Positions 1 through 33,663 of a stretch of DNA of 33,663 bases are shown one piece after another. The translations under genes were made by a program, and so were the position numbers. The notes below the pieces were generated by a model. The model was not told where the DNA came from. It worked only from the letters and a program-made list of their open reading frames with translations, and made no database searches. Position 1 is the stretch's first letter, and each line of letters opens with the position of its first letter. The DNA is from a virus: the IMG/VR virus record IMGVR_UViG_3300032164_000041, positions 1-33,663 of that record; one strand, 5' to 3'.

Positions 1-503
1 ACGTCTTCATCCGGCCGGAGCGGTGGGAGAATGTGGACGAGCGCGCCCTGGCGGTGAGCGGGACGACGGTCGAGGTCCTGAAGGACGAGCGGCACGTCTC
101 GCCGTTCGTGGCGCACCACATGATCGAGGAGGCCCTCGGGCGGCACGTCGACAAGTTCGACCGTGCGGACAAGCTCTACCCGGCCGGCTACAACTGCCGC
201 TTCGACTACGACTTCCTCCAGGACATCTTCGAGCGGGCCGGCGACCGCTACTTCGGGAGCTGGTTCAACCACAAGACGATCGACCCGCTGGCAATCCTGC
301 GCGTCATGGACCTCGAGGGTGCGGTCGGGCTCAGGGGATACAAGCTATCCGACGCCTGCGCCGCATACGGGATCGAGTTCGATGCGCACGACGCGCTGGG
401 CGACGTGCTGGCGTGCAGGCAACTCTACCACGAGATCGTGAAGCGGCAGGACGGCCTGGTCGTGCTGACCCCGCCCCCGCGCCGCGAAGGAGCAGCGACA
501 TGA
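1..503 (+). CDS. DnaQ-like 3'-5' exonuclease, 5' end cut off
   Basis: The reading frame is open from base 3, so the gene starts left of the window. A GTG at 33 is inside the frame but is probably not the start, because the preceding residues (FIRPERWE) fit the RNase T/DnaQ family. Two exonuclease motifs are visible: a GYNCRFDYDFL segment matching the ExoII pattern (GHN..FD..fL), and AHDALGD near the end matching the DEDDh ExoIII pattern H-x4-D. ExoI would lie outside the window. The family removes nucleotides from 3' ends in proofreading or repair. Its stop overlaps the SSB start (ATGA), which suggests translational coupling in a replication/recombination block. Whether it is a free exonuclease or part of a larger protein cannot be told here. 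Confidence 0.85.
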   Translation, partial: VFIRPERWENVDERALAVSGTTVEVLKDERHVSPFVAHHMIEEALGRHVDKFDRADKLYPAGYNCRFDYDFLQDIFERAGDRYFGSWFNHKTIDPLAILRVMDLEGAVGLRGYKLSDACAAYGIEFDAHDALGDVLACRQLYHEIVKRQDGLVVLTPPPRREGAAT

Positions 504-949
504 TGAACAAGGCGATACTGATCGGCAGGCTCGGCCAGGACCCGGAGACGAGGGCGACCCAGGGCGGGCAGGAGGTCTGCAACTTCTCGCTCGCCACGTC
601 CGAGAAGTGGACGGACAAGGGCGGCGACTCGCAGGAGAAGACCGAGTGGCACAAGATCGTCACGTTCGGGAAGCTCGCCAGCGTGTGCACGAAGTACCTC
701 AAGAAGGGGAAGATGGTCTGCGTCGAGGGCCGCCTGCAGACGAGAAAGTGGGACGACAAGGACGGCAACAAGCGCGAGACGACCGAGGTGGTGGCGCTGA
801 GCGTCATCTTCCTCGGCGGCGACCGCGAGCCTGGCGACGATCGCCGCGAACGCGCCGCCCCGCCTCCGGCCCAGCAGAGGGCGCAGCCGCAGCAGGGGCA
901 GTTCGACGAGCCGGACTTCTCCCCCGGCTCGCGCCGCCCGGCGTTCTGA
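500..949 (+). CDS. ssb: Single-stranded DNA-binding protein
   Basis: This 149-aa protein has a typical SSB OB fold over about residues 1-112: it starts MNKAILIGRLGQDPE and contains WHKIVTFGKLA, YLKKGKMVCVEGRL and the closing VVALSVIFLGG. It coats single-stranded DNA during replication and recombination. A Pro/Gln-rich linker follows. The C-terminus has an acidic patch (FDEPDF) but ends in GSRRPAF, so the usual acidic tip (DDDIPF type) that recruits partner proteins is degenerate. Two ATGs in a row (500 and 503) are possible starts. The first overlaps the exonuclease stop and lies 9 bases after a GAAGGAG ribosome-binding site. Confidence 0.95.
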   Translation: MMNKAILIGRLGQDPETRATQGGQEVCNFSLATSEKWTDKGGDSQEKTEWHKIVTFGKLASVCTKYLKKGKMVCVEGRLQTRKWDDKDGNKRETTEVVALSVIFLGGDREPGDDRRERAAPPPAQQRAQPQQGQFDEPDFSPGSRRPAF

Positions 950-959
950 TCCCGAGGTT

Positions 960-994
960 GGCCGCGGGCGTGGTCTCTCCTCCTCCCCGCGGCC
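960..994 (+). repeat. GC-rich inverted repeat after ssb
   Basis: Perfect 9-base arms (GGCCGCGGG at 960-968 and CCCGCGGCC at 986-994) are separated by 17 bases in the roughly 100-base gap between ssb and the DUF5131 gene. There is no T tract after it, so it is not a classical intrinsic terminator. It could be an attenuator or an RNA-stability hairpin that lowers expression of the next gene. Confidence 0.45.
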
Positions 995-1050
995 GGGAGG
1001 GGTGCGGGCGAGTCCCGTGCCCCTCCCACCATTCAGATATGGAGGTACCG

Positions 1051-1986
1051 ATGCGAGACACGAAGATCGAGTGGTGCGACAGCACGATCAACCCCGTCCG
1101 TGGGTGCTCCCCCGTGAGCGAGGCCTGCGACCGCTGCTACGCAGCCAGGATGGCCTCCAGGGGACTCTCCCCGGCGTACGAGGGTCTGGCTAAGGGGGGG
1201 CGGTGGAACGGCGCCGTGCGGCTCAATCCTGGCGACCTGGAGAAGCCACGGGGGTGGAAGAGGCCGTCGAGGATCTTCCTCTGCTCGATGGGCGACGTCT
1301 TCCACAGCGAGGTGCCGGACAGCTACATCTACCAGATCATGGCCATGATGGCTGACACGCCGAGGCACACGTACATGCTGCTGACAAAGCGGCCGGAGCG
1401 GATGGCGGCATTCTTCGCCGGCTGCGACGTACCGGATAACCTGTGGGTGGGCACGACGGTCGAGAGCCAGCGCGTCGCCCACGCCCGCGTCCACGCCCTC
1501 CTCCGCGTCCCCGCCTCGGTGAGGTTCGTCTCCTGCGAGCCGCTCCTCGGCCCTCTCGACTTGTCAAGGTGGCTATGGGTGGCGTGGAAGTGCTCGTACT
1601 GCGGCGGCATGTTCGCGGGCCCCTACATGAAGACCTGCCCCGACTGCCGCCGGGAAGGCGGGTGGTGCGGCTCGCACGAGCTCAACCCGAGGCCGGCCGC
1701 CGGGCTGTTCCCGGCCCAGCGCGGCCGGGGAATACACTGGGTGATCGCGGGGGGCGAGAGCGGCCCGCACGCGCGGCGGTCCGATGCAGAGTGGTTCCGG
1801 TCGCTGCGCTGCCAGTGTGCGGCGGCAGATACCCCGTTCTTCTTCAAGAGCTGGGGCGCGTGGGCGCCCGGAGATCAGGTCGGCGAGGGCGGCGTTCCCG
1901 CTGGTGGGAAGGTCAAGACCCTCGACGGCCGCATTCACAAGGCGAGCCCGGCGTGGCTCCCTGAGGAGAACCAAGATGGCGAATGA
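1051..1986 (+). CDS. DUF5131 (phage Gp37/Gp68 family) protein with inserted zinc ribbon
   Basis: This 311-aa protein has the family signature: an N-terminal TKIEWCDSTINPVRGC followed by C19-x6-C26-x2-C29-Y, then FLCSMGDVFH, LLTKRPERM, NLWVGTTVES, FVSCEPLLGPLDL and WVIAGGESGPHAR, ending in PFFFKSWG. Mycobacteriophage Gp68 and Gp37 belong to this family, and its Cys motif and fold resemble radical-SAM enzymes; the reaction is not known. Unusually, about 50 residues are inserted after the CEPLLG block. They carry C181-x2-C184 and C196-x2-C199, which looks like a zinc ribbon. The start ATG follows GGAGG by 5 bases, and the end overlaps the next gene by 11 bases. Confidence 0.9.
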   Translation: MRDTKIEWCDSTINPVRGCSPVSEACDRCYAARMASRGLSPAYEGLAKGGRWNGAVRLNPGDLEKPRGWKRPSRIFLCSMGDVFHSEVPDSYIYQIMAMMADTPRHTYMLLTKRPERMAAFFAGCDVPDNLWVGTTVESQRVAHARVHALLRVPASVRFVSCEPLLGPLDLSRWLWVAWKCSYCGGMFAGPYMKTCPDCRREGGWCGSHELNPRPAAGLFPAQRGRGIHWVIAGGESGPHARRSDAEWFRSLRCQCAAADTPFFFKSWGAWAPGDQVGEGGVPAGGKVKTLDGRIHKASPAWLPEENQDGE

Positions 1987-3313
1987 ACAACCGCAGCAGC
2001 AGGCGACGACGGCGCTCGCCACGACCCAGCCCCACGGGGCGGTCATGAAGTCGGAGGGGTTCGCGGGCGCGACCACCCTGGCGGTGGGCGAGACCAGCGC
2101 GGTGGCCATGGCCGAGCAGGCCAAGGCGGCCGTCCAGTCCCGCTACCTGATGGCGATGCGCAACCCGCGCAACTGGGACGACGTCCGGACGAGGCTGATC
2201 AAGGAGTGCAGCCGGCCGAGCTTCGCGCCCACGGCGATCTACAGCAAGCCGGTCGGCGACGGCGCGGTGAGGGGCTTCTCCATCCGCTTCGCCGAAGCCG
2301 CGATGCGTGTGATGACCAACCTCCTGCCCGAGACCTACGTGGTCTTCGACGACGCCGAGAAGCGCATCATCCGCGTGATGGTGACCGACTTGGAGAGCAA
2401 CCTGACTTACTCCAAGGACGTGATCATCCAGAAGGTTGTGGAGCGCAAGAAGGTGTCGGAGCACCAGGAGGTGCTGGGCAAGCGCCTGAACACCTACGGG
2501 AAGATCGTCTACATCGTCCGGGCGACCGAGGACGAGATGCTCAACAAGGTCAACTCGGCCGAGTCGAAGGTCATCCGCAACCACGCGCTCCGCCTGCTGC
2601 CTGGCGACATCCTTGACGAGTGCAAGGCCAGGATCGAGGAGACCACGACGGCCGAGCACTCGAAGGACCCGGACGCCGGTCGCAAGCGCCTCGTCGACGC
2701 CTTCGCCGCCGTCGGCGTGAGGGCCTCCGACCTCGTCGCGTACCTCGGGCACGACCTCGACAAGCTCCAGCCCGCAGAGCTGGTCGACCTCCGCGCGATG
2801 CACCAGGCGCTCGCGGACGGGGAGGCCACGTGGGACCAGTTCGTCGCGGCGAAGAAGCCGGAGGACGGGGCCGCCGCGAAGTCGCCCGCGGGCGACCGGG
2901 CGCAGAAGGTCAAGGACGACGTGGCGGCCAAGGTCGCGGCCAAGCGGAAGGACAGGCCGGCGCAGCAGAAGGCGCCAGAGCCCGAGCCGGCGAAGGCCGC
3001 CGCGCCGGCGGACCCCTCGGACGAGTCCGTCGCGCTGCTCCAGCAGGCATACGAGGCCGCGAGCAAGGTGGTCAAGATCTTCGACCTCAACCAGGTCCTG
3101 AAGTCCGCCGCGCTGCCGATCGCTCCCTACGAAAAGTGGGACCGCGACCAGCGCGTCTACGGCATCTACCTGCTGAACTCGATCACAGAGGGCGGGTGCG
3201 TCCCCGAGACGCCCGACGTGCCATTCTGGCTGGGCGAGGAGGAGTCCGAGGTGTGGGCGCGGTCCTACCGCGGCGGCGTGGGGAAGGCCGGCCTGCTCGC
3301 GCCCGCCACGTGA
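1976..3313 (+). CDS. Unknown 445-aa protein in recombination block
   Basis: Residues about 40-215 form a compact, conserved-looking domain (RNPRNWDDVRTRL, FSIRFAEAAMRVM, ATEDEMLNKVNSAESKVIRNHALRLLPGDI). About 120 residues of charged, Ala/Pro/Lys-rich sequence follow, then a short folded C-terminal part. The gene lies directly after an exonuclease, SSB and DUF5131, a setting where phages often carry a single-strand annealing protein. The core could be such a recombinase, but I cannot assign it to the RecT, Erf or Sak families from motifs. The ATG at 1976 follows GAGGAG by 6 bases and lies inside the end of the previous gene. Its last 49 bases overlap the convergent minus-strand gene. Confidence 0.85.
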   Translation: MANEQPQQQATTALATTQPHGAVMKSEGFAGATTLAVGETSAVAMAEQAKAAVQSRYLMAMRNPRNWDDVRTRLIKECSRPSFAPTAIYSKPVGDGAVRGFSIRFAEAAMRVMTNLLPETYVVFDDAEKRIIRVMVTDLESNLTYSKDVIIQKVVERKKVSEHQEVLGKRLNTYGKIVYIVRATEDEMLNKVNSAESKVIRNHALRLLPGDILDECKARIEETTTAEHSKDPDAGRKRLVDAFAAVGVRASDLVAYLGHDLDKLQPAELVDLRAMHQALADGEATWDQFVAAKKPEDGAAAKSPAGDRAQKVKDDVAAKVAAKRKDRPAQQKAPEPEPAKAAAPADPSDESVALLQQAYEAASKVVKIFDLNQVLKSAALPIAPYEKWDRDQRVYGIYLLNSITEGGCVPETPDVPFWLGEEESEVWARSYRGGVGKAGLLAPAT

Positions 3314-3672
3314 TCCGGCCAGCCCGCGAACGCTAGCCGCGCCATCGCGGCGTCACGAACCCCCTGCAGAACCATGACGTTGTAGCCGGAGACGGCCACC
3401 CCCTCGGACAGTCTCAGCCACTCCGGGTCCGCCTCGACCGCGGCCTTGACCCTCCACTCCGGCCACGCCTTGTGGCGGTCCGACTCCGCGACGATGGCCC
3501 TCGACCTCCACGCCGTCCGGTGGGCCGCCGCCCGCTCGTGCTCGAGCAACGCGCAAGCGAGGGAGCCCCCTATCTCGGCCATCAGCCTCACGACCGCGTC
3601 CCTGTCCGCCAGGAAGATGCGGTCCTGGTCCACCTCGCGGTCCTCGCCGTCAATCTTGAGATGGAGCAACAT
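3265..3672 (-). CDS. Small unknown protein, convergent with the plus-strand block
   Basis: This 135-aa protein is not recognised. It looks mostly helical and charged, with a central part reading HKAWPEWRVKAAVEADPEW followed by a hydrophobic helix. Its start overlaps the end of the HU-like gene by 23 bases, so it belongs to that minus-strand unit. Its stop (TAG at 3265-3267) lies within the 3' end of the plus-strand 445-aa gene, giving a 49-base tail-to-tail antisense overlap. It is probably made together with the HU-like protein. Confidence 0.7.
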   Translation of the reverse strand: MLLHLKIDGEDREVDQDRIFLADRDAVVRLMAEIGGSLACALLEHERAAAHRTAWRSRAIVAESDRHKAWPEWRVKAAVEADPEWLRLSEGVAVSGYNVMVLQGVRDAAMARLAFAGWPDHVAGASRPAFPTPPR

Positions 3673-4054
3673 CGGGATCCGCCTTGCCCTGCGCCAGCGC
3701 GTTCTGCCGCTTGGCCCGCATGGCGCGCTCGTTGAGGTACCACTTCACGCCGTGGCCCTGCTTCCACGAGATGTACTTCTTGGGGCCGGCGTACTTCCGC
3801 TCTGTCACCGGGGTCCGCATGACGCGGCCGACCCACAGGCGCGGGGTCCACATCCCGAACCTCGCCACGTAGACGCTCGTCCCCCGCCTGAGCTCCTTGA
3901 GCACGGCCTTGAACAGGGCCTCGATGAACTTGCCCATCTTGATGTCGTTGTGACAGTGCGGGCACTCCAGGGGGGTGACGCCCGCCGCGTTGGCCACCGA
4001 GATGATCGAGGTGACCCTCGTGTTCAGCAGCGTCTGCTTCCTCCTCCGCTTCAT
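3650..4054 (-). CDS. HU/IHF-like DNA-binding protein with zinc knuckle
   Basis: This 134-aa protein has the HU/IHF layout: a helical N-terminal half (ISVANAAGVTP; FIEALFKAVLKELRRG at 43-58), a beta turn VYVARFGMWTPR at 61-72, an arm region GRVMRTPVTERKYAGPKK at 76-93, then W-x2-G-x3-K-x3-N at the end. It differs from ordinary HU in two ways: a CPHCH knuckle at residues 31-35, inserted between the two N-terminal helices, and a basic start (KRRRK). It probably bends phage DNA for replication, recombination or packaging. The ATG overlaps the upstream stop (ATGA) and follows GAGGAGGAG. The family assignment rests on pattern only. Confidence 0.75.
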   Translation of the reverse strand: MKRRRKQTLLNTRVTSIISVANAAGVTPLECPHCHNDIKMGKFIEALFKAVLKELRRGTSVYVARFGMWTPRLWVGRVMRTPVTERKYAGPKKYISWKQGHGVKWYLNERAMRAKRQNALAQGKADPDVAPSQD

Positions 4055-4836
4055 CGTCTCCTCCTCGCCCGGTCTTCGGCGGGCACCGTCTCGATTAGAC
4101 CCTTGCGCGCGGCCGCGCCGACGGCCTCGGCCGCGAGCGCCGCGCCCTCGACGTCCATGGACCGGCAGATTGACGGGAGGCCGACCATGCGGGTCGGCCG
4201 GGGGTGCAGCTTGGCCATCGTGGCGGCAGACACGAGCGAGCGCATGTCCGCCTGGCTGACCGGGATCAGGATGTCGACGTTGGGCTTCCTCCGCTTGAGC
4301 TGTATCTGCGCCAGCGGCTGCCTGCGGCGGGGGCCCAGCTTGAGGGCGTAGTCGACCCGCTTCCTGGCCCACCCCTCGTCCAGCTCGACGATCTGGCCGG
4401 GGATGACGGCGCCGGGGGGCACGTTCACCTCCGCCCAGGGCAGCTCCTCGAGGAGGATCTTGCGGAAGTGGCGCACGATCTCGGCGGCGGCCGGGAACCG
4501 GTTCCTCCAGTTCCGCCCCTTAACCCTCTTCCGGCGCCCGGCCGCGGGCTTCCCCGTGGCGGGCCCGGAAGGCGTCGACGGCGCCGCGCGGGCGTCCGCC
4601 TCGGCCAGGACGCGGTCGACCGCGCCCGAGATCGGGGCGGACGACACGACGGCCCCGCCGGGGCCCAGCCGGTAGGTGAGGAACGATGAGCGGTCCCCGC
4701 CCGAGTCCTTGACGTGCCTGGTCAGCAGCCCGCACTCGCGGACGACGCCGCACGGCTCTGCCCCCGGCCCGCCGTCGCAGGCCGGGTCCCCGTGTGCGCG
4801 GAGCCCGAAGCAGGGCGGGAGTGTGGGCGCGATCAC
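4051..4836 (-). CDS. Unknown protein with N-terminal Cys cluster
   Basis: This 261-aa protein begins at a GTG that overlaps the stop of the regulator gene (GTGA) and follows GGGGGTGG. Residues 9-35 hold four cysteines (C9, C20, C29, C35), a likely metal site. A Gly/Ala/Pro-rich linker and a very basic patch (RRKRVKGRNWRNRF) follow, then a folded region of about 160 residues (LPWAEVNVPPGAVIPGQIVEL, ALKLGPRRRQPLAQI, VDILIPVSQADMRSLVSAA). I do not recognise the family. The basic patch and the neighbours suggest a nucleic-acid-related role, which is inference only. Confidence 0.75.
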   Translation of the reverse strand: MIAPTLPPCFGLRAHGDPACDGGPGAEPCGVVRECGLLTRHVKDSGGDRSSFLTYRLGPGGAVVSSAPISGAVDRVLAEADARAAPSTPSGPATGKPAAGRRKRVKGRNWRNRFPAAAEIVRHFRKILLEELPWAEVNVPPGAVIPGQIVELDEGWARKRVDYALKLGPRRRQPLAQIQLKRRKPNVDILIPVSQADMRSLVSAATMAKLHPRPTRMVGLPSICRSMDVEGAALAAEAVGAAARKGLIETVPAEDRARRRR

Positions 4837-5150
4837 GGCGCCACCCCCAGCCTGATGATCCAGGAGCGGGCGTTCGCCACGGCCTGGCGGACGACGTAGA
4901 CCGAGGTGGGCCTCGACGGCGCGGCGGCGGGCTTCACGTCCACGTAGCCCTTGTTCCTCAGCTCGCGGACAAGGAAGTTGGACCGCCGGTACGACAGGCC
5001 GAGCATCTCCGCGACGCCCCCGCGGCCCTTGACCGGGGCGCCCACGGAGCACAGCATCAGCCAGGCGGCGAAGGCCTCCTGGCTCAGCTCGCGGTACCCG
5101 TCCTCGATTCGCTGGGCGAGAGGCGGCCTATAGGTCGATTCGATCCCCAT
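4833..5150 (-). CDS. Winged helix-turn-helix protein, probable regulator
   Basis: This 105-aa protein carries a helix-turn-helix at about residues 40-72 (GVAEMLGLSYRRSNFLVRELRNKGYVDV) followed by a short wing (PTSVYVVRQ), the MarR/IclR-like arrangement. It probably binds phage DNA as a transcription regulator. It is the first gene of the four-gene minus-strand unit 5150-3265 and lies just downstream of the lysis-type genes. No convincing ribosome-binding site precedes the ATG. A promoter-like element ends 6 bases before the ATG, so the message may be leaderless. No in-frame alternative start with a better site is visible nearby. Confidence 0.8.
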   Translation of the reverse strand: MGIESTYRPPLAQRIEDGYRELSQEAFAAWLMLCSVGAPVKGRGGVAEMLGLSYRRSNFLVRELRNKGYVDVKPAAAPSRPTSVYVVRQAVANARSWIIRLGVAP

Positions 5151-5156
5151 GGCCCG

Positions 5157-5186
5157 AGCCTAACCCCGGCCGGGGGTCGGAGTCAA
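5157..5186 (-). promoter_or_regulatory. Candidate promoter abutting the regulator gene
   Basis: On the minus strand TTGACT (5181-5186) and TAGGCT (5157-5162) are 18 bases apart. The -35 is good (5 of 6) and the -10 is weak. Transcription would begin at about the A of the start codon at 5150. GGGGT directly before the -10 recalls the two better promoters at 27726 and 32537. Confidence 0.4.
5164..5175. promoter_or_regulatory. Palindrome CCCCGGCCGGGG, possible operator
   Basis: A perfect 12-base palindrome occupies the spacer between the proposed -35 and -10 upstream of the winged-helix gene. A protein bound there would block RNA polymerase, which is the usual geometry of an autorepressor operator. 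GC-rich palindromes arise easily in such DNA, so this is suggestive only. Confidence 0.35.
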
Positions 5187-5199
5187 CAACGAAAGCGGC

Positions 5200-5601
5200 T
5201 CATGTTCCGGGGGGGCGGAGGGATGGCGGGTCTGCCGGCAGCGGCTCGGGCTCGCTGGTGTCGCGCGGCGCAGTGGCCTTCAGCCCGTGGATGCGGTCGT
5301 CGCGCCCCAGAACCGTCTGGGCGAGCACCTTGTGAATCTGGCCAGCGCCCCAGCCGAGGACGATGCCCAGGACCAACGTGGCGCCCCACGGCATGTCCGG
5401 GCGCAGGCCCGGCACCCATATCAGCCCGACCGTGAGCGCCGTCGGGAGGACGGGCAGGAGCCGCACCATGATCGGCCTGCGGAAGACGCCTGGCGACGCC
5501 TTCCTCGCGATGACGATGGCGAACCAGGCGGCGATCATGATGAGCAGGTTCTCGGTCGTCAGGAGGAGGTCTGTCAGCGTCTTGACGGCTTGCGCGTCCA
5601 T
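5200..5601 (-). CDS. Holin-like membrane protein
   Basis: This 133-aa protein has three hydrophobic segments at about residues 18-32, 48-63 and 72-89 and a hydrophilic, Pro-rich C-terminal tail of about 40 residues. Its size and topology fit a holin that permeabilises the inner membrane at lysis, but no specific family is recognised. The ATG lies 8 bases downstream of GGGGTGA, where the TGA is the stop of the upstream gene. It is the last gene of the lysis-like cluster and is followed by a short non-coding gap and then the regulator unit. Confidence 0.6.
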   Translation of the reverse strand: MDAQAVKTLTDLLLTTENLLIMIAAWFAIVIARKASPGVFRRPIMVRLLPVLPTALTVGLIWVPGLRPDMPWGATLVLGIVLGWGAGQIHKVLAQTVLGRDDRIHGLKATAPRDTSEPEPLPADPPSLRPPGT

Positions 5602-5606
5602 GCATG

Positions 5607-5864
5607 TCACCCCATCTTCTCGATGGCATTGCGTATCCACTCGACGTGGACCCGCAGCTCGTGCAGCTCCTGCCGCACGCTCGCGATAGCCTCTACCCGT
5701 GCGTCCTCGCGCCGTACGCAATCGTCGTGGCGCTTGTCGCAGGATGCCTTTTCGACGAACTTCTTGGCGAGCCCAGGCTCGAGCACCCACTTCCAGAATG
5801 CGGCCCACAGGCCGATGACGCCCGTCGCGACGCCGATCATGGTTACGATGTCCACCTGCGGCAT
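5607..5864 (-). CDS. Small membrane-anchored coiled-coil protein
   Basis: This 85-aa protein has one hydrophobic segment (about residues 5-27) followed by a charged helical region with heptad character (RVEAIASVRQELHELRVHVEWI). Between them is C-x6-C with His and Asp residues. The chosen ATG follows GGAGGG by 8 bases; an in-frame ATG 17 codons upstream has no such site. Small proteins of this shape occur in phage lysis clusters as holins or accessory proteins. No firm family is assigned. Confidence 0.65.
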   Translation of the reverse strand: MPQVDIVTMIGVATGVIGLWAAFWKWVLEPGLAKKFVEKASCDKRHDDCVRREDARVEAIASVRQELHELRVHVEWIRNAIEKMG

Positions 5865-5880
5865 GGGGATGTCCCTCCTG

Positions 5881-6234
5881 CTAGTGCGTTGCTTCGACGA
5901 TCTGCACGCCGACATAGACGGACAGGATGGCGGCAGCCACCCCCGCCACGAAGGCGACGGACCCCACGAACCACGGGCTGCGCCACCAAGGGTCCGCCTC
6001 GGCTAGCGCCCGCTTGTACACCGACTCGACTGCCTTTGCGTATCCCCGCTCGACCTCGACGACGGCCGTGAGCTCGCCGACCCGGATCTCCGCACGGAGC
6101 AGCGACGCGAAGCGGCCCTCTGGCACGAGCAGCCCGTCGAAGGGCGCCGTCTCGCCCGCCATGACCGGCGCCACATCGGACGACGCGTCGGCCGCGAAGA
6201 CCGCAGCCGCCAGGATGATGGCGCCCCATATCAC
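5881..6234 (-). CDS. Secreted or membrane protein, possible spanin-type lysis protein
   Basis: This 117-aa protein starts with a hydrophobic stretch ending in AVFAADA, which looks like a cleavable signal peptide. A segment reading APFDGLLVPEGRFASLL and a helical middle follow, then a transmembrane segment near the C-terminus (WFVGSVAFVAGVAAAIL). The APFDGLL motif is common in small phage proteins near lysis genes, with no established function. The start is awkward: the only in-frame initiation codon near the upstream stop is GTG at 6234, which touches the GGAGG site, so a more distant GGGG may serve instead. No lipobox Cys is visible, so it is not a classical o-spanin. Confidence 0.65.
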   Translation of the reverse strand: MIWGAIILAAAVFAADASSDVAPVMAGETAPFDGLLVPEGRFASLLRAEIRVGELTAVVEVERGYAKAVESVYKRALAEADPWWRSPWFVGSVAFVAGVAAAILSVYVGVQIVEATH

Positions 6235-6515
6235 CTCCGGCCCCGGTTCGCCAGCCTCGCCAGCGCCTGGAGCCTCCGCCTCTTGTCTGGGATGGCCTGC
6301 GCCGCCGCGACCTCGTCGCGCTTGCCGTCGGCCTCGGCCTTGATGGCGTCGATGCGTCCCTGGCGCTCTTCCTTTGCTTCGCCCACGGCGATCTGCGCCC
6401 GGCCGAGCGGGGAGCCGTCGTCGCGGCTGATGATCCTCAGCACGGCGATGGCCGCTCCGACAACGGCCAGTGCGGCAAGTGACAGCCAGATCCATGTCCT
6501 CTTGAGCCAGGCCAT
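6231..6515 (-). CDS. Membrane protein with coiled coil, i-spanin-like topology
   Basis: This 94-aa protein has an N-terminal transmembrane segment (about residues 3-28, WIWLSLAALAVVGAAIAVL) followed by a charged, helical, probably coiled-coil region. That is the topology of an inner-membrane spanin (Rz), although sequence identity with Rz is not evident. The start ATG at 6515 follows GGAGG by 8 bases. The in-frame ATG 10 codons upstream is disfavoured because a promoter-like -10 element lies across it. Its stop overlaps the next gene's proposed GTG. Confidence 0.6.
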   Translation of the reverse strand: MAWLKRTWIWLSLAALAVVGAAIAVLRIISRDDGSPLGRAQIAVGEAKEERQGRIDAIKAEADGKRDEVAAAQAIPDKRRRLQALARLANRGRR

Positions 6516-6535
6516 GCCTCGGACCTCCGAAGGAG

Positions 6536-6544
6536 ATTGTAGCA
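6536..6544 (-). promoter_or_regulatory. Candidate extended -10 promoter for the lysis genes
   Basis: The minus strand reads TGCTACAAT, an extended -10 (TG-N-TACAAT), in a locally less GC-rich patch 21 bases before the ATG at 6515. No good -35 is seen at 16-18 bases, which extended -10 promoters can tolerate. A short leader of about 14 bases would carry the GGAGG site. Confidence 0.4.
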
Positions 6545-6576
6545 CAGCAAAGGTGTGGATGGAAGGGACGCGGGGA

Positions 6577-6783
6577 TCAGACGATCCCTTCCTTGGCCTT
6601 GGCGGCGGCCACGCCGAGGATAAGCGCAGCGTCCGCGCTCGTGGCGCCGTCCACCGCGACCGAGCTGGGGTTCTCGGCCAGGTCGCCGTCCTTGACGGCG
6701 TACTCGAGGACCGTTCCAGCCGGCGCGGCGTCGTCGCCGGTCACCACGATCCGCGTCCTGTCGAGGTCGATCTCCCGCGCCAT
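6577..6783 (-). CDS. Small unknown protein
   Basis: This 68-aa protein is rich in Ala, Asp and Val and has no transmembrane segment. A first half of predicted strands (DRTRIVVTGDDAAPAGTVLEYAV) is followed by an Ala-rich helix. The ATG follows GGGTGA, whose TGA is the stop of the upstream gene. It lies between tail-fibre-associated genes and the lysis cluster. No family is recognised. Confidence 0.6.
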   Translation of the reverse strand: MAREIDLDRTRIVVTGDDAAPAGTVLEYAVKDGDLAENPSSVAVDGATSADAALILGVAAAKAKEGIV

Positions 6784-6787
6784 GGCG

Positions 6788-6991
6788 TCACCCGATCCCT
6801 TCAGCGGCCTTCACCTGGTTGACGACTTCTGTCCACAGAGCTGCGAGCGGGCCGGCTAGGAGCCCGGCGGATATGTCGGGCACAATCTCCGCCCGCTTCT
6901 CCGCCCCGCCGTCCGCGATCACGTAGTCGACGACGATCGCGCCGGGGTGGTGGGGGACGAACAGCCTAGCCTCTCGCACCGTCTTCGCCAT
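6788..6991 (-). CDS. Small unknown protein
   Basis: This 67-aa protein is not recognised. It has a strand-like first half (ARLFVPHHPGAIVVDYVIADG) and a helical second half (LLAGPLAALWTEVVNQVKAA). The ATG follows GAGGTG by 4 bases. Its first 26 bases overlap the end of the upstream coiled-coil gene, so translation is probably coupled. Confidence 0.6.
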   Translation of the reverse strand: MAKTVREARLFVPHHPGAIVVDYVIADGGAEKRAEIVPDISAGLLAGPLAALWTEVVNQVKAAEGIG

Positions 6992-7361
6992 GGGGCACCT
7001 CCGCCGGCGGCGCCGCGGCCGCCCGCCTCTGGCCCTCCGCCTCGAGCAGGAGCTCGATGGCCGAGGACATCTTCCCGTTCACCATGTGGACCGTGCGCTC
7101 GACCTGCGCTGCCCGCTGCTGGAGCGACTCGATCTCGCGCCGGATCGCGACGAGCTGGCTGTCCAGCTCCTTCGCCTCGATCCGCGACGTCGCCAGCTTG
7201 CGGTAGACGCCGGACTCCATGCCAGCGAGCGCGGCGCCGCGCGACTTGTCGAGCTCGGCGACGTACGCCTGCGCCTCCTCCTGGCTCATCCCCGCCTCGC
7301 TCTGCTCCTGGGCGGGCGCGCCGCCCTGGATCGCCTTCAGCTTCCCGTTACCCTTGGTCAT
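6966..7361 (-). CDS. Coiled-coil protein downstream of the tail fibre
   Basis: This 131-aa protein is mainly one long helical region (about residues 25-115) with heptad-like spacing (SRIEAKELDSQLVAIRREIESLQQRAAQVERTV) between flexible, Gly/Ala-rich ends. The ATG follows GGGAGA. It lies two genes after the tail fibre, where fibre-assembly chaperones or small virion proteins are often found. The function is not known. Confidence 0.65.
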   Translation of the reverse strand: MTKGNGKLKAIQGGAPAQEQSEAGMSQEEAQAYVAELDKSRGAALAGMESGVYRKLATSRIEAKELDSQLVAIRREIESLQQRAAQVERTVHMVNGKMSSAIELLLEAEGQRRAAAAPPAEVPHGEDGARG

Positions 7362-7410
7362 GGATGTTCTCCCTGTGCCGGCGCTTGTACAGCCCGGCCA
7401 GTCGGTTGGG

Positions 7411-7737
7411 TCAGACGATCGTGCCGTCCCGGACGTTCGCCTTCACCCAGTTGTAGAAGTCGGTCTTAATCGCCAGGTGGTCCGCCTCGTGCGCCGCGAT
7501 GAACGCCGCGTAGTCCGCGCCCGTGATCTGGTAGACCTTGTTGACCGTGGCGAGCGCGCACGAGTTCCGCACGATGCCTGGCACGAAGGTCGCCCCGCTC
7601 ATCGTCCCGGGGACGATGTCCAGCGAGATCGCGTCCCCCTCGAGGTCCAGGACGACCTTCATGATCTTGAGGTGGGTGTAGCTCCCGCCGGCATCGACGT
7701 CCCCGACGGGGATGGGGTCTGTCATTAGAAGCGGCAT
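7411..7737 (-). CDS. Unknown protein directly after the tail fibre
   Basis: This 108-aa protein begins 3 bases after the fibre stop, with GGAG about 8 bases before its ATG, so it is co-translated with the fibre. It looks like a single small mixed fold (YTHLKIMKVVLDLEGDAISLDIVPG, ending in DFYNWVKANVRDGTIV). The position suggests a fibre accessory or assembly protein, but no family is recognised. Confidence 0.65.
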   Translation of the reverse strand: MPLLMTDPIPVGDVDAGGSYTHLKIMKVVLDLEGDAISLDIVPGTMSGATFVPGIVRNSCALATVNKVYQITGADYAAFIAAHEADHLAIKTDFYNWVKANVRDGTIV

Positions 7738-7740
7738 GGC

Positions 7741-10700
7741 TCAGCTCCTCTCCGCCGCCAGCGCCAGTCGGTCGGCGCGGACGAGCTTCCTGATGTCTTC
7801 GTACTCCAAGCCGAGCATCTTGGCAAGGTGCCCGACGACCTGGTGCAGCTCGCCGATCGCGCCGAGCTGGAGCGCGAGCGCGCGCTTGTAGCTCAGGAAC
7901 CCGTTCTGGAGGATTCCCATCTCCTCGAGCTTGCGCTCGGTGTACTCGACGACTCTGTCCCACCCGCCCTCCATCCCGTACGCGAGGTCCTGGCACGCCG
8001 CCGCGTCCTTCTCGTCGTCGAAGTAGCGGACGTTGACGTTGCCCGAGCCGTAGGTGTTGGTGCTGGCTAAGATGACGATGTCCCCGTTGTACTTCACCAG
8101 CAGCACGGTGGAGTGGTCCTGCTGGAGGGCGAAGAGGTTCCCCTTCGTCGCCGAGCTGGTGTAGCCGTCGAACAGGAAGTGGCCAGTCGACGACGATCCC
8201 GTCGATGTCGATGCGGCCGCGTTGGTGTACGCGTTCACGCGGTAGATCAGCGAGACGGTGTCCATGTAGACGGTCTGGTCGAGCCCCCCGCCGTTCGCAG
8301 CCGGTTGGAGGGGCTGGATCATCCAGTACGTCTCCACGTTGGGCGCGAACCCGGTCCACCCGTTGTTCAGCCCCGCATACTGGGTGGTGAAGTGGTTCGT
8401 GGTCGCGGCGTCGGGCCTGATGGTCAAGCCTCCGGCGGTCGCGCACCCAGGCACACCGGCGCTCCCAGTTGTGACCCGCCCGTCGCTGTAAATGCGCATG
8501 CGGGCGGTGCCGCCTGTCGCGAGGTGGAGGAGGTTGTCGGTGTTGATGTACGCCGGCTTCCCCGTGAAGCTGATGGACGCCAATGTGGAACGGAGGAGAA
8601 AGTTGATCTCGCCGTCCGTCGACGTGGCGGTGCGGACGAAGGAGACCACCGGGATCGTGGAGTCGATGCCAGATCGGACGTAGAGCCTCTGGTTCGCCGA
8701 CGTAGCCACGGTGGCGCCGACGCCCACGTGCCCGTAGAAGAGGTTGTCGAAGTCGGTCCCGGCCACGATCCCGAACTTGCTCCCGATCGTCCAGCCGGTT
8801 GGGTTCGGGGCGTAGAACGCCACGTAGTCGGCCGTGATGGTGCCCGCGCCGGATGAAGCCTCGGCAAAGAAGGCGTAGTAGTTCGTCGCCGTCGCGCCGG
8901 CCGGCCCGTCGATCCGTGACCAGTAGCCATAGATGTTCCCCGCCAGAGTGGTCGTGGCCGCGAGTCCGATCCTGGCCATGTACCCAGCCACGGGGGCGGT
9001 CAGCGTCCCGGCCGTCGTGATCGCGATGTCGTTCCGGTGGCCCTGGATGTAGCTCGACGTGCCCGTGGACGAGATGGTGTAGTATGTCTTGGCCGCCATG
9101 TACTCGCCGGAAGCCAGCGCGCCAGAAAGCGTGCAGTTCATCTGGACCGTCGAGTCGGTCGCCCCGAACCCGCCGAAGCCCACCTTGTACGTGCCGTTGG
9201 CCCGCAGCTCGAGGAAGTTACCGCTCTTGACGATCTGCCACGGCCCGGCGCCGGTGTTGTCCCACGCCTGGAGGGTGGACGCCGTGACCGACGCCCAGCG
9301 GTACGAGAGGCTCCCGCACACGTATGTGTTCGTCGCCCACGGCAGGACGTTGCGCACGGTGAGGTTCGTCGCGTCGAGCGCCATCACCGCGCCCGTGGCG
9401 ATGTCCCAGAAGTAGGTGTTGTTCGTGCGGTTGTAGTACGTCCTGTCCCCGGAGTCCCACTCGAAGTAGGGGTTGCCGCCGGAGGCGTAGAACCCGAACG
9501 ACGGCGAGAGGGCGTCGCTCACGCACTGAGAGCACGTGATCTGCGAGATCCACCCCTGCATCCAGCGGTTCGACGTGGAGCCGAGGTCCCAGGTGTTGGT
9601 CGGGAGCGTGGGAAGGAGGTCGCTGCCCACCGTGCCGGAGACGACCAGTCTGGTCCCGAAGTAGCCCTCGGCCCAGCGCAGCGCGCCGGAGCCGATGTCC
9701 TGGGTGTTGTCGGTCAACGGGAGGAAGTCTCCCGAGAAGACGAGGTTGATGACGTAGAGGTTCTTCCATCGGACCCCAGGAGCCCCGAGGTCATAGTTGC
9801 CATCAGCGCCGGGGTGCAAGTCTCCGGTCACAAGCATGCTCCCATGTTGCCAAGTAGCATAGGCCCCATGGGCATCGCCACAAAGGCCGATGCGCCCGCT
9901 CGCCCCGTTGATGTGGAAGTAGCGCACGGCGCCCACGTAGTGGTTCACGGTCCCCTTGAACGTGTGGACGTCGGTCGCCGTGTCGCCGGCCGTCAGGTTG
10001 CCCGTCACGGTCTCGTCGGAGTAGACGGTCTCGACGTTGTGCTCGGTCGTCGTGCCCGTCACGTCCAGGTTGCCGAGGATGTTGACGTTGCCGTCCTTGT
10101 CGACGTTGAACGTCGACGCGCCGGCGGGGTTCTTGACCTGTATCTGTGCGTAGGTCCCGTCCCCCGCGTAGCTCCTGACGCGGATCTTGAGGTGGCCGCC
10201 GGGTCCGGCCTCGACCACGTCGTTGAGGCTGGAGAAGTTGCTGAAGAGGCTGACCTGGTCCGAGGTGTCGAACGCTGCCGGCGGGCTGCCCGCCCCGACC
10301 CCGGTCACGATGCCGACGAAGGTGTGGACTGCCGACAGACGCAGGTCGGTGTCGCGCCTCACGCTCGGCCCGAGGACCACGGCGCAGTAGTCCGCCGGGT
10401 TCGTCGACGGCGTCGACTGGCCGAACTGCGCGGCGCTCACGACGAAGTTGCTGCCGTCCCACTGCGACGTCAGCGTCTCGACGGCGATGGCCTCTGTGAC
10501 CGCGTACCGCCCGGGCACCCGCTTCCACACGACGACGGATCGGCCAGCATATGAGTGCCCCGCCTCGAGCAGCGAGTCGATGTCGATCCTCAGCCCGCCG
10601 CCGGAGACGGCGACCGAGTCCGGCGATCCCGACTCTCCGATCGTCTCCTCCCAGAAGTCGAAGTTCGGCATGCCCGTGCGCGGGTTGACCTGGATGCCGC

Positions 10701-11019
10701 GCGGGCGCTCGGCCCACTTCAGCCCGACGTAGTAGTCGATCCCGAGGGCGTTCTCGAACTTGGTCGCCGCCACCAGCGCAGCGAGTGTCGCGAGCGCGTG
10801 GCCGGCCCCGTCTGCCGTGTCCACGTCGGTCGTGAGCGCGAACTGGTCGGCACCCGCCGCGGACATGGCGATGACGCCGAAGACCCCCTGGGTGGGCCAC
10901 AGTCGCTCGAACAGGTAGCGGCCGGCGGACTCGTGCCGCTCGAACCACCGGTCCTTCAGGTCCTCGATCCCGGGTATCCGCTTGAGCTCGAACTCGATCC
11001 TGGGGTCGCTGGTGATCAT
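7741..11019 (-). CDS. Tail fibre (receptor-binding) protein
   Basis: This 1092-aa protein is the longest in the window and lies directly after the baseplate genes. Residues 1-120 contain a short helical start likely to attach to the baseplate. The middle is Ser/Thr/Gly/Asn-rich and beta-structured, with degenerate repeats of the form D-(L/I)-G-S-x3-R-W-x3-Y near residues 410, 443 and 480 and a partial copy (SLSYRWAS) near 573. These repeats are common in phage fibres. The last 70 residues (FDDEKDAAAC onward) are charged and helical and may be a trimerisation or chaperone segment. The start follows GAGGAG by 6 bases. Host specificity cannot be read from it. Confidence 0.9.
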   Translation of the reverse strand: MITSDPRIEFELKRIPGIEDLKDRWFERHESAGRYLFERLWPTQGVFGVIAMSAAGADQFALTTDVDTADGAGHALATLAALVAATKFENALGIDYYVGLKWAERPRGIQVNPRTGMPNFDFWEETIGESGSPDSVAVSGGGLRIDIDSLLEAGHSYAGRSVVVWKRVPGRYAVTEAIAVETLTSQWDGSNFVVSAAQFGQSTPSTNPADYCAVVLGPSVRRDTDLRLSAVHTFVGIVTGVGAGSPPAAFDTSDQVSLFSNFSSLNDVVEAGPGGHLKIRVRSYAGDGTYAQIQVKNPAGASTFNVDKDGNVNILGNLDVTGTTTEHNVETVYSDETVTGNLTAGDTATDVHTFKGTVNHYVGAVRYFHINGASGRIGLCGDAHGAYATWQHGSMLVTGDLHPGADGNYDLGAPGVRWKNLYVINLVFSGDFLPLTDNTQDIGSGALRWAEGYFGTRLVVSGTVGSDLLPTLPTNTWDLGSTSNRWMQGWISQITCSQCVSDALSPSFGFYASGGNPYFEWDSGDRTYYNRTNNTYFWDIATGAVMALDATNLTVRNVLPWATNTYVCGSLSYRWASVTASTLQAWDNTGAGPWQIVKSGNFLELRANGTYKVGFGGFGATDSTVQMNCTLSGALASGEYMAAKTYYTISSTGTSSYIQGHRNDIAITTAGTLTAPVAGYMARIGLAATTTLAGNIYGYWSRIDGPAGATATNYYAFFAEASSGAGTITADYVAFYAPNPTGWTIGSKFGIVAGTDFDNLFYGHVGVGATVATSANQRLYVRSGIDSTIPVVSFVRTATSTDGEINFLLRSTLASISFTGKPAYINTDNLLHLATGGTARMRIYSDGRVTTGSAGVPGCATAGGLTIRPDAATTNHFTTQYAGLNNGWTGFAPNVETYWMIQPLQPAANGGGLDQTVYMDTVSLIYRVNAYTNAAASTSTGSSSTGHFLFDGYTSSATKGNLFALQQDHSTVLLVKYNGDIVILASTNTYGSGNVNVRYFDDEKDAAACQDLAYGMEGGWDRVVEYTERKLEEMGILQNGFLSYKRALALQLGAIGELHQVVGHLAKMLGLEYEDIRKLVRADRLALAAERS

Positions 11020-11032
11020 GTCTTGCTCCTCG

Positions 11033-12187
11033 TCAGCTTATTGTGACCAGGTCGGCCTCGAAGGGAACGGGCGCCACCTCGAACTCGGTGGCCTCCACGA
11101 CCTGCCCGCTATCGTGCCACAGGCCGGCCGTCCCGTCCATGGTGGCCGTGTCCGTCACCTCGATCACGGGGTTCGAGTCGAGGTAGCATCGCACGTGGTC
11201 GCCGGACGGCGAGCACGCGACCTCGGCCCGCAGGAAGTAGTGGACGCCCGGGAACACGCCGAGCGGGCCGCCGGCCAGCGGGACGACGACGTCGACGCTG
11301 GGCGCCCCCGCCTGGTAGCTCGTGAAGCGCACAGTGTTGGCGGCCACGTCGATCGCGAAGATGCGGAAGTTGAGCGCGTCCGTCCAGTGGAAGACGATGC
11401 CGACCTTGCCGGCCGCCGGGCTCGGCGTCATCACCCTGGCCGAGGGTATCACGCCGGCCCACGCAGCCGCGCCCGGGACGTTCGCGACCACGACCTCGTA
11501 CGCGGTGGGGTCGGACAGCGTGAGCTTGTTGTTCGCGACCAGCATCGACGTGCCCGCCGCCTGCGTCCACTGGAAGTAGTCGCCGGGCACCTCGAAGAGG
11601 TCGAGGAAGCGGAGGTACGTGACCTCTACCCGCTCGCACGACCCGCGCATCAGGTCCACGACGTCGAGCACGAGCCGCCGGTCGAGGCTGCCGGAGTCCA
11701 CGATCCGCAGGTTCGACTCGAACTCGCTCGGCCCCCACCCCGGCGTGTGCAGGAAGACCAGGTCGTAGCCAGCCCCGTCCTCGCCCCACTGCATCTCGCC
11801 GAGCATGCAGCGCCGGTCGAACCAGGTGACCACCCGGGCCCGGCTGGCGGTGATGGCGCGGAGCACGTCCAGCATGGTGTCTTCCGGCCCGCGGTCCCGC
11901 CACAGCTTCCAGCTCGTCACGATGAGGCGGCGGAGGAGGTCGACGGAGAGGCGGTCGGTGATGTAGTCGAGGTCGGGCGTCCACCCGACGATCCTGCGCA
12001 GGTAGGGCAGGAACGCGTCCTCGCACTCGAGCGGCGACCAGAGCGTCGGGAGCTGGGCTATGCGCAGCCGCGTCCTGTCCCACTCCTGCTGGACGGCGCC
12101 GACGAGGCGCTGGAGGAAGAGGTCGCCCTCGCGGGCGTCCGCCTCCCGCAGGGGCTTGGGGAGGAAGTTGTACGCCTGCAAGACCAT
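11033..12187 (-). CDS. P2 gpI-like tail protein with C-terminal lectin-like domain
   Basis: In this 384-aa protein, residues about 1-190 match the P2 gpI/Mu gp48 type of baseplate protein that joins fibres to the baseplate: LPKPLREAD at the start, W-SPLECEDAFLPYLRRIVGW, LIVTSWKLWRDRGPEDTMLDVLRAI. The rest (about 200-384) is a beta-sandwich-like region (GIVFHWTDALNFRIFAID, HYFLRAEVACSPSGDHVRCYLD) resembling a LamG/concanavalin-type fold, which could bind sugars. The ATG lies just after the stop of the baseplate J gene, whose TAG is inside a GAGGTAG ribosome-binding site. The tail fibre follows. Confidence 0.8.
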   Translation of the reverse strand: MVLQAYNFLPKPLREADAREGDLFLQRLVGAVQQEWDRTRLRIAQLPTLWSPLECEDAFLPYLRRIVGWTPDLDYITDRLSVDLLRRLIVTSWKLWRDRGPEDTMLDVLRAITASRARVVTWFDRRCMLGEMQWGEDGAGYDLVFLHTPGWGPSEFESNLRIVDSGSLDRRLVLDVVDLMRGSCERVEVTYLRFLDLFEVPGDYFQWTQAAGTSMLVANNKLTLSDPTAYEVVVANVPGAAAWAGVIPSARVMTPSPAAGKVGIVFHWTDALNFRIFAIDVAANTVRFTSYQAGAPSVDVVVPLAGGPLGVFPGVHYFLRAEVACSPSGDHVRCYLDSNPVIEVTDTATMDGTAGLWHDSGQVVEATEFEVAPVPFEADLVTIS

Positions 12188-12190
12188 GGG

Positions 12191-14347
12191 CTACCTCACG
12201 ACCGTGATGGTCAGCGTGCCCAGCACGGGGAGCTCCCTCGGCTCTAGCTGGACGTTAGACGCGGGGACGGCCAGGTCCACCCGCTTGATGTCCGGGTCGG
12301 AGGTGAACACCTCGTGGACGATGCGCGAGGTGGGGACGAGCGCGCCGAAGTCCCACTCCCACGTCACCCCGTCCTCCATCCTCGCCTCCGGCTGTATCAC
12401 GGCCGCCAGCTTGTTCCTGACGGTCTCCTCCTCCACGTCGCCGTAGACGGTGACCGTCACGTCTATCACCCTCGGCGTGTAGTTGACCGTGACGGCCTGC
12501 TGGTTGGCCACGATCCGCTTGGGCAAAGGCGGGTACGTCGTCCTGTCCCCGTTCAGATACTGCTGCAAGGCGGCGAGCTGTGCCGGGGTCCCGAGCCCGC
12601 CGCCCGACGCGACCACGGCCACCTCGATCGTCTTCGGGCCGTACCCCTCCTCGAACGCGCGGGCCCGCGAGAACGGGCTCGCGCCCGTGCCGTCCCTGAA
12701 TGCGACCGACAGGGACTCGACGTCCTCCGGCCCCAGCGCGACCTCTCGGGTCCTCAGCGTGGCGGGCCCCGCGACCTTCGCCTGCTCGAGCGTCTCCGGC
12801 GTGCTGCCCTCGGCCGGCTTCCACCCCGTGGCGGGGCGCGGGTTCGCCAGGCTGGACACGGCCGACAGCCCGGACCTGTCGGATGTGATGGTCAGCGCGC
12901 CCACGTTGCCGTCGTCCTCCGCCCCGTAGCGGTAGGTCGCCACGATGTTGTTCGTGCCCGCCGGCGGGACGCGGCCGCTCTGCCCGTCGCCGAAGACGAC
13001 GGTCGCGCGGTCGTTGTCGCCCAGCTCCACGCGGAAGTGCAGGTCGTTGGCCTGCGACTCGAGGAAGGTGTCGACCTCCACCCACGGGGTGCCGTCGACG
13101 GTGACCTCCATGGTGCCGCCCAGGAAGTAGTCGCGGGCCGTGTCGAACCGCTGCGACGGCTCCCCGGTCGACGACCCGAGCGGGTCCTCCGTGATCGACT
13201 TGCCCTGCGTGGACTGGCCGAGCACCCACTGCTTGCCCGCGTCCATGGTCGCCCAGTCGAGGCTCGGGCCCGGGGCGCCGGTCGCGGTGACGACGCGGAA
13301 CCTGACCCAGTAGCACGAGACGGCGTCGACCTCCCCGGCCGCCCAGTTCGTCTGCTCGTCCTGGGGGACGTCGTACTCGACGGCGCCGGACGCGGACAGC
13401 AGCGACGTGCCGTCGACCGAGTTCGGGAGGGGCTCCCAGTCGGAGCCCACGGTGTAGTCGGCCGGGTCCGTGGACGGCGCGGTCTGGCCGAGGTAGCCGG
13501 TCGTGGTCACGACGTTGGCCGTGCCCGACCAGGCGACCGTGAGCTGCTCGAAGGTCATCGTGTCGTTGCGGTAGACGCGGACGACGGTGCCCTGCCTGTT
13601 GTCCGTCCCGAGGTACGACGTGAGGTCGAACTCGAGCGTGCCGCCGAGGTCGGTCACCGAGCTCGGGATGGTCTTGAGCCAGTTGCCGTCGTAGTACTCC
13701 CACACGCCCGCGATGCCCGAGGCGGGGGCCAGCACCTCGGCGTAGAGCTTGTCCCACAGCGCCTGGGCGTGCCCGAAGTAGACCGCGTCGCCGGCCGCGG
13801 GCGCAGCGCCGAGCGGCTGCCACGGCGAACCGGGGGTCCGGTCGTTGGCCTGCGCGGTGAAGTCCGTGAACGCCCCGAGGTGGTAGCCGAGGACGGAGGT
13901 GAACATGTCGGTGCGGCTGCACTCGATGGCCGCGTCCGCCTCGAAGGTGATGGGCGGGACGTCGCCTTGCCGGCGCGTCGACACGGGCGCGCGGTACGGG
14001 ACGACCTCGGTCGTCGCCACCAGGACCTTGGCCAGCTTGTAGAGCATGGGCGCCTGGGCGGGCGACGTGGGCGCGAGCTGGTAGCCGATCAGCTTGAGCA
14101 TGTTCCGCACGGTCGCCTGGAGGCGGGCCGTCGGCAGCGTCCCCTCGTTGGCCGCGATGTCGAGGTTGACGTTGTTCATGTGGCCGACGAGCGCGACCAT
14201 CCGGAGGAGCTGGATGAAGGGCTCGTACTCCGACTCGTCGGTGATCTCTGGCACGTTGCGGCGCTTGTACGCGACGAGCGCCTCCAGGATCTGCGGGTAG
14301 TAGAACCCGCTGAAGTCGAAGTCGGGGATGTCGATGGTGGTAGCCAT
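12191..14347 (-). CDS. Baseplate J-like wedge protein
   Basis: This 718-aa protein matches the Mu gp47/P2 gpJ family. Residues 20-110 carry FIQLLRMVALVGHMNNVNLDIAANEGTLPTARLQATVRNMLKLIGY, with VVPYRAP after it. The middle has VVFGDGQSGRVPP-type loops, and the C-terminal part has KRIVANQQAVTVNYTPRVIDVTVTVYG and VPTSRIVHEVF. It is larger than P2 gpJ (about 300 aa) because of inserted beta-rich segments at about 130-400. It forms the baseplate wedge together with gp25. The start is the ATG at 14347, two bases after GAGGTGA, whose TGA ends the gp25 gene; the frame is open further upstream but without a suitable site. Confidence 0.92.
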   Translation of the reverse strand: MATTIDIPDFDFSGFYYPQILEALVAYKRRNVPEITDESEYEPFIQLLRMVALVGHMNNVNLDIAANEGTLPTARLQATVRNMLKLIGYQLAPTSPAQAPMLYKLAKVLVATTEVVPYRAPVSTRRQGDVPPITFEADAAIECSRTDMFTSVLGYHLGAFTDFTAQANDRTPGSPWQPLGAAPAAGDAVYFGHAQALWDKLYAEVLAPASGIAGVWEYYDGNWLKTIPSSVTDLGGTLEFDLTSYLGTDNRQGTVVRVYRNDTMTFEQLTVAWSGTANVVTTTGYLGQTAPSTDPADYTVGSDWEPLPNSVDGTSLLSASGAVEYDVPQDEQTNWAAGEVDAVSCYWVRFRVVTATGAPGPSLDWATMDAGKQWVLGQSTQGKSITEDPLGSSTGEPSQRFDTARDYFLGGTMEVTVDGTPWVEVDTFLESQANDLHFRVELGDNDRATVVFGDGQSGRVPPAGTNNIVATYRYGAEDDGNVGALTITSDRSGLSAVSSLANPRPATGWKPAEGSTPETLEQAKVAGPATLRTREVALGPEDVESLSVAFRDGTGASPFSRARAFEEGYGPKTIEVAVVASGGGLGTPAQLAALQQYLNGDRTTYPPLPKRIVANQQAVTVNYTPRVIDVTVTVYGDVEEETVRNKLAAVIQPEARMEDGVTWEWDFGALVPTSRIVHEVFTSDPDIKRVDLAVPASNVQLEPRELPVLGTLTITVVR

Positions 14348-14349
14348 GG

Positions 14350-14736
14350 TCACCTCGCTGCGGACGTGGAGCTGGAGAACCGCCTGGAGAAGCTCTTGGT
14401 CTCGTCGCTCTCCAGGTTGACGTACTTGAAGTCCAGGATCAGCTCGCCCTCCTCCTCGCTCCACGCCACCGAGTCCTGGACGAGCTTGTACAGCTCGAGC
14501 GCCTCGAATCGCCTGAAGATGGAGTTGACGCGCGCCATGATCCTGGCGCGGAGGCCCATCGACTTGTTGTCGAAGATCATGTCGACGCCGATCCCGATGT
14601 CCTGCTGCCAGGCGTGCTCGTTGTCGTCGTCGTTGAGCGCGAGGAGCATGATGGCCTCCGAGTGGTCGTCGCCCTCGACCAGCGCCGCGCCGCCGCGCTG
14701 GTCCACGCCCACCGGTATCGCCAGGCCCTTCGCCAT
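14350..14736 (-). CDS. gp25/GPW-like baseplate wedge protein
   Basis: This 128-aa protein belongs to the T4 gp25/P2 gpW lysozyme-like wedge family: MAKGLAIPVGVD at the start, a middle segment EAIMLLALNDDDNEHAWQQDIG, then the conserved pattern RARIMARVNSIFRRFEALELYKL. These proteins have no lysozyme activity; they link baseplate wedges and start sheath assembly. It lies between the spike and J genes, as in P2 and PBSX. The start follows GAGGAG, and the stop is embedded in the ribosome-binding site of gene J. Confidence 0.88.
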   Translation of the reverse strand: MAKGLAIPVGVDQRGGAALVEGDDHSEAIMLLALNDDDNEHAWQQDIGIGVDMIFDNKSMGLRARIMARVNSIFRRFEALELYKLVQDSVAWSEEEGELILDFKYVNLESDETKSFSRRFSSSTSAAR

Positions 14737-14746
14737 CGCGCGCTCC

Positions 14747-15697
14747 TCACAGGTCAGGGATCTTGACCTTGGTGCTGTTGATCGTCGGCAGGTACGGCGG
14801 GGCCAGCATCGCCACGCCGAGCGACGCCAGGCTCGCTCCTGCCGTGTTGAAGAGCCCGGCCGCGGTCGGCAGCAGCGCCAGCATCACGGGGTCGTTGGCC
14901 GCGCCGGTGATGTTGCCGCCCGCGCTCGCCAGGATAGCTGCTGCGGCATCGATGACGGCCTCGAGCTGGGTGTAGAGCTCCTGGAGGTGCTCCGCGATGG
15001 CGACGGACATGGCGCCGTCCCCGACGGTCGCCTTTGCCAGGGCGTCCTTGCCTTGGAGCTTCAGCGACGCGCCCGAGTCCAGCTTGACCTCGCAGAGGTT
15101 CGGCCCCAGGGTCAGGACGTGCTTGGCGCCCTCGAGCGAAGCGGTGAGCTGGTGCGACCCGGGCGCCAGCTCGATCTTGTCCTTGTCCAGGCTCTCGATC
15201 AGCACCGTGCCGTCGGCCTTGATCGTGACCTTCGTGCGCTTCGAGTCCGCGGGCGTCGCCGTGCTCTTGACGGGCGAGGTCGGGATCGTGAGGTAGAACG
15301 ACGGCTCCATGTCGTCGAACACCATCACGTGGCCGTGCGGGGTGCAGAACCCCCGCCGCTTGCCGTAGTGCTCCTGGAAGTCCGGCCGGACGTCGAGGGG
15401 CTCCTGCGCGAGCGGGCTGTAGAACCGCTTGCCGCGCCACCGCAGGTCGGCGTTCTGGATAGACGCCTGGCCCCAGGACTCGTCCGTGTCGGCGTGCGAC
15501 CTCGCCTCGATCTCGATCAGCTCGCCGATGTCCGGCACGTAGAACCAGCCCCAGTCGAGCGTGGGCTCCAGCCACTGGGGCAGCTCCGTGTCCTGGTCGC
15601 CGGTGATGCCGGGGCACGTCACCTTCAGCCGGCCCCGCTGGTCGGGGTCGTCGGTCTTGGTGACCCTCGCCTCGTGGCTCTCGTACACCTCGGCCAT
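14747..15697 (-). CDS. Baseplate spike protein with OB fold (gp5/gpV/VgrG-like)
   Basis: In this 316-aa protein, residues about 5-80 form an OB-fold module typical of spikes: ARVTKTDDPDQRGRLKVTCPGI and WFYVPDIGELIEIE. A region with GFCTPHGHVMVFDD and a triangular beta-helix-like stretch (VTIKADGTVLIESLDKDKIELAPGS) follow, and then a helical Ala/Gly-rich C-terminal part unlike P2 gpV. It forms the central spike that punctures the cell envelope. Its start overlaps the hub gene stop (TAATG). No lysozyme domain is present. Confidence 0.88.
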   Translation of the reverse strand: MAEVYESHEARVTKTDDPDQRGRLKVTCPGITGDQDTELPQWLEPTLDWGWFYVPDIGELIEIEARSHADTDESWGQASIQNADLRWRGKRFYSPLAQEPLDVRPDFQEHYGKRRGFCTPHGHVMVFDDMEPSFYLTIPTSPVKSTATPADSKRTKVTIKADGTVLIESLDKDKIELAPGSHQLTASLEGAKHVLTLGPNLCEVKLDSGASLKLQGKDALAKATVGDGAMSVAIAEHLQELYTQLEAVIDAAAAILASAGGNITGAANDPVMLALLPTAAGLFNTAGASLASLGVAMLAPPYLPTINSTKVKIPDL

Positions 15698-16860
15698 TAC
15701 TTAATCACCTTCCTGCAGTCGAAGTCGCAGGTGTAGCCGGTATCGTTGGAGAAGACGTGCGCGACGCGGGAGAAGTAGTAGTCTCCGTCGAACTCGGGGC
15801 TCGTGCCCTTGATGGCGTGGATTTGCCTCGCCCGCAGCGAGGGGATGCCGATGAGCGTGCTGCCGCGGGCGGTCACGAAGTCCCGCTCGTGCCTCCGGTA
15901 CCACGCCTGGGCCCAGGCCGTGGCCTGGCCGGCGTTGGCGAACCCGCACCTGGGGACAATCGTGAAGGAGTAGTCCTTGATGAAGAGCTTGATGGCCGCC
16001 CTGCTCTGGGGCGGGCTCTTGAGGTCGTCGAGCAGGGTGCCCGTGACCGTGACGCCGGCGGGGTCGTCCTCGGCCTCGACCTCCTCGTCGATCGACTCCC
16101 CGCGCACGCAGTCGGTCGCGAGGACGCGCAGCTTGGTCATGCCGCCCTGGATCAGCATCTCGGGCTCGAACGACGCGAGTGTGGAGTCCTCGCCGGAGTT
16201 GTACTTGAGGGCGATCTTCGCCTTCTGCGCGAGCGGGCTGGCGGGGGACTTGAAGTGCAGGGTCCACGTCCCGTCCTTGTCCGCGTCCACCCACAGGAAG
16301 AAGTTCGAGATGTTCGAGCAGCCCTTGACCAGCTCCCAGTCGCTCATGCCGGCCTTCTGCACCACCTCCAGCTCGACCCCGCACGGGTCGATGTCCTCGG
16401 CCATCTTCCACCGGTCGGCCACGGCCATGACCACAGTGTCCAGCGTGCAGAGCGCGAAGACGCGCTCCTTGCCCTTGAGGGGCTCCTTCGACATCATCTG
16501 GTAGTCCTTCGAGTATCCCGTGACCTCGATGGACGGGAACTCCGCCTGGGCGAACGTGGGGCGGTGCCGCACGATGACGGCGCGGCCGACGTATGCCTTC
16601 TCCGTCCCGTACCCGTAGCTGACCGCGACCTCGTTGCCTGGCTGGAGGATCTTCTTGCGCGAGAGGATGTAGTCGGGGTTCTTGACGACCATCTTGAGCG
16701 CCGACGCCATGCCGTCGGCCTCCTCGTACTCCATGCGCTGGACGAGCGCCGAGATCTCCGGGCCGACGTTCTGCCCCTCGACCTCGATCGAGAACGTGGG
16801 CGCCAGCCCCTGCTCCCAGGAGACGAGGGTCGGGCTCGGGCTCGGTGCCTCGGCCATCAC
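15697..16860 (-). CDS. Baseplate hub protein, late control D-like
   Basis: This 387-aa protein matches the P2 gpD/T4 gp27 hub family: FSIEVEGQNVGPEISALVQRMEYEEADGMAS, then VKNPDY, GNEVAVSYGYG, the conserved GYSKDYQMM, FFLWVDADKDGTWTLHFK, and near the end WYRRHERDFVTARGSTLIGIPSLRARQ. The hub trimer joins the tail tube to the spike encoded next. The start ATG follows GAGGTGA (the TGA is the stop of the LysM-like gene) by three bases. Confidence 0.9.
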   Translation of the reverse strand: MMAEAPSPSPTLVSWEQGLAPTFSIEVEGQNVGPEISALVQRMEYEEADGMASALKMVVKNPDYILSRKKILQPGNEVAVSYGYGTEKAYVGRAVIVRHRPTFAQAEFPSIEVTGYSKDYQMMSKEPLKGKERVFALCTLDTVVMAVADRWKMAEDIDPCGVELEVVQKAGMSDWELVKGCSNISNFFLWVDADKDGTWTLHFKSPASPLAQKAKIALKYNSGEDSTLASFEPEMLIQGGMTKLRVLATDCVRGESIDEEVEAEDDPAGVTVTGTLLDDLKSPPQSRAAIKLFIKDYSFTIVPRCGFANAGQATAWAQAWYRRHERDFVTARGSTLIGIPSLRARQIHAIKGTSPEFDGDYYFSRVAHVFSNDTGYTCDFDCRKVIK

Positions 16861-16861
16861 G

Positions 16862-17626
16862 TCACCTCAGCACGTGGGACACGTAGGCGTGCCCGCGCAT
16901 GGCAAGGAACTCGGCGCGGAGGTCCTTCGTCGGCGTCGGCACCTCGGAGTCCGAGTCGTAGAACGGGACGGACGCCGGCCGGACGGGCCCCGGTTCGAGG
17001 GCGTCCACCGATGGGAGCTTCACGACGTCGCCGGGCTCCAGGTACACGGCCTCGTGCCTGCGCCCCACGAGGACGCCGAGCGCGGGGTCGCCGTACTCGC
17101 GCAGCGCCAGCATCTCGTAGTAGTCGCCCTTCTGCGCGCGGGCGTACCTCGTCTCGTGGAGGTACTCTCCCATGATCTGGAATGGCACGTACTGCCGGAG
17201 GGTGACGCTGAACGTCGCCCCGCGGACTCCGCCGAAGGCCGTCAGGCGGTCGTAGACGATGTCGCCCAGGCTCTCCAGCACGCTCTCGATGTAGATGTCG
17301 CCGGAGCCGGCCAGGAAGACGATGATGGGGGGGCGCTTCGCCCGCTCGTCGACCTTGAGCCACCTCTTCAGCGTGTCGAGCTCGGTCTTGACCTCCTCGG
17401 CCACCGAGGCGGCGAAGACGCGGGCCCGGAAGCTGACACGGTCTGCCTGCCCGTGCAGGAACTGGAGGACCTCGTTCTGCCGCGACAGCGAGGTGTGGCC
17501 GGAGTACGCCGGCGCGCCTGGCCGCTCGGCCAGGTCCTCGCCCTCGAACTGGCCCACGATCTCCTCGCCCGTGTCCACGCAGATCATGGTCCAGGACCGC
17601 AGGAGCGACAGGCTGATGGCTGGCAT
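16862..17626 (-). CDS. LysM-like baseplate/tail protein (XkdP or gpX type)
   Basis: In this 254-aa protein, residues 1-160 contain EEIVGQFEGEDL and then SRQNEVLQFLHGQADRVSFRARVF, the pattern of phage tail proteins linking tube and hub. Residues about 165-205 look like a divergent LysM module (DYYEMLALREYGDPALGVLVGRRHEAV, then LEPGDVVKLP). It lies between the tape measure and hub genes, exactly where xkdP sits in PBSX. Its start follows GAGGTGA with the upstream TGA inside it, three bases before the ATG. Confidence 0.82.
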   Translation of the reverse strand: MPAISLSLLRSWTMICVDTGEEIVGQFEGEDLAERPGAPAYSGHTSLSRQNEVLQFLHGQADRVSFRARVFAASVAEEVKTELDTLKRWLKVDERAKRPPIIVFLAGSGDIYIESVLESLGDIVYDRLTAFGGVRGATFSVTLRQYVPFQIMGEYLHETRYARAQKGDYYEMLALREYGDPALGVLVGRRHEAVYLEPGDVVKLPSVDALEPGPVRPASVPFYDSDSEVPTPTKDLRAEFLAMRGHAYVSHVLR

Positions 17627-17629
17627 GCG

Positions 17630-20278
17630 TCACCTCGATGTTGCCGGGGCGGGCATGACGCCCTGCTCCCGGAGGACGCCGCGCTGCCACGGCGGGGTCT
17701 TGGCGCCAGACCTCTCCCACGTCTCGATCTGCTGGCGCGCCATGCCCCGCGACAGCTCCTTGCCGTCCAGGCTTACCTTGTTGTCCACCTGCACGTGGCT
17801 GGTGTGCTCGACCTTCGGTGGGTTCTTCTGCAGCGCCCTGCCCACGTGCTCGCCGATCTTCTCGGGGTCGATGACTGGCATCTTGGCCGCCGCGAGTTCG
17901 GCCCCGACCATCGCCGGGACGGCGGGGGTTAGTCCAGCCGCGATAGCTGCCGGCCCGCCTGCCTTCTGCACCGCGACAGGAGGTACGCCCGGCTTCTCCG
18001 GCCAGATGAGCCCCGAAAGCCCCTCGCGCCCGAACGTCTTGAGCGCGCCGGGCACGTCCACGCCGAGGAGCTCGGCGAGCTTGGTGACCTGCGTCACGAC
18101 GTAGCGGAGTGGCACCAGGATGGCGTCCAGGATGGCCACGCCGAGCCTGGCAAGCCCGGAGAGCACCCCGCCCTCGTAGAGCATCTGGACGGCGTCGAGG
18201 ACCCGCCTGACGTGGTTGTACGCCATCTGGAGCGGCGTGATGAAGAAGGTGCCGAATGTCCGGTAGAACCAGACGAAGGTGGGTGCCAGCGACGCCCACG
18301 CCTTGATGATGAACGCCACGACCTCTGCCACGGTCACGACGATCGTGCCGAGGATCGTCCCCAGCGTCATCCCGAGGTCCTTCCAGTTCAGCTCCATGCC
18401 GCCGGTCGTCCCCGCGAACTGGGCGGCGATGTCCTCCATCGACGCCTTGATGATCCCGATCGTCTCCGTCCAAATCACCTGCAGCTCCTCGAGCACGGGG
18501 GCAAACGCTGCCGAAAGGCCCTGCCAGTATGGGATTAGCACCTGCTCGAAGACGTAGACCGCCGCGTCCTTGATGTTCTGCCACACGCGCAGGGCCGTGT
18601 CGCCGAAGCTCTCGCCCTCCTCGCGGAGGAGCGAGAACGCGACGAAGCCGGCCACCCCGATCGCGGCCAGCACCGGGAGGACCCACGAGGTCAGGACGCC
18701 GGCCAGGCCCGACACGATGAGGGCCAGGCCCTTCACCGCGGGGATGACCACGCTGAACAGGACGAACCCGAACGTCACGGCCGCGCCGAGCACGGGCGCG
18801 AGCGCGGCCGCCACCGCCAGGAACTTCACGGCGAACTCGGCGATCTCGATGACGGCTCTCGGTCCGAAGGTGGCGTAGAACCATTCGGACGCCTTCTGGA
18901 ACATCCCGGTGATGGTCGTGATGCCGGTCTTGACCGCGTCGATGCCGCGGACGACGCCCCACGCTATGGCCTCGGGCATGCCTGTGATCGGGAACTCCTC
19001 TCCCGCCCCGAGCGTCTTGATGCGCTGGATCGACAGCACGATCGCGGAGACGGAGTCCGTGGCCCGCGTGACCATCTGCTTCAGGCCCACCAGCGGGCCC
19101 TCGAACAGCTCTATCGTGAAGCCCTCGATGGCGCTCGTGAGGATAGTCCACTGGCCTTTGAAGGAATCCAGGCGGGTATCTGCCATAATCTTGGCGGCGC
19201 CGTCCGCCTTCATGATCTTGGCGTGGAGTTCCGAGAACGTGAGCGCGCCCTCCTTGCCCTGCTTGTCGAGGCGGGACAGCACGCTGGTCAGGCCGATCCC
19301 TCTGAGCCCCAGCAGATCGGAGGCCACGGCCGCCCTGTCTACCTTGCCGCCGTAGGAGTTCATCCCCTTCTGGAGCTGGCGCAGGGTCGCCTCGAGCCCG
19401 ATGAAGTTGCCGTTCGCGTCACGGATGGTCAGGCCCATCTTCTCCATGATCTCTTGCTGCTTCTTGGTGGGGGAGGCCATGGCCAGGAACGCGTTCTTGA
19501 GCGCGGTGCCGCCGAGCGTGTTCTTGAAGCCTGCGTCCGCCATGAGGCCGAGTGCGGTGACCGTCTCCTCGAAGCTCATGCCCGCCTGCGCAGCGATGGG
19601 CGCGATGTACTTGAGGCCTTCTTGCAGGCCTAGGATCGAGGTGTTCGTGCTCGCGCTGGCAACCGCGAGCTGGTCCGCGACCTTCGCGGCCTCGCTGGCC
19701 GGCTTGTTGAACGCCCGGATGTTCAGCGCGACGACGTCGGCGGCGTCCGCAAGCGACATGCCCTCGGCGGCGGCCGCATTGAGCACGCCGCCGACCGCGC
19801 CCATGGTCTCCTTCGCGGAGAACCCGGCGCGGGCCATGATCTCCATGGCCTGCCCCGCCTCGGTCGCGGTGAACTGGGTGGCGGCGCCCAGGCGCTTGGC
19901 CTCGGCGGTTAGCATGGCCATGTCCGACGCGAGCTTGGTCGGGTCCGTGATGGGCGCTCCGATCGACTTGACGACCGCCATCTGGGCCTCGAAGTCCACC
20001 GCCATCTTGCCGGCCATGCCCACGGCGATGCCGATGCCCGTGGTTAGCATCGCCGCGGACTTCATGGCCGTCCCCACCTGGCCGATGCCGGCCGATATGT
20101 TCTTGAAGCTCGCGTCCAGCGCATTGACCTGAGTCTGAGCCTGGGCCATGTGGCCCGTGGCCTTCGTCACCGATCCGCCGAGCTGGTCGTACGCGGCCGA
20201 GGACCGCTGGATGCCGGCCACGCCCGCCGCGTCGTCGAAGATGAGCACGGCCCCGAGGCCCATGGACTCGAACGCCAT
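17630..20278 (-). CDS. Tape measure protein
   Basis: This 882-aa protein has a TP901-1-type core domain at about 80-330 (MAVDFEAQMAVVKSIGA, AKRLGAATQFTATEAGQAMEIMARAGFSAKETMGAVGGVLNAAAA). Several hydrophobic helices follow in the middle (about 480-680), then a helical C-terminal part. It sets the tail length and fills the tube. By the usual rule of about 0.15 nm per residue the tail would be roughly 130 nm, a loose estimate. It starts two bases after the end of the frameshifted chaperone, downstream of GGAGGAG. No lytic domain is seen. Confidence 0.93.
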   Translation of the reverse strand: MAFESMGLGAVLIFDDAAGVAGIQRSSAAYDQLGGSVTKATGHMAQAQTQVNALDASFKNISAGIGQVGTAMKSAAMLTTGIGIAVGMAGKMAVDFEAQMAVVKSIGAPITDPTKLASDMAMLTAEAKRLGAATQFTATEAGQAMEIMARAGFSAKETMGAVGGVLNAAAAEGMSLADAADVVALNIRAFNKPASEAAKVADQLAVASASTNTSILGLQEGLKYIAPIAAQAGMSFEETVTALGLMADAGFKNTLGGTALKNAFLAMASPTKKQQEIMEKMGLTIRDANGNFIGLEATLRQLQKGMNSYGGKVDRAAVASDLLGLRGIGLTSVLSRLDKQGKEGALTFSELHAKIMKADGAAKIMADTRLDSFKGQWTILTSAIEGFTIELFEGPLVGLKQMVTRATDSVSAIVLSIQRIKTLGAGEEFPITGMPEAIAWGVVRGIDAVKTGITTITGMFQKASEWFYATFGPRAVIEIAEFAVKFLAVAAALAPVLGAAVTFGFVLFSVVIPAVKGLALIVSGLAGVLTSWVLPVLAAIGVAGFVAFSLLREEGESFGDTALRVWQNIKDAAVYVFEQVLIPYWQGLSAAFAPVLEELQVIWTETIGIIKASMEDIAAQFAGTTGGMELNWKDLGMTLGTILGTIVVTVAEVVAFIIKAWASLAPTFVWFYRTFGTFFITPLQMAYNHVRRVLDAVQMLYEGGVLSGLARLGVAILDAILVPLRYVVTQVTKLAELLGVDVPGALKTFGREGLSGLIWPEKPGVPPVAVQKAGGPAAIAAGLTPAVPAMVGAELAAAKMPVIDPEKIGEHVGRALQKNPPKVEHTSHVQVDNKVSLDGKELSRGMARQQIETWERSGAKTPPWQRGVLREQGVMPAPATSR

Positions 20279-20280
20279 CG

Positions 20281-20484
20281 TCAGCTCCTCCGGCCCCTGC
20301 CTGCGGCCTTATCGACCGCCTTCTTCTCGTCGATCAGCTGGCGGGTTACCCGCTCCAGCCACCACCGCCTCTCGTCGCGCGTCATGCCCTCGGCGTCCGA
20401 GTAGCATATCGAGCCCTTCATCGAGTAGAGGAGCTGGAACTCCTCCTCGCGGGATCGCTCCAGGTCTACCGGGAAGACATCCCA
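20281..20484 (-). CDS. Frameshift extension of the tail assembly chaperone (T-like part)
   Basis: These 67 codons have no start of their own. They are reached by a -1 shift at the T7 run, giving WDVFPVDLERSREEEFQLL and continuing to AAGRGRRS, so that the long chaperone product is about 332 aa. The segment is charged and helical (RDERRWWLERVTRQLIDEKKAVDKAA). As in lambda gpG/gpGT, the extension should bind the tape measure protein. It ends just before the tape measure ATG, as expected for a T-type domain. Confidence 0.82.
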   Translation of the reverse strand, partial: WDVFPVDLERSREEEFQLLYSMKGSICYSDAEGMTRDERRWWLERVTRQLIDEKKAVDKAAGRGRRS

Positions 20485-21278
20485 AAAAAACTCTCGAAGC
20501 TCCAGTCCAGCGAGGTGCGGATGTCCTCGCCGCATGCCGGGCACACGGTCTCCACCGCCATGTCCGGCCCCACGTGGTTCGCGTCGATCGCCTTCGTGAC
20601 GGACTCCACGTCCCGCTTGGACATGGAGCATAGGTCGTCGTCCGTGAGCACCACGTTCGCGGCGTCTGTCCCGGTGATGGATGCCCTGATGATCGCGGCC
20701 TTCGCCGCCCCGACGTTGATTCCGCGCTGCGGGGGCATCGACTCCACCGCGTACCACCGGGCCGGGCCCATCTTCAGCGTGCGGACGACGGACGACCGCA
20801 CCTCGATCGGGACCTTCAGCTCGTACTCCCACGAGGCGTCGCCGATGGCGTCGACGACGCGGACGTCCAGGTCGTCGAGGTCGGCCATCACGTTGGCCGT
20901 GGACCGGCGGCACGCCGGGCAGCGCACCGTGAACGCGATCTCCTGCCCCAGCGCCTCGCGCCGCAGCAGGATGTAGGCGTAGTAGACGTCGCCGATGAAC
21001 GCCTGCGAGATCGCGGACGCGCGCTCCGCCTCCTTGAGCTTCGTGAAGTCCTTGTCGCCGAAGCGGGTCAGGAGAACGGTCAGGACGGCGTTCACGGTCG
21101 CCGCCATGCTCGCGTCGCCCGCCTTGTCGCGCAGCCGCCCGATCTCCTTCTCCTCGCGGAGCGAGAACGTCCGGGCGCCGAGCCCCTTATCGAGCCCGGC
21201 AGGGGTAGGCACGCCCACGGGCAGGGACAGCCCGAGGTCGCGCATGGTCATCACTCTCGTCTTGGATTCCTGGGTCAT
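20466..21278 (-). CDS. Tail assembly chaperone, short product (G-like; T4_baseplate family)
   Basis: This 270-aa protein lies between the tail tube and tape measure genes. It resembles the tail-chaperone/T4 baseplate gp26-like family, with FLREEKEIGRLRDKAGD-like helices, GDVYYAYILLRREALG, and two CPAC knuckles (near residues 119 and 249) that could together bind zinc. At codon 265 the ribosome can slip back one base to make the longer product; without slipping the protein ends FFGMSSR. The ratio of the two products normally governs tape measure loading. The start follows GGAGGAG by about 7 bases. Confidence 0.85.
   Translation of the reverse strand: MTQESKTRVMTMRDLGLSLPVGVPTPAGLDKGLGARTFSLREEKEIGRLRDKAGDASMAATVNAVLTVLLTRFGDKDFTKLKEAERASAISQAFIGDVYYAYILLRREALGQEIAFTVRCPACRRSTANVMADLDDLDVRVVDAIGDASWEYELKVPIEVRSSVVRTLKMGPARWYAVESMPPQRGINVGAAKAAIIRASITGTDAANVVLTDDDLCSMSKRDVESVTKAIDANHVGPDMAVETVCPACGEDIRTSLDWSFESFFGMSSR
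20484..20490 (-). other. Slippery heptamer T TTT TTT for -1 ribosomal frameshift
   Basis: In the zero frame the minus strand reads AGT TTT TTT GGG. A -1 slip gives TTT TTT TGG and enters the extension. A Shine-Dalgarno-like GGAG (20500-20503) lies 9 bases upstream, as in dnaX. GGGA-N5-TCCC directly after the site could form only a weak hairpin. The zero-frame stop is 15 bases past the site. Confidence 0.85.
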
Positions 21279-21340
21279 GGTGCTGCTCCTCCAATCGGCC
21301 CCGGCGGGCCTTGTGAGTCAAGCGCGTCTAGGGGCGGTGG

Positions 21341-21781
21341 TCAGGTGGTCGGCAGGATGTCGTCCACGCTGAACGTCCACTCCACCTGGGCCAGCTCGCC
21401 CTCGTTCGCCATCTCCACGTCGGGCAGCTTCCGCTTGCGCGGGAACATGCCCAGGAGCGTGAACGTGCGGACGGTCAGGCCCGAGATCGACTTCATCGTC
21501 AGCGCCGCCACCTTCTTGTAGGTGGGGCTCACGGGGTCCTGGCTCTCGCGGAACCACACCTCGAGAGCGGCCTCCTCGAGCTGGTGGTGCGCCGGGTGCA
21601 TGCCCACGATCTCGGCCATGCCCCGGTTGCCGCCCGTGGCGCGGGTGCGGTCGGGGAGGTCCGTGGTCTGGAGCTCGTCCTCCAGCCCCGTGAGGCTGGT
21701 GAAGACGATCGGCGGCAGGCCGATGACCGTCATCTCGTACTTGTTTCGCCCGATGTGGTCGGGCTGGATCACGCCCTTCAT
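21341..21781 (-). CDS. Tail tube protein
   Basis: This 146-aa protein lies between the sheath and chaperone genes, the tube position in contractile phages. It has the size and character of a T4 gp19/PBSX XkdM-like tube protein: a beta-rich start (KYEMTVIGLPPIVFTSLTGLEDELQT) that reads as polymer contacts, a segment HHQLEEAALEVWFRESQDPVSPTYKKVAALTM, and a closing strand set (VEWTFSVDDI). It polymerises as hexameric rings inside the sheath. Confidence 0.85.
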   Translation of the reverse strand: MKGVIQPDHIGRNKYEMTVIGLPPIVFTSLTGLEDELQTTDLPDRTRATGGNRGMAEIVGMHPAHHQLEEAALEVWFRESQDPVSPTYKKVAALTMKSISGLTVRTFTLLGMFPRKRKLPDVEMANEGELAQVEWTFSVDDILPTT

Positions 21782-21819
21782 TGGCAGGCTCCTTGGGTGC
21801 CGTCAGGCCCCGGTAGTTG

Positions 21820-22029
21820 TCACTCCAGCTCGACCTTGAGCGTCAGCGCGGTGGCGGTCGTCGGTGACGTGGCCGCGTTGTAGTCGGTCCTGAACTGGTT
21901 GAACTGGGCGACGAGCTGGTTGTGGGACTCGACCAGCCCCTTCAGCACGTCGTAGAGGCGGGTCTCGCCGTTCGACTTGTCGATGCCGGCGCCCGCCTCT
22001 CCCAGCACCTTCTTCAGCTTCGTGGTCAT
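21820..22029 (-). CDS. Small unknown protein between sheath and tube
   Basis: This 69-aa protein has a helical middle (TRLYDVLKGLVESHNQLVAQFNQFRTDYNAAT) that looks like a short coiled coil, followed by a Thr/Ala-rich strand. The start follows GAAAGGA by 6 bases. Its place between sheath and tube suggests a minor tail protein, but this is position only. Confidence 0.6.
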   Translation of the reverse strand: MTTKLKKVLGEAGAGIDKSNGETRLYDVLKGLVESHNQLVAQFNQFRTDYNAATSPTTATALTLKVELE

Positions 22030-22048
22030 GACGATGTCCTTTCCTTCA

Positions 22049-22062
22049 CGGCGCTAGCGCCG
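22049..22062. repeat. 14-base palindrome CGGCGCTAGCGCCG
   Basis: A perfect palindrome lies in the gap between the sheath stop and the next small gene. As RNA it would form a 5-bp stem with a CUAG loop. There is no T tract. It may modestly reduce read-through or protect the sheath mRNA. Confidence 0.35.
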
Positions 22063-22082
22063 CGCTCGAGTTGCTTCTTAGA

Positions 22083-24362
22083 TCAGGCCGCGGCCTCGAA
22101 GATGCCCTGCTTGCCGATCCTGATGCGGAACCGCTCGACGGTGTCGGCGAGGCGCAGGGAAATGTCCGCGAACATGTCGCCGTCCGCCATCGTGGCGTCG
22201 GTGTTGTTCTCGGCGTCGATCTTGATGATCGCGGCCTCGTCCAGGGTCTTGCCGCGGATGGCGCCCTTGCGCCACTCGGGCAGGAAGAAGCTCTTGAGGC
22301 TCGTGAGCCCGAGGCCCTGGGTGTCGGTGGAGTTGATCTGGAACACGATCCAGTCGAAGGCCTCGATGAGCACCTGCTCGTAGTAGCTCATCTGCTCGCG
22401 CTGGTGCTTCCACTTCCAGTTGGGGTCGGTCCACAGGGTCCGGTCACCCCAGGAGACGAAGTTCCCCTGGACCTTCTTGACGACGTTGATCCCGCGCGGG
22501 TTCAGCATCTCCTCGTCCAGCAGGCGGTCGCCGGTCGGGATGTCGAGCACGCCGGTCAGCACGGCGTCCACGCCGGCCTCGGCCTTGTGGTAGCCCTGGT
22601 AGTTGCGGCAGATCGCGGCCTCGCGCCCGTGGATGCGCCCGGTCAGCGTGCAGAGCTTCTGGCGGTTCTCGGTGCCGCTCGCCGGGTCGTTCACGTAGCC
22701 GTAGCTCGGCCAGGAGACGACCGCGTAGTCGGAGCGCCCGAGGGTGTCGTTGACGTACCCGTCGGCGGACACCTCGTCGGTGACGTTGGCGGGCACCTCG
22801 TAGCGGTACTGGTGGTTCTTCGCGGCGGCGTACGCGAGGCCCGCCTTCTGGACGGAGGTGCTGGTGACGCCGGGGGTGGCGAACTTCACCAGGCCCACGT
22901 TCTTGCCGCGGAGGCGGTTGAACGGGGACGAGCCGACGTCCCACGCCTGCTGGTTGTAGTGCGCGTCGGTGATGTCCGCGTGGCCGTCCCGGCCGCCCGC
23001 GAGCTCGACCTTGGCGTCGATCTGGAACTGGTCGCCCGGCGCGCCGTCGTCGGTCATGTCCGATCCGTCGGCGACGGTCACGGACTTGTGGTCGTTCGCC
23101 ACGATGCGGAACTTCACGCGGGGGGCGTTCGCCTTGTCGGGGAAGCAGGAGCCGCCCACGAGGGAGGAGGGCGCGAAGGGCTTGTACCAGATCGTGACGA
23201 CGTCGTCCTCGACCAGGGTGCCCGTGCCGTTGTCCAACATGAAGGGCGGCGCCCATTTCATCGTCGGGGCGAACGCCGTCCCGAGGGTGCCGGTGCCGAG
23301 CGCGCCGTGCTTGTCGCTCACGGCGGAGAAGGTCAGGTCGCCCGCGAGCACGGTGCAGGTGACCTTCTGCGGCAGCATCTCGTCCGTGGTGGTGCCCATC
23401 GCGAGGGTGGGCACCGCGCCGCCGGGCGAGACTGTCTCGTGGTTCTCGGTGACGGCGGTGAGCACGGTGGCTGTGACGGCGGAGCTCACCCCGTAGTGGC
23501 TCGCGGGCCGGACGTCCGCGGTCGGCGCGCCGGTCCAGAGGTCGACGGCCGTCCCCTCGAAGTTGTCGCCGTCCTCGTTGATCTTGGCCACCCAGTACCG
23601 CGGGCTGGCGGGGTCGATGGAGAGGTTGGCCCACTTCTTGACGAAGGCGCCGTCGACGTAGACCGAGACGGCGAACTCCGTGGTGGGCTTCTCCTCGCCG
23701 TCCTCCACGAGGACGGAGAGTGCCTTCCCCTCGTTGGCGATCGCGACGTAGAACCGGAAGTCCGTCCCCGCGCCGAAGTCGGTGAGCATCTTCTGGTCTG
23801 CGGAGACGGTGATGACGCCGGCGGCGTCGTTGCCCACGATGGCGTAGCTCTTGTTCGCGATGCCCGCGAACACGAGCGACCCGCCCTTGAGCTGGTCGGT
23901 CTTCCACCCGGTGAACCCGGTCGTGAGCGTGATCTCGGTCAGGTCGCCCACCCCTGTGAACTCGGACGTGAAGTTGTACGCCTTCCCGCCCCACCGCCCT
24001 CCGTTCTTGGCGACCAGCTTGCCCATGGGCGTGAGGACCGGCCTCTTGGCGTAGAGCGTGATCTCGGACTTCAGCTCGTTGCCGTCGGTGACGCGCACGA
24101 GCCACATGCCGCCCGCGCCCGCCGCGAGGTCGGCGTAGTTCTGGCAGGCGTCCGGCGCCTGTCCGTCCGCGATGAGCCCGCCCATCTTCCGGGTGAACGC
24201 GTTCTTCCCCTGGCAGTAGATGAGCTTCCCGACTTCGCCCTTCTCGAAGAGGCCGGCGTAGCCGACCTGGCCCAGTGCGCCTGGGGTGATGGGCTTGTCG
24301 CCTTCCTTCTCCTCGATCTGGACGCCCGCGGCCCGGATGGGCCCGAAGATTCTCTGCGCCAT
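22083..24362 (-). CDS. Tail sheath protein
   Basis: At 759 aa this is larger than P2 (about 390) and T4 (about 660) sheaths. The C-terminal sheath domain is clear at about residues 600-759: ERLLDEEMLNPRG-like GDRLLDEEMLNPRGIN, QGNFVSWGDRTLW, REQMSYYEQVLIEAFDWIVFQIN, then FFLPEWRKGAI. The N-terminus (MAQRIFGPI, ITPGALGQVGYAGLFEKGEVG) fits the sheath family, and the beta-rich middle (about 110-450) looks like inserted outer domains. It contracts to drive the tube through the envelope. The ATG at 24362 follows AGGAG by 6 bases and lies one base after the previous stop; an ATG five codons upstream is less likely. Confidence 0.92.
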   Translation of the reverse strand: MAQRIFGPIRAAGVQIEEKEGDKPITPGALGQVGYAGLFEKGEVGKLIYCQGKNAFTRKMGGLIADGQAPDACQNYADLAAGAGGMWLVRVTDGNELKSEITLYAKRPVLTPMGKLVAKNGGRWGGKAYNFTSEFTGVGDLTEITLTTGFTGWKTDQLKGGSLVFAGIANKSYAIVGNDAAGVITVSADQKMLTDFGAGTDFRFYVAIANEGKALSVLVEDGEEKPTTEFAVSVYVDGAFVKKWANLSIDPASPRYWVAKINEDGDNFEGTAVDLWTGAPTADVRPASHYGVSSAVTATVLTAVTENHETVSPGGAVPTLAMGTTTDEMLPQKVTCTVLAGDLTFSAVSDKHGALGTGTLGTAFAPTMKWAPPFMLDNGTGTLVEDDVVTIWYKPFAPSSLVGGSCFPDKANAPRVKFRIVANDHKSVTVADGSDMTDDGAPGDQFQIDAKVELAGGRDGHADITDAHYNQQAWDVGSSPFNRLRGKNVGLVKFATPGVTSTSVQKAGLAYAAAKNHQYRYEVPANVTDEVSADGYVNDTLGRSDYAVVSWPSYGYVNDPASGTENRQKLCTLTGRIHGREAAICRNYQGYHKAEAGVDAVLTGVLDIPTGDRLLDEEMLNPRGINVVKKVQGNFVSWGDRTLWTDPNWKWKHQREQMSYYEQVLIEAFDWIVFQINSTDTQGLGLTSLKSFFLPEWRKGAIRGKTLDEAAIIKIDAENNTDATMADGDMFADISLRLADTVERFRIRIGKQGIFEAAA

Positions 24363-24363
24363 G

Positions 24364-25608
24364 TCAGTCTCCTTCATGTGTGCTGAAGTTCAGGCTGCCC
24401 CTCGAGGTGAACCTCGTGGCGGCAGGGTGTTGCCTTGCGCCGCCCAAGTGCAGCGCGACGTTCCGCAGTCTGAGGCGGCACGATCCCGTGTGCAGCTCGC
24501 CCTTCGACGCCACCAGCCTCGACGTGTACCGCTCGGCCACGGTGAGCGGCCACTCCTCGTCGAAGGCCGGCGACCTCACCATGGGCTCGGCCGCGACGAG
24601 CCTCTCGATCTCCTCTGACAGCCTCAGGTGGTCGACGAGCTTGTCGGAGATGCTGGTGAGCCGGAAGTCCAGGTCGCCCTGCACGGGCGGGAGGAGCACG
24701 AGCCCGGAAGCCGGGCCCTTGTTCACGATGTCCTCGCCCGCGCCCCGCGAGTACGCGTCGGCCAGCGACACGTCCTCGACGAGGACCGCCGGGTAGCCGG
24801 CCACCTCGTCGTAGTCCTGGCTCGTCATGACAGCCACGATGGGCTCGTACACGAACCGCACGCGGACGCGCTTCCCGGCCGCCAGCTCCTCGGCGAGCAC
24901 GACCGTGGTCGGAGGGCTCCACGCCACGAAGATGTCCTGGTAGTGCTCGGGGTCGTCTGTCTCGTTGAACGCGGAGTCGATGCCCACGATGTGGTAGCCC
25001 GTCTCTATCCCGCCGATGCCCACGCTGTCGGTGTCCTCAGCCAGGTCGATGAGGACGTCGCCCCGCGGGCGCAGACCGGCGCGGATCGTCGGCACGAGCG
25101 AGCGCAGCACCAGCTCCTCCAAGAAGTCGGCCGTGGTGTCCCAGGACAGCTTGAGCTGCGAGACCTCGGGCGTGGCCTTGTCGTCGCTCGTCCAGAGGCC
25201 CATGACGACCCTGACGCCGTCCTGGACGGGGAAGTCGCCGACGTGGGAGGACACCTCCTCCTCGGTGTTCCACTCGTCCGTGGTCGCGGCCCACGCCGCG
25301 CCGTCCCACCAGAACGAGTCGGCCCCGGCGCCAGCGAGCCGGTAGCCGACCCGCGTGCACACGTCGCCCTCCGCGTCCACCTTGTTCACCGAGCTCGCCT
25401 GGAACCCGGTCCACCGCGCGGCGCTCGAGGGGCGGAAGAGCCTGCTCCTGCACTCCTCGAACGTCCCGACGGGGAAGGCGCCGAAGTCGTCGGCCTCGAG
25501 CTGCACGCGGTGGGTGGCGGCGTTCAGCCGGCAGCCCGGCCCGAACTGCATCGATGCCCGCTCGCTCTCGGGGAACTCGAAGACCTTTATGAGGGGCGTC
25601 GTCCTCAT
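24364..25608 (-). CDS. Unknown virion protein upstream of the sheath
   Basis: This 414-aa protein starts at an ATG overlapping the previous stop (ATGA). Its first half is beta-rich with many Trp (TGFQASSVNKVD, DSFWWDGAAWAATTDEW, GDFPVQDGVRVVMGLWTSDDKATPEVSQLKLSW), resembling a jelly-roll carbohydrate-type fold. The second half reads like a neck or tail-terminator partner (RLVAAEPMVRSPAFDEEW, LHTGSCRLRLRNVALHLGG). Its place between the gp10-like protein and the sheath suggests a tail completion or connector role. No named family is assigned. Confidence 0.75.
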   Translation of the reverse strand: MRTTPLIKVFEFPESERASMQFGPGCRLNAATHRVQLEADDFGAFPVGTFEECRSRLFRPSSAARWTGFQASSVNKVDAEGDVCTRVGYRLAGAGADSFWWDGAAWAATTDEWNTEEEVSSHVGDFPVQDGVRVVMGLWTSDDKATPEVSQLKLSWDTTADFLEELVLRSLVPTIRAGLRPRGDVLIDLAEDTDSVGIGGIETGYHIVGIDSAFNETDDPEHYQDIFVAWSPPTTVVLAEELAAGKRVRVRFVYEPIVAVMTSQDYDEVAGYPAVLVEDVSLADAYSRGAGEDIVNKGPASGLVLLPPVQGDLDFRLTSISDKLVDHLRLSEEIERLVAAEPMVRSPAFDEEWPLTVAERYTSRLVASKGELHTGSCRLRLRNVALHLGGARQHPAATRFTSRGSLNFSTHEGD

Positions 25609-26234
25609 GCCGTCCCCATCAGGCGCTTGAAGACGAAGGTCATCGCCTGCTGCCACATGCCGCGGACGGCCCTGGCTATCGCCGGGTCCTCCATCGGCTC
25701 GCGCGCGAAGGGGCGGGGCGGGATGCGGATGGCGTCGGTGGTGTCGCCGATCGGGCTCCACGGCCCCTGGTACCGCTCCCACAGCTCGGCGGCCCGCCCG
25801 GTCAGGCTGACCTGCCGGCCCTGGGACCGCAGGTAGAGGTAGTAGAACATGGCCCGCATCTTGGCGGTCACCTTGATGGCGACTCCGTCGTGCAGCGTCT
25901 TGGCGAGGTTGTACGCGCCCGAGGTGAACTTCACGCCGACGAACGCCCTGTTCCAGTCCTGGATGTCGACGGCGATGGCCTGCCAAATCCCGCGCGCCGT
26001 GTCGACCAGGGGCGCGGTCTTGCCGCCCTTGATTGCGAGCGTGAGCGTCGCGTTCTTCTCGTACCTTCTGCCGGGCGAGATACGCTGCCGCATCTCCCTC
26101 TGGATGTAGTGCGCAGCCTGGCCGATGGCGGAGCGCATGACGCGGCGGGACTCGCGGGCGTATGCGGCGGAGCTCAGCGCCTCCTGGAACTTCTTCCAGT
26201 TGACGTTGCGGGTTATGGTGATGGTGGCGGCCAC
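25605..26234 (-). CDS. HK97 gp10-like tail completion/head-tail joining protein
   Basis: This 209-aa protein carries the pattern WKKFQEALSSAAYARESRRVMRSAIGQAAHYIQREMRQRISPGR early on, then WQAIAVDIQDWNRAFVGVKF and a helical C-terminal half ending AMTFVFKRLMGTA. It recalls HK97 gp10/XkdI-type proteins that join tail to head, though it is longer than usual (about 110-150 aa). I chose the GTG at 26234, two bases after GAGGTGA (whose TGA is the upstream stop), because the same arrangement precedes several other genes here. A GTG at 26240 is the alternative. Its end overlaps the next ATG. Confidence 0.72.
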   Translation of the reverse strand: MAATITITRNVNWKKFQEALSSAAYARESRRVMRSAIGQAAHYIQREMRQRISPGRRYEKNATLTLAIKGGKTAPLVDTARGIWQAIAVDIQDWNRAFVGVKFTSGAYNLAKTLHDGVAIKVTAKMRAMFYYLYLRSQGRQVSLTGRAAELWERYQGPWSPIGDTTDAIRIPPRPFAREPMEDPAIARAVRGMWQQAMTFVFKRLMGTA

Positions 26235-26236
26235 GT

Positions 26237-26620
26237 TCACCTCGTGGAGAAGTGGGCCTTCAGCAGGCCTGGCCCGCCGAGGTCCGGGTAGTGGGCGGTC
26301 GGCTCGGTCCGCTCCACGTAGGCGTCGCAATCCCTGCCGCCGATCGAGGTGAAGCGGTCGCCACGCACGATCATCTTGTCCACAGCCCGCAGCTCCGCGA
26401 GGCTGAAGAGGACGTAGCCGGAGGCCCGCTCGATCGCGCCCTCCTTGGCCGCCTCGAGTGTCATGTCCGAGATCCACTTCACCTGGCCGCTCATCGTGAA
26501 CGTGACCTTCCGCGCCACGACCTGGACGGCCTCGCGGGCGTCATCGTCGTACGCGGTGGCCTGGCGGTCGATCTGCTCGACCACGACGGGCACGGGATGG
26601 AGGAGCCTCGGGACGGGCAC
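26237..26620 (-). CDS. Probable neck/head-closure protein
   Basis: This 127-aa protein has a start GTG that follows GAGGTGA (the TGA is the upstream stop) by three bases. It has a helical beginning (VVEQIDRQATAYDDDAREAVQVV) and a beta-rich remainder (KVTFTMSGQVKW, GYVLFSLAELRAVDKMIVRGDRFTSIGG). The phrase 'L-x3-D-x-I-x3-DR-x3-I-G' is typical of small head-closure proteins. The position between the connector-like and gp10-like genes supports this. The assignment is by pattern and context only. Confidence 0.65.
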   Translation of the reverse strand: MPVPRLLHPVPVVVEQIDRQATAYDDDAREAVQVVARKVTFTMSGQVKWISDMTLEAAKEGAIERASGYVLFSLAELRAVDKMIVRGDRFTSIGGRDCDAYVERTEPTAHYPDLGGPGLLKAHFSTR

Positions 26621-26623
26621 GGG

Positions 26624-27700
26624 TCACCTCCACCAGTCCGCGGGCGCCGCGATGGCCTTAGGCCCGCGGTGCATCATGAGCACGTCGATGATCTCCGGGT
26701 CCTGGGTGACGCCGGTGAAGCCGGAGCGCCTCGACCCGACGTCGCTGCCCGCGGTCCCGTAGTCGATCCTGTGGCCGTCGGTCGTCTCCGACTTGACGGA
26801 GCCGAGGACAGGAGGCACGGGCATCACGGAGCCGGAGGGCGCCGCTGCGCGGAGCTTCTCGATGACGAGCTTCACCAGCGCGCGCCTGACGGCGGGCGGC
26901 GCCCAGTTGTCGCCGTCCACGAACCCGAAGACGCCGGAGAGCTCCTGGTTCTGCCGGCCGGACAGGAACTCGCCCCGGCGTCCGTGCCAGCTCGTGTAGA
27001 TGTCGCCCGGGTCGCACTTCAGCGCCAACTTGGGGTTGCGGCGGTGGTCCTGCACGCCCCCCGTCCCGGCGTAGATCACGTAGAGCGATGGCGCCAGTGC
27101 GGCGATGTCGTCGTTGACCTTCAGGCTGTCCACGACGACGATCGGGACGGGGAGGAAGAGGACGTCGTTGCCGGAGCCGTCGAGCCGGAACGTGAGCCGG
27201 CGCGGCAGGAACCACTGGCGGCACATGCGGTTGACGACCGACTCCCACGTGCGGATCGACTCGATGACGGCCACGTCCGACGCGGCCGCCTCGTCGATCC
27301 CGGCGTCGCGAACGTCGGCGAGGAGAGCGGGAGAGTCGAACTGGCTCAGGCCGGCCGTGAGGACGTCGAAGTGCTCGACGGCCGTGCGGTAGGAGTAGTC
27401 GCCGGCGAGCTTCCACCTCCACGCGATGGAGTGGCGGCCGATGCTGCCGTCCGGGTCGGGGGTCCACCCCGCGCCGGCCCCGGCGTCGTACGCCCACAGG
27501 TGGCCCTCGGCGTCGTGGCCAGGCCCGCCCACGAGCTCGGCCCAGCCGCCGCCCGCGGGGAACACCTGCACGGGAGAGGCGCCGGTCAGGTCCCAGACCT
27601 GGATCGCGGCCTCGGCGGGGTCAACACGACGGCCAGCGTCGGCCACGTAAAGGTCGAGCATCTCCGGGCTATTCGCTTGCCCTGCGCAGATTGAGGCCAT
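26624..27700 (-). CDS. Probable head-tail connector protein
   Basis: This 358-aa protein starts at the ATG at 27700, nine bases after GAGGAGGAG; an ATG 18 codons upstream lies within the promoter-like element. The first 100 residues have several Gly/Trp-rich beta segments (VQVWDLTGASPVQVFP, HLWAYDAGAG). The middle resembles adaptor proteins (IRTWESVVNRMCRQWFLPRRLTFRLDGSG, VDSLKVNDD), and GVFGFVDGDNWAPPAVRRALVKLVIEKL is a typical connector helix pattern. It probably docks to the portal at the neck. It is the first gene of the run leading into the tail genes. Confidence 0.7.
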   Translation of the reverse strand: MASICAGQANSPEMLDLYVADAGRRVDPAEAAIQVWDLTGASPVQVFPAGGGWAELVGGPGHDAEGHLWAYDAGAGAGWTPDPDGSIGRHSIAWRWKLAGDYSYRTAVEHFDVLTAGLSQFDSPALLADVRDAGIDEAAASDVAVIESIRTWESVVNRMCRQWFLPRRLTFRLDGSGNDVLFLPVPIVVVDSLKVNDDIAALAPSLYVIYAGTGGVQDHRRNPKLALKCDPGDIYTSWHGRRGEFLSGRQNQELSGVFGFVDGDNWAPPAVRRALVKLVIEKLRAAAPSGSVMPVPPVLGSVKSETTDGHRIDYGTAGSDVGSRRSGFTGVTQDPEIIDVLMMHRGPKAIAAPADWWR

Positions 27701-27725
27701 CGGCGGAATCTCCTCCTCGGCTCGA

Positions 27726-27754
27726 ATTGTACCCCAATCCACACCCAGTGGCAA
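27726..27754 (-). promoter_or_regulatory. Candidate promoter of the connector/tail genes
   Basis: On the minus strand TTGCCA (27749-27754) and TACAAT (27726-27731) are exactly 17 bases apart, each matching the sigma70 consensus at 5 of 6 positions. Transcription would start about 7 bases downstream, leaving a leader of roughly 20 bases with the GAGGAGGAG site of the 27700 gene. The 6 bases before the -10 (TTGGGG) are identical to those in the element at 32537-32565. Confidence 0.65.
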
Positions 27755-27764
27755 GATCGCAGGA

Positions 27765-28046
27765 TCACCCTCGCTCTGGCCAGACGCCTGGGCGCGACAT
27801 CTTCCTCGCGAACTCGTCGAGCGTGAGGTAGTTGCATCCGACCTTCGGCACCGACTCGACGCCGGACGTCCCGACCATCAGGCAGGACTGGAAGGAGAAT
27901 CCTTCTGCAAACGTGCAGCCTTCGAATGTGGCGATCGCCAGGTTGCAGTAGCGGGCCGTTCCCGAGAACGAGCAGCCGTCGAACGTGTCGCCCTCGAAGT
28001 TCATGCCCTCGATGTCAGCGAAGCTCTCGCCTGTGTGCGTCGCCAT
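27765..28046 (-). CDS. Pentapeptide-repeat-like protein
   Basis: This 93-aa protein has residues about 10-58 with the A(D/N)LxX-like five-residue rhythm (NFEGDTFDGCSFSG, NLAIATFEGCTFAEGFSFQSC), which folds as a quadrilateral beta-solenoid. It ends in a helix (YLTLDEFARKM). It lies after the beta-helix gene and before the promoter of the connector genes. It could be a small capsid decoration or a DNA-mimic; no direct evidence decides. Confidence 0.65.
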   Translation of the reverse strand: MATHTGESFADIEGMNFEGDTFDGCSFSGTARYCNLAIATFEGCTFAEGFSFQSCLMVGTSGVESVPKVGCNYLTLDEFARKMSRPGVWPERG

Positions 28047-28056
28047 CTGGTTTCTC

Positions 28057-29340
28057 CTACACTTTGAGGATGTTCTGCAGCCGGGCTGCGTCGGCGTACC
28101 CAGCGCCTACGGTCGCCCGATCCATCATGGTCCCGCGGACGTTGAACGTGTTCCCGGGGGTGGCCGCAGCGAGGGTCGATCCAGAGTGGACGTGCAGCCT
28201 GGTGAACGCCGTGTTCGAGTTGAGCACGTACACCGAGGCGGTCGGGTCCTCTCCGTTCGCCACCTTGACCAGTGCGCTGCCCTCCATAGCCGTGGCAAAC
28301 TTTCCGTCGACGGTGAGGTAGCGGGCGCAGCTCCGCAGGAATGCCCCGCCGTAAAGGTAGAAGTCGCCACCGTCCCGCACGCGCAGGACGTCAGGACAGT
28401 TCCGCGCGTAAACGTTCGACGACTGGATCAGGCCGTATGCGGTGTACGCCACGTCGATGCCAACGGTACACCCGTCGAGAGCGACGTCGCGTGCGGACAC
28501 GATGGACTTGCCCTGAGCAAAGATGCCCCGGCTGCAGTTACGCAGCACGCTCTGATTCACCTGTATCTGGCCTGATCCGGACGCGGAGCACGCCCAATAC
28601 GCGTTGTTGATGCGGCACCCGTAGACGCCACCGAAACCGGTCACGCCCACCGCCTCGAAGTCGACGTTGTTGCTCATCCCTCCATCGTTCGTCCACCAGT
28701 ATCCCCCGGCATCGGCGATCGTCGCCGCGTTCTCCTCGATCGTGTATGCGTTCCCCGGCGTGAGCGTGCCATAGAAACATGCGACACGCAGCCAGTAGTC
28801 GCCGCTCTCGACGATGGGGAAGCGCATGCCGAAGAGGTCTGGGCAGAGCAGGAACCGGTACCGGTGCTCGTTCGCTGCCCATGGGTGTCCGTCGTTCGCC
28901 CGCTGTACCGTGATGTCGGCGGCGCCGGACGCGACGAAGCTGGCCACCGCACGCGTCTCGCCCGTCACGCACAGGTTACGCGGGAGCCACGGGTAGCTGC
29001 GTCGGAAGTGGTGCACGCCCGCCGCCAGGCGGAGGAACCAGTAGTTCTCGCGGACGTCCGGGTACCTGCTGATGGCCTCGTCGATCGACTTGAACGGCGT
29101 CACTAGCCCGTCGTTCTTTGCTGAGTCGTCGCCGTTCGCGGGGTCGACGAAAACGCCGGGAGCGTTCTCATAGCGGTCCCACCCCGCCACCCACGTCACC
29201 TCCCCGTCCACGCGCGTCTGGATCTTGAGCGGGTGCGCGGAACCGCCGCAGAGCAGCTCGTTCAGCCGGCCGACGAGGTCGGAGTGCTCGGGGCCAACGC
29301 CGGATCCTTCGCCTATTGCCTCAGGTATGACTCTGCTCAT
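28057..29340 (-). CDS. Right-handed beta-helix protein in the head region
   Basis: This 427-aa protein has a short helical start (HSDLVGRLNELL), then VFVDPANGDDSAKNDGLVTPFKSIDEAI, the classic start of pectin-lyase-like phage proteins. Parallel beta-helix rungs run from about residue 100 to 400 (QVNQSVLRNCSRGIFAQGKSIVSARDVALDGCTVGIDVAYTAYGLIQSSNVYARNC). It ends ADAARLQNILKV. Such folds are usually fibres or depolymerases, but this gene lies in the head module, far from the fibre locus. A capsid decoration or head fibre is possible. The start follows AAGGAG and overlaps the previous gene by 20 bases. Confidence 0.8.
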   Translation of the reverse strand: MSRVIPEAIGEGSGVGPEHSDLVGRLNELLCGGSAHPLKIQTRVDGEVTWVAGWDRYENAPGVFVDPANGDDSAKNDGLVTPFKSIDEAISRYPDVRENYWFLRLAAGVHHFRRSYPWLPRNLCVTGETRAVASFVASGAADITVQRANDGHPWAANEHRYRFLLCPDLFGMRFPIVESGDYWLRVACFYGTLTPGNAYTIEENAATIADAGGYWWTNDGGMSNNVDFEAVGVTGFGGVYGCRINNAYWACSASGSGQIQVNQSVLRNCSRGIFAQGKSIVSARDVALDGCTVGIDVAYTAYGLIQSSNVYARNCPDVLRVRDGGDFYLYGGAFLRSCARYLTVDGKFATAMEGSALVKVANGEDPTASVYVLNSNTAFTRLHVHSGSTLAAATPGNTFNVRGTMMDRATVGAGYADAARLQNILKV

Positions 29341-29725
29341 CGGGTACTCCTTGCCCCTTCGGGGCGTAGACCATGGTGCCTATCCGCCTCAGGACCGTCC
29401 TCGCCGCCGCCGACGCGTGGACCACGAGGGTGAGGTCCAGTGCGCCCGCGTAGAACGTGGCACGCTCGGCGCCCTTCGACGGGCCGGCGTCGGGGACGAT
29501 CTGGTAGTGGAACGTCACGGGGTTGAGGCCCCGCGGCCGCGCCAGGCTGTGCTGGATGCCCTGCGATTGCAGGGTGACGGAGGTGATCGCGCACTGGAAG
29601 GCGCCGTCCGCCTCCATGCTCGCTATGGCGTCCACGTCTTCCTGGATGGCCGGGTCGAACGACAGCGTCCTGCCGTCGGTCAAGTGGACGTGGAGCATGC
29701 GCACCCCCCGGCCGGCACCGGTCAT
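29321..29725 (-). CDS. Unknown small head-region protein
   Basis: This 134-aa protein is beta-rich (MLHVHLTDGRTLSFDP, GAFQCAITSVTLQSQGIQHSL, VTFHYQIV, LDLTLVVHAS). The ATG at 29725 overlaps the upstream stop (ATGA); a second ATG nine codons in (29698) has the better GGGGGGTG site and may be the real start. Its end overlaps the beta-helix start by 20 bases, so the two are coupled. No family is recognised. Confidence 0.65.
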   Translation of the reverse strand: MTGAGRGVRMLHVHLTDGRTLSFDPAIQEDVDAIASMEADGAFQCAITSVTLQSQGIQHSLARPRGLNPVTFHYQIVPDAGPSKGAERATFYAGALDLTLVVHASAAARTVLRRIGTMVYAPKGQGVPDEQSHT

Positions 29726-29979
29726 CCGCGCCGGCGTGTTCGCTTCGCATGACGCTCTGTGGCGCGGCCCGTATCCGGTGCCGGAGGGTGCGGCGTGACG
29801 GCCACGAGCGTGAGCCGGGCGAAGAGGCGTGGGTCAGCCTTCGCGATCCACGCAGCCTCCTCCTCGCTCAGCTCGATGATCGAGAAAGGCCTCACGTGGA
29901 TGGCGCCGCTCCTGCGCCCTACGGGCGGGGGGAAGTCGACTTGGCAGGTGCTGCCTGCGCCGACGAGGTACTTCGCCAT
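29722..29979 (-). CDS. Unknown small head-region protein
   Basis: This 85-aa protein starts within the stop of the previous gene (TGATG) and ends by overlapping the next (ATGA). It has a strand-rich start (KYLVGAGSTCQVDFPPP), a helix (LSEEEAAWIAKADPRLFARLTL) and a basic C-terminal tail (RHAKRTRRR). The function is unknown. The basic tail could contact DNA. Confidence 0.6.
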   Translation of the reverse strand: MAKYLVGAGSTCQVDFPPPVGRRSGAIHVRPFSIIELSEEEAAWIAKADPRLFARLTLVAVTPHPPAPDTGRATERHAKRTRRRG

Positions 29980-30305
29980 CAGCGGTGCTTCTTCTTCTCG
30001 GGCTTGGCCGCGCCCTTCTCGGGCTCCTCGACCTCGCTCTCGGCGTGGGGATCGTCAATCTCGGCCGCCACCGGCTTCTCGGGCACCGGCTCCTCCTCCT
30101 TCTTGACAGGCGCAGGAGCCGCCGCCTTCGGCTGCGCACGGGCTGGCACCCGCACCTCGGGGATCTCGGTGACGATGAAGGCCGAGCAGCTCGCGAGGAA
30201 CTTGGCCTCCTCGGGGTTCGTGACGGTGTAGACCGTGCCGGACTCGTAGGTCCGGCCGCGCCTCTGGTAGGTCTTCCTGCCCGGCGCCAGACGTGCCTGG
30301 ATCAT
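29979..30305 (-). CDS. Unknown protein downstream of the major capsid gene
   Basis: This 108-aa protein has about 50 residues with a small beta-type fold (YQRRGRTYESGTVYTVTNPEEAKFLASCSAFIVTEI). An Ala/Pro/Glu/Lys-rich, probably disordered tail with charged blocks follows. Proteins of this shape and place can be head decoration or completion proteins; nothing in the sequence decides. The ATG follows AGGAG by about 7 bases, after the hairpin that separates it from the capsid gene. Confidence 0.65.
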   Translation of the reverse strand: MIQARLAPGRKTYQRRGRTYESGTVYTVTNPEEAKFLASCSAFIVTEIPEVRVPARAQPKAAAPAPVKKEEEPVPEKPVAAEIDDPHAESEVEEPEKGAAKPEKKKHR

Positions 30306-30334
30306 GGTCTTGCTCCTGTGGCTAGGGGGCGCAA

Positions 30335-30365
30335 GGGGTGCGGCTCGGCTCGCGGCCGCATCCCC
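30335..30365 (-). terminator. Hairpin after the major capsid gene, possible attenuator
   Basis: On the minus strand GGGGATGCGGC pairs with GCCGCACCCC (10 bp with one bulged A) around a 10-base loop, 22 bases after the capsid stop. There is no U tract, so strong intrinsic termination is not supported. A partial stop or mRNA stabilisation, giving more capsid than downstream products, is plausible. Confidence 0.4.
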
Positions 30366-30386
30366 GAGCGCCTACCCGCTGGGTGG

Positions 30387-31574
30387 TCAGACCGACTGAC
30401 CGACGTTGACTGCCTTCGCCAGGGCGTCGTCCTCTTCCACCGCCACCGCCACCTTGACGGTGATGGCGTACTGGTTGGTGCCCTTGTAGATGTCGCGGTC
30501 CTTCTCGATGCGGACGTCCCGGCCGAGGCCGATGACGAAGTTGTTGAAGTGCGTGCAGAGGATCTGCGGGTTGGACTCGTAGGTCACCTTCACGGTCTGG
30601 CCGTCGGTGATCCCGCCGCCGCCCACGCGGGCGATGGTCCCGGCGTTGCGGTCCAGGGTGTAGTCCGTGGTCTCGGCGTATGCCGACTCGGCGGCCAGGC
30701 CCAGCTCGGAGCGGGTGACCACGACGTTCTGGATCGGCGCGTAGCGGAGCGCCACCGCGGTCGTCGCGTTGAGGACCACGTGCTCCACGACGCGCGGGAG
30801 CAGGTCGAGCAGGGGCACGGCCACGGCCTCGATGCCGAGGGGCTTGTGCCCGGCGCCGCCGGCGGCGGCGTCGCCCAAAGCGGTCGCGCGGGTCGCGAGC
30901 CGCTCCAGGTACATCTCCCAGAGGTCGGGGGCCAGGAACCAGCGCAGGTCGCCCTTGTTCCGGCGGAACTTGGTGGGCAGCGCGCGGAGCAGCTTGCTGA
31001 AGATGCTGAGGCCGATGGGGTTGTTCTCGCAGTCGACCACGTGGCCGGAGTCGGCGCGGCGCACCCAGCCGTTCATCAAGGCCATGAAGGTGTCCTTGAT
31101 GTACTTCGTGGTGCTGCCGCCCTCGTACATGTCGGCCTCGATGGCGGCCGGCCCGAGGGTGTCGCCGTTGACGTAGAGCTCCTCGAGGTCGTTGTTGAGC
31201 TGGCGGGCGAAGAGCTTGATGATCGTGTCGTCGATGCTCGTGCCCTCGATGTTGATCTCGCGGAAGTTGTCCCCGATCTCCACCGGGACCATCACCTCGC
31301 GCGGCTGCAGGATGACCTTGCTGGTCGAGATGCCGCGGCGTACGCCGGGGTCGCGGGCCTCTTCCTTCGGCACGGCGAGGCGCCGGCCCACGCCGATCTT
31401 GTCGATCTCGAGGGTCTCGGCGCTGAAGCGCACGATGCGGCAGTTGTTCTTGATGACCGACTCGTCCACGACGTAGTCGAGGAACTTGTCGCTCTGCTGC
31501 GGGTTCAGCTTGCCGCCCGCGGCCAGGGCATCGGCGGTCACGACGGCCTTCTGAATCAGGGTCTGGTTGTCCAT
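30387..31574 (-). CDS. Major capsid protein (HK97 fold)
   Basis: This 395-aa protein matches the HK97-fold major capsid proteins of PBSX XkdG-like phages. The N-arm is helical (KLNPQQSDKFLDYVVDESVIKNNCRIVR), the E-loop region follows (EIDKIGVGRRLAVPKEEARD), then PVEIGDNFREINIEG, the A-domain-like LRALPTKFRRNKGDLRWFLAPDLWEMYLERLATRATALGD, and at the end the HFNNFVIGLGRDVRIEKDRDIY segment. The ATG at 31574 follows AGGAGA by five bases; an ATG 12 codons upstream has no site. It lies after scaffold and protease, the usual order. Confidence 0.92.
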   Translation of the reverse strand: MDNQTLIQKAVVTADALAAGGKLNPQQSDKFLDYVVDESVIKNNCRIVRFSAETLEIDKIGVGRRLAVPKEEARDPGVRRGISTSKVILQPREVMVPVEIGDNFREINIEGTSIDDTIIKLFARQLNNDLEELYVNGDTLGPAAIEADMYEGGSTTKYIKDTFMALMNGWVRRADSGHVVDCENNPIGLSIFSKLLRALPTKFRRNKGDLRWFLAPDLWEMYLERLATRATALGDAAAGGAGHKPLGIEAVAVPLLDLLPRVVEHVVLNATTAVALRYAPIQNVVVTRSELGLAAESAYAETTDYTLDRNAGTIARVGGGGITDGQTVKVTYESNPQILCTHFNNFVIGLGRDVRIEKDRDIYKGTNQYAITVKVAVAVEEDDALAKAVNVGQSV

Positions 31575-31633
31575 CTGCGTCTCCTGTGGCCTACGGCCTG
31601 AGTTGTTCATGTCCTATCCCTTGGTGCCCTGGT

Positions 31634-32509
31634 TCAGAGCACGCTCTTCCAGAACGACGTGGCGGCCTTGTTGACGTCGACGGTGGAGTCGCCCGACGCC
31701 GACTGGGACGGGGTGCGGACCTTCTCGATGGCCTCGATCCGCTTCTCCACGCCCTCGACGGCCTTCTGGACGCCGGCCAGCAGGCCCTCGACGTGGGAGT
31801 CGGCCTTCTCGGCGCGCTCCTTCGCGGACTTCTCCTCATCCGTATCGGCCTTCGGCAGCGCCTTCTGCAGCGCCTCGGCCACGGCGCCCTCGTCCACGCC
31901 GTGCAGCATGGAGATGAGCTTGACGATGGACTCCTGGATCGCCTGGATGCGGGGCTTGGTGACCCGCTTCGCCTTCTCGACGTCCTCGTCCTTCGCCTTG
32001 TTGGCCTTCTCCGGGACGCCGCAGGCGTTGGCCTCCTGGGCCTTCGCCCGCGCCTTCTCGGACTCCTCCTCTTCGACCACCTTGGCCTTCGCCTTGTCGG
32101 CGGTCACTTCGTCCTTCTTGGCCGCCCGGTTCTGCTCGGGGTACGGGTAGCCGCCTGGGGCGGGGTACGCGCCGGAGGCGACCTTGCCCACGAACTCGGC
32201 GAGGCGCATCGCCTCCTTCGGCGCGCCCTCCTCGCCGGCCTTGGCCTTCAGCCACTCGGCGGAGGCCTTGATTGCGGCCATGAGGTCGGGCGGGAAGCCC
32301 TTCTCGACCTCGGCCTGGTTGGCGGGCTGGGCGCCCGCGCTGCTCTTGGTGGCGTCGTCGGCCTGAAAGTTGCCCATTTTCGCGTCCTCCAGTGCTTGTG
32401 CTTCGCGTTTGACGACCACGAACTTCCTGAGGTTCGCGGCCCTGTCTACGAGGGAGACCTCCCGGACCACGAGGTCCAGCAGCTCCCGTGCTTCATCAGT
32501 CTTGGCCAT
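31634..32509 (-). CDS. Scaffold-like protein starting with the protease 'SLVDRAAN' segment
   Basis: In this 291-aa protein residues 9-35 read LLDLVVREVSLVDRAANLRKF, the segment normally found in the C-terminal half of prohead proteases (E-x-S-L-V-d-x-P/A-A-N). After it comes a Lys/Glu/Ala-rich, helical, coiled-coil region (about 95-275) typical of capsid scaffolds. It should guide capsid assembly and be removed by the protease. The start follows AGGAGG by 7 bases. The protease gene upstream ends at its GFSIGG segment, so the usual fused protein seems to be split here. A promoter-like element lies between the two. Confidence 0.82.
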   Translation of the reverse strand: MAKTDEARELLDLVVREVSLVDRAANLRKFVVVKREAQALEDAKMGNFQADDATKSSAGAQPANQAEVEKGFPPDLMAAIKASAEWLKAKAGEEGAPKEAMRLAEFVGKVASGAYPAPGGYPYPEQNRAAKKDEVTADKAKAKVVEEEESEKARAKAQEANACGVPEKANKAKDEDVEKAKRVTKPRIQAIQESIVKLISMLHGVDEGAVAEALQKALPKADTDEEKSAKERAEKADSHVEGLLAGVQKAVEGVEKRIEAIEKVRTPSQSASGDSTVDVNKAATSFWKSVL

Positions 32510-32536
32510 GCTGCGCCCTCCTGGGCTGCCGTCAAG

Positions 32537-32565
32537 AGTCTACCCCAAGGCGGCTGAGTTGGCAA
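32537..32565 (-). promoter_or_regulatory. Candidate promoter of the scaffold and capsid genes
   Basis: On the minus strand TTGCCA (32560-32565) and TAGACT (32537-32542) are 17 bases apart, and TTGGGG directly precedes the -10. The -35, the spacing and the TTGGGGTA block are the same as in the element at 27726-27754. It lies in the 67-base gap between the protease stop and the scaffold start. Confidence 0.6.
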
Positions 32566-32576
32566 GGGGGGGCCGA

Positions 32577-33663
32577 TCACACGGTGGCGATGCCCCCGAT
32601 CGAGAAGCCCGTCAGCCGCCCCGCCTTGACGTCGCCCCACACGTCGTCCCTCACCACGTGGACGGTCATCACCCACGTCCCCTGCCTGATCTTCACCCCG
32701 TTGATCGTGACGTCGCACGGGGCGACCCAGCTCTCCGCGAGCTCGATGCCGTTGTCGGCGAACTTGCGGTGCATGAGTCCCATCCTGGTCTCCTCGTTGT
32801 AGTCGGACAGGAACTTGTGGGCCGCCTTCTCGATGATCCGCTCGCGGATGACGTCGCCGTGCGCGTCCACCACGTCGGGCTCGAGCACGATGCCCGTGAC
32901 GAGCCTCCTCTCCTCCTCCACCTTCAGGACGGGGACGTAGACTTTCACGACCTCGGGCCCGGCGGCGGTCCGGCTCCACAGCCACTCCTGCCCGCCCTCG
33001 TTCTGCGCCGCCGTGAAGACGCCCTTGAGCCTCTCGCCGTCGAGGCTCAGCTTCAGGAAGCCGCCCGTGTCGGAGAGGATCACGGCGTCGCCGCCGTCCA
33101 CGACGTCGATCCTGGACGGTGTGGCCTTGGTGGGGTTGGCCCAGTGCCCGGGGGCTATCTCGCCATCGAGGGCCATCGCCCCCCTGTGCGCCTCGTCCTC
33201 CACCGCCGCGGCAAGCTGATCGTTGTCGAGCGGGTTGCCGGTGAGGCGAATCGTCCGCACCTTGCCGCCACTTTCGATGCGGATAAACCACAGGCGCTCG
33301 GAAGGGCCGGTCCTGATCACCACTGGTCCCCTCCACGTCTGCTCTTGCAGGACCCACTTGGCGTCCAGCGCCTTCTCCGCCTTCTCCTTGTATGGCGCCG
33401 CATAGTCGATCTTCAATTGCCCCGCGCCGATGGCGAACACGATCGAGTCGCGCTGCGCACGAGCCTTCACCCCGGTGTTCGCCTCCCAGTACCGCATCAC
33501 TTTCGGCACCTGGGCTCGCACGGCCTCGGGCAGGGCGGAGACGCCGATCGGCGGCATCCAGTCCTTCTCGATCGCGTCCTTCGAGAGGACGTAGGGCGTG
33601 AGGTCGTCAGGCTTGATCGCGAACCACTGCGGCCCGGGCAGCGGGGCGCCTTCGCCGGTGGAC
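32577..33663 (-). CDS. XkdF-like prohead protease with extra N-terminal domain, 5' end cut off
   Basis: The frame stays open to the window edge (QWFAIKPDDLTPYVL precedes the ATG at 33557), so the true start is outside. The last about 125 residues match the XkdF-like serine protease family (Peptidase_S78_2): TGIVLEPDVVDAHGDVI, IEKAAHKFL, GLMHRKF, ELAESWVAP, W-VMTVHV-x4-WGDVKAGRLTGFSIGG. The His in GLMH and Ser in FSIGG are likely catalytic. The preceding about 200 residues contain WFIRIESGGKVRTIRL, then GGFLKLSLDGERLKGVF and EWLWSRT, a pattern like the phosphoesterase domain of LigD (low certainty). It matures the capsid by cutting scaffold and shell proteins. Confidence 0.85.
   Translation of the reverse strand, partial: STGEGAPLPGPQWFAIKPDDLTPYVLSKDAIEKDWMPPIGVSALPEAVRAQVPKVMRYWEANTGVKARAQRDSIVFAIGAGQLKIDYAAPYKEKAEKALDAKWVLQEQTWRGPVVIRTGPSERLWFIRIESGGKVRTIRLTGNPLDNDQLAAAVEDEAHRGAMALDGEIAPGHWANPTKATPSRIDVVDGGDAVILSDTGGFLKLSLDGERLKGVFTAAQNEGGQEWLWSRTAAGPEVVKVYVPVLKVEEERRLVTGIVLEPDVVDAHGDVIRERIIEKAAHKFLSDYNEETRMGLMHRKFADNGIELAESWVAPCDVTINGVKIRQGTWVMTVHVVRDDVWGDVKAGRLTGFSIGGIATV

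Follow-up and report, generated by a model that had tools for sequence, protein, structure and literature searches.

We conclude, with a probability of about 94%, that a contractile-tailed phage uses a programmed -1 ribosomal frameshift in its tail assembly chaperone operon, at a T TTT TTT heptamer close to the end of the chaperone gene. The phage is an uncultivated virus, represented by the single metagenomic record IMGVR_UViG_3300032164_000041, and the whole of this record (33,663 bases) is referred to here as the window. A textbook -1 site in this gene had been proposed in an initial annotation of the DNA. The proposal is now supported by all 62 distinct loci that were compared, and by codon-level selection on the GGAG upstream of the heptamer.

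On the minus strand the sheath and tube genes are followed by the chaperone gene with its extension, the tape measure gene and then baseplate genes (Table 1). The chaperone and its extension sit between the tube and tape measure genes, the tube gene being assigned by its position, and the presence of a sheath gene shows that the tail is contractile. The putative tube protein gave no match in the profile libraries searched; its counterparts in other loci, where found, are 36-69% identical and lie every time in the interval between sheath and chaperone. The GC content is ~68% around the chaperone locus. No tRNA genes were found within the 33,663-base window, and a search of Rfam gave no match. 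It is worth adding that elsewhere in the window, the minus-strand gene at 32577-33557 has an XkdF-type protease domain (PF14550) at its C-terminus, after ~200 other residues. This gene matches positions 36-153 of a head maturation protease profile, while the N-terminal 33 positions of the same profile are matched by the next gene (31634-32509), which is an odd order.

Table 1. Features of the tail operon around the putative frameshift site, with the basis of each assignment.
Feature	Position	Strand	Basis
Tail sheath protein	22083..24377	-	phrog_23 tail sheath, 4e-26
Putative tail tube protein	21341..21781	-	position only, as in BRock
Tail assembly chaperone, zero frame	20466..21278	-	ORF, PF12322, phrog_150, predicted fold
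SD-like GGAG	20500..20503	-	sequence; GGRR at equal spacing in 43/54 relatives
Slippery heptamer T TTT TTT	20484..20490	-	sequence; T TTT TTN in phase in relatives
-1 frame extension (TAC-C / T-like domain)	20281..20483	-	profile match, phrog_20255
Downstream region expected to fold (putative stimulatory structure)	20416..20483	-	resampling z, stem pairs
Zero-frame stop TAG	20466..20468	-	sequence; 15 nt after heptamer
Tape measure protein	17630..20278	-	phrog_1533, 4e-80; PhageMin_Tail, 6e-46

Through the site the minus strand reads ...TGG AGC TTC GAG AGT TTT TTT GGG ATG TCT TCC CGG TAG. The heptamer is in the right phase, as had been claimed: codon boundaries fall at 20489 and 20486, which corresponds to X XXY YYZ; GGAG lies exactly 9 nt upstream, the stop follows at the distance originally given, and the interval assigned to the site, 20466-20503, correctly covers everything from GGAG through the stop. 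Across the site the -1 frame stays open and leads into conserved coding sequence. The extension, FFWDVFPVD and onwards, consists of 67 codons after Phe-Phe plus a stop codon (20283-20281), and, as initially described, it ends just before the tape measure gene, 2 nt ahead of the ATG at 20278. The T run is also the sole long run of its kind, there being no other run of seven T's on either strand; 0.07 such runs would be expected in the whole window. In the codon use of the window, TTT makes up ~5% of Phe codons, and codons ending in T ~7% of those for Ser.

The chaperone itself is a protein of 270 amino acids, TAC-N / gpG-like and of the gp26 type, ending in FFGMSSR*. It matches PF12322 (T4_baseplate) with E 7e-8 and 32.8 bits, above the curated cut-off of 24.5, and phrog_150 (baseplate hub) with 5e-7. 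The AlphaFold2 model has a pLDDT of 92 and a pTM of 0.89, and its best fold matches are predicted baseplate-hub or gp26-type viral proteins, among them those of Bacillus phage BCD7 (TM 0.79), the baseplate hub subunit of SP-15 and Gp26 of Aeromonas phage 25; a Foldseek search of the model against solved structures returned nothing meaningful. The gp26-like identity proposed earlier is thus backed by PF12322, phrog_150 and the predicted fold, and both of the CPAC motifs noted then are present. In alignment A2, two relatives (L012 and L037) lack both CPxC pairs together, and this paired loss suggests a single metal site made up of the four cysteines. The extension matches phrog_20255 with E 4e-5.

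Searches of viral contigs with the chaperone, the tape measure protein or the extension singly gave no confirmed relatives, and a protein search of isolated phages gave nothing at E 0.01 and, at E<=10, only BRock, a weak but real match; no close relative of the window is present in the collection of isolated phages. Relatives were gathered by means of the sheath: a sheath search gave 36 viral contigs, and a search with a sheath alignment gave ~40 further viral contigs and, in a scan of genomes, just two contigs, both from metagenome-assembled genomes (MAGs). After removal of duplicates there were 62 distinct loci, the window included, that carry both chaperone and extension, and 54 of them form a subset with <70% chaperone identity.

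Each of the 62 loci has the extension profile in the -1 frame and T TTT TTN in phase, as TTTTTTC in 57, TTTTTTT in four and TTTTTTG in one (49, four and one in the subset of 54). The zero-frame stop is 15 nt past the heptamer in 38/54 loci and 24-96 nt past it in the rest. The comparison of homologues suggested in the initial annotation thus comes out in its favour: the heptamer and the -1 frame are conserved, at stop distances varying from 15 to 96 nt. The all-T heptamer of the initial annotation holds for the window, but it is a minority form (4/54), the norm in the clade being T TTT TTC. Immediately after the heptamer FFRxFFP is conserved, and many relatives have a -1-frame stop directly ahead of it. 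In the four loci with the all-T heptamer (the window at 20484, L061, L068 and L084) the conserved Arg after Phe-Phe is replaced by Trp, Tyr or Cys, because the seventh base is also position one of that -1 codon. In most relatives 0-8 nt separate the extension stop from the start of the tape measure gene; in one locus (L003, 9520-10038) this gap is ~520 nt, possibly an inserted gene.

The site is conserved more strictly than the protein. The codon ahead of Phe-Phe encodes any of eight residues (S, N, D, H, G, Y, A, F) and always has T at its third base, and the first Phe is always TTT. Calculated from each locus's own codon usage, with shared ancestry ignored, the constant T before TTT TTN has a log10P of -27.7 and the constant TTT one of -23.7. 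The loci in which these hold range from ~32 to 68% GC. Similarly, of the 265 columns of the chaperone, the six most constrained at the third base are the three codons of the heptamer and three adjacent dual-coding codons. As judged from codon usage, these results show that the heptamer is under selection at the nucleotide level, beyond the constraint on the protein.

A GGAG, GGGG, GGGA or GGAA lies 9 nt ahead of the heptamer in 43/54 loci. Simple counts of SD-like motifs exceeded background only slightly, and it is a test at the codon level that is decisive. The leading GG of the element is part of a conserved Trp codon, and a Ser or Arg that follows this Trp may or may not be encoded by AGN. 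It is AGN in 22/24 cases, whereas behind the other TGG codons of these loci the share is 34.5% (Fisher p 5e-8, shared ancestry ignored). By this measure of codon choice the SD-like sequence is selected.

Most relatives also have TTTCTTCCCG a few bases past the heptamer, with its reverse complement ~20 nt further on. This conserved stem was absent from the initial annotation, which had the heptamer and GGAG as the frameshift signals, both of them correctly. On alignment A1, 73.5% of the stem cells are paired, versus 40-50% when the pairing is slid. There is some covariation, which gives moderate support (the cell count is reached in 25/500 shuffles), in part because the same bases are constrained by both frames. 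RNAalifold predicted no pairs on a 29-row alignment, probably because the 3' arm has moved or been lost in a few members; in some, such as L037, it has moved and the stem is kept. Counts of named pairs and codon-resampled energies were used in its place. When the 54 loci were compared with synonymous-codon resamplings that keep the -1 protein, the mean z for folding was -1.32 (s.e. 0.19, Fisher p 7e-15, shared ancestry ignored), while five control windows gave weak or no signal (mean z -0.41 to 0.01). The downstream stem is therefore clear for the clade, on the evidence of predicted folding. The stem of the window is weaker. Its z is -2.4 by synonymous-codon resampling, and since it is just -1.82 against dinucleotide shuffles, and the layout of the best fold is not that of the clade consensus, the stem in the window itself is suggestive.

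Together, the in-phase heptamer, the SD-like element and the stem correspond to the known arrangement of signals for ribosomal -1 frameshifting. The dnaX signal of E. coli has the same three-part layout of an SD-like motif ~10 nt upstream, a heptamer and a stem-loop downstream. The site, its phase, the frame relation, the gene order and the conservation of all elements are seen in the sequences; the slippage itself, its level and the role of the protein we infer. Most ribosomes would end at the TAG and produce the 270-residue, gpG-like chaperone. A minority would slip back by one base on T TTT TTT, with tRNA-Phe in the P and A sites re-pairing with UUU; pairing of GGAG with 16S rRNA 9 nt upstream would aid the slip, as would the downstream stem, in the clade at least. 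The slipped ribosomes would go on to translate 67 more codons, giving a gpGT-like fusion of ~332 amino acids. By analogy with lambda, the chaperone part may coat the tape measure protein, and the extension may recruit tube subunits.

The same fusion would be obtained if RNA polymerase added a U at the T run and the message were then translated normally, and transcriptional slippage to analogous ends is documented (review PMC5009743; tssM in Citrobacter, PMC4256274). The seven T's of the window would permit it in this one genome, and because both kinds of slippage give an identical fusion and FFW junction, protein evidence such as mass spectrometry cannot separate them. We nevertheless consider it very unlikely. 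Just six T's are present in 58/62 loci (followed by C in 57 and by G in one), and a seventh T, although one mutation away, is uncommon; the phase of the heptamer relative to the codon boundaries is kept; and the GGAG at its SD spacing and the downstream stem are ribosomal stimulators, without a clear role in transcription. It is the six T's, together with two selected ribosomal stimulators, that tell against the polymerase. One locus, L114 (a contig from an Emcibacteraceae MAG, at ~10361), has the sole T TTT TTG of the set. Here ribosomal slippage could give Leu at the second position of the junction and transcriptional slippage would give Phe, so that this junction could distinguish the two.

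In BRock, SP-15 and KVP40 the extension is annotated as a gene of its own, with an ATG in KVP40 that overlaps the chaperone stop, and it might be a separate small gene, translated from its own start or by re-initiation past the zero-frame stop. This is even less probable. In 36/54 loci the 20 codons ahead of the heptamer contain no start in the -1 frame, and in several a -1-frame stop abuts the heptamer; the first downstream start is at a median of ~20 codons in, beyond FFRxFFP and inside the conserved domain; a start with an SD-like motif nearby is found in 17/54 loci only; and the conservation of the heptamer would lack an explanation. An independent start for the extension was rejected on this survey of 54 loci. 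That the T run reflects chance, an assembly error or a decayed gene, as might be thought for a single metagenomic record in which any T7 has a probability of ~6%, is refuted by the relatives, 61 further distinct loci, most of them <70% identical in the chaperone, that share the site and frame relation, and has a negligible probability.

Beyond the clade in which the -1 ribosomal shift is proposed, small reading frames that follow gp26-type genes in isolated phages are likewise matched by the extension profile. In a sister group that includes Bacillus SP-15, LIS04, Streptococcus GXN1, the Streptomyces BRock group and the IMG/VR loci L125-L156, the homologous extension is in the +1 frame (in all, L002, L115-L117, L119-L121, L123 and L125-L156; some of the profile matches are weak). 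The +1 site is mostly TT[T/C] TTT CG[T/C] at the homologous Phe-Phe, with the exceptions TTT CAC/CAT/CAG, TTT AGT, TTT TGG and a TTA TT[T/C] AAT subgroup. The Phe codon before the shift is TTT in 24/24 sites (log10P -6.1), a count that is partly a selection artefact, these sites having been hand-picked for the TTT motif and the TTA TT[T/C] AAT subgroup excluded. The Arg after the site is CGN in 19/19 (log10P -11.6), a result that is free of this bias; in most of these genomes AGN is the commoner Arg codon. The +1 group as a whole, when aligned, proved too diverse for use as a search query. By profile comparison the -1 and +1 groups are homologous (97.2%, E 4e-11), and the profile alignment stops just before Phe-Phe in both.

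At the end of gp26 in KVP40 (L124, ~3290-3322) the sequence is GAT TTT TTC GTA TAA, and GAGG precedes the heptamer by 9 nt. Here the -1 frame continues as FFR into a gp51-C-like gene that is annotated as separate. The homology of the two groups and the end of their alignment at Phe-Phe make it moderately likely, from such comparisons, that the direction of the shift was switched at a homologous site, being -1 in the window clade and KVP40 gp26 and +1 in the sister group, where -2 shifting would reach the same frame. We also think, on balance, that a two-product system has probably been retained, whether by means of a -1 shift, a +1 shift or, in T4, a pair of separate genes. If true, the switch would be a natural experiment, in which the direction of frameshifting evolves under a kept two-product system.

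A frameshifted tail chaperone is an already known kind of system, of which that of the window is a further example, with control signals that are unusually complete and well conserved. Frameshifting of the lambda G/GT type is widespread in long-tailed phages, with T4 named as the exception; the lambda pair binds the tape measure protein and the tube subunit, is absent from the virion and is needed in a set ratio (2016 review, PMC5009743). The lambda gpG/gpGT frameshift was described by Xu, Hendrix and Duda (2004), as cited in a passage of PMC8211752. The window resembles lambda in having a short chaperone and a longer -1 form, whose coding region is flanked by the gene for the major tail tube protein and that for the tape measure. 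It differs in that its chaperone belongs to the gp26/PF12322 family with two CPxC motifs, its tail is contractile and its heptamer is T TTT TTC/T. Its clade has an SD-like element and a stem, whereas the passages on lambda in PMC5009743 and PMC8211752 describe no stimulators.

The T4-like tail assembly chaperones were identified by Vladimirov, Gautam and Davidson (2022), according to passages in PMC10885494 and PMC12846349. As cited there, some T4-like phages have separate genes for the short and long chaperones (PMC10885494), and poly-T signals occur in T4-like chaperones (PMC12846349). The T4-like gp26/gp51 system shares its Pfam family with the chaperone of the window, and differs in that some members, on the account quoted, carry separate short and long genes, whereas the window has one gene and a putative frameshift. 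In KVP40, the gene that follows gp26 has an annotation of similarity to the C-terminus of gp51, and it matches the extension profile with E 1e-5.

A conserved -1 chaperone frameshift with a GTTTTT motif is reported for phage Adele and the Vandenendeviridae/Andersonviridae in a section of PMC12846349. Common to that group and the window are a poly-T -1 site in contractile-tailed phages, and an extension mis-annotated as a gene. The Adele group is a different clade with a six-base motif, and the section concerned mentions no upstream or downstream stimulator. In dnaX, by contrast, the heptamer is A AAA AAG (discussed in PMC5009743) and the product is shortened, not extended. No description of the present clade or of its three-part signal was found in the open literature searched, which covered Vladimirov 2022 through the papers that cite it. 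Compared with these systems, the loci described here add the gp26 (T4-type) family, as represented by a broad clade of uncultivated viruses, to the tail chaperones with -1 frameshifting. Their three-part ribosomal signal, recognised by comparative genomics, makes a transcriptional explanation unlikely, and the ~70 bases that dual coding and RNA structure appear to share as constraints are defined precisely enough for reporter testing.
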